Below, piece after piece: positions 1 through 64,000 of a DNA stretch of 64,000 bases; positions within the stretch are counted from its first letter, which is position 1; the number at the start of each line of letters is the position of its first letter. A model generated the notes under the pieces. It saw only the letters and a program-made list of their open reading frames with translations. It had not been told where the DNA came from and ran no database searches. A program made the translations under genes and the position numbers. Origin of the DNA: Acidobacteriaceae bacterium (GTDB lineage: Bacteria; Acidobacteriota; Terriglobia; Terriglobales; Acidobacteriaceae); contig DASZBM010000010.1 of assembly GCA_035944135.1 (NCBI GenBank), forward strand, positions 186,001 through 250,000, given 5' to 3'.

Positions 1-161
1 AGCAGATCCATCGCATGGTGTTCCGAGTACCACAGCCGCGTGTATCCCAGCGCATCCACATGCCGCGCCAAATCCAGCGAATTCTCCAGCGCCTGCCCCG
101 GCGTCGCTCCCGCCGGCACCGGCGACTGGTCCAGCACCGACAGCCGTATCCCTGCGCTCAT
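1..161 (-). CDS. Luciferase-like (LLM class) flavin-dependent monooxygenase, N-terminal part
   Basis: Only the first 53 codons lie in the window; the gene continues beyond position 1. Reading back from the ATG at 161 gives [18 protein letters not shown], then [16 protein letters not shown]. The LSVLDQSPV start and the W-x-S/A-E-H-H motif are typical of the MsnO8-like branch of bacterial luciferase-like oxidoreductases, cytosolic enzymes that use reduced flavin. The substrate cannot be judged from this fragment. The gene is divergent from the ABC transporter ATPase downstream. Confidence 0.85.
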
Positions 162-229
162 GCCGATTGGATGTCGCCACCCCACCCCACGCTCCACGCC
201 CGGACCCCACATCCGATATCCTCGCCTCA

Positions 230-1078
230 GTGACTTCTGCACCCTCCCCGGCCCCGCTGCTCGCCGCGCGCGATCTCCGCATCGCCTTCTCCGGCCGCGA
301 AGCCGTCCACGGCATCTCCTTCGACATCGCGCCAGGCGAAACCCTCGGCCTCGTCGGCGAATCCGGCTCCGGCAAATCCGCGACCTCGCTCGCGCTGCTT
401 CGCCTCCTCCCGCCCACCGCCACCATCACCGGCAACCTCCAACTCACCGCAGCAGACAACAACCCAGAAGACCTCCTCACCCTCAGCGAAGGTCACATGC
501 GCGCACACCGCGGCCGCTCCATCGCGATGATCTTTCAGGAGCCCATGACCGCGCTTAATCCGGTCATGCGCGTCGGCCGCCAGATCGCCGAAGCCGTCCT
601 CGCGCACCACCCACGCATCCCTCGCGCCGAACTCAACCAACGCGTCCTCGCCGCGCTCCACGAGGTCGCGCTCCCCGACCCAGAGCGCCGCCTCCGCGAC
701 TACCCGCATCAGTTCTCCGGCGGCCAGCGCCAGCGCATCATGATCGCCATGGCGCTCATCAATCGCCCGCGCCTCCTCATCGCCGACGAGCCCACCACCG
801 CACTCGACGTCACCGTGCAGGCGCAGATCATCGCACTCCTCAAGCGCCTCCGCGCCGAGCACGGCCTCTCCATGCTCTTCATCTCGCACGACCTCGCCGT
901 CGTCGGCCAGATCGCCGACCGCATCCTCGTCATGCGCCACGGCCGCATCGTCGAGCACGGTCCCACCCAACAGGTCCTCACCGCACCCCAGCACGACTAC
1001 ACACGCCAGCTCCTCGCCTCCGTCCCCTCCATGCGCACACCACGAGACGAGCCTTTAGCTACACTCTCAAGAGCCTGA
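230..1078 (+). CDS. Peptide/nickel-type ABC transporter ATP-binding protein (DppD/OppD-like)
   Basis: ATPase subunit of a peptide-type ABC importer, acting at the cytoplasmic face of the membrane. Visible in order: Walker A GESGSGKS, a Q-loop in [12 protein letters not shown], the signature [14 protein letters not shown], Walker [13 protein letters not shown], and the switch His in FISHDLAVV. Length is 282 aa from the GTG at 230. A TTG at 167 is in frame and would add 21 Pro-rich residues, so the start is uncertain. OppD-type proteins usually end in a Cys-containing extension of about 50 residues after the ATPase core; here the protein stops soon after the core. No permease or binding protein is in the window. 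The metallophosphoesterase follows after 44 bp of heptad repeat. Confidence 0.93.
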
Positions 1079-1090
1079 CAAGCCGCCCTT

Positions 1091-1122
1091 CTTAACTCCT
1101 CACCCCTAACCCCTAACTCCTT
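1091..1122 (+). repeat. Heptad repeat, CCTAACC family
   Basis: About four and a half copies of a 7-bp unit (CTTAACT, CCTCACC, CCTAACC, CCTAACT, CCTT) end exactly at the ATG of the metallophosphoesterase. The tract occupies most of the 44-bp gap after the ABC ATPase gene, and there is no purine-rich ribosome-binding site in it. Similar 7-bp-period tracts with other unit sequences occur elsewhere in the window. Confidence 0.75.
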
Positions 1123-1872
1123 ATGCGCGCTCTCGTCGTCTCCGACATCCACGGCAACCTCCAGGCTCTCCAGGCCGTGCTCGCCGCGGCCGGTTCATTC
1201 GACGAGCTCTGGAATCTCGGCGACACCGTTGGCTACGGCGCCAATCCCAACGAGGTCATCGACACCATCCGCCCGCTCGCGCGCATCAACGTGCGCGGCA
1301 ATCACGATCGCGTCTGCTGCGGCCTCACCAGCTCGCAAGGCTTCAACCCCATCGCCGCCGAAGCCGCCGCCTGGACCCACCGTAATCTCACGCCCGCAAA
1401 TCTCGCGTGGCTGCGCGCCATGCCGCAGGGCCCCGTCCTCGCCTCGGAGCGCGCGCTCTGCGCCCACGGATCTCCGCTCAACGAAGACCACTACATCATC
1501 TCCATGCGCGACGCCTGGTCGCCTCTGCAGCGAATGTCTACCGAGATCACCTTCTTCGGCCACACCCACGTGCAGGGAGCCTTCTCGCAACACGCTCCCG
1601 AGTGGCAGGAGATTCGCCCCATCTACAACACGCAGAGCGAACCGGAGCAGTTCTCGATCGACGTTCCCGTGGGCTCACGTCACCTCATCAACCCAGGCTC
1701 CGTCGGCCAGCCTCGCGACGCCGACTGGCGCGCCGGCTTCGCCATCTACGACACCGCCGCCGATCGCGTCACCTTCTTCCGCATCCCCTACGACGTCGCC
1801 GGCGCGCAACAAGCCATCCGCAACGCGCACCTGCCGGAACGCCTCGCCTCCCGTCTCAGGGCGGGCAGGTAG
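1123..1872 (+). CDS. Metallophosphoesterase family protein (calcineurin-like, YfcE type)
   Basis: Soluble two-metal phosphoesterase of 249 aa. The metal-binding motifs are in order: D-x-H in VVSDIHGN near residue 8, GD in LWNLGDTVGYGANP, GNHD in VRGNHDRVC, and a C-terminal GHTH in FFGHTHVQGAF followed by NPGSVGQPRD. This order matches the family closely. The substrate is not predictable; relatives act on phosphodiesters or dinucleotides. It is codirectional with the ABC ATPase and may be cotranscribed. Its TAG stop lies at the edge of a heptad repeat (AGTGAAT family). Confidence 0.93.
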   Translation: MRALVVSDIHGNLQALQAVLAAAGSFDELWNLGDTVGYGANPNEVIDTIRPLARINVRGNHDRVCCGLTSSQGFNPIAAEAAAWTHRNLTPANLAWLRAMPQGPVLASERALCAHGSPLNEDHYIISMRDAWSPLQRMSTEITFFGHTHVQGAFSQHAPEWQEIRPIYNTQSEPEQFSIDVPVGSRHLINPGSVGQPRDADWRAGFAIYDTAADRVTFFRIPYDVAGAQQAIRNAHLPERLASRLRAGR

Positions 1873-2071
1873 TGAATAGTGAGTAGCGAATAAAAGAAGC
1901 ACTACATCGCCGCTGTTGCTTTTGCCGTTGCCTTTCTTTCTGTCATCCCCGAAGGGGATCTGCTGTTGCCGTTGCCTTTGCTGTTGCCTTAACTCGCAAC
2001 TCGAAACTCGCATCTCGAAACTGATCGCAAACGCGCTTTTGTTTTATTCACTATTCACTATTCACTATTCA
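1871..2071. repeat. Composite intergenic repeat: heptads, hexads and a GAA-loop hairpin
   Basis: The gap between the metallophosphoesterase and the DHFR-like gene is almost wholly repetitive. In order: AGTGAAT-type heptads (1871-1890), a TTGCYK hexad tract, a hairpin ATCCCC-GAA-GGGGAT (1945-1959) preceded by TTTCTTTCTGTC, more hexads, an AACTCGA-type heptad tract (1991-2023), and CTATTCA heptads (2044-2071). The outer heptads are inverse complements of each other, so the gap as a whole has inverted ends. The central hairpin element recurs near 32050 and 56300. Confidence 0.75.
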
Positions 2072-2107
2072 CCCCCTTGGAACCCCACCCGGCCGTACCT
2101 TTCCCTC

Positions 2108-2683
2108 ATGCGCCCCCTTCGCTATTCCATCAACGTCACCCTGGACGGCTGCTGCGATCATCGTGCAGCGTCCCCGGACGAAGACTTATTTCGCAACGCG
2201 ATCGCGAACATCGAGCAGGCCGATGCTCTCCTCTTTGGCCGGGTAACCTACAAAATGATGGAGACAGCTTGGCGGCCGCCGGCGGAGACCGGAGTGAAGC
2301 CTGACTGGCTGAAACTCGCGCTCGGCCTCGACTTCGCCCGGACAATCCACGCGAAAAAGAAATACGTTGTCTCGAGCACCCTGGACCGCGTCGATTGGAA
2401 CGCGGAGTTCCTGCGCGGCAATCTGGAGCAGGCCGTTCAGCAGCTCAAGCAGCAGCCGGGCAAGACGATCTTCACAGGAGGCGTCAAACTCCCGTTTGCG
2501 TTGGCGGAGCTCGGGCTGATCGATGAGTACGAGTTCGTGGTGCACCCCAGGGTAGTGGGCCACGGACCAACGTTGTTCGCGGGCCTGTCGAAGCCTCTCG
2601 ACCTGACGCTCGTCAGCCGGCTGGAGTTCGGCTCGGGAGCAGTGGCGATGCGCTATGTGCCGAGAGAAGTGAATAATGAATAG
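2108..2683 (+). CDS. Dihydrofolate reductase family protein (RibD C-terminal-like)
   Basis: Cytosolic reductase-like protein of 191 aa from ATG 2108. It opens with MRPLRYSINVTLDGCCDH, the usual start of this family, then LLFGRVTYKMM and TIFTGGVKLPFALAELGLIDEY. These match the NADPH-binding fold of bifunctional RibD and its stand-alone DHFR-like relatives. The reaction is unknown; many relatives are uncharacterised. The last four codons (VNNE) and the stop are made of heptad repeat (GTGAATA, ATGAATA, GCGAATA), so the C-terminus was apparently set by the repeat. Inverted heptad arms lie on both sides of the gene. The reading frame stays open upstream to about 1916 through repeat sequence, but homology begins at 2108. 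Confidence 0.88.
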   Translation: MRPLRYSINVTLDGCCDHRAASPDEDLFRNAIANIEQADALLFGRVTYKMMETAWRPPAETGVKPDWLKLALGLDFARTIHAKKKYVVSSTLDRVDWNAEFLRGNLEQAVQQLKQQPGKTIFTGGVKLPFALAELGLIDEYEFVVHPRVVGHGPTLFAGLSKPLDLTLVSRLEFGSGAVAMRYVPREVNNE

Positions 2684-2869
2684 CGAATAAAGCAAAAGCG
2701 TGCGCCAACTGCCTTTGCCTTTCTTCACTATTCACTATTCACTACTCACTATTCACTGCCTCGGAAATAGCGAATAAAGCAAAAGCGTGCGCCAACTGCC
2801 TCTTGCCTTTCTTCACTATTCACTACTCACTATTCACTACTCACTATTCACTACTCAGCATTCACTGCC
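2669..2869. repeat. Tandemly duplicated heptad-containing repeat module
   Basis: A module starting AATAGCGAATAAAGCAAAAG and running into GCGTGCGCCAACTGCC, then TTTGCC and TTCACTA heptads, occurs twice in a row (about 2679-2761 and 2766-2869). The first 35 bp are identical in the two copies; the copies differ mainly in the number of TTCACTA/CTCACTA units. It starts inside the 3' end of the DHFR-like gene and ends at the stop codon of the convergent patatin gene. Confidence 0.8.
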
Positions 2870-5314
2870 TCAAAAATATCTCCCAATCGTGAACATAAAC
2901 TTCCTGTCTCCGTTGAAGCCGATTGCAGGCCCGATCGTCACCACGCCCAGCGGAGTCTCCGCAACAATCCCGAAGTAGACATCCTCGCGTGTCACCGTCG
3001 CCTGGTCCGGTGCACGCATCTGTCCCAATTCAAACGTTCCGCCTATGTAGATGTTCCCGCTGATCGGCGGTTTTGCCGCGTAAATCCGGTGCATATATCC
3101 GGGTGTGGCCAGCCAGTAATCCGTTCCGCGCAATTGGTCAATCGACTGCGCCGCCAGCCGCAATGGTCCGCCCAGCGTATACCGGAACGGCTCCGCGACG
3201 TTGCGATTGAACATTGACGCGCCTTCAACCTTTCCCAGAAAAACATTCTTCCCGGCAAACGTGTGTGCGCCTTCAACCTGTGTGTAGAACTGCGGTGCAG
3301 AAGGACTTCCGGGCGTGTCGTAGAGATATCCGAAGCTGCTCGTGACCCTCAGGCCATAACGCGGCACCAGCGCGCGATCCTGCGAGTCATACACGTATCG
3401 AATTCGTGCTGTCTGCGATTTCCCCGAGTAGTCCGGCAGATTGTCGGCACCGGTTGTTACGTGCCACTGCACATTGCTGATCGTCCATCCGGCGCGCAAC
3501 TCCTGTGTCCTCGTGTCGGTCCATCCAATGTCGCCCCCGATCCCGCCAATCTGCGACTGCCTCTCCGAGATTCGAGTACTCGAATCCGGCGCGGCATAGA
3601 TGTAGTACGGCTGGCGAGTGAGATTCGCACGCGGTGCCACGAACAATCCTGTGGGTCCGAACAGATGGAAGTATTCGCCCTCGACCTGTGTCAGAAATCC
3701 GAGATCCACCTTCCCCCGCAACTCCGAGCCATATCCGCCCAGATCCTGGTAGATAAAAATGCTGTCCACTGTAGCGCGGGTCACACCGGCAGTCTGCGCC
3801 TCCACATTGAAACCCACGCCAAGGAAAGGAGGTCCGTTCTTCTTGTCCTCCACATCCACCAGCAGAATCGGCCGGGTGGAGTCCTTCGTGTCATAGCCCA
3901 CCGTGTAGTCTGCGTTGTATCGCCCGTCAGCCCGCACGTCCGCCAGCAACGCACGCATCTTGGCGTCATCCACCGGCTGATTTACCAGCGGATCGAATTT
4001 GAGATGCACCGCCTCGGCTACCTCCGGAGTCGGCGCCTTCACCTTCACTGTCAGCACAGTGCCCGCGGGCGGCCGCTCCTTCGCGTGCCGCTTCGCCATG
4101 TACGCCTCCCACTGGTCATCGGGCAGGGCGTACTTCATCAGCTCAGCCTTGTGTGCCTCCGTGGCTGCGTATCCGCGTGCCGCCAGCTCCGCCGTCTTCG
4201 AGTAGTCGGTTGCCGTGAACCCGCTGATGTCCGGCATGATCACCACATTCGCCAGCTTGCGATCGCGCGCCTCGTTCACCTCAATGCCCACCGCAAACGC
4301 GCGCTGCAGCACACCGACGATCGAATCCAGATCGCCCTTGCCAACCGCGCCCAGCGGCAGGCTGAACGCGATAATCACATCGGCCTTCATATCCTTCACA
4401 TCCGACGTCGGCAAATTGTCCAGAATTGCCCCATCCACATACTCATGCCCATTCATCTCGAACGGCTGAAAGGCTCCCGGCAAAGAGGCAGAAGCGCGGA
4501 CGGCGTCCTGCAGGGACCCGCGCGAGAACACCACGCTCTTGGGATCTGTCAGGTCCGTCGCCCGGCACCGGAAGGGGATGGGCAAACTGTTGAACTCGAT
4601 CTGGTCGTTGTAGCGCATGAACTCTCTGTCCAGCAGTTCGTTCAGCCCCGAATCCGTCAGCAGCGCGTTCCGCAGAGACACCCCATGCTTCAGCCCAATC
4701 GAGATCCCGTTTGGAATGTCGCGCGCGTCCTCACGCCGGCGGAAGCTCTTCGCGGAGTACGACGTTCCTATGCGAAAGATCCGGTTCACCTCCGCCGGGT
4801 CCAGCACGTCTTTCATCTGCTCCGGCGTCACACCGGTCGAGTACAGCGCGCCCAGGATCGAGCCCATGCTCGTCCCCGCAATCACATCGACGGGAATATG
4901 GTGCTCATCCAGCCACTGCAGCGCACCGACCTCCGTAATCGCCAGCGCTGCGCCTCCGCCCAGGGCCAGGCCAATTACAGGCCGGTTCGTGGGCAGCCCC
5001 GTCGGCGGTGGCGCCGGATCCAGGGGTCCCAGACGCAGGACCTTCCCGCTCGCCGACTCTTCCGCGGAGCTCGCGGGCTTCGACTGCGAGGTCGTATCCT
5101 GTCCGCTCTTCTGGGCCTCGCCCTGTTTTGCGGGCTGGTTCTTCTGACCCATTCCCGTCGCCGCGTCAGACGGCTTCTGTGTCGGCGGCATCTGTCCCGA
5201 CGAAGATTGTGTCTGCTGGGCGACACAAAATGGCCCTCCAGCCGTAAAAATCAGTGCGCAAAAACCGCACAAAAACGCTCCAAAACGCGTAAAAAACAGC
5301 CTTTTTTGCAACAT
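2870..5314 (-). CDS. Patatin-like phospholipase fused to an outer-membrane beta-barrel
   Basis: Predicted outer-membrane or surface lipase of 814 aa. The start at 5314 gives a signal peptide (MLQKRLFFTRFGAFLCGFCA, processed near VAQQ). A Gln/Ser/Lys-rich linker follows, then a patatin domain with LALGGGAALAITEVGALQWL near residue 117, nucleophile Ser in GTSMGS near 149, and the catalytic Asp in DGAILDNLP near 294. About residues 415-500 resemble a POTRA domain; the rest is beta-strand rich and ends in FTIGRYF with a terminal Phe, as in Omp85-type barrels. This is the PlpD / type Vd autotransporter layout. The glycine-rich loop lacks the Arg usual in GGGARG. An in-frame ATG at 5359 would add 15 residues. 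Confidence 0.93.
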   Translation of the reverse strand: MLQKRLFFTRFGAFLCGFCALIFTAGGPFCVAQQTQSSSGQMPPTQKPSDAATGMGQKNQPAKQGEAQKSGQDTTSQSKPASSAEESASGKVLRLGPLDPAPPPTGLPTNRPVIGLALGGGAALAITEVGALQWLDEHHIPVDVIAGTSMGSILGALYSTGVTPEQMKDVLDPAEVNRIFRIGTSYSAKSFRRREDARDIPNGISIGLKHGVSLRNALLTDSGLNELLDREFMRYNDQIEFNSLPIPFRCRATDLTDPKSVVFSRGSLQDAVRASASLPGAFQPFEMNGHEYVDGAILDNLPTSDVKDMKADVIIAFSLPLGAVGKGDLDSIVGVLQRAFAVGIEVNEARDRKLANVVIMPDISGFTATDYSKTAELAARGYAATEAHKAELMKYALPDDQWEAYMAKRHAKERPPAGTVLTVKVKAPTPEVAEAVHLKFDPLVNQPVDDAKMRALLADVRADGRYNADYTVGYDTKDSTRPILLVDVEDKKNGPPFLGVGFNVEAQTAGVTRATVDSIFIYQDLGGYGSELRGKVDLGFLTQVEGEYFHLFGPTGLFVAPRANLTRQPYYIYAAPDSSTRISERQSQIGGIGGDIGWTDTRTQELRAGWTISNVQWHVTTGADNLPDYSGKSQTARIRYVYDSQDRALVPRYGLRVTSSFGYLYDTPGSPSAPQFYTQVEGAHTFAGKNVFLGKVEGASMFNRNVAEPFRYTLGGPLRLAAQSIDQLRGTDYWLATPGYMHRIYAAKPPISGNIYIGGTFELGQMRAPDQATVTREDVYFGIVAETPLGVVTIGPAIGFNGDRKFMFTIGRYF

Positions 5315-5471
5315 GATTTTTGGGCCTCGCTCCAGAATCGCACACAGATCACGCCCCAAAAAACCGCCAATTCTGTTTGTGATTCACCGCGATTAGACGC
5401 AAAACCACGCGCGCCCGGATGGTTCAGTCGCTCATCTAACTCATGCGGAATGTGTAATTTCGCTGACGAGC

Positions 5472-6101
5472 TCAGCGACTGTATTCGTGAAACAGCGCCG
5501 GAAACTGCCGTTCCAACTCCGCAATCTTAGGGATATCGCACACCTGAATGTACGGATTCTGCGGATTTTTGATCGCATAATCCTGGTGATATTCCTCGCC
5601 GACGTAGAAATGTTCGAGAGGAACGATCTCGGTAACTATAGGCTTTTGAAAGACATGCGCGGCATCCAGTTGCTTCACATAGGCTTGGGCGACCTCGCGC
5701 TGCTCCTCGTTCGTATAGAAGATCGCGGAGCGGTACTGCGTGCCGACATCGTTTCCCTGGCGATTTAGCTGCGTGGGATCGTGAACCACTGAAAAGAAGA
5801 CTCTTAGCAGCGTTCCGTAGCTGACCTTTTCGGGGTCATAGATGATCTCGAGCGCCTCGGCATGGCCCGTGCGGCCAGAGCAAACTGCCCTGTAATCAGC
5901 AGTTTCCTTTGCGCCACCCGTGTAGCCGACGGTCGTCTTCTCCACGCCCTTCACCCGCTGGAAGACCGACTGCACGCCCCAGAAGCAGCCGCCGGCAAAG
6001 ACCGCGGTTTCGCGCTGACCAGCTTCCCATCCGCTCTCCGGCGCGACTATGTCATTGATTGGAGCGGGGATAGGCTCCTTATGAGTTCCAGCGATTGCCA
6101 T
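5472..6101 (-). CDS. msrA: Peptide-methionine (S)-S-oxide reductase
   Basis: Repairs methionine-S-sulfoxide in proteins, using thioredoxin. It is 209 aa with the catalytic GGCFWG motif (Cys39), then GYTGG, RTGHAEALEIIYDPEKVSYG, and DPTQLNRQGNDVGTQYRSAIF, all diagnostic of MsrA. About 30 residues precede the core; they contain no clear signal peptide, so a cytosolic location is likely. ATG 6101 has a strong AGGAGG five bases upstream. It lies upstream of the patatin gene on the same strand, 157 bp away. A 67-bp-period direct repeat sits in its upstream region. Confidence 0.96.
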   Translation of the reverse strand: MAIAGTHKEPIPAPINDIVAPESGWEAGQRETAVFAGGCFWGVQSVFQRVKGVEKTTVGYTGGAKETADYRAVCSGRTGHAEALEIIYDPEKVSYGTLLRVFFSVVHDPTQLNRQGNDVGTQYRSAIFYTNEEQREVAQAYVKQLDAAHVFQKPIVTEIVPLEHFYVGEEYHQDYAIKNPQNPYIQVCDIPKIAELERQFPALFHEYSR

Positions 6102-6167
6102 GTGTGCCTCCTGAATGCTGTCGATGATTCGATGGCGGACAGCTCAGCCACGATGCGCCGACGGGAT

Positions 6168-6283
6168 GAACCACGGTAGTTAACACCCGCCTCAACTGCT
6201 ACTTGAGCTGTTACTGAACTATCAACATTCGGGTGAACCAAGGGAGTTAACAGCTGCCTCAAGCTGTACTTTAGCTGTTACTC
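6168..6283. repeat. Direct repeat with 67-bp offset upstream of msrA
   Basis: Two imperfect copies of about 49 bp, at 6168-6216 and 6235-6283. Both contain GAACCA, then GTTAAC, then GCCTCAA, then AGCTGTTACT, in the same spacing. Copy 2 also has perfect 8-bp inverted arms, TAACAGCT (6248-6255) and AGCTGTTA (6273-6280). The pair lies between the msrA start and the HIT gene stop, so it could be an operator region or a 3' structure of the HIT transcript. Confidence 0.6.
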
Positions 6284-6313
6284 GCCGGCTAATAGCGCGC
6301 CTGAAACTCGGGG

Positions 6314-6652
6314 TTATCCGGGGGGCCAGTGCATGGCGCGGCCGCCCAGCAGATGCAGGTGCATGTGATCGACAGTCTGGCCGCCGTCCGGTCCGGTGTT
6401 GATGACGAGTCGATAGCCGCGATCGAGTTTTTTGGCGCGGGCGACTTCGCCGACAGCCCACAGCAGGTGGCCGAGCAGGTCGGTGTCGGCGGCGACTGCT
6501 TCGGCATGCGAACTGATGTGCTGCTTCGGGATCACAAGCACATGGGTAGGGGCCTGCGGATTGATGTCGGGGAAGGCGAGGACGCGGTCGTCCTCGTACA
6601 ACTGCTCGACGGGAATGGCGCCGGAGGCGATTTTGCAGAAGAGGCAGTCCAT
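6314..6652 (-). CDS. HIT family protein (HinT-like)
   Basis: Small cytosolic nucleotide hydrolase/transferase of the histidine triad superfamily, 112 aa. It begins MDCLFCKIASGAIP with the two zinc-ligand Cys of HinT proteins, has FPDINPQAPTHVLVIPKQHI, and ends with the catalytic triad HMHLHLLGGR (residues 96-104) preceded by NTGPDGGQTVDH. Probable substrates are purine nucleoside phosphoramidates. It lies 42 bp downstream of the M48 gene on the same strand. Heptad repeats come to within 4 bp of its ATG, and no normal ribosome-binding site is visible. Confidence 0.95.
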   Translation of the reverse strand: MDCLFCKIASGAIPVEQLYEDDRVLAFPDINPQAPTHVLVIPKQHISSHAEAVAADTDLLGHLLWAVGEVARAKKLDRGYRLVINTGPDGGQTVDHMHLHLLGGRAMHWPPG

Positions 6653-6656
6653 AGGT

Positions 6657-6684
6657 AGTGAATAGTGAAAAGTGAATAGTGAAG
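6657..6684 (-). repeat. Heptad repeat, TTCACTA family, between M48 and HIT genes
   Basis: On the plus strand the units are AGTGAAT, AGTGAAA, AGTGAAT, AGTGAAG. They fill most of the 42-bp gap between the stop of the M48 gene and the start of the HIT gene. On the transcribed strand they read as TTCACTA-type units ending four bases before the HIT start codon. The unit matches the tracts near 2050 and 2740. Confidence 0.75.
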
Positions 6685-6694
6685 AAATGCAAAT

Positions 6695-8029
6695 TCACTG
6701 TTTTTTGACGTACTTCGGCTGCATGCCTTCGGCCCAGGGGTCGTAGGCTTTGGCGAAGGCTGCGCGGCGGCCGATGGCGGGGTGGTCGTAGGTCCAGAAC
6801 TCGATGAAGCGGCTGGGATTCGGGTCGGAGAGGCCGGTTTCGCCGAGCACGTCGAAGGCGCCTTTGGCGGCGGATTGCGGGTCTGCGACGATGCCGTGAA
6901 TTGCCTCCTGCCCGTAGACGTCGGCGGCGTGCTCCGTGGAGCGGCTGATCGTGCTGGTGATGGGCTCGAGGAAGATGCTGAACAGGCTGAAGGCGAGGAG
7001 GAGCACTGCCAGCGCGGCCCAATCCTGCTGCGAGGGAATCCGCCAGTTCGGACCGAACCGTGCAATCGCCCACTGAATGAAATGGAAGCCGAGGAAGAGC
7101 AGGATGAAGCTGCCGATGAAGCTCATGATCAGGCCGCGCACGATGTGCTTCAGAACATAGTGGCCGCTCTCGTGGCCGAAGATGAAGAGAATTTCGTCGG
7201 GTGTGGCTTTCGCGATGGACGTGTCCCACACAACGACGCGCTTGGAGTGGCCGAAGCCTTCGACGTCAGCGTTCAGGGTTGTGGTCTTCTCGGAGGCTTT
7301 CATCAGGAACATTCGCTCGGGCGGAATGTTCATGTGGCCCTTCTGCACGACTTGCTCGAGTTTGGCGACGAGCGCGGGATTTGTTTTCGCCAGAGGCTCG
7401 TAGTGGTTGAAGATCGGCTCGATGTACGGCATGGCGAAGATGCCGAGGATCGTGATGGGAATGGTGAATGCCCAGAAGAGCAGCCACCAGCGGCGGGGCA
7501 GCCTGCGGATCACCCAGAACAGCAGCATCAGCAGCAGGCCGCCGATGATCCAGCTCAGCAGAAATGACTTGCCCTGATCGCCGAACCAACTCGCCCAACT
7601 CTGTACGGAGAGGCCATATTTAAGCGAGAGGTGGTGCGAGTACATGTCGAGTGGAAGTTCGAGGAGCGTTGACACGAGGAGGAAGAGCAGCAGGAATAGA
7701 TAGCCTTGGGCCCAGCGGTTGCGTCCGATGGCAACGGCGCGATCGCGCATCCACGCGATTACGCCAAGCCATAGCAGCAGCACGATCTGGACAATGCCCC
7801 AGATCTCGTCGGCGAAGTGCATGGTGATGTGCACGGTGGCGAGGTGCTGTGCCTTGGTGAGTTTGTCCGGTGGAAGCGAGTAGTCGGGAAGGTTGCCGTG
7901 CACGGGCGCGGCGGCGATCTCCTGTGCGGCGTATAGGTTCGCTGCGTGTTCCGCGGGTGTCTCACGCGAGCATCCCGCAAACATGAAGCAGAAGATTGCA
8001 CACAGTATGGCTAAACAGCGCTTCGGCAT
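6695..8029 (-). CDS. M48 family metallopeptidase (Ste24/HtpX-like), predicted lipoprotein
   Basis: Membrane zinc endopeptidase of 444 aa. The N-terminus MPKRCLAILCAIFCFMFAGC has a lipobox (FAGC, Cys20). Several membrane segments follow (about residues 78-94, 107-123, 155-175, 180-200). The zinc motif HESGH is at residues 286-290 within FIFGHESGHYVLKH, and the third ligand region is EHAADVYGQEA. ASEKTTTLNADVEGFGHSKRV matches CAAX protease 1/Ste24 proteins. A role in envelope protein quality control is inferred from the family. It ends 42 bp before the HIT gene and is probably cotranscribed with it. Confidence 0.94.
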   Translation of the reverse strand: MPKRCLAILCAIFCFMFAGCSRETPAEHAANLYAAQEIAAAPVHGNLPDYSLPPDKLTKAQHLATVHITMHFADEIWGIVQIVLLLWLGVIAWMRDRAVAIGRNRWAQGYLFLLLFLLVSTLLELPLDMYSHHLSLKYGLSVQSWASWFGDQGKSFLLSWIIGGLLLMLLFWVIRRLPRRWWLLFWAFTIPITILGIFAMPYIEPIFNHYEPLAKTNPALVAKLEQVVQKGHMNIPPERMFLMKASEKTTTLNADVEGFGHSKRVVVWDTSIAKATPDEILFIFGHESGHYVLKHIVRGLIMSFIGSFILLFLGFHFIQWAIARFGPNWRIPSQQDWAALAVLLLAFSLFSIFLEPITSTISRSTEHAADVYGQEAIHGIVADPQSAAKGAFDVLGETGLSDPNPSRFIEFWTYDHPAIGRRAAFAKAYDPWAEGMQPKYVKKQ

Positions 8030-8431
8030 TTGATTCCTTGTGAGCGAGATGATTCGTGCGGTCCAACGTGGCTCAGATAAATGATGCCCAAGCTTACCTC
8101 AGGGGCTGAAGCCCCTTTCTTTGTGAGCGCTTACGGCATGGCTGAAGCCATGCCCCGAAGAAACAAGCTTCTTCAGGGAGGCGGGATGAATGGGTGCGTT
8201 CGGTATCTATGGGACGGGCCTTCAGCCCTTTCAGGTCAGGCGCGGCGGACCTGGGGCTGCGGGCACGGAAACGCGTGCCCTGCGCCCCAGGCTGGTATAT
8301 TGCGCGCCGTTGGCGCATGGTGATCGGGATTGCTGCGCGTTATGTGCTCGGGAGAGGCTATTGCCACGTCGAGTACACTTGAAGACACCTTTGCTTCAGA
8401 TTGGTTTCCGTTGAACTCTGTTGCGCTGCAC
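8030..8431. repeat. Intergenic region with a cluster of GC-rich hairpins (REP-like)
   Basis: This 400-bp gap holds a series of short palindromes and no supported gene: AGGGGCTGAAGCCCCT (8101-8116), GGCATGGCTGAAGCCATGCC (8135-8154), a GGGC-CTTCA-GCCC hairpin near 8215-8228, and a long imperfect stem with arms starting CCTGGGGC (8250-8291). Such runs of unrelated GC-rich hairpins look like REP-type elements. The gap separates the M48 gene (minus) from the TldD gene (plus), so it also contains both promoters, which I could not place. Confidence 0.6.
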
Positions 8432-10243
8432 GTGCCCGTCTTTCCTAACGCAGTCCGCCCTGTTAAGAAACTCCGCGGCTCCTCGGCAATTCTCGTGCTT
8501 CTGCTCGCCGCTTCTTCGGCGTTTGGTGCCTCCTCGAGCGACGCGAAGCTGCCTGTGCGTGACCCCTCCGCGCCGGCGGCCGACACGGTTTTGCTGGACT
8601 CAATGCAAGCGGAGCTTTCTCGCGCGATGTCTGCGCTGGGGACTGGCGCATCCGCGAACGCCTCGGCGCCGGCGATCAAGCCATACTTTCTCAGCTACTC
8701 GGTTTCAGACAACGAGAACGTCACGATCACGGCGCAGTTCGGCGCGCTGATGAACTCTGCTGCGAGTCACAATCGGATTGCGGATGTGCAGGTTCGCCTG
8801 GGAACGCCGTCGCTCGACAACACGCACGGCGACCAGCGCACGAGTGCGCTGACGACGATGCCGCTGCCGCTGACGGACAATCGTGCGGCGATCGAGCGCT
8901 CGCTGTGGTTTGCGACGAACCGCGGGTACGCGAAGGCGCTGGACGCGCTGGAGAAGGTGAAGACCGAGCAGCAGGTGCGCGCGAAGGAGGAGGACACCTC
9001 CGCGGATTTTTCGTCGCAGAAGCCGATCGATGATGTGCTGGCCTCCGCGCCGCCGCTGGACGTGGATCGCGCCGCGTGGGGCGACCGGCTGCGCGCGATC
9101 AGCGCGGTGTTCCGCAATCACGAAAACATTCTGTACGACATGGTGATCCTGCAGGTGGCGCACGAGACGGATTACTTTGTCTCGAGCGAAGGATCGCGGA
9201 TCGCAGCACCTGCACAGGTCGCGCGGCTGATTGTGCTGGCTCGCACGCGCGCGGCGGATGGAATGGATCTGTTCCGCGCGGAGACGTTTGAGTCTGATGC
9301 AGACGGCAAGCTGCCGGACCAGGCGGCGCTGCTGGCAAAGACGGAGGCGATGGCGAAGAACCTCGACGACCTGCGTACAGCGCCGATCACGGAGCCTTAC
9401 AACGGACCGGCGATTCTCTCCGGCCGCGCGGCGGCGGTGTTCTTCCATGAAGTGCTTGGACATCGGCTGGAAGGGCAGCGGCAGCGCGGGGATGAAGAGG
9501 GTCAGACGTTTACGAAGATGCTGGGCAAGCCGATTTTGCCGAGCTTTTTGTCGGTTGCAGACGATCCGACGATGGCATCACTGAATGGAAATGCGCTGAG
9601 CGGACACTATCTCTTCGACGATGAAGGCCAGCCAGCGGAGCGTGTCGATCTTGTCGACAATGGCGTGTTGAAGGACTTCCTGATGTCACGCGAGCCGATT
9701 GCGAGCTTTGCGGAATCGAACGGTCATGGCCGCGCGCAGACGGGCAGAATGCCCACGGGGCGGCAGGGCAATCTGATTGTTACGTCGACGAAGACTGTGC
9801 CTGAGCAAGAGCTGCGCGACATGCTGAAGGCCGAAGCGAAGAAGCAGGGCAAGGCGTACGGCTTGTTGTTCGAGGACATCAGCTCGGGCTTCGCCGTGAC
9901 GAATCGGCGTTCGCCGCAGGCGTTCCAGGTGATTCCGCTGGTGGTGTATCGCGTGTATGTGGACGGGCGGCCGGATGAGTTGGTGCGCGGTGTGTCGATA
10001 GTGGGAACGCCGCTGGCTGCGCTGAGCAGGATCATCGCGACGGGCGACAAGCAGGATATTTTCAACGGCGAGTGCGGCGCGGAGTCGGGAACGATTCCGG
10101 TGAGCGCGGTGGCGCCCGCGATGCTGGTGAGTGAGATTGAGACGCAACGGCAGGCGCAGGGGACGGCAAGGCCGCCGATTCTGCCGCCTCCGCCGATTGA
10201 CGAGAAGACGCCGGCGGCTGCCGCACAGAAAGGCGGCAACTGA
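8432..10243 (+). CDS. Exported TldD-type metallopeptidase (TldD/PmbA family, U62)
   Basis: Predicted zinc peptidase of about 603 aa. The TldD signature H-E-x-x-x-H is intact in FFHEVLGHRLEGQRQ (near residue 340), followed by GQTFTKMLGKPILPSF and, near the end, RGVSIVGTPLAALSRI. Unlike cytosolic E. coli TldD, the N-terminus has a basic stretch and the hydrophobic segment AILVLLLAASSAFG, a probable signal peptide. The GTG at 8432 puts that segment in the right place; ATG 8342 is an in-frame alternative that would leave about 45 residues in front of it. The stop overlaps the ATG of the next gene by one base, so the two form a translationally coupled pair. Confidence 0.9.
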   Translation: MPVFPNAVRPVKKLRGSSAILVLLLAASSAFGASSSDAKLPVRDPSAPAADTVLLDSMQAELSRAMSALGTGASANASAPAIKPYFLSYSVSDNENVTITAQFGALMNSAASHNRIADVQVRLGTPSLDNTHGDQRTSALTTMPLPLTDNRAAIERSLWFATNRGYAKALDALEKVKTEQQVRAKEEDTSADFSSQKPIDDVLASAPPLDVDRAAWGDRLRAISAVFRNHENILYDMVILQVAHETDYFVSSEGSRIAAPAQVARLIVLARTRAADGMDLFRAETFESDADGKLPDQAALLAKTEAMAKNLDDLRTAPITEPYNGPAILSGRAAAVFFHEVLGHRLEGQRQRGDEEGQTFTKMLGKPILPSFLSVADDPTMASLNGNALSGHYLFDDEGQPAERVDLVDNGVLKDFLMSREPIASFAESNGHGRAQTGRMPTGRQGNLIVTSTKTVPEQELRDMLKAEAKKQGKAYGLLFEDISSGFAVTNRRSPQAFQVIPLVVYRVYVDGRPDELVRGVSIVGTPLAALSRIIATGDKQDIFNGECGAESGTIPVSAVAPAMLVSEIETQRQAQGTARPPILPPPPIDEKTPAAAAQKGGN

Positions 10244-11907
10244 TGCGTTGCACTTCACTAATGATGGCCGCTGTTCTCGTTGTATCGCCGATGTTTGCGC
10301 AGCATCATGCCGCCACGCCGGCGAAAGTGGGTGCAGATTCCGATCCGCTGCTGAATGCGATGAAGGAGGAGCTCACGCGCGAGCAGCAGTCGCTTGTGCT
10401 GCCCGGCATGCAGCGGCCGTACTTCATCCAGTACCGGCTGGAGGATGTTCACACGTACGAGGCGATTGCCAACTATGGCGCGCTGACTCGTGAGACCGAG
10501 AGTCATCAGCGTGCAGTGCGCGTGGAGGTTCGGGTCGGCGACTACACGACGGATTCGAGCTCTGCGCGCGGCGATGGGGCTGTTGAGCTGGCGCCGACGG
10601 ACAACGATCCGAACGCGCTGCGGTTTGCGTTGTGGACCGCGACAGATGATGCGTACAAGAATGCGCTGCGTTTGTATGCGGCCAAGCAGGCAGCGCTGAA
10701 GCAGTATCAGACGCCGCCGACAGCGAATGATTTTTCGCCGGAGAAGCCGGTTACGCGCATCGAGCCGCTGCTCACGATGGATCTGGATAAGGCGGAGTGG
10801 AAGAAGCGCATCGTCGAGGCGAGCGGACTGTACGCGACCGATCCGGCGGTGAAATCGTTTGCGCCGGATGTGCAGATGTCGAGCGTCAATGTGTCGGCGA
10901 TGGTGGTGAACCGGTACGTGGTGAACACGGATGGCACGATGCTGCGGCATGGCTATGCGGGCTACCAGGACATGGTGAGCGTGGGCGGGCAGGCGGCTGA
11001 CGGGATGCAGCTTGGCCGCGACAACGGATCGACGTCAACGACAGCGGCGGGGCTTGAGAGCTGGGCGTCGATGCGTCAGCGCGTGATTGATAATCTGCAG
11101 ACGTTTAATGCGCTGCGGCACGCGCCGGTGGTGGAAGCTGAGGATTATCACGGGCCTGTGCTGTTCGCAGGTGATGCGGCGGCGGATGTGTTCAATCGGC
11201 TGTTCGTGCCGAACATTGAGGCGGATCGCCCGGAGATGGGAACGACGGCGCGCACGCAGGGAGCGTATCAGTCGAGCCTGCACAGCCTGGTGCTGCCGAC
11301 GTACATCAACGTTGTTGACGACCCGACGGAGCGCACGTTTGAAGGGCAGTCGCTGCTTGGAGCGTACAACGTGGACGATGAGGGAGCGACCGCGACCCCG
11401 GTGACGCTGGTGAAGGATGGCGAGCTGGTGAACTATGACGTTGGGCGCGAACCGGTGAAGGACTTTCCGACGTCGAACGGTCACGGGCGGGCGATTCTGG
11501 CGCAGGCGGCACACTCGCGCGCGGCGGTGGTGATTGTGAAGTCGACGCAGAACCTCACGGCCGAGCAGATGCGCGCGAAGCTGCTTGCACTGGCGAAGGA
11601 GAAGGGCAAGCCAGTGTATGAGGTGGAGACGCTGGGCGGTGGCGAGTTGATGCCGCGGTTGCTGTATCGGATTTCGCCGGACGGAAAGCGCACCCTTGTG
11701 CGCGGTGCGGCGTTCGATGATCTCGATCAGCGGGCGCTGCGCGCGGATATCATTGCGGCCGGCGGCAAGCCGTACGTGGCACAGGCGATCGCACCGGTGC
11801 CGGAGACGACGATTGTTCCGTCGATTTTGTTCGACGACATCACGGTGAAGCGGGCAAGCCAGGAGCAGCAGAAACTTCCGTATTACGCGCCTCCGTCACT
11901 TAACTAA
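10243..11907 (+). CDS. Exported TldE/PmbA-like partner without the zinc motif
   Basis: TldD/PmbA family protein of 554 aa with signal peptide MRCTSLMMAAVLVVSPMFAQ. It matches the upstream gene along most of its length (for example FIQYRLEDVHTYEAIANYGA against FLSYSVSDNENVTITAQFGA). The H-E-x-x-x-H site is replaced: the equivalent stretch is VLFAGDAAADVFNRLF. In E. coli the active enzyme is a TldD-TldE heterodimer in which only TldD carries zinc, so this is most simply the non-catalytic partner. The ATG overlaps the upstream TGA, which supports a fixed ratio of the two subunits. The substrate is unknown. Confidence 0.88.
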   Translation: MRCTSLMMAAVLVVSPMFAQHHAATPAKVGADSDPLLNAMKEELTREQQSLVLPGMQRPYFIQYRLEDVHTYEAIANYGALTRETESHQRAVRVEVRVGDYTTDSSSARGDGAVELAPTDNDPNALRFALWTATDDAYKNALRLYAAKQAALKQYQTPPTANDFSPEKPVTRIEPLLTMDLDKAEWKKRIVEASGLYATDPAVKSFAPDVQMSSVNVSAMVVNRYVVNTDGTMLRHGYAGYQDMVSVGGQAADGMQLGRDNGSTSTTAAGLESWASMRQRVIDNLQTFNALRHAPVVEAEDYHGPVLFAGDAAADVFNRLFVPNIEADRPEMGTTARTQGAYQSSLHSLVLPTYINVVDDPTERTFEGQSLLGAYNVDDEGATATPVTLVKDGELVNYDVGREPVKDFPTSNGHGRAILAQAAHSRAAVVIVKSTQNLTAEQMRAKLLALAKEKGKPVYEVETLGGGELMPRLLYRISPDGKRTLVRGAAFDDLDQRALRADIIAAGGKPYVAQAIAPVPETTIVPSILFDDITVKRASQEQQKLPYYAPPSLN

Positions 11908-11956
11908 TCAAGCTCCTGAGCCCGTCCATGTAGGATGACGAGCACAGGAGATTTGC

Positions 11957-14020
11957 ATGCTGATGAAGTGTGTTGCCGCGCTTGCGGCCGCTGTTCTTTC
12001 TGTCGCTCCCGTCGCTTTCGCGCAGCAGGGTGTGCCCGCGCCGTCGGTGCAACCGCTTCAGCAGATGCCGTACTCTCCGTCGCTCGATTTGACGAGCATG
12101 GACCGCAGCGCTGACCCGTGCGTGGATTTTTATAAGTTCTCCTGCGGCGGATGGATGAAGAACAATCCCATTCCCGCCGACCAGGCGTCGTGGAGCGTCT
12201 ACGCGAAGCTGGCGAATGAGAACCAGCAGTTTCTGTGGGGCATTCTCGAGGAGGATGCGAAGGCGACGAACCGCACAGCCGTGCAGCAGAAGGTCGGCGA
12301 CTACTTCGAGGCGTGCATGAATACGGCTGCAATCGATGCAGCAGGCATCAAGCCTGTCGAGCCAGGCTTCGCGCATATTGACTCGTTGAACACGCGCGAG
12401 GAGCTGGTGGCTGCGATCACGCCGCTGCATCATCTTGAGCCTGGAAGCTACTTCTTCAACTCCGGCACCTCACAGGACGCCGTTGATTCGTCGTTGATGA
12501 TTGCGGAGCTTGGCGCTGGTGGCCTGGGCCTTCCTGATCGCGATTACTACCTGAAGACGGATCCCCGCAGCGTGAAGCTTCGCGAGCAGTACCTCGCGTA
12601 CGTGCAGCAGATGCTTGTGCTCTCCGGCGAATCGGCCGACAAGGCGAAGACGGATGCTGATGCGATCATGCGCATCGAGACTGCGCTCGCAAAGGCATCG
12701 CTCACGCGCGTCGAGCGTCGCGATCCGCACAAGACCTACCATCCAATGACTCTCGCGGAACTTTCGCAGATCGCGCCGGCCATCGATTGGCAGAATTACT
12801 TCCGCGTTCAGGGGGCGGCAAACATTCCGAAGCTGAATGTGTCGCAGCCGGAGTTTATGAAGGCGGTGCAGGCAGAGCTGACGAACGAACCGCTCGACGC
12901 GCTGAAGGCTTATCTGCGCTTTCACCTTATCTCGGCGACTGCGCCCATGCTGGCGCACAACATCGAGCAGGTGAACTTCGATTTCTATTCGAAGACACTG
13001 CGTGGCGTGGCGGTGGAACCGCCGCGCTGGAAGACCTGCGTGCGCGCGGTGGATCGCAACCTCGGCGAGGCGCTTGGACAGGAGTTCGTGGCACGCACCT
13101 TCTCGCCGCAAATGAAGCAGCAGACGCAACTGATGACCGAGCAGATCGAGACGGCAATGGGCGAGGAGATCAAGGGGCTGGACTGGATGAGTCCCGAGAC
13201 GAAGGCCGAGGCGCTGCGCAAGCTTCACGCGATCCGCAACAAGATCGGCTATCCCGCGACGTGGCGCGACTACACGGCGCTTGAGGTGAAGCGCGACGAC
13301 TACTTCGGCGATGCCGTGCGAGCCTCGCGCTTCGAAGATGTGCGCGAGTGGAACAAGCTGGGCAAGCCGGTGGATCTGAACGAGTGGGGCATGACGCCGC
13401 CGACGGTGAACGCGTACTTCAATCCGCAGATGAACGACATCAATTTCCCGGCGGGTGTTCTGCAGCCGCCGCTCTATGACCCGAAGCTGGACGACGCGCC
13501 GAACTATGGCAATACCGGCTCGACGATTGGGCATGAGCTCACGCATGCGTTCGACGATGAGGGCCGCCAGTTCGACGCCAAGGGGAACCTGCGCGACTGG
13601 TGGACACCCGCGGACGCTGCCGGATTTGAAACGCGCATCAACTGCATTCGCGATCAGTATGCGGGCTATGTTGTGGTCGACGACCAGCACATCAACTCGA
13701 AGCTGACGAGCGGAGAGGATGTTGCGGACCTCGGCGGCACGCTGCTCGCTTATATCGCATGGAAGAAGCAGACGGAAGGCAAGCCGCTGCATAACTTGGA
13801 CGGCTTCACGCCAGACCAGCGGTACTTCATCGGCATGGCGCAGTGGGCTTGCGAAAACACGCGGCCCGAGGACCTGCGCCTGCGCACAGCAACGGACCCG
13901 CACTCGCCTGGGTTCGCGCGCGTGAATGGTGTTGTGGCGAACATGCCGGAGTTCCAGAAGGCTTTCAGCTGCAAGGTGGGCCAGCCCATGGTGCATACGC
14001 CTACCTGCAAAGTCTGGTAG
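11957..14020 (+). CDS. M13 family metallopeptidase (neprilysin/PepO-like), exported
   Basis: Secreted or periplasmic zinc endopeptidase of 687 aa, the usual M13 length. Signal peptide MLMKCVAALAAAVLSVAPVAFAQQ. The N-terminal M13 domain has DPCVDFYKFSCGGWMKNNPIP; the catalytic domain has HELTH in IGHELTHAFDDEGRQFD (near residue 524) and the third zinc ligand in GEDVADLGG (near 585). The end ENTRPEDLRLR...DPHSPGFARVNG is typical of the family. It cuts oligopeptides. It follows the TldD/TldE pair by 50 bp on the same strand, so the three form an exported-peptidase cluster, although the gap allows a separate promoter. Confidence 0.96.
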   Translation: MLMKCVAALAAAVLSVAPVAFAQQGVPAPSVQPLQQMPYSPSLDLTSMDRSADPCVDFYKFSCGGWMKNNPIPADQASWSVYAKLANENQQFLWGILEEDAKATNRTAVQQKVGDYFEACMNTAAIDAAGIKPVEPGFAHIDSLNTREELVAAITPLHHLEPGSYFFNSGTSQDAVDSSLMIAELGAGGLGLPDRDYYLKTDPRSVKLREQYLAYVQQMLVLSGESADKAKTDADAIMRIETALAKASLTRVERRDPHKTYHPMTLAELSQIAPAIDWQNYFRVQGAANIPKLNVSQPEFMKAVQAELTNEPLDALKAYLRFHLISATAPMLAHNIEQVNFDFYSKTLRGVAVEPPRWKTCVRAVDRNLGEALGQEFVARTFSPQMKQQTQLMTEQIETAMGEEIKGLDWMSPETKAEALRKLHAIRNKIGYPATWRDYTALEVKRDDYFGDAVRASRFEDVREWNKLGKPVDLNEWGMTPPTVNAYFNPQMNDINFPAGVLQPPLYDPKLDDAPNYGNTGSTIGHELTHAFDDEGRQFDAKGNLRDWWTPADAAGFETRINCIRDQYAGYVVVDDQHINSKLTSGEDVADLGGTLLAYIAWKKQTEGKPLHNLDGFTPDQRYFIGMAQWACENTRPEDLRLRTATDPHSPGFARVNGVVANMPEFQKAFSCKVGQPMVHTPTCKVW

Positions 14021-14059
14021 CGCGCACTGCTCGGAAATCCGATCTGTTGAGGCGCCGCA

Positions 14060-14100
14060 AGACAAAAGAAAGCCCGGACAGGGGATTGTCTGTCCGGGCT
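14060..14100 (-). terminator. Intrinsic terminator of the PEP-CTERM gene, minus strand
   Basis: A strong stem AGCCCGGACA / TGTCCGGGCT (14071-14100) has a T-rich run on the minus-strand side (TTTCTTTTGTC, 14060-14070). It lies between the convergent M13 and PEP-CTERM genes. Only the minus-strand side has the T-run, so it mainly terminates the PEP-CTERM transcript. Confidence 0.8.
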
Positions 14101-14146
14101 CGGTGCATCTCAACGGAGGCATTTTGCCCCACGTGGGTAGAGAGGG

Positions 14147-14833
14147 CTACGCCTTCTTCATCCGGCGGCGAAGTACGCCAGCGGCACCGAGGAGGCCAGA
14201 TCCCAGCAGCATGAAGCTGCTCGGCTCAGGAGTTGCGGTGGCTGGGGTGAAAGGAAGATTGCCCTGCAACACTGCCGGTGCACCGGCAACCTCGGCATAA
14301 TCAAGCACGAAGCTGTAGGTACCTGCGGTAGCGTTGAATGAGGTGGGTGTCGCTCCGGTCGGCCCCGGAGTGTTGATCACCGCCACACCGTTCAGGTACA
14401 GGACCATGCCGTCATCATGTTCGTAAGTGTAAGTTTGGGTTGCCAGGGTTACCGTTCCCGTGATCTGGAACAGGTCGTTGTTAATGGCGCTGCCGTCCGT
14501 GCTGTGCTGATTGCCGCCGGTGAGATAGGTGACAGTGTCACCGTTGCCGGGATGCGCCCCCAACGCCGACGTGGTCAGGAAGCTGGTAAGGTCGTTGTCG
14601 TCGGCGCTGTAGAAGTTCAGGATCGCGGTCGGGTCGGAGTTGGTTACGGTGGCTGTGATGGTAGGAGTGGTACCGTAGATTCCCATGTTGCCGGCCGCGT
14701 TGTTGGCTGGAACGTTGCTGGTTGTTCCGCCGGCCCAGATGCTGATGTTGAGAGTGTCAGCCTTTGCCGAACTGGCGACGAAGAGCCCGATTGCTGCGAA
14801 GGCAACCGGAAGTAGACGCAGATTGAATTTCAT
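14147..14833 (-). CDS. PEP-CTERM sorting domain-containing protein
   Basis: Exported protein of 228 aa. Signal peptide MKFNLRLLPVAFAAIGLFVA is cut near SAKA; the C-terminus is a PEP-CTERM tail: TPEPSSFMLLGSGLLG, a hydrophobic stretch and RRRMKKA. Such proteins are processed by exosortase and sent to the surface or extracellular matrix. The mature part is rich in Thr, Ser, Asn and Gly, and YTYEHDDGMVLYLNG resembles the core of PA14-like carbohydrate-binding domains (inference). No exosortase gene is in the window. It is divergent from a second PEP-CTERM gene, with 676 bp between them. Confidence 0.92.
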   Translation of the reverse strand: MKFNLRLLPVAFAAIGLFVASSAKADTLNISIWAGGTTSNVPANNAAGNMGIYGTTPTITATVTNSDPTAILNFYSADDNDLTSFLTTSALGAHPGNGDTVTYLTGGNQHSTDGSAINNDLFQITGTVTLATQTYTYEHDDGMVLYLNGVAVINTPGPTGATPTSFNATAGTYSFVLDYAEVAGAPAVLQGNLPFTPATATPEPSSFMLLGSGLLGAAGVLRRRMKKA

Positions 14834-15196
14834 CGAAATATGCCTCGAGGTGGGATTCAGTTAAGTTGTGGTGCAAGCCTGCCTTCATTCAGGCACTTCG
14901 TGGGCCATTTGCAGATATGTGGTCGACAGGGGTTTTTCGAGTTTTTGGCCTATTTTCCTCACTCTTGGCGAGAATGCGTCCTCAACAAGGGGATGCGTGT
15001 GCAACCTTTTGCACGGCAAATGAGGACGAAGCCGCCACTGGCATATGTCATGTATTGCAGCGGCGCATTCCACGAGTTGCGTCTGCGGATTGTGTCGCAA
15101 TGAGTATGAAAACATTGGGCAAATAACCGCAGATTCCCGTTTACCTCGCAAAGCTTTGCGCAGGAATGCGTGAGCCGCCGGTGTGGTTGCTGTGGT
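14834..15196. other. Non-coding stretch upstream of the minus-strand PEP-CTERM gene
   Basis: Lower in GC than its surroundings and without a supported gene. It must hold the promoter of the minus-strand PEP-CTERM gene. I looked for a -24/-12 promoter like the one found for the neighbouring PEP-CTERM gene and did not find a convincing match. Short open frames here have no ribosome-binding site or recognisable product. Confidence 0.5.
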
Positions 15197-15214
15197 CATT
15201 GGACTTAGCCAATG
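15197..15214. promoter_or_regulatory. Inverted repeat CATTGG-N6-CCAATG upstream of the sigma-54-like promoter
   Basis: Perfect 6-bp arms around ACTTAG, ending 8 bp before the -24/-12 element of the PEP-CTERM gene at 15510. It could bind a regulator. It is nearer to the promoter than a typical enhancer site for a sigma-54 activator, so the role is open. The core TTGGACTTAG also occurs in other intergenic repeats near 44549 and 54286, so this may be a repeat fragment. Confidence 0.4.
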
Positions 15215-15221
15215 AGCACTA

Positions 15222-15237
15222 TGGAATGCGAATTGCA
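15222..15237 (+). promoter_or_regulatory. Sigma-54-type (-24/-12) promoter for the PEP-CTERM gene
   Basis: TGGAATGCGAATTGCA matches the RpoN consensus TGGCACG-N4-TTGCW, with the invariant GG and GC exactly 10 bases apart. PEP-CTERM/exosortase systems are often controlled by a PrsK/PrsR-type two-component system acting through sigma-54, so the match fits the gene it precedes. Transcription would start near 15249, giving a leader of about 260 nt. No RpoN activator is in the window. Confidence 0.65.
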
Positions 15238-15249
15238 CTAGATGCTGCA

Positions 15250-15509
15250 GTTCTTCTCTTATGTTGACGACAGTTAGGCCCCGAGGTGTCCCTGTGACAC
15301 TGACCGGGACAGGTATGCCTGAAAAGGCTGACGTCTGTTCTCAGTGGCCAGCGGTAATGGGGACGACTTAAGGGCTTCGCTCCGCCTTCTAACGAAGTTC
15401 CGCGACTGAGGAGGACAAAATCCTCCCCGTACCTGACGTGTGACTGTTCCGTTTCACGGGTCACCGGGCCCCCCTGCGGCAACCATTTTGCGGTGAACGA
15501 GGAGAAATT
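15250..15509 (+). ncRNA. Long structured 5' leader of the PEP-CTERM gene
   Basis: If transcription starts at the -24/-12 promoter, the mRNA has a leader of about 260 nt that folds readily: GTGTC-CCTGT-GACAC (15286-15300), CAGG-TATG-CCTG near 15310-15321, GGAGGA-CAAAA-TCCTCC near 15411-15427, and a two-part stem GTGAC/GTCAC around CCGT-TTC-ACGG near 15440-15465. The gene's own ribosome-binding site is GAGGAG just before ATG 15510. It does not match a riboswitch class I can recognise by eye. A cis-regulatory RNA is an inference only. Confidence 0.35.
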
Positions 15510-16202
15510 ATGAAATTGATTAAAGCTTCAGTCTGTGCACTTGCGTTGTGCCTGACCGCCGGACCGATCTGGGCTGCAACCCAGACCTACTATGGCGGCT
15601 TCGAAGATACGACGCCCGGCGGGGATCACGATTACAACGACCTGGTCTTTTCGATCAGCGGAAACGGCCTCACGATCAATGCGGCGGGCGGCGAATGGTT
15701 CACCGAGCCCACGCTGGGTACCAGCGGTAGCCCGTTTTGGAACAACGCGTCCAGTGATGGGCCGAACTACAACGTCGGCTATTGCATCTACGGCGGCGGA
15801 ACCTGCAACGGGGGCGTTGGGTTGGACACGAATGCCGAGTATCTGGCGACACCTACCGGCGGCAACCTAAGTGACGTTTATTTCACCCCCGGCGCAGCAG
15901 TCGGCAGCGATGCTGCGATGGTCTATCTGGACATCACCGCCGATACCGACATTCTTGGTTGGGAATTGACCAGCGGTGTGGGAGGGGTGCATCTTTTCGG
16001 CGGCCCAGGCAGTTATAGCTTCGCTCCGGGCGGGAACTTCGAATTAATTGGACAAGTCAACGGATCGACAGACTACGCCTCGAATAGCAGCGCGCAGTTT
16101 GCGTTCTTTGCTCCGGCACCAGAGCCGAGCTCCCTGGCACTGCTGGGGACTGGCCTTCTGGGAGTTGCAGGGACGTTTCGGCGGCGGATATTCAAGAAGT
16201 AA
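15510..16202 (+). CDS. PEP-CTERM sorting domain-containing protein with DHDYNDLVF motif
   Basis: Exported protein of 230 aa. Signal peptide MKLIKASVCALALCLTAG, cut near IWA. The mature part begins TQTYYGGFEDTTPGGDHDYN followed by DLVFSI, a Gly/Asn/Asp-rich motif common in PEP-CTERM and DUF4114-like surface proteins and possibly calcium binding. The C-terminus is a PEP-CTERM signal: PAPEPSSLALLGTGLLG then RRRIFKK. A GAGGAG ribosome-binding site precedes the ATG by 5 bases. It is probably driven by the sigma-54-type promoter at 15222 and ends at the terminator at 16224. Its precise role is unknown; surface or matrix localisation is inferred from the sorting tail. Confidence 0.93.
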   Translation: MKLIKASVCALALCLTAGPIWAATQTYYGGFEDTTPGGDHDYNDLVFSISGNGLTINAAGGEWFTEPTLGTSGSPFWNNASSDGPNYNVGYCIYGGGTCNGGVGLDTNAEYLATPTGGNLSDVYFTPGAAVGSDAAMVYLDITADTDILGWELTSGVGGVHLFGGPGSYSFAPGGNFELIGQVNGSTDYASNSSAQFAFFAPAPEPSSLALLGTGLLGVAGTFRRRIFKK

Positions 16203-16223
16203 AGCTGCTTGTCCGCATGCAGA

Positions 16224-16250
16224 GGACCCCGCCCCGGCGGGGTCCTTTTG
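16224..16250 (+). terminator. Intrinsic terminator after the PEP-CTERM gene
   Basis: AGGACCCCGCC, loop CCGG, CGGGGTCC, then TTTT: a strong GC stem followed by a short T-run, 21 bp after the stop codon. A weaker TTGGGG/CCCCCAA hairpin with a T-rich tail lies further on, near 16331-16356. Confidence 0.88.
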
Positions 16251-16403
16251 TTGTGCCGGGCGGAGGCAGGAGCAGCGCCACAGCTTGCTTAGGGTAAAGC
16301 TTTTCATCTGACTCCTAGGCTGATTCACGTTGGGGCTCCCCCAAGACATTTTTATTGCCTTTTATTCGCCTTCAACGGGCGCCTGCGGAGGTACTTTCGG
16401 GCC

Positions 16404-16432
16404 TGCCATTTCAGCGCCTGGCATGGTATACT
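16404..16432 (+). promoter_or_regulatory. Extended -10 sigma-70 promoter of gyrB
   Basis: The -10 box TATACT (16427-16432) is preceded by TGG, giving an extended -10. A weak -35 (TGCCAT, 16404-16409) is at 17-bp spacing. It would give a leader of about 90 nt before the gyrB start, containing a small CCC/GGG hairpin near 16460-16475. The rest of the 325-bp gap upstream of gyrB holds only the terminators of the PEP-CTERM gene. Confidence 0.55.
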
Positions 16433-16512
16433 TTCAGTACGGGAGAGAATGCGAAAATCCCTGTATTTATAGGGGTTTGCGAGTACTCGAAGAGCATCAG
16501 CTCCCGGCCTGA

Positions 16513-19164
<2,652 letters not shown>

Positions 19165-19185
19165 CCAGGCCGCGATCTTTCAGAC

Positions 19186-19225
19186 GCCCGGCGTCCTCGT
19201 GAGAGGTGCCGGGCTTTCATTTTTC
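19186..19225 (+). terminator. Intrinsic terminator after gyrB
   Basis: GCCCGGC (19186-19192) pairs with GCCGGGC (19208-19214), followed by TTTCATTTTTC. It lies 22 bp after the gyrB stop. Confidence 0.85.
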
Positions 19226-19291
19226 CTGCCGGCAACACGCACCTGCGCGATATAGCCTTCCGCACTCAATCTCCGAGCGTCTAAACACTTG

Positions 19292-21415
19292 ATGAATCTT
19301 CGTAACAAGCCATCCTTCGCGGTGAACTCTCTGCTCGTCGCTGCAATAACTGCTTTGCTGCTATCGCCGGTTCTGTGTGCCCAAACAGGCGCAAACGCAA
19401 GCGCTCCGCAGCACTCCGCTTCGTCTGCATCCACGACACCCGCCACTAACGCGACAGCCCCCGCTGCGAGCGCACCGCAGCCTGCGCAGGACGCCACCGG
19501 CAGCGAGAGGACGCGCCCGTCGCATGCCGCCCCCGCGCTCACGCTCGAACAGCAGATTGAGAAGCTGCCGCCGCTGACCGCCACGAAGATCGATGCGAAG
19601 GGACAAGGAGAAAACATTCTCCAGCACCTCAACGAGATTCTGCGCTTCTACCGCGCCGCCACCACCAAGATTCAGAAGGCCGGCGAGCCGAGCGACATTC
19701 TGTACGCCGAACAGTCAAAGGCGCAGGCCACGCAGATCGCGCAGCTTGCGTTTCAGTCCGCGCGCAATGAGGCTGCGCTGCTCACGCGGGTGAACGCGTC
19801 GCCGAACGGAACACCGGCGCAGGGCAACACCGCATCCGAGCCCCAGGCACAGCGGCTCGCGGCGGCGCGCGCTCGCATCGAAAACCAGATTACGGCGCTG
19901 CAGGCGACCGACGCCGCGAACGATGCAGCGATCGCACACTCCAATGCGAAGACGCGGCCTGCGTTGCTGGAAAGGCAGGAGCAGATCGACGGAGAGTTCA
20001 AGTTCCTGCAGGCGACGCTGGACGCGCTGACCCGCGTCGCGAACCTGAGTGAGGCGCAAGGCCGCGCGGGTCTGCTCGGCGAGATTGATCGCCTCGCCAG
20101 TTCGGCACCGGAGCTCGCCTCCGGAACCGGCAAATCGATCACTGCTCCGCCGCTCGAAACAGTCGCGGACGCGCAGCATGCCGGCCTGGTCACGCAGGGA
20201 TCGGTGCTGTTTGATCTGCTCTCCGCGCGCCGCTCCATCGACCAGCAGATCAGCGAAACCGATCGGCTGCGCGACCAGGCGGATGATTTGCGCAAGCCGT
20301 TTCTCAACGTGCTGCGCACCCTCATCGCTCAGGGCGAGACTCTGACTCAGCAAACCGTAACTGTTCCGGCCGCGCCGGCGACGAGCACCCAGGACATCCT
20401 CGCCACACGCAAGCAGTTCGACGAGCTCACGTCGACATTCCGTGTGCTCTCCGACGCGATGCTTCCGCTGACCCAGGAGGTCACGCTGCTCGAACAAGAG
20501 CGCGGCACGCTGACGAGCTGGAGCATCGCAACGGACGCGGAGTACAAGTCGATTCTGCGATCGTTGCTTATCCGTGCGGCGTTCATCGCAGGTGCTCTGC
20601 TGCTGCTCTTCGTTGCCAGCCAGGTCTGGGGTCGCGCCACGGTTCGCTACGTCTCCGATCTCCGGCGGCGCCGTCAGCTCCTGCTCGTCCGTCGCATTGT
20701 GATCGGTTTCGTCGGCGGCCTGATCGTGATCTTCGGCTTCGTCACTCAGTTCAGCTCGCTGGCCACGTTCGCCGGATTTATTTCCGCAGGTATCGCGGTC
20801 GGTCTGCAAACGATCCTTCTCTCCGTAGCGGCATATTTCTTCATCGTCGGCCGCTATGGTGTGCGCGTCGGCGACCGCATCACCGTGTCGGGCGTCACCG
20901 GCACGGTCATCGAGGTCGGCATCGCGCGCTTCTACATGATGGAGCTCGTGGGCTCCGGCACCGAACTACATTCCACCGGCCGCGTCGCCGTCTTCGCCAA
21001 CTCCGTGCTCTTCCAGACCGGCACGCCGCTTTACAAGCAGCTTCCCGGCACCGAATACGCGTGGCACGAGCTCACCGCCAAGCTGAAGCCTGAGGCCGAC
21101 ACCGAAGCCGTCAGCCATGCACTTTGCGGCATCATCGAAGGCGTGTATCAGACATACAAGGGCGAGATCGAGTCGCAGCAACACCAGATCGAAAACTGGA
21201 TGGGTGCGCCGGTGGATAGGCCCAGCGTCGACTCGCACCTGCGGCTGGCCGACGACGGACTTCAGGTCGCGATTCTGTTTCCGGTGCAGATCGGCGGTGC
21301 AGCAAAGGCAGATGCCGCGATTGCTTCGGCAATTCTCAAAGCCATGCAGACTGAAGGCCCTCTGAAGCAAGGCCTCGCGGCTGTGCCGACGATCAAAGCC
21401 GCGATCAAGACATAG
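19292..21415 (+). CDS. Mechanosensitive ion channel family protein (MscS type) with long periplasmic domain
   Basis: Inner-membrane channel of about 707 aa. Signal peptide MNLRNKPSFAVNSLLVAAIT and cut near LCAQ. Residues 25-415 form an Ala/Gln-rich, largely helical periplasmic region with probable coiled coils. Membrane helices follow from about residue 427 (SLLIRAAFIAGALLLLFVAS), with the pore-lining TM3 in AGFISAGIAVGLQTILLSVA. The beta domain has VRVGDRITVSGVTGTVIEVG. The C-terminal domain is soluble. This large layout resembles MscK/YbiO-type members. Likely role: release of solutes on osmotic downshock. A TTG codon just before the ATG is an unlikely alternative start. Confidence 0.92.
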   Translation: MNLRNKPSFAVNSLLVAAITALLLSPVLCAQTGANASAPQHSASSASTTPATNATAPAASAPQPAQDATGSERTRPSHAAPALTLEQQIEKLPPLTATKIDAKGQGENILQHLNEILRFYRAATTKIQKAGEPSDILYAEQSKAQATQIAQLAFQSARNEAALLTRVNASPNGTPAQGNTASEPQAQRLAAARARIENQITALQATDAANDAAIAHSNAKTRPALLERQEQIDGEFKFLQATLDALTRVANLSEAQGRAGLLGEIDRLASSAPELASGTGKSITAPPLETVADAQHAGLVTQGSVLFDLLSARRSIDQQISETDRLRDQADDLRKPFLNVLRTLIAQGETLTQQTVTVPAAPATSTQDILATRKQFDELTSTFRVLSDAMLPLTQEVTLLEQERGTLTSWSIATDAEYKSILRSLLIRAAFIAGALLLLFVASQVWGRATVRYVSDLRRRRQLLLVRRIVIGFVGGLIVIFGFVTQFSSLATFAGFISAGIAVGLQTILLSVAAYFFIVGRYGVRVGDRITVSGVTGTVIEVGIARFYMMELVGSGTELHSTGRVAVFANSVLFQTGTPLYKQLPGTEYAWHELTAKLKPEADTEAVSHALCGIIEGVYQTYKGEIESQQHQIENWMGAPVDRPSVDSHLRLADDGLQVAILFPVQIGGAAKADAAIASAILKAMQTEGPLKQGLAAVPTIKAAIKT

Positions 21416-21487
21416 CAGACACAAGCGCGCGTTGCTGTATGCTCAGTGGCAAGTTTTCCAAGCCAACTGAAGCATCAGGAGATCGCC

Positions 21488-22867
21488 GTGCCGCGCTCTG
21501 TGACCGCTGTTCTGTCTCTACTCACGCTTTGTTTTGCCTCTGCTTTCGGCCAGGCTCCGGCGCACTCGCCGGCGCCGGCTAAGGTCATCGTGGTCCATGC
21601 AGCGCACATGCTGGACGGCAACTCCAGTACGTTGAGCGGTCCCGTCACCGTCACGATTACCAATGGCCGCATCAGCTCCGTCGCGCCGGGCACTACCGGC
21701 TCGCCCGATGCTGAGGTGATCGAACTGGGTGATCAGACGCTGATGCCCGGCCTCATCGATGCGCACAAGCACATGGGCGGCCCTCCTTCGCTCGGCATGA
21801 ATCCTTTCCAGTCGCGCCTCACCATCTCGGACTTCGAGGTGGCGATTGGCGCATCGGCGATGGCGCGCAAGCTGCTGCTCGAGGGCTTCACGACTGTGCG
21901 CAACGTCGGCTCATCGGGTGGCGTCGATCTCGCTCTCAAGCGCGACATCGATCGTGGCTGGGTGCCGGGCCCGCGCATCATCGTATCGCTCGAACCCATC
22001 TCCGTCAGCGGCGGACACAGCGATCCTCGCAACGGCATCGACCCGGAATGGACCAACCGCAACTGGGGCGGCTCCATTGCGGACGGCCCCGAGGAGTTCG
22101 CCAAGCAGGTGCGCGAGCATCGCCGCCGCGGCGCGGAGGTGATCAAGATCATGCCGTCCGGCGGCGTGCTCTCCATCGGCGACGATCCGAAGGTGCAGAC
22201 CATGACCGATGCCGAGATCAAGTCGGCGATCGATACCGCGCACAACCTTGGACTCAAGGTCGCGGCGCACGCGCACGGCAAAGCTGCGATCGATTCCGCC
22301 GTGCGCAATGGTGTTGACTCCATCGAGCATGGCACCTACGCGGACGCCGAGAGCTTCCGCCTGATGAAAGAGCACGGCACGTATCTCGTACCCACGCTGC
22401 TAGTCGCCGACCAGGTGCATGAGATGGCGCTGCACCATCCGGAGCAGCTCAATCCTTCCGCCGCGCAGAAGGCGCTCGAGGTTACGCCGTTGATGAAAGG
22501 CATGCTGGGCGCGGCGTACAAGGCTGGCGTGAAGATAGCGTTTGGCACCGACACTTCGCGCGGCAACAACGCACACGAGTTCGCTCTGATGGTGGATGCC
22601 GGCCTCACGCCGGCCGACGCGCTCTTTGCCGCCACTCGTAATGCAGCCGACCTGGTCGGTGTCACCGGCTCTGCCGGCTGCATTCGCGTAGGCTGCTTCG
22701 CCGACATGATCGCCGTCAACGGCGACCCTCTGCATGACATCACCACGATGGAGCACGTCCAGTGGGTCATGAAGGGAGGCATCGTGTATAAGCGCGATGG
22801 CCAGCCGGTAGCGCAGCCGGTGCCGGCAGGCGCATATATTGAGTCGGCCGACATGGACGACGAGTAG
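21488..22867 (+). CDS. Exported amidohydrolase family protein (imidazolonepropionase/prolidase-like)
   Basis: Metal-dependent hydrolase of 459 aa. Signal peptide MPRSVTAVLSLLTLCFASAF, then GQAP. The GTG start at 21488 has AGGAG six bases upstream, better than the in-frame start at 21446. Metal-site motifs: HxH in LIDAHKHMGGPP, VIKIMPSGGVLS near the bridging position, HAHG in KVAAHAHGKAA, H in SIEHGTYAD, and D in IAFGTDTSRGNNAHEF. It belongs to the clade of secreted amidohydrolases that includes Xaa-Pro dipeptidase-like enzymes; the substrate is not known. It starts 72 bp after the MscS gene on the same strand. Confidence 0.93.
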   Translation: MPRSVTAVLSLLTLCFASAFGQAPAHSPAPAKVIVVHAAHMLDGNSSTLSGPVTVTITNGRISSVAPGTTGSPDAEVIELGDQTLMPGLIDAHKHMGGPPSLGMNPFQSRLTISDFEVAIGASAMARKLLLEGFTTVRNVGSSGGVDLALKRDIDRGWVPGPRIIVSLEPISVSGGHSDPRNGIDPEWTNRNWGGSIADGPEEFAKQVREHRRRGAEVIKIMPSGGVLSIGDDPKVQTMTDAEIKSAIDTAHNLGLKVAAHAHGKAAIDSAVRNGVDSIEHGTYADAESFRLMKEHGTYLVPTLLVADQVHEMALHHPEQLNPSAAQKALEVTPLMKGMLGAAYKAGVKIAFGTDTSRGNNAHEFALMVDAGLTPADALFAATRNAADLVGVTGSAGCIRVGCFADMIAVNGDPLHDITTMEHVQWVMKGGIVYKRDGQPVAQPVPAGAYIESADMDDE

Positions 22868-22910
22868 TAAGCGTTTGCCGGTTCGCAGTTGACGCCGAGT
22901 TAGGAGTGTG

Positions 22911-22923
22911 TCTACATTGTAGG
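22911..22923. promoter_or_regulatory. TACA-T-TGTA dyad just upstream of padR
   Basis: TCTACATTGTAGG contains CTACA-T-TGTAG directly before the PadR start codon. It is a plausible autoregulatory operator, as is common for PadR-type and related winged-helix repressors. Binding is an inference. Confidence 0.4.
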
Positions 22924-22924
22924 C

Positions 22925-23260
22925 ATGGCGGAGCTTCTCGGCACTTTCGAGCAGATCGTTCTCCTCGCCGTGCTCCGGCAGGGCGAAGACGCTTACGGCC
23001 GCGCGATCCTGCGGGAGATTGAAGAGGCGGTCTCCGGTTCGCGGACGATCGCTGCCGGTGCGGTTTACGCCACGCTCGATCGTCTCGAAGCCAAAGGCCT
23101 CGTTGCTTCGAAACTGCGCGCCGGAACCCCGGAGCGAGGTGGCCGCAAGCGGCGCTTTTATCGCGTCACAGCCGGCGGCTCGCGCGCTCTGCAAGAGGCG
23201 CGCTCCACTCTTGAATCTTTCTGGAACTCAATCCGCTGGCCCATCGAGGTTCGTTCATGA
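22925..23260 (+). CDS. PadR family transcriptional regulator
   Basis: Winged-helix regulator of 111 aa. MAELLGTFEQIVLLAVLRQG, then EDAYGRAILREIEEA, GAVYATLDRLEAKGLV and RGGRKRRFYRVTAGG are the PadR helix-turn-helix and wing. It is of the short PadR-s1 type often found next to permease-domain proteins in this group. The stop overlaps the start of the following membrane protein gene (ATGA), so the two are cotranscribed and it probably controls that gene. Confidence 0.94.
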   Translation: MAELLGTFEQIVLLAVLRQGEDAYGRAILREIEEAVSGSRTIAAGAVYATLDRLEAKGLVASKLRAGTPERGGRKRRFYRVTAGGSRALQEARSTLESFWNSIRWPIEVRS

Positions 23261-23817
23261 AACGTCCTGTGCCACCCGCGTCGCTTCAGCACGTTCTTCT
23301 CGCTCTGCTTCCTCCTCGCGATCACGAGTCCGTCACTGGTGATCTGCTCGAGGCGTATGTCGAACGCCGCAGCCGCGATGGCGCATTGCGTGCGAACGCC
23401 TGGTTCGCGCTGCAGACAGCGAGCTTCGCTCCGCGCGCAGCGATGAGGGCCTACGGCAAAACGCCCGGCCTGGTTGGATTGTGTTGCTTTACGGCAGCAT
23501 GCGGTTGCTGGCTTGGAACCATGAGCATCCTCCTGCGCCACGGCAACTTGCTTCAGCAGGAAGCGATTGCGGGACTCATCGTTGGGCAGGCGCTACTGAC
23601 GCTTGTCATGCTCCCGCTCAGGCGAATCGCGTGGTTGCGCTGGGCCGCAGCCCTCGGCGCAGTTGCCATCATGTGGCGCGGCGGAAGCGCCCTTATATCG
23701 ATGTTGCGCGGGGATCACTCCTGGGAAGGCTACATCCTCATCATCGCCTCGCTGCTCATGATCCAGGCCGCGCTGACATGGCGCGCGTTGCTCCGGAGCC
23801 AGCCAGCGAGCGCCTGA
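23257..23817 (+). CDS. Membrane protein with permease-prefix-like N-terminus
   Basis: 186 aa, coupled to the PadR gene by an ATGA overlap. The N-terminal soluble part (LLALLPPRDHESVTGDLLEA followed by YVERR) resembles the short permease prefix domain found in front of PadR-controlled MacB-type permeases. About four membrane helices follow (near residues 70-90, 103-120, 127-144 and 157-175). There is no full permease domain, so it may be a stand-alone or reduced form. Function unknown; a transport or signalling role with PadR is inferred from context. Confidence 0.75.
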   Translation: MKRPVPPASLQHVLLALLPPRDHESVTGDLLEAYVERRSRDGALRANAWFALQTASFAPRAAMRAYGKTPGLVGLCCFTAACGCWLGTMSILLRHGNLLQQEAIAGLIVGQALLTLVMLPLRRIAWLRWAAALGAVAIMWRGGSALISMLRGDHSWEGYILIIASLLMIQAALTWRALLRSQPASA

Positions 23818-23854
23818 AGCATCTGGCCGCAGACGCATCCAATACCATCAACGC

Positions 23855-24988
23855 ATGGCTGCTCATCAGAAGCGCGCCCTCGTCACCGGAGGCGCCGGCC
23901 TCATCGGTTCGCACATCACCGACCTGCTCATCCGCGAGGGCTGGCGCGTTCGCATCCTCGACAATCTGGAGCCGAACACGCACAAGTTCGGCAAGCCTGC
24001 CTGGATCAACCCCGGCGCCGAATTCGTGCAGGCCAATGTGCAGGATCCCGCTGCAATGCTTGCCGCACTGCAGGACATCGACGTTGTCTTCCACGAGGCT
24101 GCCTACGGCGGCTATATGCCGGAGATGGCGAAGTACGTCCTCGTGAATAGCTTCGGCACGGCGCAGATGCTCGAGCTCATCCGCGATCACAGGCTGCCGA
24201 TCAGGAAGGTTGTGGTTGCCAGCTCGCAAGCCGTCTACTCCGAAGGCGCCGCGCTCTGTCCCATCCACGGCCACGTAAATCCGGCGATCAGAGATGTAGA
24301 CCAACTCCGGCGCGGCGATTTCGCCGTCCATTGTCCGATCTGCAACGAGCCCACGACATCCATCCCCACACCGGAGTCCACGCCCGGCGGTGGCGAGACG
24401 GTTTACGCGCTCACGAAGGTTGATCAGGAGCGCCTCGTGCTTCTGTGGGGCAAGCAGACCGGCATTCCGACCGTCGCGCTGCGCTACTCCTGCACGTACG
24501 GCCCGCGGCAATCGCTGTTCAACCCGTATACGGGCGTCATTGCCATCTTCTGCACGCGCCTGCTCAACAACCAGCCACCGATCCTTTATGAAGACGGCAA
24601 CCAGACGCGCGACCTCTGCTTCGTCGAGGACATTGCGCGAGCCAACCTCCTCGCTGCCGAGTCCGATGCGCTCGACGGACTTCCGGTGAACGTCGGCAGT
24701 GGCCGCGCAACGTCCGTGCGCGAACTCGCGCACATCATCGCCGACCAGCTCAACATCAACATCGAGCCGCTCGCTCGTGGCGAGTTCCGTCCCGGCGAAA
24801 TTCGCTCGCTCATCTCTGACATCACGCGCGCCCGCGCGATCGGTTACGAACCGTCCGTCACGATCGAGCAGGGAATCGCGCGCTACATCGACTGGATCCG
24901 CACACAAGGTGAGATCAAGGACTACTTCGCCGAGATCGAAGCCGGCCTTCGCGCCAAAGGGATTGTGCAGAGCGTTGCCACAACCTGA
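23855..24988 (+). CDS. NAD-dependent epimerase/dehydratase with Cys-containing insert
   Basis: Short-chain sugar-nucleotide epimerase-like enzyme of 377 aa. Rossmann motif TGGAGLIGSHITDLL near residue 11, catalytic Ser in VVASSQAVYSEG (about 123), and YxxxK in ETVYALTKVDQ (Tyr184, Lys188). Between Ser and Tyr is an insert of about 40 residues with LCPIHGH (Cys135) and HCPICNEP (Cys160, Cys163), which looks like a small metal-binding finger. Some dTDP-L-rhamnose 4-epimerase-like proteins have a comparable CPxC insert, but the substrate is not certain. It starts 37 bp after the membrane protein gene, probably as a separate unit. The tail ends KGIVQSVATT. Confidence 0.9.
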   Translation: MAAHQKRALVTGGAGLIGSHITDLLIREGWRVRILDNLEPNTHKFGKPAWINPGAEFVQANVQDPAAMLAALQDIDVVFHEAAYGGYMPEMAKYVLVNSFGTAQMLELIRDHRLPIRKVVVASSQAVYSEGAALCPIHGHVNPAIRDVDQLRRGDFAVHCPICNEPTTSIPTPESTPGGGETVYALTKVDQERLVLLWGKQTGIPTVALRYSCTYGPRQSLFNPYTGVIAIFCTRLLNNQPPILYEDGNQTRDLCFVEDIARANLLAAESDALDGLPVNVGSGRATSVRELAHIIADQLNINIEPLARGEFRPGEIRSLISDITRARAIGYEPSVTIEQGIARYIDWIRTQGEIKDYFAEIEAGLRAKGIVQSVATT

Positions 24989-25002
24989 GGCGGCCGCCGA
25001 TT

Positions 25003-25422
25003 TTATTTGTGCAGGAAAACATGCATCGGCATTACGTCGAAGTGGTTCAGACCGGCCTTCACCGTTGGGTCGCCGTCCGCCATCGCGTGCGCCTCGGCCT
25101 CCGTGCACTCAACGACCACGATGCCGAATACGCCCTTCGGATCCATCACCGGCCCAAGAATCAGAACCTTGCCCGTCTTGAATTGTTCAGCCCAATAGGC
25201 TGCGTGCTGCTGCATCAGGTCCTGCTCGTGCGGCGTCATATCGGTGGCAAACGTCGGCCGCGGGGGCACCAGCTTCAGATAAAACTGCTGAGGCCTCGCC
25301 TGCGTCGCAGCCGAAGCCGCAGCGGGCGCCGTCGTGTCTTGAGCCTGCATCATCACGGAGCCCAGCGCCACCACAAACAGCGCTGCGCACCACATCCACG
25401 CGCGAAGTCGAGAGCTGATCAT
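25003..25422 (-). CDS. Exported YciI-like protein
   Basis: 139 aa from ATG 25422 (a GTG three codons upstream is also possible). Signal peptide MISSRLRAWMWCAALFVVAL, cut near MQAQ. The mature part FYLKLVPPRPTF, HAAYWAEQFKTGKVLILGPV and MADGDPTVKAGLNHFDVMPM has the YciI fold pattern of His and Asp residues. YciI proteins are usually cytosolic and of unclear enzyme role, so the signal peptide is notable. It converges with the epimerase gene and is divergent from the DinB gene. Confidence 0.85.
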   Translation of the reverse strand: MISSRLRAWMWCAALFVVALGSVMMQAQDTTAPAAASAATQARPQQFYLKLVPPRPTFATDMTPHEQDLMQQHAAYWAEQFKTGKVLILGPVMDPKGVFGIVVVECTEAEAHAMADGDPTVKAGLNHFDVMPMHVFLHK

Positions 25423-25480
25423 GGACAGCACTCTACCAGTGTTTGGGCGCCGCGCAGAAGTTACGAGCTATCATTCCGAA

Positions 25481-25990
25481 ATGGCTGATCACGATATTGC
25501 CGCGGACTTCCTCGCCTTCTCCTCAACGAAGATACAGTCGCTTCACAGCGACATCGCCAGCTGTCTCGGCAAGCTGACGGAGGAACAGATCTGGCAGCGT
25601 GGCGGCGCGCATGAGAACTCCATCGGCAACCTGCTGCTGCATCTCGAAGGCAACATCCGGCAGTGGATTCTGCACGGCATCGGGGGCCAGCAAGACGTTC
25701 GCCGCCGCGACGATGAGTTCACCCTCACGCCGTCCATTGACTCGAAGACAGCCTTCGCAAACTTCACCACAATCCTCGATGAGGCGCGCCAGATTGTCGC
25801 TACGTTGCCGCATGAACGCCTCGCCGAAATTATCGATCCTCAGCCCAACGGTACCTGGCGCCACACGCCGATTCTCGACGCCATTTACAAGGTCGTCAGC
25901 CACCTCGATTACCACACCGGCCAGATCGTCCTCCTCACCAAGCAGATGTACGGTGCGGATCTTGACCTGTCCATGCCGCGCAAACGCTGA
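25481..25990 (+). CDS. DinB family protein (DUF1572-like)
   Basis: Four-helix-bundle protein of 169 aa starting at ATG 25481 (MADHDIAADF); the frame is open to 25421 but the family begins here. The three metal-ligand His of DinB-type proteins can be picked out in LLLHLEGNIRQW and SHLDYHTGQIV. Members are often metal-dependent thiol transferases or hydrolases, but this one has no assigned reaction. It is divergent from the YciI gene with 58 bp between the starts. Confidence 0.88.
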   Translation: MADHDIAADFLAFSSTKIQSLHSDIASCLGKLTEEQIWQRGGAHENSIGNLLLHLEGNIRQWILHGIGGQQDVRRRDDEFTLTPSIDSKTAFANFTTILDEARQIVATLPHERLAEIIDPQPNGTWRHTPILDAIYKVVSHLDYHTGQIVLLTKQMYGADLDLSMPRKR

Positions 25991-26074
25991 TGCCGCCCAA
26001 CCACGCTGAACTGCGGTAAAATCAAGCATGGGCGCGCGTTCCCCCACGCGCGAACCCATCCTTCTGAGAGCTAA

Positions 26075-27400
<1,326 letters not shown>

Positions 27401-27405
27401 CTGCC

Positions 27406-27500
27406 AGAGATCAGAGAACAGAAATCAGAGATTGTCCGTCGTCAGCGCGCTGCGAACTCGGCGTACACTTCTGTTCTCTGATTTCTGATCCCTGGTCTCT
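27406..27500. repeat. Inverted pair of GATCAGA/GATCTCT heptad tracts
   Basis: The left arm (27406-27433) is built of GATCAGA, GAACAGA and AATCAGA units. The right arm (27469-27500) is its inverse complement family: TTCTGTTCTCTGATTTCTGA and on. The 35 bp between them are unique. In RNA the arms would form a long stem between purA and the small monooxygenase gene, and the right arm ends 10 bp before that gene's ATG. The same heptad family is found twice inside rnr. Confidence 0.8.
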
Positions 27501-27510
27501 CCGGACTCTC

Positions 27511-27798
27511 ATGGTCTCCTTCACCGTCCGCATGACCTTCCGCCCTGAAGATCGCGAAGAGATCGCCACGATCCTTCGCGAGCTCGCCGCCGCCTCGCGG
27601 CAGGAGCCCGGCTGCGTCACCTACGTTCCCCACCACATCCAGTCGGATCCCGACACCATCGTCATCTACGAGCAGTATCGCGATCAGGCGGCGCTCGACG
27701 CCCATCGCAACTCGCCGCACTTTGCCATGTATGCCATCGGCGGCCTGTTCCAGCGCATGCTGGTTCGCTCGCTCGAGATGCTCGACGCCCTCGCCTGA
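27511..27798 (+). CDS. Antibiotic biosynthesis monooxygenase (ABM) domain protein
   Basis: Small dimeric alpha-beta barrel protein of 95 aa. MVSFTVRMTFRPEDREEIAT, EPGCVTYVPHHIQSDPDTIV and IYEQYRDQAALDAHRNSPHF are the standard ABM/YgiN-like features. Members are quinol or heme monooxygenases or of unknown activity. A heptad tract comes close to the ATG and no good ribosome-binding site is seen. It may be cotranscribed with purA, which ends 110 bp upstream. Confidence 0.92.
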   Translation: MVSFTVRMTFRPEDREEIATILRELAAASRQEPGCVTYVPHHIQSDPDTIVIYEQYRDQAALDAHRNSPHFAMYAIGGLFQRMLVRSLEMLDALA

Positions 27799-27991
27799 AC
27801 CGTAGTCGCGCGGCGGATGTCACACGCCATCGTTCGCTGTCATCTCTTTGTCATTAGATAGATACGGCCGAACGGGCGTGCAGCCAATCACCTGCAAGCC
27901 ACGTCCAACCCGTGTACCTCTAGCGAGGCGTCGAATCCCACGAAAGGCTCTTTGACTCGCCGCGCTGGGCGTTCTACTATCCGGTACGCAA

Positions 27992-28507
27992 ATGCGCCTC
28001 GTAACTCGACCAATGCGCGCTCTGTTGCTCGGCTTGACCTTGTCGCTCGTCTCGCTGCCGCTCTATGCCGGCCCTCACCGGGTCTCGCATACCATGCGTG
28101 ACCAGATTGAGGCGCTAGAGACGCAGTGGAAGAACGCCATTCTCTCCAATGACATCGAGGCGATGGACCGCCTGCTCTCGGACGATTACCTGGGCATCAC
28201 TGCAAGCGGACAGGTCGTCACCAAGCCGCAGCAGCTCGATCGCATGCGCAGCCACAATCTCGCGCTCAGCTCGCTCAATGTCTCCGACGTCAAAATCAAG
28301 CTGATCAGCCAGCATGCTGCCATCGTGACCTCGCTGGTGCAGGTAGACGGCACCAACGACGGACGCCCGATCCACGGAAGCTTCCGGTACACACGTGTCT
28401 ATCAGCGCCTCAGCGGCACCACTACCTGGAAGATCACCAGTTTTGAGGCGACGCGTGTGCCCAGCCGGCTCGCGCAGGCAGACTCCCACACACCGCAGGA
28501 GCACTAA
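27992..28507 (+). CDS. Exported DUF4440 / NTF2-like protein
   Basis: 171 aa with signal peptide (RPMRALLLGLTLSLVSLPLY, cut after YAG). The mature part has the SnoaL/NTF2 pattern: QIEALETQWKNAILSNDIEA, then LLSDDYLGITASGQ and a final FRYTRVYQRLSGTTTWKITS. These cone-shaped domains bind small ligands or act as enzymes; this one has no assigned role. The 193-bp gap upstream holds no gene I can support. Confidence 0.88.
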   Translation: MRLVTRPMRALLLGLTLSLVSLPLYAGPHRVSHTMRDQIEALETQWKNAILSNDIEAMDRLLSDDYLGITASGQVVTKPQQLDRMRSHNLALSSLNVSDVKIKLISQHAAIVTSLVQVDGTNDGRPIHGSFRYTRVYQRLSGTTTWKITSFEATRVPSRLAQADSHTPQEH

Positions 28508-28554
28508 GCGCACACGCACGCCTCATGTCCATTCATTCCTGTTAGAACTCTTAC

Positions 28555-28592
28555 TTAGAAAAGTGCTGTCTCAGGCAACTTGCGCCTGAGAC
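28555..28592 (-). terminator. Terminator of the orphan minus-strand gene
   Basis: GTCTCAGGC / GCCTGAGAC perfect 9-bp stem (28568-28592) followed on the minus strand by AGCACTTTTCT. It overlaps the last codons of the orphan gene and supports transcription in that direction. Confidence 0.6.
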
Positions 28593-28915
28593 TTGGCCGC
28601 CAGAGATCGCGGCAGTGCCTTGCGTAATCCGGCTGACGTCACGTTCAATCCCATCACTCGCCGCATCAGGGAGCGTGTTCCGCCGGTCAGTTGTGCGTCT
28701 TCAGGTTCGCGAAGCGCCATACGCGTGCTCGCGGTATACAGTGTCCCGGTTTCCTGCGCGCCATCTTGAGGTTGATGAAGACTATCGGCCTTTGCGGAGG
28801 CGGTCCACGCCACCCCGCCATGTACAACCCGCTTCCAGCCAATTGCTTCGCGCGGAACCTCGCGCACAGGGACTTCGTTAGGCGTAGATCCAACGAGCGA
28901 CTTCTCAACTCTCAT
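28571..28915 (-). CDS. Hypothetical protein, 114 aa
   Basis: Not recognised. ATG 28915 has a good ribosome-binding site (GGAGA, 4-base spacer), and a terminator stem overlaps the 3' end, which together suggest a real gene. The product begins MRVEKSLVGSTPNEVPVREV, is hydrophilic, has no signal peptide or membrane segment, and ends with a basic Arg/Ser-rich part (TRSLMRRVMGLNVTSAGLRK). It has no conserved motif I can name. The frame is open upstream to 28951. Confidence 0.5.
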   Translation of the reverse strand: MRVEKSLVGSTPNEVPVREVPREAIGWKRVVHGGVAWTASAKADSLHQPQDGAQETGTLYTASTRMALREPEDAQLTGGTRSLMRRVMGLNVTSAGLRKALPRSLAAKSQAQVA

Positions 28916-29078
28916 TGGCTCTCCTTCGGGGACTTGGACATGCCCCTCCACATCAGATGAGAGTTAGTTACTTAAGGGTTGTTCCTTTTTTTGAGTTCGG
29001 TTCCTGAATTGCCTACCGGTATTCCACACTTCCCCCAAAGTATCTGCACAAGCAATGCACAGTTCAGCGTTCCGGCGG

Positions 29079-29681
29079 TTATGCGATCTTGCCCCCCTCG
29101 CCGGTCCGCTCCTTCGCATCCGCCGCGAGCGCCTGTCGAAGCCGGCGCCAGCTCTCCGCTAGCATCTCCGGTAACACACGCGTTTCTCCGACTACGGTCA
29201 TGAAGTTCGTGTCGCCCACCCACCGCGGAACTGCATGGAGATGCAGGTGATCGGCGATTCCGGCCCCCGCCGCCGCGCCCATGTTCAGCCCCATGTTCAG
29301 CCCATCCGGCCCATACACGGCGCGCAGTGCCCGCTCGGCTCGCCTGGCTTCCACCATCAGCTCCAGCGCGTCCTGCTCCGGCACTTCGCTCAGGCTGGAC
29401 TCATGCCTGTACGGAACCACCATCAGATGCCCGTTGTTGTAGGGGAAAGCGTTCAGCATCATGAAAACCAGTTCTCCGCGCTCCAGGATTCCGCTCGCCT
29501 TCTCCGCGTCATCTCGCGCCATCCCTTGTTCGATCGCATAATCTGTCGCGGCCAGCAGGTTACAAAAGACACACCCGTGATCTCCCGGCCACGCCGCCAG
29601 CGCCTCGGGCACACCGCGGCGCGCGCCCGCAGGCTTCTCTGTCACATAAGCGTAACGCCACGGCGTCCATAGCTGATCCAT
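29079..29681 (-). CDS. HIT domain-containing protein (Ap4A-phosphorylase/hydrolase-like)
   Basis: Cytosolic HIT protein of 200 aa. MDQLWTPWRYAYVTE is the standard start of this bacterial clade, GCVFCNLL holds the zinc Cys pair, AFPYNNGHLMVVPYRHESSL is the substrate loop, and GIADHLHLHAVPRWVGDTNF carries the histidine triad. It probably splits diadenosine polyphosphates. A 12-bp tandem duplication (29278-29301) gives GLNMGLNMG just before the AGAGI loop. Confidence 0.94.
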   Translation of the reverse strand: MDQLWTPWRYAYVTEKPAGARRGVPEALAAWPGDHGCVFCNLLAATDYAIEQGMARDDAEKASGILERGELVFMMLNAFPYNNGHLMVVPYRHESSLSEVPEQDALELMVEARRAERALRAVYGPDGLNMGLNMGAAAGAGIADHLHLHAVPRWVGDTNFMTVVGETRVLPEMLAESWRRLRQALAADAKERTGEGGKIA

Positions 29682-29793
29682 TGCCAGAGTATAGGTGGAC
29701 GAGTAAGGAGACGCGGCCTATGTCAGATGTCTGACCGATCGCTTTCCTCAACATTCCCAAGCACAATCCACCGCTTCTTTCGTCTCACGATAT

Positions 29794-29822
29794 TTGACCC
29801 GACGGGTTTGCGCTGCTACACT
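29794..29822 (+). promoter_or_regulatory. Sigma-70 promoter of rpsA
   Basis: TTGACC (29794-29799), 17-bp spacer, TACACT (29817-29822). It would give a leader of about 190 nt before rpsA. This leader contains an open frame whose TGA directly abuts the rpsA ATG, but it has no recognisable product. The remaining part of the gap (29682-29793) holds the promoter of the divergent HIT gene. Confidence 0.7.
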
Positions 29823-30015
29823 TGATATTGCGCCGCTGCGTGCGGGATCCAGTCGCAGACGGTCGTTTGATCACACTCCCGCCGAAATCCTCGAGCAGTG
29901 TCTTTCTCAGGCCGCAACGCCGGCGATGCCTCGTTGCCCCGCAAAAAGATGCAACTTGAAGCGGACCCGAGTCGTATCGAACGGTATTCCATCTACTGGA
30001 TCCGGAGCAGTTTGA

Positions 30016-31947
30016 ATGGCCGACCACGACCAGAATCCAGTCAAAACCGAGAGCACAGCCCTGAACACCACACTTGAACCCACCACGCCCGAAGAAGTGA
30101 CGACCACCGAGACAACGCCGACCGAAGTCTCCAACACCCAGACCGTTGAGGACACATCTCAGGCGACAAACCATGCCGCCGAGGCAGTTTCGCCGCAGCC
30201 GCCTGCTGCCGCCCCAGTGCGCGACGAACCCGAGTACAGCGATGAAGACTTCGCCAAGGCACTCGAGAGCTTCGACCGCGAGCAGGCTGCAGAGAAGGAC
30301 GCCGCCCAGTCCCTGACCGCCGAAGAGGCGATCGTGACCGGAACCGTCGTCAAGATCACCGACAAGCACGTTGTCGTTGACATCGGTCTGAAGTCCGAAG
30401 GTCTCATTCCTCTCGAGCAGGTCACCGACCACACCGGCGCGCCCAAGTTCAATGTGGGTGACACGGTCGAAGTCGTCGTTGAGCGTGAGGAGCAGGAAGG
30501 TGGCTACCTCGTCAGCTACGAGAAGGCGCTGCGCCACAAGGTGTGGGACAAGCTCGAAGAGGCGGCCAACACGAAGACTCCGGTGAAGGGCATGGTGGTC
30601 TCGCGCGTCAAGGGCGGCCTCACCGTCGACATCGGCATCAAGGCGTTCCTACCTGGCTCGCAGGTTGAGGTTCGCCCGGTTCGCAATCTCGACGGCTACA
30701 TCGGCACCGAGATTGAAGTCCGTGTCATCAAGCTCAACAAAAAGCGCGGCAACGTTGTTGTCTCCCGCAAGGAGATCCTCGAGGAAGAGCAGAACGCCCG
30801 CAAGTCGGTCACGCTCGAGCATCTCGAAGAGGGCGCCGTCTTCACCGGCACCGTCAAGAACCTCACCGATTACGGTGCGTTCGTTGACATGGGCGGTCTC
30901 GACGGCCTGTTGCACATCACTGACATGAGCTGGGGACGCCTCACGCATCCGCGCGACCTCGTCAACGTTGGCGATGAGATTCAGGTCAAGGTCCTCAAGT
31001 TTGACAAAGAGAAGCAGCGCGTCTCACTCGGCTTCAAGCAGCTCACGCCTGATCCGTGGCTCGACGCCACCGAGCGTTACCCCATCGGTGCGCAGGTTCG
31101 CGGCCGCGTTCTCTCGGTCACCGACTACGGCGCGTTCGTCGAGCTCGAGCAGGGCATCGAGGGTCTGGTCCACGTCAGCGAAATGACCTGGTCCAAGCGC
31201 ATGAAGCACCCCTCGAAGATGGTTCACCCCGGCGATGAGGTCGACACCATCATCCTCTCGGTCAACCCGAACGACCGTCGCATCTCGCTCGGCATGAAGC
31301 AGCTCCAGGAGAACCCCTGGGAGCATCTGGAAGACAAGTACCCCACCGGTGCTGTCGTCGAGGGCCGCGTCCGCAACCTTACGGACTTCGGCGCCTTCAT
31401 CGAGATCGAAGACGGCATCGATGGCCTCGTGCACGTCAGCAATCTCTCGTGGACCAAGCGCATCAAGCACCCCAGCGAAGTGCTCAAGAAGGGTGAGAAG
31501 GTCAAGGCTGTCGTGCTCGGTGTCGAGCCCGAGAACCGCCGCCTCTCGCTCGGCGTCAAGCAGCTTCAGCCGGATGTGTGGGACACCTTCTTCGAGCAGC
31601 ATCGCGTCGGCGACATCGTCCACGGCAAGGTTCTGCGCACCGCGCAGTTCGGCGCCTTCGTCGAGATTGCCGAGGGCATCGAAGGCCTCTGCCACGTCTC
31701 CGAGGCAGTCGATGAGCACGGCCATCAGGCGACGCTCAACGTTGGCGACGAGCACGACTTCAAGATCGTCAAGATGAGCCATGACGAGAAGAAGGTCGGC
31801 CTCAGCCTCAAGGCGATCGGCGAGGAAGCCTCACGCGCCGAAGTCGAGACCTACAAGGAGACCAAGTCGAAGAACCAATCCAGTTCCTCGTCCTCCTCAT
31901 CCACCACGCTCGGCGACCTCATCAACTGGAAGCGCGAGAACCAGTAA
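30016..31947 (+). CDS. rpsA: 30S ribosomal protein S1
   Basis: mRNA-binding ribosomal protein of 643 aa with six S1 (OB-fold) repeats at about residues 105-170, 188-256, 273-343, 358-430, 445-517 and 532-602. Repeats 3-6 carry the typical GAFVDMGGLDGLLHITDMSW-type core (for example YGAFVELEQGIEGLVHVSEM). The N-terminal 75 residues are a Thr/Glu-rich low-complexity extension, and the C-terminus is a Ser run followed by TLGDLINWKREN. ATG 30016 has GGAG upstream. S1 is often autoregulated through its leader, and a 190-nt leader is present here. Confidence 0.97.
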   Translation: MADHDQNPVKTESTALNTTLEPTTPEEVTTTETTPTEVSNTQTVEDTSQATNHAAEAVSPQPPAAAPVRDEPEYSDEDFAKALESFDREQAAEKDAAQSLTAEEAIVTGTVVKITDKHVVVDIGLKSEGLIPLEQVTDHTGAPKFNVGDTVEVVVEREEQEGGYLVSYEKALRHKVWDKLEEAANTKTPVKGMVVSRVKGGLTVDIGIKAFLPGSQVEVRPVRNLDGYIGTEIEVRVIKLNKKRGNVVVSRKEILEEEQNARKSVTLEHLEEGAVFTGTVKNLTDYGAFVDMGGLDGLLHITDMSWGRLTHPRDLVNVGDEIQVKVLKFDKEKQRVSLGFKQLTPDPWLDATERYPIGAQVRGRVLSVTDYGAFVELEQGIEGLVHVSEMTWSKRMKHPSKMVHPGDEVDTIILSVNPNDRRISLGMKQLQENPWEHLEDKYPTGAVVEGRVRNLTDFGAFIEIEDGIDGLVHVSNLSWTKRIKHPSEVLKKGEKVKAVVLGVEPENRRLSLGVKQLQPDVWDTFFEQHRVGDIVHGKVLRTAQFGAFVEIAEGIEGLCHVSEAVDEHGHQATLNVGDEHDFKIVKMSHDEKKVGLSLKAIGEEASRAEVETYKETKSKNQSSSSSSSSTTLGDLINWKRENQ

Positions 31948-31981
31948 AGAAAGACCACATAAGAGTCTTACCCGATCACAG

Positions 31982-32005
31982 AAGGCCGCCCACCCGGGCG
32001 GCCTT
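31982..32005 (+). terminator. Terminator-like hairpin after rpsA
   Basis: AAGGCCGCC-CACCC-GGGCGGCCTT stem about 34 bp after the rpsA stop. It is followed by TCGTCATTG rather than a strong T-run, so termination may be partial. Confidence 0.6.
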
Positions 32006-32100
32006 CGTCATTGCACCTTCGTCATTGCTTTGTCTTTGCTTTTCTGTCATTCCCGAAGGGAATCTGCTTTTGCTTTTGCCTTTCTTTCTGTCATGGCGAG
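32006..32100 (+). repeat. Second copy of the TTTCTGTCAT-hairpin repeat element
   Basis: A CTTCGTCATTG direct repeat, a TTTGCTTT-type tract, TTTTCTGTC, hairpin ATTCCC-GAA-GGGAAT (32049-32063), CTGC, TTTTGC hexads, and TTTCTTTCTGTCATGG. It is the same architecture as the copy near 1945, but the stem differs at a base pair: TTCCC/GGGAA in place of TCCCC/GGGGA. The element lies between rpsA and the convergent MFS gene. Confidence 0.75.
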
Positions 32101-32101
32101 G

Positions 32102-33307
32102 TCACACCATCACCGCTTTCGGCCGGCTCCGCGCCAGCCACAGCAGCATGCAGCCAAGCAGAACACTCGCGAGGATCCCTGTTGTCGCGTCCGCCGCCAG
32201 GCTGCCGCTAATGCCTCCGCGCGCAAATCCGAACGCGTCCACATACAGCATGTATGAGATTGGCAGACTGAACGCCGAAGAAACGAAACAGAAGGTCGTG
32301 GAGGCCAGCGGATTGTTGCGGCCGATCGTCTCAAACGTGATCGCGATGCTGATCGTAATCGCCAGCGATTGGAAGAGGTTCTCCGCAATCAAAGTGATCG
32401 CGAAAGATGCCGGACCACGTGGCAGCAAAATCAGTCCCAGTGTGCACAACGCACCTGCGATCCCCACCGCAAGATAAAGCAATCTCAGCGGCATAAAGCG
32501 GCTGATCGCCGGAAACACCAAGCAGCCCACGACTCCGCCCGCAGCCACTCCCACGCCTCCCACCACGCCCACAAATCCCGGCGAAGCATGAAAGTCATTG
32601 CCGCGGCTGCCGAGGAAGTTCGTCAGCGAGAACGTCGCCGCTGGAGCCATGAACATCACGATGGAAATGATCACCTCGCGCCGCTTGACCAGCGACACAA
32701 GATCGCCGAAGAACTTCGAGAACGATTCGCTGGCTAGCCTTCGGTCCGGCCCCGGCGCCTGCATCAAGGGAAAAGGGATCGTCGGAATCAGCACCGAGAT
32801 CGCGAGCACCACTGCGACCGCAATCGGCGAGAGATGACGCACAAGTTGGTTGCAGCCGATCGCCATCACACCAAACCCACCCACATTGCCGATCGTCATC
32901 CACACGCTGATGGACTTCTCCTCCTCGCCTGAAGTGATTGACGACAGCCACCCGCCCACCGCGCTTTGATACAAATACGCCGCGAAGAAGCCCACCGTCA
33001 GCACGCTCTCCAGCAATACGAGATGATCGAGATTGATAAACGCCACCACCAGCGTGAGTGACGCCATGATCGCGAGCATCACCGCGTACCATCGCCGGCT
33101 GAATCGGACATCAAGAATCGGGCTGAAGAGAAACGACCAGAAGCCCGGTGAAAACGCGACCGCCGTCAGCCCCGCAATCGCCGTCTCAGGCACGTGTCGT
33201 TCGCCGAGCAGCTGCGGCACCGCGAACGCAACCACTCCGCCATACAGACCGTACGACAGATTCGTGAGACCCATGAGCCAGACAGGAACCCGATGACGGC
33301 TTCGCAT
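32102..33307 (-). CDS. MFS transporter (AmpG/PAT-like)
   Basis: Inner-membrane transporter of 401 aa with about 12 membrane helices. ATG 33307 (MRSRHRVPVWLMGLTNLSYG) has GGAG ten bases upstream. LLGERHVPETAIAGLTAVAF and FLFSPILDVRFSRRWYAVML is the first MFS loop with the D-R/K pattern. The helix pattern and the GLTNLSYGLYGG start are reminiscent of muropeptide permease AmpG and acetyl-CoA transporters, but the substrate cannot be set from sequence. The gene stands alone between rpsA and a membrane protein gene. Confidence 0.9.
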   Translation of the reverse strand: MRSRHRVPVWLMGLTNLSYGLYGGVVAFAVPQLLGERHVPETAIAGLTAVAFSPGFWSFLFSPILDVRFSRRWYAVMLAIMASLTLVVAFINLDHLVLLESVLTVGFFAAYLYQSAVGGWLSSITSGEEEKSISVWMTIGNVGGFGVMAIGCNQLVRHLSPIAVAVVLAISVLIPTIPFPLMQAPGPDRRLASESFSKFFGDLVSLVKRREVIISIVMFMAPAATFSLTNFLGSRGNDFHASPGFVGVVGGVGVAAGGVVGCLVFPAISRFMPLRLLYLAVGIAGALCTLGLILLPRGPASFAITLIAENLFQSLAITISIAITFETIGRNNPLASTTFCFVSSAFSLPISYMLYVDAFGFARGGISGSLAADATTGILASVLLGCMLLWLARSRPKAVMV

Positions 33308-33437
33308 GCTTGCAGGACTCCGGCGAATAAGTCCCAACAGCCTACCATCGGTTAGCGTGGCTGCAATTCCGTACGAGGTCCTCTCGCGCTAGCGCCGGCG
33401 TTCTATCCCGCATTTAACTGCCGAATCTTTAGGCCGA

Positions 33438-34259
33438 TCAGACCTCACCCGGAACAAGCGCAACGTGTTCCGGTGGCACCTCCGGTTCTTCATCCTTGGC
33501 AAGCAGACTCAACGCAACATACAGTGGCGCATACGGCAACGCGGCAATCAGTGACGCTATCGCCCGGATCGCCAGAACCTCCGAATGAGTCCCATACGAG
33601 ATCCCAAGGACGATGTGCTCAAGGATGATCAGGCTCGTGGAAGCAGTAACACCTGCAAACGCCCAAGTTCTTCCTGTTTGAACCAAATGACCGCCGGCTT
33701 GGCCGCTGCGGACCTCTGCGACGGCGTGAAGGGCCACCGGAACCATCAAGTATGCAAGTCCGCACATTATGAGCAGGCCAAGCAGATCAGAAAAAAGCCA
33801 GTGAGCCACGATAGGGTGCCATCTCGGATAAGTAACAGCAAGAGTGATAGGCAGAAAGCTCGCAAGGATGAGAGGTATCGCGAACAGGAACGCGCGCAGG
33901 CCAAGAAGCAGGGAGGCGCCGATCAAGTTGCGCCCATCGCTCCGCGGTCGACCCATTTGTTGCATCACCATCCGCGAGGTAACCAGAAACGCGGCGGCAT
34001 ACAGCGCGATGCAAGCAAACCGAGTCACCTGCGCCCACCCTCCTGTTAAGGCATACGCCAAGCCGTTGGCGGTAGGGTCGACGGTAGCAAAGCCGAGAAC
34101 TGAATGGCCGCGAAACGCAAAACGCAAAAGGTAGAACATGACGAAGGATTTGCTCGCCTTTAAAGCGGACGATCCTAAGTCAGCGACGATGACCGGAAGC
34201 CACAACAACGGATACTCACGGACCAGTGTTACCGTGCGCCGCCACAACTGTTCCCACAT
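33438..34259 (-). CDS. Hypothetical multi-pass membrane protein
   Basis: 273 aa, unrecognised. MWEQLWRRTVTLVREYPLLW leads into about six hydrophobic segments (near residues 18-35, 66-95, 112-140, 148-178, 200-220 and 225-255), ending in an acidic tail (KDEEPEVPPEHVALVPGEV). The pattern resembles membrane proteins of the YIP/DUF975 type, without a firm match. Function unknown. Confidence 0.75.
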   Translation of the reverse strand: MWEQLWRRTVTLVREYPLLWLPVIVADLGSSALKASKSFVMFYLLRFAFRGHSVLGFATVDPTANGLAYALTGGWAQVTRFACIALYAAAFLVTSRMVMQQMGRPRSDGRNLIGASLLLGLRAFLFAIPLILASFLPITLAVTYPRWHPIVAHWLFSDLLGLLIMCGLAYLMVPVALHAVAEVRSGQAGGHLVQTGRTWAFAGVTASTSLIILEHIVLGISYGTHSEVLAIRAIASLIAALPYAPLYVALSLLAKDEEPEVPPEHVALVPGEV

Positions 34260-34307
34260 AGGCCAACAGCATATCTGCTCATTGATTCAGGCGTGAGACA
34301 AACTGCG

Positions 34308-35561
34308 CTACTTGAACCACTCCAGCGGAATCGCATCGCCCATCGCCTTGTATCCCACCGGCCCTGGATGCAGCCCATCCCCTGAATCAAACGCCGGATT
34401 CAGCTGCATTGGATTCGCTGGATCGCGCGTCAGTTTATCCAGATCCACCACGCCATCAAAGTGCCCCGGCGCTAGAATCCATGCATTCACCGCCTCTCGC
34501 GCTGCATCATCCATTGCATTCGGATGGTAATAGCCGGATTTCCCATCCGGCATAATCGTCGCGCCGTAAGCCAGAATCCCGTGTGCATGCGCCCGCGCCA
34601 CAATCTGCGCGAACGCGCCCTCCATGCGCTTCACCAGCTCATCGTGATCTCCCTGCGTCGCAGCTGGCCTGCGCGCCACCGCACCGAGATCATTGATCCC
34701 TTCCAGCACAATCACGTACTTGACTCCGCTCACCGCCAGCACGTCGCGATCAAACCGCTCGAGCACCGGCTCGCCCAGCGCGTGCGTCAGCAGCGCATTC
34801 CCTCCAATCCCCTCATTCACTACCGCAACATCGCGCAGCTTCTTATCTGCCTGCAGCCGTTTCGCGAGCTCGTCCGTCCAGCGATCGTTCCCATCCGTTG
34901 TCGCTCCGTGTCCATCCGTAATCGAATCCCCCAGCGCTATCACCGTGCGCGCCGCTTCATCGGCGATCACATCCACCTCAGCCAGCCCCAGCCATCGCAC
35001 CGTCTTTTCTGCGTCCACCAACTCCGGATCGCCCGAGTGCACCCCATGCAGCAGGTATGAAGTCGCTCGTGACCCTGGATGACTCGTCTGCACGCTCGGC
35101 GGCTCCGCGTAGTGGAAGCTGATCGAGAGATCGCTCAGCGGATCCACCTGCATCTGCACCGGGTCCGACACCCACACCGACCCTGTCGGAATCACCACGC
35201 TGTCACGTCCATCAAACGTCACCGGATGATCCGTTGTCGCATCAATCGCACTCGACGCCGGCGACTTCGCCTGCGCGACATGCACTGCATCCACGCGCAG
35301 CGGCCGCGTTCCAAACGCATTCGACAGCTGCACCCGCACAGTCGTCCCACCCACCGACACGCGCACAATCTGCCGCACTGTAGTGTCCGTCAACTGCGCA
35401 TCCGTCAACTGCGCCTGACTCGGCTCCGGTCCCACCTGCGACGTCCCCCACGTTGCAATCCAGTGTGGCTCGATCTTCTTCGCCGCTTTGTCTGACGCCT
35501 GCGCAGACATCGCGCACAACGCGAAACCTATCGTCAACGCTGCTGAAAAACGCAATCCCAT
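34308..35561 (-). CDS. Exported SGNH/GDSL hydrolase
   Basis: Secreted esterase-like enzyme of 417 aa. Signal peptide MGLRFSAALTIGFALCAMSA, cut after QA. Block I with the nucleophile Ser is IALGDSITDGHGATTDGND, block III is VIVLEGINDLGAV (G-x-N-D), and block V with the catalytic Asp/His is DGLHPGPVGYKAMGDA. The first 180 residues (TWGTSQVGPEPSQAQL and on) form an N-terminal beta-rich domain found in this subgroup. Likely substrates are acyl or acetyl esters of polysaccharides. The start is 21 bp from that of the divergent serine hydrolase. Confidence 0.93.
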   Translation of the reverse strand: MGLRFSAALTIGFALCAMSAQASDKAAKKIEPHWIATWGTSQVGPEPSQAQLTDAQLTDTTVRQIVRVSVGGTTVRVQLSNAFGTRPLRVDAVHVAQAKSPASSAIDATTDHPVTFDGRDSVVIPTGSVWVSDPVQMQVDPLSDLSISFHYAEPPSVQTSHPGSRATSYLLHGVHSGDPELVDAEKTVRWLGLAEVDVIADEAARTVIALGDSITDGHGATTDGNDRWTDELAKRLQADKKLRDVAVVNEGIGGNALLTHALGEPVLERFDRDVLAVSGVKYVIVLEGINDLGAVARRPAATQGDHDELVKRMEGAFAQIVARAHAHGILAYGATIMPDGKSGYYHPNAMDDAAREAVNAWILAPGHFDGVVDLDKLTRDPANPMQLNPAFDSGDGLHPGPVGYKAMGDAIPLEWFK

Positions 35562-35582
35562 GCGTGAATGCTATCCTCCGGC

Positions 35583-36977
35583 ATGCGCATTTTTCCTGCG
35601 TTCGCTTTATTTCTTTCTGCATCTCTAACGTGCTCCGCGCAGCTCTCGCCGCAGACACAGCAGCAAATCGCTGACATCGCCAACAAGGCGCTGCACGACA
35701 CCGGCGTCCCTTCCGCATCCATCGCCATCGTTGAAAATGATCGCGTCGTTTACGCTCAAGCCTTCGGTCTCGCCAATGTCTCGCCCGCCAAACCCGCGAC
35801 GCCGGACATGGCCTACGCCATCGGCAGCATTTCCAAGCAGTTCACCGCGAATGCGATCCTTCTTCTGCAACAACGCGGCAAGCTCTCCATCGACGATCCT
35901 GTCGCCAAATACTTCCCCAACTTCACGCGCGCCAACGAAGTCACCCTCCGCAACCTCATGACCATGACCTCCGGCTACGAGGACTTCGCGCCGCAGGACT
36001 ACATCATCCCCGCGTGGCGCCAGAACACCGACCCGGTGGAGAACGCCACGCGCTGGGCCACCAAGCCGCTCGACTTCACACCTGGCACCGACTGGCAGTA
36101 CTCCAACACCAACTACGTCATCCTCGGCCTCATCGTGCAGAAGGTTACCGGCGAACCGCTCATGCAGTTCATCCGCGAAAACGTCCTCGACCCGCTGCAT
36201 CTTCAAGGCGTCTTCAACACTTACACCGACCGCGCAAAACTCGAGGTCACCGGCTACGTCTCGTATGCGCTCGCGCCTGTTCGCGTGCAGCCGCTCGAAG
36301 GCAACGGCTGGTACTTCGGCGACGGCGACCTTGCCATGCCCGCGTCCACGCTCGCCGCCTGGGACATCGGCATCATGGAACAGAAGCTCCTCTCGCCCGC
36401 CAGCTACAAGCAATTCGAAACACCCTTCATCCTCGCCAACGGCGACAACACCCACTACGGCCTCGGCACTTACATCAACTACCTCAACGGTCACCGCGAA
36501 CTGGAGCACTCCGGTGAGGTCGGCGGTTACGTCTCCGAGAACATGGTCTTCCCGGAAGACGGTGTCGCTGTGGTTGTCCTCACCAATGAGGTCGCTTCCT
36601 CTGCCGCTCGTCGCATCGCCGTCGGCATCGCGCGTCAGATTCTTCCCGGCATCACGCCTGCACCGCCGTCGCCTGACACTCTCGAGCCCACGCTCAAAAC
36701 TATCCTCGCCGGCCTTCAGCAGGGCAATATCGATCGCTCCCTCTTCACCTCTGACGCCAATGATTACTTCAACGCGACCGCGCTCGCCGACTTCAAGTCC
36801 ACTCTCGCCCCGCTCGGCACCATCACCGACGTCACGCGCACCTACACGCACCAGCGCGGCGGCATGACCGGCAGCGTCTACCACGTCACCTACTCCAGCG
36901 GCACCACCATCTCGGTCAGCACCTACGTGCAGCCCGACGGCAAGATCGAACAGTTCCTCATCACTGCCAAATCGTGA
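35583..36977 (+). CDS. Exported serine hydrolase (class C beta-lactamase family)
   Basis: 464 aa, or 469 from the in-frame ATG 35568. Signal peptide MRIFPAFALFLSASLTCSA. The SxxK motif is in AIGSISKQFTANA, YxN in QYSNTNYVILG, and the third motif corresponds to the HSGEVGGYVS region. A C-terminal domain of about 110 residues (from LEPTLKTILAGLQQGNIDRS) is NTF2-like in pattern. Such exported enzymes are usually D-aminopeptidases, esterases or DD-peptidases rather than true beta-lactamases. It is divergent from the GDSL hydrolase with a very short gap; a shared control region is likely. The BlaI/M56 operon follows on the same strand. Confidence 0.93.
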   Translation: MRIFPAFALFLSASLTCSAQLSPQTQQQIADIANKALHDTGVPSASIAIVENDRVVYAQAFGLANVSPAKPATPDMAYAIGSISKQFTANAILLLQQRGKLSIDDPVAKYFPNFTRANEVTLRNLMTMTSGYEDFAPQDYIIPAWRQNTDPVENATRWATKPLDFTPGTDWQYSNTNYVILGLIVQKVTGEPLMQFIRENVLDPLHLQGVFNTYTDRAKLEVTGYVSYALAPVRVQPLEGNGWYFGDGDLAMPASTLAAWDIGIMEQKLLSPASYKQFETPFILANGDNTHYGLGTYINYLNGHRELEHSGEVGGYVSENMVFPEDGVAVVVLTNEVASSAARRIAVGIARQILPGITPAPPSPDTLEPTLKTILAGLQQGNIDRSLFTSDANDYFNATALADFKSTLAPLGTITDVTRTYTHQRGGMTGSVYHVTYSSGTTISVSTYVQPDGKIEQFLITAKS

Positions 36978-37033
36978 CATAGAGATAGCGGTAACGACTC
37001 GCGGCCAACAAACTTCCTCTCCTAAATTTTTAG

Positions 37034-37062
37034 TTGACACATCCTCCTTCTGCGCCTAATCT
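37034..37062 (+). promoter_or_regulatory. Sigma-70 promoter of the blaI-M56 operon
   Basis: TTGACA (37034-37039), 17-bp spacer, TAATCT (37057-37062): a near-consensus promoter. The -10 overlaps the palindromic operator. Confidence 0.85.
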
Positions 37063-37079
37063 CCTAATCCATTAGGAGA
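37060..37079. promoter_or_regulatory. Palindromic operator TCTCCTAAT-CC-ATTAGGAGA
   Basis: Perfect 9-bp arms with a 2-bp spacer, overlapping the -10 box and containing the AGGAG ribosome-binding site of blaI. This is the expected place for autorepression by BlaI. The sequence differs from the classical staphylococcal TACA-n-TGTA operator. Confidence 0.75.
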
Positions 37080-37087
37080 CTGCACGG

Positions 37088-37468
37088 ATGCCTGCCGCCA
37101 AACACCTTCCCCTCACCAAGCTCGAGCTCCAGCTCATGCAGGTCATCTGGCGGCGCGGTGCCAGCACTGTGAGCGAAGTTCAGGAGTGCCTTGACCAGCA
37201 GCTCGCCTACACCACCGTCCAGACGATGCTGAACATCCTGCTCCGCAAGGGCAAGGTGAAGCGCCAGCTTCGCGGCCGCGCCTTCGTCTACAGCGCCGCC
37301 GTCACCGAAGAGAAGGCCTCGACCAACGCGCTGAAAGATCTCATCGACCGCATGTTCGGCGGCTCCAGTGAAGAACTGGTGATGAGCCTCATCAAGAGCC
37401 GCCAGCTTGATCCCGAAAAGATCGCCGAGCTCACGCGTCGTCTCGAAGAAGAGGAGGGCAGCCGATGA
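37088..37468 (+). CDS. BlaI/MecI/CopY family transcriptional repressor
   Basis: Dimeric winged-helix repressor of 126 aa. LTKLELQLMQVIWRRGASTV, then EVQECL, AYTTVQTMLNILLRKGKVKR and RGRAFVYSAAV are the BlaI DNA-binding domain; the C-terminal helix LIDRMFGGSSEELVMSLIKS is the dimerisation part with the region normally cut on induction. It overlaps the M56 gene by an ATGA, so repressor and sensor-protease are coupled. A promoter and palindromic operator lie immediately upstream. Confidence 0.95.
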   Translation: MPAAKHLPLTKLELQLMQVIWRRGASTVSEVQECLDQQLAYTTVQTMLNILLRKGKVKRQLRGRAFVYSAAVTEEKASTNALKDLIDRMFGGSSEELVMSLIKSRQLDPEKIAELTRRLEEEEGSR

Positions 37469-39204
37469 CGCACCTCGAACTCACCCTCCTCAATTACCTC
37501 CTGAACTCGCTCTGGCAGACCCCCGTCATCTTCCTGTTCGCCGTACTCGCCGCGCGGATCACAGCATCTGCCGGGCCGCGGACACAACATCGCATCTGGG
37601 TGACAGCGCTCATCCTCGAAGCCCTCCTGCCCGCGTGCGCCTTTGGTCCCAGCCTGCGCGGCATGCTGCTCTCATTCATGCACAGCGCCCATAGCCGTGT
37701 CACAACGCAAACGACGCTCCTCGGCGTGACCGCGCCCGCCCCTGGCAGCCCGCATCTCGTTGCGCTCGCCGAATCTGTCGCACTCGTTGCGTACATTGCT
37801 GCGTCTTTGTACTTCGCCGTGCGCCTCGCTGTTCGTCTTCACCGCACGCGCGCGCTTCGCCACACAGCGCAGCCCATCGTCCTCACCGGCGAACCGCTCG
37901 CCCTATGGAATCGCTGCGCTCGCATCTTCGGGATCGACGACGCGCACCTTGCAGCATCGGCTCACGTCGTCGGCCCTTCCACCATCGGAATCCGTCGCCG
38001 CACCATCCTTGTTCCACCCACGCTGCTCACGTCGATCTCCTGCGAAGACCTCGCAGCGGCTCTCGCGCACGAGTTCGCACACATGCGCCGCCGCGACTTC
38101 GCAAGAAATCTCCTCTACGAATTCATTGCACTGCCCATTGCCTGGCATCCGCTGCTCTGGCTCACGCGGCTTCGCATCGCTGAATCACGAGAGATGGTGT
38201 GCGACGAGATCGCCGCGCGCGCCACGCACGGCGCCACCCGCTACGCGCATTCACTTCTCCGGCTCGCCGAATCTTTCTCGCGCCCAACGCCGGCCGCTAC
38301 CCTTCACGCCATCGGAATCCTTGACGCCAACGTCCTTGAGAGGAGAGTCATGAAACTCACGCGCATCCATTCCATCACCGCAGTCTCTCGCCGCGCCGCC
38401 ATCATTGCCGCTGTCGCTCTCGGCATCGCAACCTGTGCCTCTGCCATGTCGCTGCGCCTCGAGGTCCCCACCAGCGCCATACTCTCTGCTCACACAGTTT
38501 CCCCAGCACCCGCCTTCATCGCGTCCGGCTCGCAGCAGCCAGATGGCCCCATTAGAGTTGCCGGTGGCATCGCCGCCGGCCAGATCATCTCCAAGGTCGA
38601 TCCCATCTATCCGCCCATAGCCAGAGCCGCGGGCATCGCGGGCGCAGTCGTTCTCCACGCAATCATTGGGGCAGATGGAACCATTCAACAGTTGGCCGTC
38701 ATCTCCGGCCCACCAATGCTCGTGGGGTCCGCCATGGATGCAGTAAGGCAGTGGGTCTACAAGCCCTACCTGCTCAATGGCGAGCCCGTCAAAGTCGATA
38801 CGACGATCACCGTCAACTACTCTCTCGACCCACAGAAGACTCCGCCGCCACCGCCGCCACCATCCGCAAACAATGCCAGGGAAGACACCTACCAGATAAC
38901 AGGGACCGACGGCGAGGTATACAACGTCGGCGGATCGGTTCGCCCGCCGGTCGCCATCTACGCGCCCGACCCCGAGTACACGGAAGCCGCACGTAAGGCC
39001 AAGCTCTCCGGCAACGTCATCGTTTCGCTGGTCGTCGACAGCGACGGCGAGCCGCAGAATGTCCGCGTCGCGCGAGGCCTGGGCAATGAGCTCGACGAGA
39101 AGGCCGTCGGAGCCGTGCAGCAGTACAAATTCAAACCCGCAACACGAAACGGCGAGCCCGTCTCCACCTACCTCAACATCGCCGTCAACTTCCAAATCTT
39201 CTGA
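37465..39204 (+). CDS. M56 family (BlaR1-like) membrane metallopeptidase with two TonB C-terminal domains
   Basis: 579 aa. The N-terminal half has membrane helices (about residues 15-32, 47-60, 98-120) and the zinc site HEFAHMRRRDF (His202, Glu203, His206). A further membrane segment is near 313-333. In place of the penicillin-binding sensor domain of BlaR1 the outer part has two TonB-like domains: residues about 365-450 (SKVDPIYPPIARAAGIAGAV, WVYKPYLLNGEPV) and 490-579 (APDPEYTEAARKAKLSGNVI, YKFKPATRNGEPV). They are joined by a Pro-rich linker. It is cotranscribed with BlaI, which it probably cleaves on signal. The inducer is unknown. Confidence 0.93.
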   Translation: MTHLELTLLNYLLNSLWQTPVIFLFAVLAARITASAGPRTQHRIWVTALILEALLPACAFGPSLRGMLLSFMHSAHSRVTTQTTLLGVTAPAPGSPHLVALAESVALVAYIAASLYFAVRLAVRLHRTRALRHTAQPIVLTGEPLALWNRCARIFGIDDAHLAASAHVVGPSTIGIRRRTILVPPTLLTSISCEDLAAALAHEFAHMRRRDFARNLLYEFIALPIAWHPLLWLTRLRIAESREMVCDEIAARATHGATRYAHSLLRLAESFSRPTPAATLHAIGILDANVLERRVMKLTRIHSITAVSRRAAIIAAVALGIATCASAMSLRLEVPTSAILSAHTVSPAPAFIASGSQQPDGPIRVAGGIAAGQIISKVDPIYPPIARAAGIAGAVVLHAIIGADGTIQQLAVISGPPMLVGSAMDAVRQWVYKPYLLNGEPVKVDTTITVNYSLDPQKTPPPPPPPSANNAREDTYQITGTDGEVYNVGGSVRPPVAIYAPDPEYTEAARKAKLSGNVIVSLVVDSDGEPQNVRVARGLGNELDEKAVGAVQQYKFKPATRNGEPVSTYLNIAVNFQIF

Positions 39205-39240
39205 GCAGAAGAATCCACTAACTAAGAACTACTACTCGCC

Positions 39241-39624
39241 TCACCGCATCTCCGCGGTCCACGCCCCACCCGGCTTGCACTCCCCGCCGGACGTCCCATT
39301 CGTTACGTGCCCGTCCACCAGTTTTCCCGTGCGATAGCATCCACCCTCACTCGGCACGATCAACACCGTGGCGTCTTCCGCCACCAGGATTTTCACCTCG
39401 TGCCCTGATCGATCCTCGAAGACCGCAACGCCCGGCTCGCCGATGCCCGGCACCAGCTTGTACTTTGCCTTTCCGCCGTCGGCATAGTGCACTGTCCATT
39501 CGCTGCCCGCGCGCGACGTCTGCGTTGCACTTGTATTCAACTCGGGCGTCTGTCCCAACGCCACGCCGCACATCGCCAGCGCAGCCCATGCACATCTGCC
39601 GGCCCATCTCCCGGTACTGCGCAT
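39241..39624 (-). CDS. Hypothetical secreted protein, 127 aa
   Basis: Unrecognised. ATG 39624 gives the signal peptide MRSTGRWAGRCAWAALAMCG, cut near LGQ. The mature part SEWTVHYADGGKAKYKLVPG, VAVFEDRSGHEVKILVAEDA and VPSEGGCYRTGKLVDGHVT looks like a small beta-rich domain. Two Cys remain after processing (GGCYRTG, GGECKPG) and could form a disulfide. The frame is open upstream to 39960 but without a signal. It converges with the BlaI/M56 operon. Confidence 0.65.
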   Translation of the reverse strand: MRSTGRWAGRCAWAALAMCGVALGQTPELNTSATQTSRAGSEWTVHYADGGKAKYKLVPGIGEPGVAVFEDRSGHEVKILVAEDATVLIVPSEGGCYRTGKLVDGHVTNGTSGGECKPGGAWTAEMR

Positions 39625-39891
39625 CACGTTCGGCACTCGCAGCCCTCCGGCCAAACCCTCTGCACTCTTAGACTCCCAATTGCTCTTCTTTGTACCACTC
39701 CCGGCGGCCCTCCGCGCGCCAGAAAACCTGTCGTGACAAGCTGCGTCGTACTCCGTTACATCTGCCGGAAATACTTGCCACACCGTGACAATCGTATGAC
39801 ACCCTCGCGCACCCGCCTCACTACGCTCACATTCAGCCGGATCGTATCCGCGCTGCGCCTCTGCCCGACCAGAGCGCCCCAGTGAGGCACC

Positions 39892-41544
39892 ATGAGCCGC
39901 ATCACTATCTTTCTGCTCGCCGCCCTCTGCGTCCTGCTCGGCCCGCTGCCCTCCGCGCACGCACAGGCTTATGTCGTCACCAATCTCGTCTCTGACGGCT
40001 CCGTCACCGCCACCACCATGGATCCGGGCTTCCTCAATCCGTGGGGGATCTCCGTCAGCGGCACCTGGTGGATCAGCACTGCCAACACCGGCTACAGCTA
40101 TGTCGTCCCCGCTACTACAGATGCCATCGCCTTTAAGGTCGTCATCCCGGCTGCTTCAGGAACCGGCACAGGTGCGCCCGCCGGCTCCGCCACCACCGCC
40201 GGAGCGACCGGCATGGTTCTCTCCAACGGCACCAAAGCGTCCTTCCTCTTCTCCACGCTCGACGGCGCCGTCTACGGCTGGAACTCCAAGCTCGGCACCA
40301 GCGGCGCCGTCACTCTCTCAGCCATCAACAGCTCTTCCGCCGCCGCCTCCTATCCCGGCCTCGCCATCCTCAATCCCAACGCCACCAGCAGCTACATCCT
40401 CCTTCCCAACTTCGGCGCCGGCAACAAAGTCGAGGTCTACGACAGCACCTTCAAACCCACCACTCTCTCCGGCTCCTTCACCGATCCCAACCTTCCCTCC
40501 GGCTACTCTCCATGGTCGATTCAAATCCTCAATAACCAGGTCTGGGTCGCGTACGCACTCCGCGGCTCCTCCGCGCCCTACGCGCCCACCCTCGGCGCCG
40601 GCAACGGGATCGTCGACGTCTTCGACACCAGCGGCAACTTCGTCGCCCGCGCCGTCACCGGAGGCAATCTCAACGCGCCCTGGGGCATCGCCTTCGCGCC
40701 CGCCACAGGCTTCGGCATCTTCTCCGGCGACCTTCTCATCGGCAACTTCGGCGACGGTCACATCAACGTCTACGACCCCAAAAACAGCTACGCGTACCTC
40801 GGCCAGCTCGTCGACTCCACCGGCAAGCCACTCGTCTACGCCTCACTCTGGAGCCTCCTCACCGGCGGCACGCCCATCCTCAACAGCACTTCCGTCAGCG
40901 GAGGCAGCCTCACCTCGGTCTACCTCACCGCCGGCCTCGCCAACCAGCAGCACGGCCTCCTCGCCGCCATCAACAGCTCCACCGTCTCCGGAGCCTCACC
41001 AACCTTCGCCTTCAGCTCCTCCGCCTCCTCCGCCACCGTCACCGACGGCAACACCGCCACCTTCACGCTCGCCGCTGTCCCGGTTAACGGCTATAGCGGC
41101 ACCATGACCTTCACCTGCAGCGGCCTTCCGGTGAACAGCGTCTGCATCTTCTCGCCCTACACCCTGAGCGTCGCGTCAAATGCCCCCGCAAGCACCACGC
41201 TTAGCATCACCACCATGGGCTCCAAGGCCAGCATGGGATTTATCCACTATCACCATGGCATGCCTCCCTTCGCCTTAGCCTCGATCGTTCCGTTGTCGCT
41301 GCTTCCGCTGGCAATGTTCGTTCGCCGCCGTCGCAGCTCCTCGCGAGCTCTGCGGCTCTTCGGCCCACTCGCCATTCTGGTCCTCGGTTATGCTGCGACC
41401 GTTCTCGTCCTCGGCTGCGGCAACAGCGCATCGCCAGCCACAACACCGCCCTCCACGCCCACCGGCAACTCAATCGTCACTGTCACCGCGACACCCTCGG
41501 GCGGCGCACCCCAGCAAACCTCCATCGCCTTGACCGTTCAGTAG
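39892..41544 (+). CDS. TIGR03118 family protein with C-terminal membrane anchor
   Basis: Exported protein of 550 aa. Signal peptide SRITIFLLAALCVLLGPLPS, cut near AHAQA. AYVVTNLVSDGSVTATTMDP, then GFLNPWGIS, is the family start; the body has beta-propeller-like repeats (NAPWGIAFAPATGFGIFSGD, LLIGNFGDGHINVYDP). A short Ig-like segment (YSGTMTFTCSGLPVNSVCIF) follows, then two membrane stretches (PPFALASIVPLSLLPLAMFV and FGPLAILVLGYAATVLVLGC) and a Ser/Thr/Pro tail. Length and order fit proteins common in Acidobacteriota. Role unknown; probably a cell-surface protein. Confidence 0.9.
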   Translation: MSRITIFLLAALCVLLGPLPSAHAQAYVVTNLVSDGSVTATTMDPGFLNPWGISVSGTWWISTANTGYSYVVPATTDAIAFKVVIPAASGTGTGAPAGSATTAGATGMVLSNGTKASFLFSTLDGAVYGWNSKLGTSGAVTLSAINSSSAAASYPGLAILNPNATSSYILLPNFGAGNKVEVYDSTFKPTTLSGSFTDPNLPSGYSPWSIQILNNQVWVAYALRGSSAPYAPTLGAGNGIVDVFDTSGNFVARAVTGGNLNAPWGIAFAPATGFGIFSGDLLIGNFGDGHINVYDPKNSYAYLGQLVDSTGKPLVYASLWSLLTGGTPILNSTSVSGGSLTSVYLTAGLANQQHGLLAAINSSTVSGASPTFAFSSSASSATVTDGNTATFTLAAVPVNGYSGTMTFTCSGLPVNSVCIFSPYTLSVASNAPASTTLSITTMGSKASMGFIHYHHGMPPFALASIVPLSLLPLAMFVRRRRSSSRALRLFGPLAILVLGYAATVLVLGCGNSASPATTPPSTPTGNSIVTVTATPSGGAPQQTSIALTVQ

Positions 41545-41610
41545 ATCGCACGAACTCTCCATTACGGGTGCCGGTGAAGGGTGCCCACAAAACTCGAGCA
41601 CAACTCCTGT

Positions 41611-41708
41611 TCGGCCTCTGACCCAATAGAATCAAGATTTTGCGCATTGAGGTCCAAGGCTAAGTGCAATCGTTTGAAGATTTTGCACAAAAATGACGGG
41701 GAGGGGGC
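41611..41708 (-). repeat. Dispersed GCAAAAT/TTGGACTTAG repeat, copy A
   Basis: Read on the minus strand: CCCCCTCCCCG, TCA, TTTTTGTGCAAAATCTTCAA, then ATTGCACTTAG, TTGGACC, and a second unit GCGCAAAATCTTGATTCTAT followed by TGGG. It is a near match to the element at 54243-54365. It lies directly after the stop of rnr on the minus strand and so may be part of its 3' end. The sequence has an AT-rich core unlike its surroundings. Confidence 0.75.
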
Positions 41709-44411
41709 CTACCGCCGCCTCTTCTTCGAAGTGGACTTCTCGCGCGTCGGCTTCCGCGGCCCGCTCCCCGCCACCGGCTCCGTCCCCGGAAGCAGCGCAA
41801 ACTGCAGCCGCATCTGCTGACGATCGACCCGGTCCAGGATCACCTCGACCCGCTCGCCCACCCTGAAGCAGTGCCCCGTCCGCGCCCCGCAGATCGTCCT
41901 GTCCGTTTCCCGAAACGTATAGTAGTCCCCCGCCAGCGACGCGATCGGCACCAGCCCCTCGATGAACAGCTCATCGAGCTCCACAAAAAATCCATACTTT
42001 GTAACCGAGAGGATGATGGCCTTGAAGTCATCGCCGACCTTGTCAGCCATGAACCGCATCTTCTTCCACTCCATCAGCTCCCGCTCCGCGTCCGCCGCCC
42101 TGCGCTCCGCCTGCGAGCTCTCCACCGCAATATCACTTAATTCCTGTGCCCCAATCGGCCCATCACTTTCGCTTGCCTTGCCCGATCTCTGATCTCTGTT
42201 CTCTGATCTCTCCAACTTCCATGGCTGGGGATCATCACTCCTGATCGCTCCTCCGCGCGGATCGGCGCCGTTGCGCAGCATTGCACGCAGCAGCCGATGC
42301 ACGATCAGATCCGGATAGCGCCGAATCGGCGAGGTGAAGTGCGTGTAGCAGGGACTCGCCAGCGCGAAGTGCCCCTCGTTCTGCTCCGCGTATCTCGCCT
42401 GCTTCAGCGATCGCAGCATCAGGTACGCGAGGATCCGCTCCTCAGGATGCCCACTGATCCGCCGCACCAGCCGCTGATACATCTGCGGAGTCACCGGAAT
42501 GCTCTCGGGAATCTCATGTTTCTGCACATCGCGCGCGCCTCGCCCGCGCGCCGAAGACCGTAGAGACGCCCTGCGGTCCGCCTTCATCGTCATGCGTTTC
42601 ACCGGCAGTGAGCCTATGCCCAGCGTCTGCCCGAAGCTCGCCGCGGTCTCTTCGAACTCGACGATCCGTTTCGGGTCTGGCATCTCGTGGATGCGATAGA
42701 TGGAGGCAATGCCCTGATCGCGCAGCCACGTCGCCACACACTCGTTCGCGCTAAGCATGAACTCTTCTATGAGTCTGTGCGCCCAGCCGCGCTCCGAACG
42801 CACAATCGCCTTCATGTTTCCGTCGGGATCGAACTCCACGACTGGCTCGGGAAGGTCGAAGTCGATGGAGCCACGCCGCTGCCGCTTCGCATTCAGGCGC
42901 AGCGCGAGTTCCAGCATCGCGTCGAACGCGTCAGGCATCTCCGGTTGCCCGGCTGCAACGCGCTCGCGCTCGGCGAAGTCCTCCGCGCTCGGTTCGGGCG
43001 TGACATTCGATCTCTGATCTCTGTTCTCTGATCTCCGCGGAGAGGCATTCAGGCAGTGCTGCACGCTTGTATAGGTGCAACGGCGAGCGCTGCGGATGAT
43101 GCCTTCACACACGCGATACGCGACGATTTCGCCGCGCGGATCAATCTCCATCACGCAGCTCTGCACCAGCCGATCTTCGTTGGGCAGCAGCGAGCACATG
43201 CCGCTCGAGAGCGCATGCGGAAGCATCGGAACCGCTCGATCAGGAAAGTAGACGCTCGTTCCGCGCACGCGTGCCTCTGTATCAATCGCCGTCGCGGGCT
43301 GGACGTACCAGCTCACATCGGCGATATGTACCTGCAGCTCGGTGTTGCCGTTCGCCAGCGGCCGCACCAGCACAGCGTCGTCGAAGTCGCGCGCCGTCTC
43401 GCCGTCGATGGTGACGACCGGCAATCCACGGAAGTCCTCGCGACGAGCAAGCTCATCCTCCTCGAGGCTCGCGACCGTCTCCTTCGAGCGCTCGTGCGCC
43501 TCCGCGATCACCTTTGTGGGAAAGGTGTGAGGCAGATGGTGCTTGCGGATGACAATCTCCACGTCGACCCCGAACGCGTCCGGTGGACCGAGCACCTCGA
43601 TGATGCGTCCCCGCGCCGGACGTCCTTGCGCAGGGAACTGCGTCAGCTCGACATCGACGGCGAGACCTTCGAGCGGCCAGCGAGGATCTTTAGGTTCCCA
43701 CTGCGCGCGCTGGGCCCGAGCCTCTTCGCCGAGCATGCGGTGTTCGGAGTTGATAGCGGCGGCGACTTCCTCGGCCCCTTCCGGAATCTCGATCCAGCCG
43801 GCGACACGCTCGTCGAACGGCCGCACGAAGTTGCCGCGCGGTTCATTCAGCCCGAAGTCGCGTGTATCGCGCGTGCTGCGTCTTCGCACCTGATTGCGGG
43901 CGTAGTGGAAGATTCCGACGACCGTCGGATTGCGGCGCGTCAGCACGCGCATGATGCGGCCGGAGCGTCGTCCGTCGCGCCCCGGCGGTGCCTCATCCAC
44001 CAGGACCAGGTCACCCTGCATGGCCCCGCTGATCTCGTTGGGCGGGATGAATAGGTCTTCGCCTTGCTCGGGACGGACGAAACCAAACCCGTCCCGATGC
44101 AGGTCGAGCCGGCCGCTCACCAGGCGTTCACGGCCGGAACGTGGAGCGGCCCCTTCCGCGCCTTTATCGGTTGAGGTGGTAGCCCTTGCCGGCCGCACGG
44201 CCTCCGGAACGGCCCAGGACTCACCGTCCACCCGCGCGAGGTCCCCGCGGGCCACCAGCCGGGTCAACTGTTCCAAAAGGAGACGCCGTTCGCGGCCTCC
44301 GCCTAAGCCAAGCTCCCGAATGAGCTGCTTGTAGCCGGCTCGGCCGTTGGCGGAACGGCGCACACGCGCAATCAGTTCCCGGTCCGTCCGGCTGTAGGGG
44401 CCTGCACTCAT
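41709..44411 (-). CDS. rnr: Ribonuclease R (RNB-domain 3'-5' exoribonuclease)
   Basis: Processive 3'-5' RNA exonuclease of 900 aa. Order: N-terminal winged-helix part (GYKQLIRELGLGGGRERRLL), a cold-shock-type OB domain (LHRDGFGFVRPEQGEDLFIP), the RNB core with catalytic Asp residues in VVTIDGETARDFDDAVLV, then YTHFTSPIRRYPDLIVHRLL, and an S1 domain near the C-terminus (FKAIILSVTKYGFFVELDEL), ending in a basic tail. Two loops of the RNB part are longer than usual and each contains ENRDQRS, encoded by identical 28-bp heptad tracts (42183-42210 and 43008-43035). Both keep the frame. No second gene is linked to it. Confidence 0.95.
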   Translation of the reverse strand: MSAGPYSRTDRELIARVRRSANGRAGYKQLIRELGLGGGRERRLLLEQLTRLVARGDLARVDGESWAVPEAVRPARATTSTDKGAEGAAPRSGRERLVSGRLDLHRDGFGFVRPEQGEDLFIPPNEISGAMQGDLVLVDEAPPGRDGRRSGRIMRVLTRRNPTVVGIFHYARNQVRRRSTRDTRDFGLNEPRGNFVRPFDERVAGWIEIPEGAEEVAAAINSEHRMLGEEARAQRAQWEPKDPRWPLEGLAVDVELTQFPAQGRPARGRIIEVLGPPDAFGVDVEIVIRKHHLPHTFPTKVIAEAHERSKETVASLEEDELARREDFRGLPVVTIDGETARDFDDAVLVRPLANGNTELQVHIADVSWYVQPATAIDTEARVRGTSVYFPDRAVPMLPHALSSGMCSLLPNEDRLVQSCVMEIDPRGEIVAYRVCEGIIRSARRCTYTSVQHCLNASPRRSENRDQRSNVTPEPSAEDFAERERVAAGQPEMPDAFDAMLELALRLNAKRQRRGSIDFDLPEPVVEFDPDGNMKAIVRSERGWAHRLIEEFMLSANECVATWLRDQGIASIYRIHEMPDPKRIVEFEETAASFGQTLGIGSLPVKRMTMKADRRASLRSSARGRGARDVQKHEIPESIPVTPQMYQRLVRRISGHPEERILAYLMLRSLKQARYAEQNEGHFALASPCYTHFTSPIRRYPDLIVHRLLRAMLRNGADPRGGAIRSDDPQPWKLERSENRDQRSGKASESDGPIGAQELSDIAVESSQAERRAADAERELMEWKKMRFMADKVGDDFKAIILSVTKYGFFVELDELFIEGLVPIASLAGDYYTFRETDRTICGARTGHCFRVGERVEVILDRVDRQQMRLQFALLPGTEPVAGSGPRKPTREKSTSKKRRR
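42183..42210 (-). repeat. Heptad repeat tract inside rnr, copy 1
   Basis: Four 7-bp units of GATCTCT/GTTCTCT, identical over 28 bp to the tract at 43008-43035 and related to the arms at 27406-27500. On the coding strand it encodes part of ERSENRDQRSGKASE, in a loop after the FTSPIRRYPD motif. The family normally has a shorter loop here. Confidence 0.85.
43008..43035 (-). repeat. Heptad repeat tract inside rnr, copy 2
   Basis: Identical in 28 bp to the tract at 42183-42210 and read in the same frame (RRSENRDQRSNVTPE). It lies in a loop between the CTYTSVQHCL strand and the helix that carries LRLNAKRQRRGSIDFD. The loop is about 30 residues longer than expected from E. coli RNase R. Confidence 0.85.
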
Positions 44412-44498
44412 CTCGTCGAGAATAACCGGCTTTCCGGGTGTGGCGTATGGCTTTGGCGGGACGCTTCCGGAGCACTCAAAAAGCGACTTCGGTGCTAA

Positions 44499-44526
44499 GT
44501 TACCTTAGTAACAATTACTAAGTAAT
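44499..44526. promoter_or_regulatory. Two adjacent dyads between rnr and a small secreted peptide gene
   Basis: GTTAC-CTTA-GTAAC (44499-44512) and ATTACT-A-AGTAAT (44514-44526) lie side by side in an AT-rich patch. They are placed in the divergent promoter region, 87 bp from the rnr start and 114 bp from the small peptide gene. They look like tandem operator half-sites for a dimeric regulator; identity unknown. A TTGGACTTAG-type sequence (about 44550) follows. Confidence 0.5.
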
Positions 44527-44639
44527 ACATGGGTATCAAGCTCAATCCAATGGACTTAGGACAACCATGACGCTAAGGTTGTAGACGTCTGGCCAAGCCA
44601 GAAACTTTCTCACCAGATTCGATGCACCCAGGAGACCCC

Positions 44640-44816
44640 ATGAAGACCAATTTCGTTCGCGCCATCGTTATGTCCCTCACTTTCGCCGGCCTCGTGGCTC
44701 CCTCGATGACGTCTGCGAAGACCCCTGCTCCGGCCAAGACCGTTGCGAGCAGCTTCACTGGTCAGCCCGTTCCCCTGTGCCTGCCGGGCAGCGGCGATTA
44801 TTGCGGCATGCAGTAA
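44640..44816 (+). CDS. Small secreted peptide with two cysteines, 58 aa
   Basis: ATG 44640 has AGGAG five bases upstream. The precursor starts MKTNFVRAIVMSLTFAGLVA, a good signal peptide with a likely cut after TSA. The mature peptide is about 30 residues, KTPAPAKTVASSFTGQPVPL followed by CLPGSGDYCGMQ, with two Cys close to the C-terminus that could form a disulfide or serve as a modification site. I know no family for it. It stands alone, between tandem dyads upstream and a membrane protein gene 81 bp downstream. The role is open: secreted signal, toxin, or structural peptide. Confidence 0.7.
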   Translation: MKTNFVRAIVMSLTFAGLVAPSMTSAKTPAPAKTVASSFTGQPVPLCLPGSGDYCGMQ

Positions 44817-44897
44817 TCACTCTTAAGACGTACACGGAAGTGCTTGTTGGAATCACCCTCGCGGGGTAGCATATCCCTCGCGAGGGAGTTCTGTTCT

Positions 44898-45857
44898 ATG
44901 AGCAACGTCCTGTGGCTGCGGGATCTGAATATCGCCGACGGCATCATCTATTTTGGCGTTCTAGGGATCTTGTTGTATGGGCGCCAGTGGCGCAAATTCG
45001 CGCCATTAATGGGACTTCTTGCTGTAAGAGCCATCTCGGCATCGATTCTGGTTCCGCTGCTCTTCTTCCGGAAGGCCATCGGGTTAAGCATTCCTACGGC
45101 GTACGACATCTACTTCTACACCGCCTGGATCTCCGCGCTGGCCGAAGCGCTGCTCATTATTGGCATCATCTATCACGTCTACAACGAAGCGATGAGACCG
45201 ATGCAGGGATTGCAGCGCATCGGACGGATCATCTTCCGCTGGGTGGCTGTGGTTTCTATCGCCCTCTCGATTGCCATTGCCGCCGGACCGCATGCCTCCA
45301 GTGCTGGCGGTTGGGCCGGAAGCATCGCGGCGGCCGCTGGCCAGATACAGCAGGGCGTTTCGGTCCTCACCCTCTGCCTTCTTTTGTTCGTCTGCCTCGC
45401 AATCCGGCCGCTTGGGCTCACGTTCCGCAGCCGGATCTTTGGAACCGCCCTCGGGTTGGGCGTGACGACGACAGCCTTTCTCATTCAGGCCGCCTGGTTC
45501 GCTACCGTCGGGGCTCATTCGATGTATTCACCGGTTTACATCGTCGGCACGCTCGGTACATTAATTTCAGGTTGTGTGTGGGGAGCGTACTTCGCAATGC
45601 CTGAGCCGGAGCGGAAACTGATTCTGCTGCCGACGACCTCACCGTTCTTCACCTGGAATCGCATCTCAGAGGCGCTGGGCGATGAGCCCGGCTATGTGGC
45701 CGTTGCCGGATTCAAGCCGCAGATGCTTGCGGCGGCTGAGCTGAAGGTTCTCAGTTCGGCAAGCCATAAGCAGGAGCGGCTCCCCGCAAGCGCGCATCCA
45801 GCAAATGAAGCTCGCCCGGCTGCGGCGCTGCAGCATCCTCTCGCTGTCTCTCAGTAA
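44898..45857 (+). CDS. Hypothetical seven-helix membrane protein
   Basis: 319 aa from ATG 44898, with GAGGGAG upstream. About seven hydrophobic helices (near residues 15-30, 36-55, 72-92, 113-130, 150-170, 182-205, 210-232), followed by a cytoplasmic tail of about 80 residues (PFFTWNRISEALGDEPGYVA). Similar seven-helix proteins of unknown function are frequent in this kind of genome. It starts 81 bp after the small secreted peptide gene on the same strand. Confidence 0.75.
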   Translation: MSNVLWLRDLNIADGIIYFGVLGILLYGRQWRKFAPLMGLLAVRAISASILVPLLFFRKAIGLSIPTAYDIYFYTAWISALAEALLIIGIIYHVYNEAMRPMQGLQRIGRIIFRWVAVVSIALSIAIAAGPHASSAGGWAGSIAAAAGQIQQGVSVLTLCLLLFVCLAIRPLGLTFRSRIFGTALGLGVTTTAFLIQAAWFATVGAHSMYSPVYIVGTLGTLISGCVWGAYFAMPEPERKLILLPTTSPFFTWNRISEALGDEPGYVAVAGFKPQMLAAAELKVLSSASHKQERLPASAHPANEARPAAALQHPLAVSQ

Positions 45858-45866
45858 ACTGGGCCG

Positions 45867-47090
45867 ATGGAGCCTGTAACGCACGTCTTGACCGGCGCGT
45901 GTCTCGCACGGGCCGGGTTCAACCGGCGTGCGGCTTACGCTACCTTTGCGATGGCCGGTGCCGCCGAGCTTCCGGACATCGACTCGATTTGGGGATTTCG
46001 CGGTCCCGTCGAAGCTCTCCAGCATCATCGTGGGATCACACATACATTTCTTGGCGTGCCGTTTGAGGCAGCTTTCGTTGTGCTCGTCTGCTATGGGATT
46101 CATCGCTGGCGGGCGGCGCGGTACGCCAAACGCCCGAAGCCCGTGGCGCAGGGCGATCATATTCCGATTGAGCGCCCACTTACGGTGGCGCCGGTGCGAT
46201 GGGGAGCGCTGTATGGCTTTTCAGTGATTGCGCTGCTGAGCCATCTGCTGCTGGATTACACGAATAACTATGGGCTGAGGCCGTTTTATCCCTTCAATCC
46301 GCACTGGTATGCCGCTTCAATTGTGTTCATCTTCGATCCGCTGATCTTTGCGCTGCTGTTGATGGGGCTGGTTGTTCCGCCGATCTTCCGGCTCGTCAGC
46401 TCGGAGGTGAGCGCGCGGCGGCAGCCGTTCACGGGAACAGGCTGGCCGATCGCGGCGTTGCTGCTGATCGTGCTGTTGTGGGGAGTGCGGTGGATGCAGC
46501 ATGACCGGGCGACGCAGCTCGCGATGGCGCAAAGCATGGAAGCGCCGACGCCGCAGAGCGCGGATCAGACGACAGATCAGAGTGGGCCGACGGATGCTGC
46601 GAGCCAGCAGAGTGCGCCGAAGATGCCGACGTATCTCGCGGCGCAGCGCGTGCTGGCGAGCCCCGACCCGTTGAGTGTGTTTCGCTGGTATACGGTGACG
46701 GACTTCGGGCCGATGTATCAGCTGGAGCGGGCCGACACGCGGGAGCAGGAGATCGCCGCGACGGAGGGAACGTATGACAAGCCCGATCCCACGGCGGCGT
46801 TGATTGCAGCGGAGGGAAGTAAGCTCGGGCGCGTGTATCTGGACTGGTCGCCGATGCCGATCGTGTCGATGGAAAGCTCGCGGGCGGCGGTGGAGCAGGC
46901 GATGGCAGATGCAGACCAGACTTCGCCGGTGCCCGGGACGGTGGTGACGTTCCGCGATCCTCGGTTCATGGGTGTGTTGCCGTGGCAATCGCGCGGGAGC
47001 TCGAGTGCGCTGACGGGCGTTGTGGTGCTGGACCAGCAGAATCGAGTGGTGTTCGAGAGCCTGAGCGGGCATGCGGAGCCGGCCAGGTAG
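45867..47090 (+). CDS. Membrane-bound metal-dependent hydrolase (YdjM/DUF457-like)
   Basis: 407 aa. The N-terminal half has the YdjM motifs: MEPVTHVLTGACLARAGF, ELPDIDSIWGF (D-x-D), HHRGITHTFLGVPFEA (HRxxTHS-like) and LLSHLLLDYTNNYGLRPFYP. Membrane helices occur near residues 65-80, 113-130, 150-170 and 190-205. The C-terminal 180 residues are soluble and begin with a Gln/Ser/Asp-rich stretch. Relatives are linked to phospholipid or envelope processes; the reaction is not known. It begins 9 bp after the previous gene and is probably cotranscribed with it. Confidence 0.88.
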   Translation: MEPVTHVLTGACLARAGFNRRAAYATFAMAGAAELPDIDSIWGFRGPVEALQHHRGITHTFLGVPFEAAFVVLVCYGIHRWRAARYAKRPKPVAQGDHIPIERPLTVAPVRWGALYGFSVIALLSHLLLDYTNNYGLRPFYPFNPHWYAASIVFIFDPLIFALLLMGLVVPPIFRLVSSEVSARRQPFTGTGWPIAALLLIVLLWGVRWMQHDRATQLAMAQSMEAPTPQSADQTTDQSGPTDAASQQSAPKMPTYLAAQRVLASPDPLSVFRWYTVTDFGPMYQLERADTREQEIAATEGTYDKPDPTAALIAAEGSKLGRVYLDWSPMPIVSMESSRAAVEQAMADADQTSPVPGTVVTFRDPRFMGVLPWQSRGSSSALTGVVVLDQQNRVVFESLSGHAEPAR

Positions 47091-47110
47091 CCGCGCGGCG
47101 AAAGCTGAGG

Positions 47111-47587
47111 CTAGTCGAGGGCGTTGCGGACGAGGCTGCGGACGCGCTCGGCAACAACACCGTAGATGAGATGAGTGACGGCTTCGCTGGATTGTTCGCG
47201 CTCGCTCTGCTCCTCGGCGGGCGCGCTGAGGGCCATGGCGGGGAGCACGCCTTCATGCGTGAGAGCCATCAGCGTCAGCCCGAAGTTGGCGCCTTCCTTG
47301 TTGGTGACCGCGGGGTAGAACTCGGCGAGCGCGCCGTAGAAAGCGCCGGCGGCCGCGCCGAAGCCCCAGTGGATGCTCTCGCTGGCAACGAGCCTCGATG
47401 TGTCGTCGAGCTCATGGCCTGCGATGCGCTCGCTGAGCAGCTCCGGCGGCTCGGGTTCACCATGGATGCGCGGAGGGTAGAACTTTTCCGCGAGTGTCTT
47501 TGCTGCAGTGGCTGCGACTCCTGCGATCAGGCCCGCCACAAGACCCTTCCAAAGGGATGGTGCACCATTGCTTGACGTGCTGCTCAA
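47111..47587 (-). CDS. DUF1440-like (YagU-type) membrane protein
   Basis: 158 aa from a TTG at 47587 that has GGAGG at the right distance; the frame is open further upstream without a signal. GAPSLWKGLVAGLIAGVAAT is a first membrane helix, followed by AKTLAEKFYPPRIHGEPEPP, SIHWGFGAAAGAFYGALAEF and LTHEGVLPAMAL, the typical set for DUF1440 proteins. It may have a role in inner-membrane acid response, by analogy with YagU; this is weak. Confidence 0.7.
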   Translation of the reverse strand: MSSTSSNGAPSLWKGLVAGLIAGVAATAAKTLAEKFYPPRIHGEPEPPELLSERIAGHELDDTSRLVASESIHWGFGAAAGAFYGALAEFYPAVTNKEGANFGLTLMALTHEGVLPAMALSAPAEEQSEREQSSEAVTHLIYGVVAERVRSLVRNALD

Positions 47588-47651
47588 CCGAGCCTCCGGA
47601 TTGCAAGGTTCAATGAAGTAAGGTTTACCGGATTTGCTGCACAAGGGAGAA

Positions 47652-48047
47652 CTATGCAGCGCGTTTGAGGACGAAGGGAGCGGCACTGACTTCGTCCTCA
47701 TCGTCTTCCTCGTCCTCCTCCTCATCGTCGTCGTCGAACTCGTCTTCGTCTTCCTCGTCGTCTTCGTCTTCGTCTTCGTCTTCGAGGTCTACGTCAACGT
47801 CGTCCTCGTCATCATCTTCGTCGTCTTCTTCGAACTCGTCTTCGTCCTCGTCTTCGAGTTCATCGTCGGACTCCTCCTCGTCGTCAGTGTCGCGCATGAC
47901 GGCGAGGTTTTCGCTAGAGGCGTTCGCGGATGGATTGCTGTCGGCGAACTTCGGATCATCTTCGAAGTCGGCGGTGGCATCATCGTGCACCAGGTTGCGA
48001 AGGTCTCGGGCGCTGTCGGTTGCGGGCATAGGATTCTTGTCAGGCAT
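47652..48047 (-). CDS. Extremely acidic low-complexity protein, 131 aa
   Basis: The N-terminal 45 residues are ordinary (MPDKNPMPATDSARDLRNLV); from about residue 53 nearly every residue is Asp or Glu over some 65 positions. It closes with a short basic end (FVLKRAA). No signal peptide. A GGAG lies 11 bases before ATG 48047. Both complementary frames stay open because of the triplet repeat, but only this frame has a ribosome-binding site and an acceptable protein. Such tails bind cations or basic proteins, or mimic DNA; nothing specific can be claimed. It is upstream of the DUF1440 gene on the same strand. Confidence 0.6.
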   Translation of the reverse strand: MPDKNPMPATDSARDLRNLVHDDATADFEDDPKFADSNPSANASSENLAVMRDTDDEEESDDELEDEDEDEFEEDDEDDDEDDVDVDLEDEDEDEDDEEDEDEFDDDDEEEDEEDDEDEVSAAPFVLKRAA

Positions 48048-48116
48048 GGGGAAGGGCTCTCCTTGGGCGGCAGCTTGCCTGCCCGTTGGATGCAGGTTGG
48101 CCGAAAGAGGAAACGC

Positions 48117-49616
48117 TCAATTTTTTTGCTCGGTAAACGGCCGGAGCTGTGCTTCGGAAGGAGGCGGGGTCAGCAGGCTGACGAGGCCGAGGCAGATGAG
48201 CGAAACAATCAACGCGGGAAGAATCGCGTCACGAGCGGCGAGCCACGCGGGAAGGTGCTGGTTGATGAAGGGCTTGTCCCAGAGGACCGTGACAACGGTG
48301 CCGGCAGCGATGCTGGCGACGGCGGCAGAAGCTGTCGCTCTACGCCAAAAGAATGCCGCGAGGATTACCGGAGTCAGCGCGGCGGAGTAGATGGTGTAGG
48401 CGTAAAGCGATTGCTTAAGTACCGAGGTTGTGCCGAGCGACTGGTAGAGCGCCCATGCGCCGAGCGCGACCACGATGACGCGGGAGACGATGAGGATCTC
48501 GGCATTCGAGGCGGACGGGCGCACGTAGCGGACGTAGACGTCGTTGATGAGATTCGTGGACGGCGAGAAGAGATAGTTGTTCGCGGTGGAGACCACCTTG
48601 GCGAAGATGGCGCCGACCAGCAGAGCGCCAAGCAGCATGAGCGGTTTTGATCCCGCGAAGGCGTGTGTCGCGGTGAAGGCGAGGATCTCGCGCGGGCGAT
48701 GGCTGACCTCGCCGCTGCGGTAGAGTGCGGAGCCCACGACTGCCAGGGCCACGATGACGGACTCCAGAATAACGGTGCCGACGACCCAGCCTAAAGTCGC
48801 GCGCGTGGCGTCCTTCTCGGACTTCGCGGAGAAAAACTTCTGGTACATGGCCTGGTTGCCGAGCATGAGAAGGCAGGTGGGGAGGAAGATCTCGAGTGCG
48901 GACTGGACCTGTTGCGTCGAGCCGTCAGGGAGCGTCTGGATGTAGCTGTTGAACGGGTGAATGTCGCCGAAGAACTGGAAGTGAGTGCTGGGAAGGATGG
49001 AGCGGATGTTGCTCCAGCCGCCGGCGAGGTGCACGAGCACGGGAAGCGCGGCGATCATGGTGAAGGTCGCGAGCAGGCCGATGAAGACGTCCATGTAGGC
49101 GACCGAGCCCATGCCGGCGATCATCGTGAAAAGAATAACGAAACCGGCGAGGATGTACTGGCCCTGCACGGCGGAGATGGTCGGGAAGATGAGGTGCAGG
49201 ATGTCTCCGCCGCCGATGAATTGGTAGCTGGTGATCGCGGTGTAGGCGAAGAGCACAGCGATGACGCCAAGCACGCGCGCGGTCTGGTTGTAGCGCGCTT
49301 CGAGGAGGTCCGGGATGGTGAACTGCGCAAATTTGCGGGCGCGCGGGGCGATGAAGTAGATGAGCGCAAGCCCGGCCCACCCGCCGGCCGACTGCCAGAG
49401 TGCGGCGAAGCCGTGCTTGTAGGCGTTTTCTGCTCCGCCGAGCAGCGAACCCGAGCCGATCCAACTGGACAGCAGCGTGAAGACGAGGACGAAGGCCGGA
49501 AGGGAGCGGCCGGCGACGAGGTAGTCAGCCTTGGTCTTTACCTTGCCGAGCCGAGCGACCGACACGCTGAGCAACGCCAGGACGATCAGGCCAAGAACAA
49601 TCGCGTAGAGATTCAT
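48117..49616 (-). CDS. Sodium:solute symporter family protein (SSS)
   Basis: Inner-membrane sodium-coupled transporter of 499 aa with about 13 helices. MNLYAIVLGLIVLALLSVSV, YLVAGRSLPAFVLVFTLLSS, then WIGSGSLLGGAENAY, GLALIYFIAPRARKFAQFTI and PDLLEARYNQTARVLG are the first SSS helices and loops. It shows the 5+5 LeuT-fold pattern and ends in a short tail (PPPSEAQLRPFTEQKN). The substrate could be a carboxylate, sugar or amino acid; not resolved. It is next to the acidic protein gene (69 bp away, same strand). Confidence 0.93.
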   Translation of the reverse strand: MNLYAIVLGLIVLALLSVSVARLGKVKTKADYLVAGRSLPAFVLVFTLLSSWIGSGSLLGGAENAYKHGFAALWQSAGGWAGLALIYFIAPRARKFAQFTIPDLLEARYNQTARVLGVIAVLFAYTAITSYQFIGGGDILHLIFPTISAVQGQYILAGFVILFTMIAGMGSVAYMDVFIGLLATFTMIAALPVLVHLAGGWSNIRSILPSTHFQFFGDIHPFNSYIQTLPDGSTQQVQSALEIFLPTCLLMLGNQAMYQKFFSAKSEKDATRATLGWVVGTVILESVIVALAVVGSALYRSGEVSHRPREILAFTATHAFAGSKPLMLLGALLVGAIFAKVVSTANNYLFSPSTNLINDVYVRYVRPSASNAEILIVSRVIVVALGAWALYQSLGTTSVLKQSLYAYTIYSAALTPVILAAFFWRRATASAAVASIAAGTVVTVLWDKPFINQHLPAWLAARDAILPALIVSLICLGLVSLLTPPPSEAQLRPFTEQKN

Positions 49617-49688
49617 CGTGTATGGGGCATTCTAGTGGACGCACAGCTCGCGCCGGAGCTGATTCTCAGCACCGGACGCAAACTGGTT

Positions 49689-50306
49689 CTAGTGCGCGGC
49701 CTCGATCTTGACCCACTCGTCGGTCGTTTCCCAGCGGACGTGCAGTTCGGTGGAGTTGTGTGTGGTGTGCTCGAAGCTGATGCTCATGTCCTCCTGCGGC
49801 GAGGGCAGCTTACTGGAGTGCATCGGAACGCGGCCTAGGTCCTGGTCTTCGTGGTACTCAGTGCCCCACTGGCCGGTCTGCTTATTGATGATGAGGTGCC
49901 AACCGCTCTCAGCCGGAAGCGTGTAGAGCGTGTACTTGCCGGCGGGGACGTTGAGGTCGCCGATCTTGATGTCGCCATCGGTGACGAAGCTGGTGGCGGG
50001 GTTCGCGCCGGTGCGCCAGACCTTGCCGTACGGCACGAGCTCGCCCATGATCTTGCGGCCACGCATGCGGGGCGAGTTGTAGTGGATGGAGATGGCCTTG
50101 CCATCGAGTGTGACCTCGGCCTGCGCGGCCGGGCTGGGCAGCGGCTTCTCGGCCTGCGCAGATCTCGGGGCGGCATTCGCCTCTGAAATGGAGCCGGGCT
50201 CTCCTTGTGCAGAGACGGGCGTGGTGTGGACGAACATGGCGCTGCCCGCGGCCAGCAGTGCCACGAGCGGGATAGCTGCGAGTGCGTAACGAACGGAGGT
50301 CTTCAT
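49689..50306 (-). CDS. Exported DUF2911 protein
   Basis: 205 aa from ATG 50306. Signal peptide MKTSVRYALAAIPLVALLAA, cut near VSA. The DUF2911 core: SIHYNSPRMRGRKIMGELVP, YGKVWRTGANPATSFVTDGD, VPAGKYTLYTLPAESGWHLI and INKQTGQWGTEYHEDQDLGR, then a final WETTDEWVKIEA. The frame is open upstream only because it runs antisense through the tRNA gene. Function unknown; a common exported protein in Bacteroidota and Acidobacteriota. Confidence 0.92.
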   Translation of the reverse strand: MKTSVRYALAAIPLVALLAAGSAMFVHTTPVSAQGEPGSISEANAAPRSAQAEKPLPSPAAQAEVTLDGKAISIHYNSPRMRGRKIMGELVPYGKVWRTGANPATSFVTDGDIKIGDLNVPAGKYTLYTLPAESGWHLIINKQTGQWGTEYHEDQDLGRVPMHSSKLPSPQEDMSISFEHTTHNSTELHVRWETTDEWVKIEAAH

Positions 50307-50362
50307 GGCCCACCATGCTACCCTAGATGGGTGGGTTGCGGCTTTCGCCGCGTCATTCTCAA

Positions 50363-50439
50363 GCGCCCGTAGCTCAGCTGGATAGAGCAACAGCCTCCGA
50401 AGCTGTAGGTCAGACGTTCGAATCGTCTCGGGCGCACCA
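50363..50439 (+). tRNA. tRNA-Arg (anticodon CCG)
   Basis: Complete cloverleaf. Acceptor GCGCCCG pairs with CGGGCGC; D-arm GCTC/GAGC; anticodon stem ACAGC/GCTGT around the loop CTCCGAA (anticodon CCG, reading CGG); T-arm AGACG/CGTCT with TTCGAAT. The 3' ACCA is encoded. Confidence 0.97.
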
Positions 50440-50641
50440 TTCCTTTCTTTCCCTGACGATCTACGCTCTTGCAAACGCGCACGTGCCACGGATTCCTGTG
50501 GTCGTCATTCTTCCTTTTTCATGGATCACAGTGTTGTGACGTTGATCGCGACGCGTCAGCGTGTTTGATCCCGTGAGGCCTATTGCGTCAACTATTCTGG
50601 AAACGCTCTGAAAATTTGGATTGAGAGTTGCAGAAAAACAG

Positions 50642-52465
50642 ATGATCAGATTGTTTGCCTTGATTGCAGTCTTAGGGGTCTTTACGACTGCGGCGAATGC
50701 GGCGGATTTCATGCAGCAACGGGAAGCCAAGACTCCGTACTATTCGCTGGCTCTTACGCCTGACGGCTCGACGATTGAATCATTGTCGGTTGATTCACTG
50801 GGCAAGGGAGAATTTCGTCCCAACGTGCTATTCCCGCCCGGAACGAGACCTGTGGCAAAGACGTTCCCGCAGGATCCGAGCGCGGGCGCTCCGGATTCAG
50901 GCTGGCGATTCAAGTTCTCGCCGCAATCCTTCGAAATGGTGAGCACCTTTCGCCGGGGCATTCCCGGGCAAGGCATTGTCTTGCACTTCAATCCTGAGGT
51001 GACGCACGCCACGCTGCTGACGACGGTTGAGGAAGGGCAGGCCCGGTTGCCGGCCGTGCTGCACCTTCCTGAGGAAGGCTCGTTGCGCATCGAAGTGGCC
51101 AGCCGCGAGCCGGTGCTGCTCGGCTACGACGGGCACCGCCGCAAGCCAGGCTATGTTGAGGTATTTTTTCCTGGCGCAACCCTGACTAACCCACGGGTCG
51201 CTTACAAGTTCACGGTCGTCGCCATCTACCCGCATCTGCGCGGGATCGAGTCCGATGCGCGCTTCGATGGTTTCCGCCGCAACTGGCTCAACATCTTCCA
51301 GATGCAGGCGGAAGACGGCATGCTGGCAAATAACACGGCCAGCGATCCGTGCTCCTTTGTGTGGCATATGTACACGGAAGTAGCGAAGTACACTCCACCG
51401 CTGGCCAACGGCCTCACCGCCATGGATCTCGTGCGCGTGTCGCTCGACCGTTTGATGCATGGCGCGCTCGCGGCCGGAATGCCTTATTACCGCAGCTTTG
51501 ACGGCAGCGGATTCGGTGTCAACGACCGGGACACGATCAGCGCCGACACGTACCCCTCACTGCTCATCGCGGCTGGCGAATACGTCTCTGCGACTCATGA
51601 CACGCAGTGGCTGCGGAAGAACTACCCGGCTATTCGCGGCTGGGCCGATGCCATGCTCGCCACCGACACCAATGGTGACGGCCTGGTGAAGTACAGCGCG
51701 TCCGGCAACTCGGGTACCTGGATTCCCCGGGCCGATGGCGGAACGGTCCTTCGCCCGTCGAACTGGTGGGACACAATCGGTTTCGGTTACGAAGATGCCT
51801 ACTCCAATGCACTCGCCTACCGCGCGCTGCAGGATATGTCCACAATGGCATCCACGATGAAACAGGACGGGGATGCTGCACGATACAGAAGCAGAGCCGC
51901 GAAGCTGAAGAGCGCGTATCTGCCCGCGTTCTTCGATCCGAAGACAGGCGTGATTGCGGGATGGCGAAGCCAGGATGGCAAGCTTCACGACTACTACTTC
52001 CCATGGGTGAGCGGAGCCGCCGTGGTCTACGGCCTGGTGCCAAAGAAAGAAGGGAATGCGATCTTCGACCACCTTCTGGCCAAGATGCAGGAGGTGGGCT
52101 ATACAAATTTCGAGCATGGGATACCGGGAAACCTGATTCCGATCAGCAAGGACGATTACGTCGGGCGTCCCACCTTTCAGGTTTACGAGGACGGCAGCGC
52201 AACGGCTGCCTTTGCCTACTATTCGATCGCCGCTCTCTACAAGCTGGGACGCATCGAGGATGGCGACCACATCCTGTTCCCGATGCTGAAAACCTATAAG
52301 AGCGGCGGGTTTGAAGGCCGTGGCCCGAACGGCAAGACGTACGACTGGCAGGCATGGGATGGCACTCCCAGCGGCTATGAGGGCTTTCTTGCAGATTGCT
52401 TTATGACCCTGGCAGCCGTTGTGGAACGGCCCAATGCTGTGCCGTCGTTGACATCGCGTCCTTGA
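50642..52465 (+). CDS. Exported six-hairpin glycosidase-like protein
   Basis: 607 aa. Signal peptide MIRLFALIAVLGVFTTAANA. Residues 25-200 form a beta-sandwich-like domain; the rest is a helical domain of the (alpha/alpha)6 type with DTYPSLLIAAGEYVSATHDT, WADAMLATDTNGDGLVKYSA, WWDTIGFGYEDAYSNALAYR, LPAFFDPKTGVIAGWRSQDG and WDGTPSGYEGFLADCF. This pattern is shared by glycoside hydrolases with the six-hairpin fold. Acidic residues in those motifs are candidates for catalysis, but the exact family and substrate are uncertain. It starts 203 bp after the tRNA-Arg gene. Confidence 0.82.
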   Translation: MIRLFALIAVLGVFTTAANAADFMQQREAKTPYYSLALTPDGSTIESLSVDSLGKGEFRPNVLFPPGTRPVAKTFPQDPSAGAPDSGWRFKFSPQSFEMVSTFRRGIPGQGIVLHFNPEVTHATLLTTVEEGQARLPAVLHLPEEGSLRIEVASREPVLLGYDGHRRKPGYVEVFFPGATLTNPRVAYKFTVVAIYPHLRGIESDARFDGFRRNWLNIFQMQAEDGMLANNTASDPCSFVWHMYTEVAKYTPPLANGLTAMDLVRVSLDRLMHGALAAGMPYYRSFDGSGFGVNDRDTISADTYPSLLIAAGEYVSATHDTQWLRKNYPAIRGWADAMLATDTNGDGLVKYSASGNSGTWIPRADGGTVLRPSNWWDTIGFGYEDAYSNALAYRALQDMSTMASTMKQDGDAARYRSRAAKLKSAYLPAFFDPKTGVIAGWRSQDGKLHDYYFPWVSGAAVVYGLVPKKEGNAIFDHLLAKMQEVGYTNFEHGIPGNLIPISKDDYVGRPTFQVYEDGSATAAFAYYSIAALYKLGRIEDGDHILFPMLKTYKSGGFEGRGPNGKTYDWQAWDGTPSGYEGFLADCFMTLAAVVERPNAVPSLTSRP

Positions 52466-52496
52466 GGGTGGGGTCGCCTTTGGGGGGGCCTGTAAC

Positions 52497-53228
52497 TCAA
52501 GTCCAGGCGTCGACCGTGACGAAGCGGCTGCCGCTTGCTGAGCGTTCGGTGATGAGTTGGTCGGTGGCGTGGACGGTCGCGGAGCGGTCGGCGCCCATGC
52601 GCTGGTCGTAACCGTCGTGGAGCAGGATGTTCGCTCCGCTGCGGCGTTGCTCAGTTGTTTTGAGGCCGCGTTGCAGCTTGTGCAGGACGCCCTCCGTGCC
52701 GATGGGTGCCCAATCGTGGCCCATCACATTCCACTGGACAAGGGTGAGGCCGAGCTCGCGCGCGATGCGCATCACGGCCGGGCGGCGGGCTCCGTGTGGC
52801 GGCCGAAGGTAACGGACGGGTGTACCGAGTGCATCTTCGAGCGCCTGGTTGCAGCCGCGCAGCTCTTCACGGATGACGCGCTCCGACTGCCAGGCGAGCC
52901 ACGGGTGGGTCATGGTGTGGTTGCCGACGAGGTGGCCGGCGGCATGGACGGCGCGGGCGATCTCGGGGCGCTGGTGGACGAAGCGGCCGATCATGAAGAA
53001 GGTGGCGCGGACGTGGTGGCGTGCCAGCACGTCAAGGAGCTCGAGCGTGGCGGCATCATTGGGGCCGTCGTCATAGGTGAGGGCGATCTCGGCGGGGTCG
53101 CGGCCGGCGATGACAGTGCGGCCGAACAGCTGCGACTGCGGGTGAAGCGCGGCGTACGCGAGCGTTCCGCCGACCGCGATGGCCGAGGCGGTGGCGGCCG
53201 TGAGGACGATCCCGGTGGCGTGAGGCAT
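52497..53228 (-). CDS. Polysaccharide deacetylase family protein (NodB domain), membrane-anchored or exported
   Basis: 243 aa. The N-terminus has a hydrophobic segment (TGIVLTAATASAIAVGGTLA). NodB motifs: MT1 IALTYDDGPNDA, MT2 LVGNHTMTHPWLAW (H-x-x-x-H-P), MT3 RYLRPPHGARRP, and MT5 with NILLHDGYDQR. All metal ligands (Asp, His, His) are present, so it is probably an active N- or O-deacetylase acting on peptidoglycan or exopolysaccharide. It converges with the six-hairpin glycosidase-like gene. Confidence 0.93.
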   Translation of the reverse strand: MPHATGIVLTAATASAIAVGGTLAYAALHPQSQLFGRTVIAGRDPAEIALTYDDGPNDAATLELLDVLARHHVRATFFMIGRFVHQRPEIARAVHAAGHLVGNHTMTHPWLAWQSERVIREELRGCNQALEDALGTPVRYLRPPHGARRPAVMRIARELGLTLVQWNVMGHDWAPIGTEGVLHKLQRGLKTTEQRRSGANILLHDGYDQRMGADRSATVHATDQLITERSASGSRFVTVDAWT

Positions 53229-53378
53229 TCCTGTTCAGGATAGGTTTGGCGGCGGAGTGGAGCAACCCGCGATGTGTCGTGTTGGGGTTAAGTCCTGCTA
53301 TAGATGCAACATGGCTGGCCTGTTGCCCGTCTCAAGACACAGGCGCGGCGCAGTCCATGCCGAGGAGAGCTGTGCGTG

Positions 53379-54218
53379 ATGCGAAAGATGACATTCCGGC
53401 TCCCCGTGACGTTTGCCGCTGTGCTGTGTGTGGCCGGGATGGCCGTAGCGCAGAAGACGCAAGAGGAGCCTGCGACGGATTCGGCCGCGCAGGCCAGCCC
53501 GCTCAAGCCGCCACCGGCGGCGCCGGTCGTTGATGCGGCGGCGCTGGCGAGTCCGGTTCGCATGGGCAATGGGCATGGTGAGTCGATTCCGCCGCATGCA
53601 GCGATTGACGTGAAGCTGTCACGTGCCATCGACTCGGGCAGGCTGAAGAATGGCGAGACAGTGCAGGCGACGCTATCGCAGCCAGTGACGCTGAGCCCGA
53701 GAGGGACGCTATCGGCGGGAACGCCGGTCGAGCTCACGGTTGTCGAGACGCTGCCGGCGGGACGGCTGTATGCGGCGGGCGAGTTTTCCCTGCAGGCGGA
53801 GCGCGTGGGATCGCTTAGCGTGTACACCGATACGCTGACCTATCGCGGCAAGCCCGGGCATAAGGATCTTCCGGACAGCGCGCCCGCGGTGGGGACGGAT
53901 GCTGGTCTCGCGGCGGGCGCGGAGCTGACGTTCCATGTGCTGCCGCCGCCGGCGCCAGCGAATGGACCTCCGAACGCAAAGAATGGGGGGCCGGGATCGG
54001 TGAATGGGGTTGCCAGTGGAGCGGCGCCGCCGCCGGGGTCGTCCAATCAGCCGAACGCGAACACCGGGAAGACAAAGGGAGCGCGGGCGAAGCAGATCAC
54101 GCCGGCGGCGAATACGCCGGAACCGGCCCAGAATCAGGGCAAGAGCAGTCCTGCGCCGAACCAGCCTGCAGCGCCGAGTGGGACCAGCTCGACGGAGACG
54201 ACGCAGCCTCACCCGTAG
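53379..54218 (+). CDS. Hypothetical exported protein with Pro/Asn-rich tail
   Basis: 279 aa from ATG 53379, with GAGGAG upstream. Signal peptide KMTFRLPVTFAAVLCVAGMA, cut near VAQ. Residues 60-190 form a beta-rich domain: AIDVKLSRAIDSGRLKNGET, VQATLSQPVTLSPRGTLSAG, LPAGRLYAAGEFSLQAERVG. From about residue 195 it is a Pro/Asn/Gly/Ser low-complexity tail. The first half resembles exported proteins that limit or coat surfaces, but I recognise no named family. Function unknown. Confidence 0.7.
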   Translation: MRKMTFRLPVTFAAVLCVAGMAVAQKTQEEPATDSAAQASPLKPPPAAPVVDAAALASPVRMGNGHGESIPPHAAIDVKLSRAIDSGRLKNGETVQATLSQPVTLSPRGTLSAGTPVELTVVETLPAGRLYAAGEFSLQAERVGSLSVYTDTLTYRGKPGHKDLPDSAPAVGTDAGLAAGAELTFHVLPPPAPANGPPNAKNGGPGSVNGVASGAAPPPGSSNQPNANTGKTKGARAKQITPAANTPEPAQNQGKSSPAPNQPAAPSGTSSTETTQPHP

Positions 54219-54242
54219 CAATTTGCCGGGGAGATGGGGATA

Positions 54243-54365
54243 CCCCCTCCCCTCCCCGCTTTTTGCGCAAAATATTCAAGACATTGGACTTAGGGGTGGA
54301 CCAAAGACTGCAAAGAGTGTGTTTCCGTGCAAAATCCTGGAAACAAAGGGGTAATCCTCACAGGG
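54243..54365 (+). repeat. Dispersed GCAAAAT/TTGGACTTAG repeat, copy B
   Basis: CCCCTCCCCTCCCCG, TTTTTGCGCAAAATATTCAA, ATTGGACTTAG, TGGACC, then GCAAAG and GTGCAAAATCCTGGAAACAA units. It aligns with copy A at 41611-41708 over about 60 bp (same C-rich start, same GCAAAAT, same CTTAG and TGGACC positions). It lies between a secreted protein gene and the convergent SpoIIM-like gene. Its AT-rich core differs from the surrounding DNA. Confidence 0.75.
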
Positions 54366-54398
54366 GGATGCCGGCGCGAATCGTAAGTACTTTTTAGT

Positions 54399-55409
54399 TC
54401 AATTAGATAGAGCGATGGGATTGGCGGAATCCTCTGGATGGGGCCCTGCATTGCGCGAGAGCGGGGTGCGGCCGCCCTCGCCGAGCCAAAGGCATAAGCC
54501 AGCGAAGAGCAGAGCGCCGACCGCGAACTTCAATGCGTTGGGTGCGTGCGTGGGCGAGAGGAATGCCTCCAGCGTGCCGGCGATGGTGAGCAGGGGGATC
54601 GTGCCGGCGACGAGTTGGACGGCTTCGAGACCGGCGAGCGCGAGGGAGTCCTTGCGGCGCAGCATGCCGGGGAAGAGGATGCCCGCGGCGAGGCGCAGCC
54701 CGGCTGCCCCGGCGAGCATGATGCTGGGCAGCTCCAGCGCGCCGTGCGCGGCAATGAAACTCCAGAGGCTGAGCGACAGGTGGTACTGCGCGCAGACGGT
54801 CGCAATCGTGCCAAGCATGAGGCCGTTTACGAACAGCGTAATGATGGTGCCGAGTCCTGCTGTGATTCCGGCCGCGAACGCGACGAAGCAGACCGTGATG
54901 TTGTTCGTCATGATCTGCGAAGAGGCCTGCGGCTTGATGCTGAGGATCGAGTCCATCCAGAGGTGATGCTGGCGGATGCCTTCCATCTTGTCCGCGCCGA
55001 GGAACATCTCGCCGAACTCGGGGCGCACGAGGGTGATAAAGACGCCGAGGGCAGCGGCGGCAATGGTAATGGCGGTCGCGAGCCAGACGTAGCCCGAAAG
55101 CCGGCGCAGGAGCCGCGGGTAGCCGTGCGCCATGAACCGCCACAGGCCCGCGAATGAGGTGCGTGAGCCGGAGTACACGAAATTGTGAGCGCGTGCGACG
55201 AGCTTGTTGAGGTATTGTTCCAGCGTGCGGGAGGATCGGTCGGCACGGACGGCACTGAGGTCGGCGGCGGCCTGGCGGTAGAGCAGGCCGAGGTCGCGCA
55301 GATCGGGTTGCGAAAGGGAGCGCAGCCCGTGGCCCTCGACCTGCCGCAGCAGAGCGTCGAGGCGGTTCCAGTTATCCTTGCGAAGGTCGATCCAGAGGTT
55401 TGAGATCAT
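54399..55409 (-). CDS. Stage II sporulation protein M-like (DUF95) membrane protein
   Basis: 336 aa starting at ATG 55409 (MISNLWIDLRKDNWNRLDAL), the usual start for this family; the frame is open to 55496. N-terminal helical part with LYRQAAADLSAVRADRSSRT and HNFVYSG, then about five membrane helices, including the conserved FMTNNITV-like segment IMTNNITVCFVAFAAGITAG, and AAHGALELPSIMLAGAAGLR. In sporulating bacteria SpoIIM helps engulfment; in non-sporulating groups it sits next to RDD proteins, as here, and its role is unknown. Its start codon shares bases with that of the divergent RDD gene. Confidence 0.92.
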   Translation of the reverse strand: MISNLWIDLRKDNWNRLDALLRQVEGHGLRSLSQPDLRDLGLLYRQAAADLSAVRADRSSRTLEQYLNKLVARAHNFVYSGSRTSFAGLWRFMAHGYPRLLRRLSGYVWLATAITIAAAALGVFITLVRPEFGEMFLGADKMEGIRQHHLWMDSILSIKPQASSQIMTNNITVCFVAFAAGITAGLGTIITLFVNGLMLGTIATVCAQYHLSLSLWSFIAAHGALELPSIMLAGAAGLRLAAGILFPGMLRRKDSLALAGLEAVQLVAGTIPLLTIAGTLEAFLSPTHAPNALKFAVGALLFAGLCLWLGEGGRTPLSRNAGPHPEDSANPIALSN

Positions 55410-56250
55410 GGCTGCATTTGAGCAACGCGGGTTTGCCGACCAGCTTAACATTGACACGCCCGAGCAGGTGGAGCTCGAGTTCGCCGTCGCAGGCATCGGC
55501 AGCCGGTTCGTCGCGGTTTTGCTCGATCACCTGATTATCGGCGTGGGCTTCATTCTGCTGGGGATACTTTCGGCGTTCATCTTCGACTCTCTGCAAAAAC
55601 ACCTTGGCGTGCTCGGGAACTGGACCCTGGCGGTGTTTATCGCTTTGAATTTCCTGTTGTATTGGGGCTATTACACGCTGTTTGAGGCGTTCTGGCGCGG
55701 GCAGACGCCGGGAAAGCACGTGATGAAGCTGCGCGTGATCAAGGACTCGGGCCGGCAGATCACGCTGTTTGAGGCAATGTCGCGCAACCTGCTGCGGATC
55801 GTGGATTATCTGCCGGCGCTATATCTCGCGGGCGTCATCACGATGCTGTGCACGAAGCGTAATCAGCGGCTTGGGGATCTGGCGGCGGGGACGCTCGTCG
55901 TGCATGAGCGCAGCGATGAGCAGCCGCTGCTGATTGAGCGAGGCACGAGCATCATGCCCGCGCACTCGGCGCCGGCTGCGTTTGATCCGCTCGCCTGGGC
56001 GGGCGCGCAGAGTGCCGGGAGCCTGCCAGCGGACGCAATAGCAAAGCTGAAGGGTGATGATCTGTTGCTGATTGAATCGTTCTTCGCGCGGGCGCTGGAT
56101 TTAAGCCTGGCCACGCGCGCAGAGATTGCCGGACGCATTGCAGCGCAGATGGCGGCAAAGATGAACCTCACGGTCCCGCAGGGAAATCCGGAGCGCTTTC
56201 TCGAGGCGATTGCGTACGCGATGCGGTCGAGCGCACGGGCGCGGCGGTGA
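55408..56250 (+). CDS. RDD family membrane protein
   Basis: 280 aa from ATG 55408. QLNIDTPEQVELEFAVAGIG precedes SRFVAVLLDH (the R-x-x-D signature), and the remaining motifs are TPGKHVMKLRVIKDSGRQIT and MSRNLLRIVDYLPALYLAGV, followed by NQRLGDLAAGTLVVH. Three to four membrane helices lie near residues 40-60, 70-90 and 130-150. The C-terminal 90 residues are soluble. RDD proteins are linked to transport or ion exchange but mostly unknown. The pairing with SpoIIM is common. The start overlaps the start codon of that divergent gene by two bases (CATG). Confidence 0.9.
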   Translation: MAAFEQRGFADQLNIDTPEQVELEFAVAGIGSRFVAVLLDHLIIGVGFILLGILSAFIFDSLQKHLGVLGNWTLAVFIALNFLLYWGYYTLFEAFWRGQTPGKHVMKLRVIKDSGRQITLFEAMSRNLLRIVDYLPALYLAGVITMLCTKRNQRLGDLAAGTLVVHERSDEQPLLIERGTSIMPAHSAPAAFDPLAWAGAQSAGSLPADAIAKLKGDDLLLIESFFARALDLSLATRAEIAGRIAAQMAAKMNLTVPQGNPERFLEAIAYAMRSSARARR

Positions 56251-56257
56251 GCAGTTG

Positions 56258-56345
56258 GTGTTGCGAGTTGAGGAGTTGAGGCTCGGAAAGACAACAGCAT
56301 ATCCCCTTCGGGGATGACAGAAAGAAAAGCAAAGGCAAGAGCAAA
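56258..56345 (-). repeat. Third copy of the TTTCTGTCAT-hairpin repeat element
   Basis: On the minus strand: TTTGC-type hexads, TTTTCTTTCTGTC, hairpin ATCCCC-GAA-GGGGAT (56301-56315), and a GTTGTC tail. GAGTTGAGG heptads flank it at 56259-56281. It matches the copy near 1945 in stem and flanks, and lies between the RDD gene and the convergent MBL hydrolase gene. Confidence 0.75.
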
Positions 56346-56399
56346 GCAAGCGCAGAAGTGAAAGCAAAGGAAAAGGCGACGGCAGGTCCCTGCTGTTCT

Positions 56400-57389
56400 T
56401 TAGTCGGCTGCGTTGCGGTCCGCAAGTGTAGTTTCGCGGTCGGAGTCGGCGAAGCTTTCCGGGACCAGCCAGCTCTCACCTTCGGCGAGAGGGTGAACGC
56501 GGTCTTCAACGTCGGCGGCATCGGCGGCGCGCATCAGGCGTGGAAGCGGCTCGTCCATCGGCTCACGTCCGAGCCGGAAGGTGTTGTAGTGCATCGGCAC
56601 CATGGCTTCTGCGCCGAGATCGAGGAACGCCTGCAGCGCCTCTTCGGGGCTGGTGTGCACGGCGCGGTAGCTGTCGGGGAAGTAGGCGCCGATGGGGAGC
56701 AGCGCGATCTCGGGCTTCAACCTGCTGCCGATCTCTGAGAATCCTGCGAAGTAGGCGGTGTCGCCGGAGTGGTAGATGCGCGGCGAGCCGGGAGAGTCCA
56801 GCACGTATCCGCCGAAACCGCGGTGCGTGTCATTGAACATACGCGCGCCCCAGTGTTTCGCAGGCGTCATGGTGACGCGGAGCGGTGTGGTCTCGCCGAG
56901 CTCGGTCGACTGCCACCAGCGCAGAGATTGAACCGCGGAGAAGCCGAGATCAGCGACGAGATCCTCTACGTTGTGAGGAACGATGGCGACCGGCGCCGGA
57001 ATTTTGCGGCGGCGCATCTCGCGCGTCACGGCGCGCAGCGAGGGACGGTTCAGGTGGTCCATGTGCGCGTGCGTCAGCAGGACGGCGTCGATGCGTGGAA
57101 GGTCGCTGACGCGCACGCCGGCCACGCGTTTGCGGCGCAGGAGAATCAGCCGCGTGGCGAAGACCGGGTCAATGAGGATGTTGCGGCCGCCGAGTTGCAG
57201 AAGGAAGGAGGAGTGACCGATGAACGTGATCGCCGCCTCGTGTTCGGCAACCGACAGAGGCAGGCGCGGTTCGCCTTCCAGCGGATCGGCGTGGCTTTCG
57301 CGGACGAGACGCCAGAGCTGCCCCAACTTGCGCATCCAGAAGGGAATTCCTCGTGCGCTACGGGGGGCCTTGGTCTTGCGGCGTTTCAT
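56400..57389 (-). CDS. MBL-fold metallo-hydrolase (NAPE-PLD/UlaG-like)
   Basis: 329 aa cytosolic enzyme with a basic N-terminus. Motif 1 for the two metals is VLLTHAHMDHLNRP (HxHxDH). Other ligands are in TPAKHWGARM and HSGDTAYFAGFSEIG (Asp), and the final His in VPMHYNTFRLG. FIGHSSFLLQLGGRNILIDP is the family start. The layout is that of NAPE-PLD-like hydrolases of bacteria (lipid phosphodiesters), but the substrate is not certain. It is divergent from the BrkB gene. Confidence 0.93.
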   Translation of the reverse strand: MKRRKTKAPRSARGIPFWMRKLGQLWRLVRESHADPLEGEPRLPLSVAEHEAAITFIGHSSFLLQLGGRNILIDPVFATRLILLRRKRVAGVRVSDLPRIDAVLLTHAHMDHLNRPSLRAVTREMRRRKIPAPVAIVPHNVEDLVADLGFSAVQSLRWWQSTELGETTPLRVTMTPAKHWGARMFNDTHRGFGGYVLDSPGSPRIYHSGDTAYFAGFSEIGSRLKPEIALLPIGAYFPDSYRAVHTSPEEALQAFLDLGAEAMVPMHYNTFRLGREPMDEPLPRLMRAADAADVEDRVHPLAEGESWLVPESFADSDRETTLADRNAAD

Positions 57390-57547
57390 GTTGGTGTGCG
57401 GTCTCCTGTGAAATCAGATGCGTGACCGAGACGAACGATGCCTCGACCGGCAGTTCAGCAAGTTACCAGCCCATCGCTGGCTGCATCAGAGAGACAAGCC
57501 GGCGCTGTACCGGCTCCAACGGTAATTGCAGAGGATTCGGTTGCGCA

Positions 57548-58603
57548 ATGCTGCAGAGCGTACCATCGACACCGCCGCCTCAGGCCGACGAACGCAAGGA
57601 CCATCGCCCGAGTGATCCGGTCGCGCGGCGCATCTGGGACTATGTATCACGCTCTGAGTTCGGCAGCCTATGGAACTTTGAAGGCACGCCGGTGGGCGTG
57701 GTGCTGAAACGCACGGCGAAGTCCTTTGTGGATGACGATCTGGTTTCGCGCGCAGCGGAGCTGGGCTTCTACTTTCTGTTCTCGCTGTTCCCGATGCTGA
57801 TCTGCGCGAGTGCGGTGCTCGGGCTCGCTGCTCGCAGCGCGCCAAGCATTTATGACAGGCTTCTTCACTCTCTGGCGATGGTGGTACCACCGTCGGCGTA
57901 TCAGCTCGTGATTGACACGTTCAACCAGACCGCGCAGGCCTCCACCGGCGGCAAGGCAGCGTTCGGTTTTCTGGTTTCTTTATGGTCGGCATCCATGGGC
58001 TTCTCCGCGATTCAGGACACGATCAATCTCGTGTACAAGGTGCGCGAGACGAGGCCGTACTGGAAGGCTCACGGAGCGGCGATTCTGGTGACAATCCTGC
58101 TCGCCCTGATAGCGACGGCAAATCTGGCGGTGCTGATGACGGGCGGCTTTCTCGCGCGTAGAGCGCATCACGCTATTTGGCATCGGCCGCTGCGTATCGG
58201 AGTCGTCGTTGGGATTCACGTTGTGACGTGGACCATCGCCTGCGGGCTGCTGATGCTGATCTTCAGCACAATCTACTACTACGCTCCATGCCTGAAGACG
58301 AAGTGCTGGCGCTGGCTTACGCCCGGTGCTGCGTTCGGAATCATCACGTGGATGCTCGCGTCGCTCGGCTTTCGCGTGTACCTGCACTTCTTCAACAGCT
58401 ACTCGGTCACATACGGTTCGCTCGGTGCGGTGGTGATTCTGTTGATGTGGTTTTACATCACCGGACTAACGCTGCTCGCGGGCGCCGAACTCAATTCAGA
58501 GATACAGGCCTCGGTGATGGAGAAGCGACTCAAGGAGGCAGGCAAGCTGCCACCTGAGGCAAGCGCGGATCCCGAGCATCCAGTCCCAGTGCCCGTAAGC
58601 TGA
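57548..58603 (+). CDS. YihY/virulence factor BrkB family membrane protein
   Basis: 351 aa from ATG 57548 (MLQSVPSTPPPQADERKDHR); the frame is open to 57353. Six membrane helices follow a 45-residue cytoplasmic head: FVDDDLVSRAAELGFYFLFS, LFPMLICASAVLGLA, WSASMGFSAIQDTINLVYKV, AAILVTILLALIATANLAVL and VTYGSLGAVVILLMWFYITG, followed by LTLLAGAELNSEI at the end. These are the standard YihY/BrkB motifs. The role in the inner membrane is unclear (once named ribonuclease BN, in error). It ends at a strong terminator. Confidence 0.93.
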   Translation: MLQSVPSTPPPQADERKDHRPSDPVARRIWDYVSRSEFGSLWNFEGTPVGVVLKRTAKSFVDDDLVSRAAELGFYFLFSLFPMLICASAVLGLAARSAPSIYDRLLHSLAMVVPPSAYQLVIDTFNQTAQASTGGKAAFGFLVSLWSASMGFSAIQDTINLVYKVRETRPYWKAHGAAILVTILLALIATANLAVLMTGGFLARRAHHAIWHRPLRIGVVVGIHVVTWTIACGLLMLIFSTIYYYAPCLKTKCWRWLTPGAAFGIITWMLASLGFRVYLHFFNSYSVTYGSLGAVVILLMWFYITGLTLLAGAELNSEIQASVMEKRLKEAGKLPPEASADPEHPVPVPVS

Positions 58604-58636
58604 CGCGATATATTCCGCGTGCATCTAAAAAAGTAA

Positions 58637-58675
58637 GGACGCGCCACTTGGACGATGGCGCGTCCCTTTTCTTTT
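58637..58675 (+). terminator. Intrinsic terminator after the BrkB gene
   Basis: GGACGCGCCA / TGGCGCGTCC perfect 10-bp stem (58637-58665) followed by CTTTTCTTTT. It lies between the BrkB gene and the convergent M61 gene. Confidence 0.9.
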
Positions 58676-58680
58676 GCGTC

Positions 58681-60573
58681 TTACTTGACCATCGGCTGCA
58701 GGATGTCATCCAGACGTGCGGGCGTGCCTTGAACGCGCTGGAATTGCGGATAGCGCTCGCCTCCGTGGTAGTCCATCCGAATGATCTTGTAGTAGTTCGT
58801 GTTCTCTACGATGAACTCGAGTGCGGGGCCGCTCCCCTGAGCTTTCTGGATGGCTGCGCGCAGAAGGAGTGGAGCGAAACCGCGGCCGTTCACTGCGATG
58901 ATCTGCATGCCGGGGCCGAAGCCCGCTTTATCGGCGAGGCCGCCGATGATCACATCGTTCACCTTGTCATCGGTACCTACGGACATGCCTAACGAGTAGC
59001 GCGTGTCGATGTAGTTGCGCTGACTCTCCTCAAGCTGCGACCAGTAGTCAGGCTTGTCGGTGTAGATGAGCTTGTAGCCTGAGAGTGCGTCGATGCCCTC
59101 CATCTCCGGCGCGTGGACGTCGTTGGAGTCGAGTCGTGTGCGCAGGAAGGTCGCCCAGTCGTTCGGCACGACCGCGTTTAGTCCGTTGACGATGTCGTCG
59201 AACGTGTAGGGGACAACCTTCGGCGCAGTATTGCCGCCGAGGCCTTCAAACGCGGCTGCAAAGTCGTTCAGGCTCTTTTTGCCGTTCGTCTTTGCACGGA
59301 TGGTGAGATCGACCTCCAGCCAGAGAAGCTCGCCTTCGTCGTAGTAATCGACATTGCGGCGCCAGTTATCGTAGCCACCGCCTGCGTTGTAGAGAAGTTG
59401 CGCGGCGGTTGCGGTGTCCTGCAGGTCGCGCCATGTGCGGCCGGGGCGGAGATCGTTGAGATATCCGGCCACAGTGGCGAGACGATCACGATACACGGCG
59501 GGAGCCCAGATGCCGCAGCGCGAAGCGAGCACATCGCCGAGATATTCGGTGAGGCCTTCATATACCCACAGCAGATCTCCCTTCATCGGCTCCTGGTAGT
59601 TGGGCGTTGCAAGACCCGCGGGGCGGCGGTACTTGCCATTCCAGGAGTGGGTGAACTCGTGCGGAAGCAGGAGACCGTTCTCGATGAATGTGTTGTCGTC
59701 GGTGAAGGTCTTTTCGCCGACACGATCGTCCGAGGATTGATGGTGCTCGAGTCCGAAGTGCGCGACCTGATCGCTCAGCGTCACGAGGAAGTGATACGCG
59801 CCATAGTGGCGAGATTTGTAGAGCGCTCCTGTCTCGCGCACGAGGCGAGAGAAGTCGTCGATGTGTTCCTGCGAGAGCTCGACGTCCTCGGGACCGTCGC
59901 CGGCCATGTCGAGGAAGTGCTTTGGAGTGACGTCGGTTGCGAGCGGAACTTCACGGAAATAGCGGCCGGCGAGCACGGGCGAATCGACGAGCTGCTCGAG
60001 CGATACGGTTTTGAAGCTGGTTTGCGTGCCTGGGGCAGAGGTGGGTTCGAGCGCTGTGCCGAACTTCCAGCCTTCGGGGACCTTGAGCGAGGGCGTGATC
60101 ATGACCTCGGCGGCCTTGGTTCCGGCGGGATAGACGACGAGCTCATTCCAGCTCAACAGCGCAAGATTGGCGCTCGTCGACGCACCGGCGGAAAAGCCTT
60201 CAGCACTCGCCGTTGCGAGGAAGTCCATTTTGATGTTGAGCTGCGTTGTGCCGTCGGGAACCGTGATGTGGTACGCGTACATGTCCACCGGATCGCGCTC
60301 CCACTTCACGCGCCGGCCCGTCTGCGTCGTGATGATGAAGCCGGCCTGGTCGACGACGGGTCCGGTGGGACCGTGCTCACCGGGAATCCACTCCGGGTAC
60401 ACGAGCGTCATGGGGCCGGGCTGCACGGGCATCGTCTCCTGCGAGTGCAGGATCTTGCGCGGAGCATCGGTGAGGTCGACGGCGAGGGTGATGGGGGTTT
60501 GCGCGCTCGCGAGACACGGCGAGAGAAGTGCGGCGCTCGTGAGCGCTGCGCAGAAGAGGCGCGAGAGATGCAT
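58681..60573 (-). CDS. M61 family metallopeptidase (glycyl aminopeptidase-like), exported
   Basis: 630 aa from ATG 60573. Signal peptide MHLSRLFCAALTSAALLSPC, cut near ASA. An N-terminal beta-rich domain (ITLAVDLTDAPRKILHSQET, MPVQPGPMTLVYPEWIPGEH) precedes the catalytic part with HEFTHSWNGKYRRP (HExxH, near residue 306) and EGLTEYLGDVLASRCG (third ligand Glu). A PDZ domain is near the C-terminus (DKVNDVIIGGLADKAGFGPG). All motifs match M61, which prefers glycine or alanine at the N-terminus. It is divergent from nothing close; 61 bp separate it from the orphan gene upstream. Confidence 0.95.
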   Translation of the reverse strand: MHLSRLFCAALTSAALLSPCLASAQTPITLAVDLTDAPRKILHSQETMPVQPGPMTLVYPEWIPGEHGPTGPVVDQAGFIITTQTGRRVKWERDPVDMYAYHITVPDGTTQLNIKMDFLATASAEGFSAGASTSANLALLSWNELVVYPAGTKAAEVMITPSLKVPEGWKFGTALEPTSAPGTQTSFKTVSLEQLVDSPVLAGRYFREVPLATDVTPKHFLDMAGDGPEDVELSQEHIDDFSRLVRETGALYKSRHYGAYHFLVTLSDQVAHFGLEHHQSSDDRVGEKTFTDDNTFIENGLLLPHEFTHSWNGKYRRPAGLATPNYQEPMKGDLLWVYEGLTEYLGDVLASRCGIWAPAVYRDRLATVAGYLNDLRPGRTWRDLQDTATAAQLLYNAGGGYDNWRRNVDYYDEGELLWLEVDLTIRAKTNGKKSLNDFAAAFEGLGGNTAPKVVPYTFDDIVNGLNAVVPNDWATFLRTRLDSNDVHAPEMEGIDALSGYKLIYTDKPDYWSQLEESQRNYIDTRYSLGMSVGTDDKVNDVIIGGLADKAGFGPGMQIIAVNGRGFAPLLLRAAIQKAQGSGPALEFIVENTNYYKIIRMDYHGGERYPQFQRVQGTPARLDDILQPMVK

Positions 60574-60634
60574 TTCTGGGAGAGCTCCTGGACGGAAAAT
60601 CAAGTGCGTCCAGTGTACGCGCGCGGAACCTGAG

Positions 60635-60943
60635 CTAGTGGGCTTCCTTCTGTTTGCGCAAATGGTCCATCGCGCCGGCGATGAGCTCCTTCGCTCCGCC
60701 TATGCCGGCGAGCACGGCCTGCAGATCAAGCTTCGGCACCGCGGGATTCCGGTTGCTCGTGCAATACACGCCGTGTTGCCCCACGAGCACGAGGGCGTCC
60801 GTCAGCGTGTCGAGTGCAACCGCGAGCCGGCCGGCGGTCTCGCCGCGCATGAAGATCTCGCGTTCGAGTTCTTCGCCGCGCGAGTGGAGGATGTCGCCGT
60901 GCCGGTAGAACGGTGTGCCGGTCGCCTTCAGCTCATCGGCCAC
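60635..60943 (-). CDS. Hypothetical protein, 102 aa, downstream of gcvPB
   Basis: Unrecognised small cytosolic protein. GTG 60943 has AGGAG eight bases upstream and lies 2 bp after the gcvPB stop, so it is certainly in the same operon; the frame is open to 60952. ADELKATGTPFYRHGDILHS, REIFMRGETAGRLAVALDTL and NPAVPKLDLQAVLAGIGGAK suggest a small mainly helical domain. It ends with a Lys/His-rich tail. No catalytic motif is seen. The operon position suggests an accessory role for glycine cleavage or simply co-expression; neither is proven. Confidence 0.7.
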   Translation of the reverse strand: MADELKATGTPFYRHGDILHSRGEELEREIFMRGETAGRLAVALDTLTDALVLVGQHGVYCTSNRNPAVPKLDLQAVLAGIGGAKELIAGAMDHLRKQKEAH

Positions 60944-60945
60944 GG

Positions 60946-62493
60946 CTACCACTCCTTCGCGGCGCTGTCGGGCGTTAAGGAAGTGGAGGCTATGGGTGCC
61001 CTCCAGCGCAAGACCGGCTTACGCGCGGCGGTCGTCTCGTCCAGACGGCGCATGCGCGTGGTGTGCGGCGCGGTCTGCACGAGCTCCGGGTTCTCCTCTG
61101 CTTCACGCGCGATCTGCTGCAGCGCGTCGACGAGCAGGTCGAGCTCTTCCTTGGATTCAGACTCCGTCGGCTCGATCATCATCGCGCCCTGCACGACGAG
61201 CGGGAAGCTGACCGTGTAGGCATGGAAGCCGTAGTCGATGAGCCGCTTGCCCATGTCGCCGGTCTTGACGCCGTTGCGCGCCTGAAGTTTGTCGGAGAAG
61301 ACGACCTCATGCAGCGACGGCGATTTGTAGGGCAGATCGAAGGTGCCCTCGAGCCTGGCGCGCAGGTAGTTTGCGTTGAGCACGGCGTCTTCGGTGGTCT
61401 GGCGCAGGCCGTCGGGGCCGTTCGCGAGAATGTATGCAAGCGCGCGGATGAACATCCCGAAGTTGCCGTACCAGGCGCGCACGCGACCAACACTCTGCGG
61501 GCGGTTGTAGTCGAGCCCGAGCGTGCCGTCCGGTTTCGTGATGACGACCGGTGTGGGAAGGAACGGTTCGAGAATCTTCTTGCACGCCACGGGACCCGAG
61601 CCCGGGCCACCTCCCCCATGGGGTGTGGAGAAGGTCTTGTGCAGATTCAGGTGCATGACGTCCGCACCGAAGTCGCCGGGCCGCGTCTTGCCGCAGAGCG
61701 CATTCATGTTCGCGCCGTCCATGTAGAGCAGCGCGCCTTTCGCGTGCAGGATGTCGGCGATCTTGTGAATCTCGCTCTCGAAGACGCCGATGGTTGACGG
61801 GTTCGTCAGCATCAGCGCAGCGATGTCATCGTTGACCAGCTTTTCGAGTTCGGCGAGATCGACCATGCCCTTCGCGTTCGATTTCAGGTTCGCGACCTGG
61901 TAGCCGCAGACGGCTGCCGTCGCGGGATTCGTGCCGTGCGCAGAGTCGGGGATGAGGATCTTCTTGCGCGGATTGCCCTGCGCCGTGTGATAGGCCTTCG
62001 CCAAAAGGATGCCGGTGAACTCACCATGCGCGCCCGCCGCAGGCTGCAGCGTGATGGCGTCCATCCCGGTGATTTCGATGAGGCATTCGCTCAGGATCTT
62101 CATGACGCCGAGCGCGCCCTGCGACAACGACTCAGGCTGGTACGGGTGTGCTTCCGCGAGACCCTCGAGGCGTGCGACCGCCTCGTTGATGCGGGCGTTG
62201 TACTTCATCGTGCAGGAACCGAGCGGGTACATGCCGAGATCGATCGCATAGTTCCACGTGGAAAGGCGAGTGAAGTGGCGGATGATCTCGATCTCGCTGA
62301 GCTCCGGCATCACGCCGAGGTCTTCACGCGCGGCGTCACCAAGCAGCGCCGCGGCATCGACGGCGGGCACATCGAGCTCGGCAAGGCGGTAGCCCTTCTT
62401 GCCGGGCGAGCTCTTCTCGAAGATGAGGTTTTCGTCCTGGTTGACGTGCGTGGTCGCCTTGCGCGGCGTTCCAATGAACTTTTCGTCTGGCAT
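60946..62493 (-). CDS. gcvPB: Glycine dehydrogenase (decarboxylating) subunit 2 (P-protein beta)
   Basis: PLP-dependent subunit of the two-part P-protein of the glycine cleavage system, 515 aa. IEIIRHFTRLSTWNYAIDLG, MYPLGSCTMKYNARINE, AGAHGEFTGILLAKAYHTAQ and SAHGTNPATAAVCGYQV are conserved. The PLP-binding Lys lies in NLHKTFSTPHGGGGPGSGP. The length is normal for split-type P-protein beta. The alpha subunit (gcvPA), gcvT and gcvH are not in the window: upstream is a divergent pseudokinase gene, so gcvPA is not adjacent as it often is. Confidence 0.97.
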   Translation of the reverse strand: MPDEKFIGTPRKATTHVNQDENLIFEKSSPGKKGYRLAELDVPAVDAAALLGDAAREDLGVMPELSEIEIIRHFTRLSTWNYAIDLGMYPLGSCTMKYNARINEAVARLEGLAEAHPYQPESLSQGALGVMKILSECLIEITGMDAITLQPAAGAHGEFTGILLAKAYHTAQGNPRKKILIPDSAHGTNPATAAVCGYQVANLKSNAKGMVDLAELEKLVNDDIAALMLTNPSTIGVFESEIHKIADILHAKGALLYMDGANMNALCGKTRPGDFGADVMHLNLHKTFSTPHGGGGPGSGPVACKKILEPFLPTPVVITKPDGTLGLDYNRPQSVGRVRAWYGNFGMFIRALAYILANGPDGLRQTTEDAVLNANYLRARLEGTFDLPYKSPSLHEVVFSDKLQARNGVKTGDMGKRLIDYGFHAYTVSFPLVVQGAMMIEPTESESKEELDLLVDALQQIAREAEENPELVQTAPHTTRMRRLDETTAARKPVLRWRAPIASTSLTPDSAAKEW

Positions 62494-62818
62494 GGTTTTC
62501 CCGTAGCGAAAGCCCGAGCTGCACGCATGAAGGCAGCCTGCAGGGGGAGCCGCTCCTCTCAGGTTCTCATATTCACGCCGGCGAAGTCGTGCTCGCCCGT
62601 TCGCCTATCGCACCCTCCCGGCGCGGGTTGCCAAAGCGGATGTGCCTGCGGTGGTTCGGCTTTTCCTTGGGCCAGCGGTGCAAAACGTGCCGAAGACGGG
62701 TCAGGCACGTCCAAACTTAGATTAGGCAAAACTGCCTCCTCCGCAGAGGAATCCCTCGGGCTGGCAAGCCCGACGCTTCTGCGAACGAACTGTGGAATCT
62801 GGAATATGGGGCGTACCG
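62494..62818. other. Divergent gap between gcvPB and pseudokinase gene with three hairpins
   Basis: No supported gene. Three hairpins stand in a row near the pseudokinase side: AGGCA-AAAC-TGCCT (62724-62737), CCTC-CGCA-GAGG (62738-62749), and TCGGGCT-GGCA-AGCCCGA (62756-62773). They lie 45-95 bp before the pseudokinase ATG. I looked for a glycine riboswitch upstream of gcvPB and did not see one. An open frame on the minus strand (62559-62927) has no motif or ribosome-binding site. Confidence 0.5.
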
Positions 62819-64000
62819 ATGCAACTCTGGACGGAATATGAAGGAAGAAAGATTGAGGGCACTTACACGCTCGGCAAGCTGCTGCGTTCGGAGGGACGCA
62901 ACGGCTTCTTTGCCACCTCGGACACAACGGGAAATGCCGCCGTCATCCGCATCACTGAGGCCCATTTTGACGAAGACGAGCTGCTGAAGCGTTGGCGTCA
63001 GGTTGCCGGGATGCACGAGGGCAATCTGATCAATATCGAGCGCTTCGGTCAGACGAACTTCGACGGCGTCGCGATCACGTACGCGTTGATGGAGGCCGAT
63101 GATGCGAACCTCGACGACGTGCTGCGCGAGCGACCGCTGACGCTCACGGAAGCGACGCAGGTCGCACGGGCTGTTCACGGAGCCTTGACGGCGCTTCATG
63201 GCAGCGGCCTCGTGCATGAGCACATCGAACCGGTCAATGTTCTGGCGGTGGGCGAGACTGTGAAACTGCGCAGCGATTGCGTGCGCGAGTGCATCGCTGA
63301 CACGGAGTTCAACACGCCCGAAGGCTGCGCGGAACTTCGCCGTCGCGACATTCATGACTTCGGCATGCTGCTGCTGCAATGCCTGACGCTGGAGAAGCGC
63401 TACAATCCGGGCCTCAACTTGCCGGATGGCTTCCGGCGGTTGATTCCGCACATGCTGGACGGCACATGGAGCCTGGAGCAGATCGGGCAGGTTGTGAACC
63501 AGCCGTCCGCTGCGACGACTCCATCGGCATCTCCCGCTCCCTCGACGAATGGAACGGGCGCCAACCGGAAACCGAACTCTGCGAGTGCGTCGAAGGCTTC
63601 TAACGTCGTGCAGCCGGAGCAGCAAACGCTTCCACTCGATCAGCCGCGTCCGCCGATCAATGCTGCGGCAGATCCGGCGCTGCGCTCCCGGCGCCTGGTT
63701 GCCGAGGAAGTTTCAGGGTTTCCGCTGCGTCCGTGGCTCGTCGGGGGTCTGGCTGTGGCGATCGTTTGCATCATCGTGATCTGGCATTTTGTTGGGGCGA
63801 AGTCGACAAGGCCCTCCGAAAACGTCGCCCCCGCGGTTACGAGCTCAGCTCCGCAGGCTTCTGCTGCGCAACCTCGATCTGTTCAGCAGCCAATCGTGCA
63901 GCCGGCTCGGGTGGAGGCAAATAGCAGCGTTGCAACGGCGGCACATGGGGCGGGATGGTACGTAATTGCATGGACGTATAACCGCCAGGGACAGGCACAG
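62819..64000 (+). CDS. Membrane-anchored pseudokinase with C-terminal SPOR-like domain, 3' end outside the window
   Basis: 394 codons lie in the window and the gene continues. Residues 10-225 resemble a Ser/Thr protein kinase fold: GTYTLGKLLRSEGRNGFFAT and AVIRITEAHF (Arg44 where kinases have Lys), and LVHEHIEPVNVL at the catalytic loop, where HRD-K-N reads HEH-E-N, so the catalytic Asp is His135. The DFG position reads RSDCV. It is therefore very probably inactive. A Ser/Pro/Asn-rich linker (230-300), one membrane helix (WLVGGLAVAIVCIIVIWHFV, 306-325), a Pro/Gln-rich spacer, and GWYVIAWTYNRQGQAQ, the start of a SPOR-type domain, follow. Likely role: signalling or scaffolding at the envelope or division site. 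Confidence 0.8.
   Translation, partial: MQLWTEYEGRKIEGTYTLGKLLRSEGRNGFFATSDTTGNAAVIRITEAHFDEDELLKRWRQVAGMHEGNLINIERFGQTNFDGVAITYALMEADDANLDDVLRERPLTLTEATQVARAVHGALTALHGSGLVHEHIEPVNVLAVGETVKLRSDCVRECIADTEFNTPEGCAELRRRDIHDFGMLLLQCLTLEKRYNPGLNLPDGFRRLIPHMLDGTWSLEQIGQVVNQPSAATTPSASPAPSTNGTGANRKPNSASASKASNVVQPEQQTLPLDQPRPPINAAADPALRSRRLVAEEVSGFPLRPWLVGGLAVAIVCIIVIWHFVGAKSTRPSENVAPAVTSSAPQASAAQPRSVQQPIVQPARVEANSSVATAAHGAGWYVIAWTYNRQGQAQ

What the first reader, a model, noticed from the sequence alone, without database searches (positions are those of the whole stretch)
42183..43035. Identical 28-bp heptad repeats inside the rnr reading frame
Two tracts of four 7-bp GATCTCT/GTTCTCT units are identical over 28 bp (42183-42210 and 43008-43035) and are read in the same frame as ENRDQRS. 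Both are in loops of the RNB domain that are long compared with E. coli RNase R. The same heptad family forms the intergenic arms at 27406-27500. This suggests that the repeat spreads, is tolerated in coding loops, and keeps or was selected for frame.
Basis: partly seen in the sequence, partly recalled or inferred. Interest (0 to 1): 0.75.

Follow-up and report, generated by a model that had tools for sequence, protein, structure and literature searches.

The report
Dispersed seven-base repeats in RNase R loops
Two identical 28-base tracts inside a soil bacterium's RNase R gene are copies of a seven-base repeat scattered between its genes; they sit in variable protein loops that related species fill with their own, different seven-base repeats.

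Summary
Confirmed: the 28-mer is identical at 42183-42210 and 43008-43035 and encodes RSENRDQRS twice in a 900-aa rnr. Its 27-bp core occurs exactly nowhere else in the 4.43-Mb genome, but 27 arrays of the family exist: 21 between called genes, 6 inside four conserved genes. None of 23 same-genus RNase R proteins readable at each site has ENRDQRS: lineage-specific occupants of variable loops, not ancient sequence.

"Keeps frame" is largely trivial: AGAGATC repeats encode one cyclic heptapeptide in all three frames; the other strand has TGA in every frame. All 7 arrays called inside genes are in the open orientation.

Beyond the finding: these loops in other species carry period-7 arrays of different units (11 of 109; most other lags 0-2; control segments 0 of 115), matching each genome's own dispersed units (permutation p about 1e-5). 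Intergenic arrays are polar: the AGAGATC 5' end lies within 12 nt of a called gene boundary in 42 of 62, the 3' end in 2.

Clean insertion edges are not shown; the spreading mechanism is unknown. New variant of a known kind.

The parts
41709..44411 (-). rnr (RNase R), 900 aa, host gene of both tracts
   Evidence: ORF; Pfam RNB, CSD2, OB_RNB, S1
42183..42210 (-). 28-bp tract (four 7-bp units), loop between RNB and S1, codes RSENRDQRS (ENRDQRS at 737-743)
   Evidence: array 42184-42211
43008..43035 (-). identical 28-bp tract, loop inside RNB, codes RSENRDQRS (ENRDQRS at 462-468)
   Evidence: array 43009-43036
27406..27433 (+). intergenic arm of the same family, AGAGATC on the + strand, 5 nt after the stop codon of the upstream gene
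27466..27500 (-). second, inverted arm, ending 10 nt before the start of the next called gene; the two arms form a predicted hairpin

Best explanation
The two tracts are coding-region copies of a genome-specific, dispersed 7-bp tandem repeat family (unit AGAGATC with variants such as AGAGAAC and AGAAATC; commonest length here four units, 28 bp). Shown: most arrays lie between genes; six lie inside four conserved genes of this genome (RNase R twice, an AMIN/Amidase_3 protein twice, a double-domain aldehyde dehydrogenase, an ATP-dependent DNA ligase), in loops or linkers that vary across the genus; relatives lack the peptides there; other species carry other heptad units in the same loops, matching their own dispersed families. 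Follows from the genetic code: the AGAGATC strand is stop-free and gives the same cyclic peptide in every frame, so a landing in that orientation with a net length change divisible by three is survivable, while the other orientation truncates the protein. Inferred: arrays arrive by copying from other arrays (recombination or template switching between repeats, or movement of one arm of a hairpin element) into weakly constrained loops, and the peptide needs no function. The identity of the two rnr copies suggests a recent common source or copying within the gene, but does not prove it.
For: Family dispersed, control 0; 27 arrays, 21 intergenic, 6 in genes; peptides missing from same-genus homologues that cover the sites; 7 of 7 in-gene arrays of three genomes in the stop-free orientation; frame arithmetic; period-7 signal in 11 of 109 loops of other species, 0 of 115 control segments; loop unit matches the genome's own family, also after subtracting hits in the loop gene's locus.
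Against: No empty site with unchanged flanks was seen; loop 1 changed length by 1 residue relative to several relatives, so sequence was replaced rather than simply added. The family is patchy: of 24 same-genus relatives only G010 and G024 have it in number (38 and 12 hits; G022 has 1) and neither carries it in rnr. Several genomes rich in a unit do not show it in these loops (G024, G041 for AGGGCCC; G002, G022 for AGGRARC). No motor for spreading was looked for.
Confidence: 0.8

Rival explanations
1. The arrays are arms of a mobile hairpin element (MITE- or REP-like, moved by a transposase in trans); the rnr copies are single arms left by insertion. This is the best explanation with a named motor.
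For: Many intergenic arrays come as inverted pairs around a short unrelated spacer; the commonest length is four units in G000, G024, the AGTGAAT family of G000 and the AGGGCCC sample of G041; AGTGAAT arrays are followed by a recurring AAGGCAAAGGC-like flank.
Against: The in-gene copies are single direct arrays without a partner arm; AGAGATC arrays have no evident shared flank; target-site duplications and transposases were not examined; in G010 the commonest length is five units (13 of 28).
Confidence: 0.3
2. Local slippage: each loop expanded a heptad that already existed there, independently of the other arrays.
For: In several genomes the amidase loop array follows GGGAAGC codons that resemble its unit AGGRARC, so a local seed is plausible there.
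Against: The loop unit matches the genome's dispersed family (stratified permutation p about 1e-5); in this genome five different loops plus the ligase loop have the same AGAGATC unit; three-unit arrays are rarer than four-unit ones in the sets counted except that both are few in G010, which is not the falling curve expected of slippage.
Confidence: 0.12
3. ENRDQRS is a functional, selected peptide of RNase R that occurs twice.
For: The same peptide occurs twice in one protein.
Against: Absent from all readable same-genus relatives; the two copies have no synonymous difference; the same DNA lies between genes and in unrelated enzymes; the array residues fall in low-confidence stretches 463-470 and 736-753 of a model that is itself poor (mean pLDDT 59.9).
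Confidence: 0.03
4. Ancient protein sequence that happens to resemble the repeat.
For: The loops themselves are old: relatives have loops at both places.
Against: 0 of 23 same-genus proteins at each site have the peptide; identical 28-bp DNA at two codon contexts and 25 further arrays in the genome.
Confidence: 0.02

Closest known systems
Heptanucleotide TAACTGA arrays of marine Beggiatoaceae, some Cyanobacteria and Bacteroidetes (PMC4679880; passages incl. abstract, section 9 read)
   Same: Dispersed 7-bp direct repeats, mostly between genes, few units per array; the stop-in-one-orientation and repeated heptapeptide argument is made there; a few arrays lie inside ORFs, 10 of them in the translatable reverse orientation.
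   Different: There the arrays sit mostly just upstream of start codons; here mostly just after stop codons. Here several units coexist, they differ between species, and arrays occupy the same conserved-protein loops in several species.
GGGNATC heptad repeats of Xanthomonas and Nostoc (PMC4692102; abstract and passages)
   Same: Preference for four units; [quoted passage not shown]
   Different: That paper ties the four-unit preference to G-quadruplexes. AGAGATC cannot form them: 0 of 56 units in G024 hold GG although 14 of 14 arrays there have four units; 5 of 117 units in G000 hold GGG.
Rickettsia palindromic elements in reading frames (RPE; passages of the review PMC2229807)
   Same: A dispersed repeat found between genes and in frame in conserved protein genes, apparently tolerated.
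   Different: RPE are 105-146 bp with long stem loops; the coding copies here are 28-35 bp direct arrays without a palindrome, and the unit differs from species to species.
Cyanobacterial short tandemly repeated repetitive sequences (STRR; seen in search listing and mentioned for Calothrix; details recalled)
   Same: Heptanucleotide tandem repeats dispersed in the genome.
   Different: Not compared by sequence here.

Membership tests
Dispersed heptanucleotide tandem repeats (STRR/SSR) | 7-bp unit in head-to-tail array | tested here: met
   Tandem Repeats Finder finds period 7, 4.0 and 3.9 copies, at 42184-42211 and 43009-43035
Dispersed heptanucleotide tandem repeats (STRR/SSR) | many copies scattered, mostly between genes | tested here: met
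   27 arrays in G000, 21 of them intergenic by crude gene calls
Dispersed heptanucleotide tandem repeats (STRR/SSR) | copy number varies between strains | not tested
   No second strain of the species was available
G-quadruplex heptads (GGGNATC type) | G-runs in each unit | tested here: not met
   GGG in 5 of 117 G000 units and 0 of 56 G024 units
G-quadruplex heptads (GGGNATC type) | four-unit preference | tested here: met
   15 of 27 (G000), 14 of 14 (G024); but 4 of 28 in G010, where five units lead with 13
Rickettsia palindromic element | about 100-150 bp palindrome with terminal inverted repeats | tested here: not met
   In-gene copies are 28-35 bp direct arrays with no inverted partner seen in the 60 bases shown after them
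Rickettsia palindromic element | in-frame presence in conserved genes, absent from homologues | tested here: met
   rnr x2, amidase x2, ALDH, ligase
MITE / REP-like element | terminal inverted repeats | tested here: inconclusive
   Many intergenic arrays are inverted pairs, others and all six in-gene copies of G000 are single
MITE / REP-like element | target-site duplication and a partner transposase | not tested
   No empty site available; no transposase search made

The most novel reading that the evidence does not exclude
A genus-wide heptad system in which the same gene-boundary and protein-loop positions are kept while the unit sequence is replaced species by species (concerted turnover), laid down mostly as four-unit arms with a fixed polarity (purine-rich 5' end against the stop or start codon) by an unknown, active copying mechanism, and leaking in frame into conserved enzymes. 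The RNase R tracts are one instance.
Probability: 0.3. Interest if true: 0.8.

Novelty: new variant of a known kind. Interest (0 to 1): 0.55.

Why it matters
It gives a testable picture of how very short non-coding repeats enter conserved proteins: a 7-bp unit with one stop-free strand is frame-agnostic, so only the net length change must be divisible by three. That homologous loops in several species hold different units, each matching the host genome's own dispersed family, makes the open question of how heptanucleotide repeats spread directly testable by comparing strains. The four-unit mode and the stop-codon polarity in units without G-runs argue against G-quadruplexes as the general cause of the same features reported for GGGNATC repeats.

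Tried and rejected
Ancient conserved peptide: rejected by the rnr alignments (one search read many loci on the wrong strand and was redone). Selection for frame: not needed. 28-bp identity as proof of copying within the gene: weakened, another unlinked pair of arrays shares 27 bp. Stop-codon avoidance as the general cause of the intergenic polarity: doubtful, since AGTGAAT arrays are polar too (29 of 36 intergenic) although their sense strand carries stop codons; but a stop inside such an array can itself end a called gene, and only 13 of the 19 near-stop cases have the stop wholly before the array.

Weak points. Gene calls are mine (codon log-odds trained on 29 long window ORFs, no annotation). 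disagree for some arrays (L090, L091, L094, the prfA-side array of L100, and L101, L103, L104, L108), because start choices differ; L090 got the wrong neighbour. Paired arms were counted as separate votes, so the polarity p values are too small. In G010 one site (contig 19, 949325) was not fetched. Polarity of AGGGCCC in G041 could not be judged: the unit is open on both strands and 16 of 24 arrays fell inside called ORFs, 7 antisense; those 24 come from 18 stretches, a part of 74 hits, and one palindromic array counted on both strands. In one search, 25 locus-loop pairs were not found or too short, among them rnr loop 1 of G017, positive. The loops were chosen because this genome has arrays there, so the 11 of 109 figure without G000 is the fair one. 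Unit types in loops were assigned by eye. The rnr tree's bootstrap had not quite settled. The AlphaFold model of rnr is poor (mean pLDDT 59.9, 12 sequences) and was not searched.

Literature: searches listed no paper on acidobacterial heptad repeats inside genes; the library is open-licence only.

Full report
Observation. The two 28-bp tracts are identical, at the stated places, inside an intact 900-aa RNase R ORF on the minus strand (domains). They are arrays of the 7-bp unit GATCTCT (AGAGATC on the coding strand) with one GTTCTCT unit. The exact 27-bp core is found only at these two places in the genome. The family is larger: three degenerate units with up to two mismatches give 56 hits and none for the reversed control, which merge into 27 arrays in the window and the stretches fetched around the other hits. 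One other pair of arrays, on different contigs, also shares 27 bp exactly, so 2 of 351 pairs do.

Are they ancient protein sequence? No. 23 same-genus genomes gave an RNase R readable at loop 1 and 23 at loop 2 (one of the latter, L018, is broken there by an undetermined base); none has ENRDQRS. Loop 1 in several relatives has nearly the same length with unrelated residues; loop 2 varies strongly in length. Both loops are longer than in the best-matching solved RNase R chains. In an rnr tree the query groups with G018, G012, G017, G006 and G024 (support 97/91). No relative is close enough to show an empty site.

Where else does the family sit? Six of the 27 arrays lie in genes: rnr twice, an AMIN plus Amidase_3 protein twice, a double aldehyde dehydrogenase once, an ATP-dependent DNA ligase once. 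One more lies in a called ORF of G010. All 7 have AGAGATC on the coding strand. In the same-genus homologues that cover these sites the peptides are missing. The other 62 of 69 arrays of G000, G010 and G024 are between called genes. Of 24 same-genus relatives, only G010 (38 hits), G024 (12) and G022 (1) match this unit at up to one mismatch; 0 of 16 more distant genomes do.

Frame. A 7-bp unit repeated gives the same cyclic peptide in all three frames: RDQRSEI for AGAGATC. The other strand has a TGA in every frame. So agreement of frame between the two rnr tracts is not evidence of selection, and orientation is enforced by the code. The same reasoning is in print for TAACTGA repeats (PMC4679880, section 9 read). 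The six in-gene arrays of this genome begin at codon position 1 (ALDH, ligase, amidase second array) or 2 (both rnr, amidase first array).

Same loops, other units. With codon shuffles as the null, 17 of 115 loops pass p<=0.01 at lag 7, and 11 of 109 without the own genome. Lags 4, 5, 8, 10, 11, 13, 16, 17, 19 and 20 give 0 to 2 each; lag 14, a multiple of 7, gives 16. Segments of equal length from the same genes give 0 of 115 at lag 7 and 0 to 2 at the other lags. The units differ: AGGGCCC-like in G017, G012 and G042; AGGRARC-like in G016, G007, G015, G020, G042 and G010; AACKGAS-like in G001 and G006 (assigned by eye). Whole-genome counts over 28 genomes are higher in the genomes whose loops carry the unit: one-sided rank tests p = 0.012, 0.002 and 0.025, and 0 of 100,000 permutations reach the combined rank sum. 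Subtracting the hits in the loop gene's own locus leaves this unchanged (p = 0.013, 0.002, 0.028; combined again 0 of 100,000). Against: G024 and G041 have many AGGGCCC arrays, and G002 and G022 many AGGRARC arrays, without a positive loop here; G012 has only 5 AGGGCCC hits, 2 of them in the rnr locus.

Other repeats in the same loop. In G002 and G010, rnr loop 2 holds a GATTCCC...GGGAATGACAGAAAG piece in frame; in G007 and G017 a stretch read as LSRPKRSAVERPA or SSRPERSAVERPAV. Their genome copy number was not counted; that they are repeats is a guess. I take the loop to be a general landing place.

Polarity and length. For 62 intergenic arrays the AGAGATC 5' end is nearer to a called gene boundary than the 3' end in 54 and farther in 8; it is within 12 nt of a boundary in 42 (34 stop, 8 start codons), the 3' end in 2; uniform placement in the same gaps would give about 11. 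The AGTGAAT family of this genome shows 29 against 7, and 22 against 4 within 12 nt (caveats in Tried and rejected). The commonest length is four units in G000 (15 of 27), G024 (14 of 14), AGTGAAT (27 of 38) and the AGGGCCC sample of G041 (20 of 24), but five in G010 (13 of 28; four units 4 of 28). A four-unit preference and the same polarity were reported for GGGNATC repeats of Xanthomonas and Nostoc and tied to G-quadruplexes (PMC4692102, passages). Here 0 of 56 units in G024 hold GG, so quadruplexes cannot be the reason.

Mechanism. Shown: dispersed family, lineage-specific presence, stop-free orientation, variable sites, unit matching. Inferred: copying of arrays from other arrays, and survival where the loop is weakly constrained and the net change is a multiple of three. 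Not shown: the motor, any effect on RNase R, clean edges. Loop 1 is one residue longer than in several relatives, so sequence was probably replaced, not just added.

Verdict. Heptad repeats and in-frame repeat capture are known kinds; recurrent occupation of the same loops by species-specific units is the part I did not find in the searches made.

Noticed in passing
window 1871-2866 and 6657-6684; other G000 contigs: A second heptad family, AGTGAAT/TTCACTA: 83 genome hits with up to 3 mismatches, reversed control 0, 38 arrays, 27 of exactly four units, often followed by an AAGGCAAAGGC-like flank.
   Followed up: partly
L020, L014, L003, L016 (rnr loop 2 of G017, G007, G002, G010): Other repeat-looking pieces in frame in the same loop: GATTCCC...GGGAATGACAGAAAG, and a stretch coding SSRPERSAVERPAV-like peptide. 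Copy number not counted.
   Followed up: no
L221 (G001), ALDH linker: An inverted pair of AACTGAG/CAACTGA heptads read in frame (SPQLSVVS...TENGELTTEN) between the two aldehyde dehydrogenase domains.
   Followed up: partly
G041 contig 6:626373-626463 and G024 contig 3:950437-950492: Unusually long, homogeneous heptad arrays (AACTGAG, AGGGCTC), longer than the usual four units; candidates for recent expansion.
   Followed up: no
L090 4028-4062 (G000 contig 2): An ORF appears to run into the array and to end at a TAG formed by an AGAGATT unit.
   Followed up: no
window 1991-2022 and 1093-1121: Further period-7 tracts with other units (AACTCGA, TAACCCC) near the AGTGAAT arrays.
   Followed up: no
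window 47690-47882: Long imperfect TCGTCGTCCTCG-type repeat tract found by Tandem Repeats Finder; not examined.
   Followed up: no
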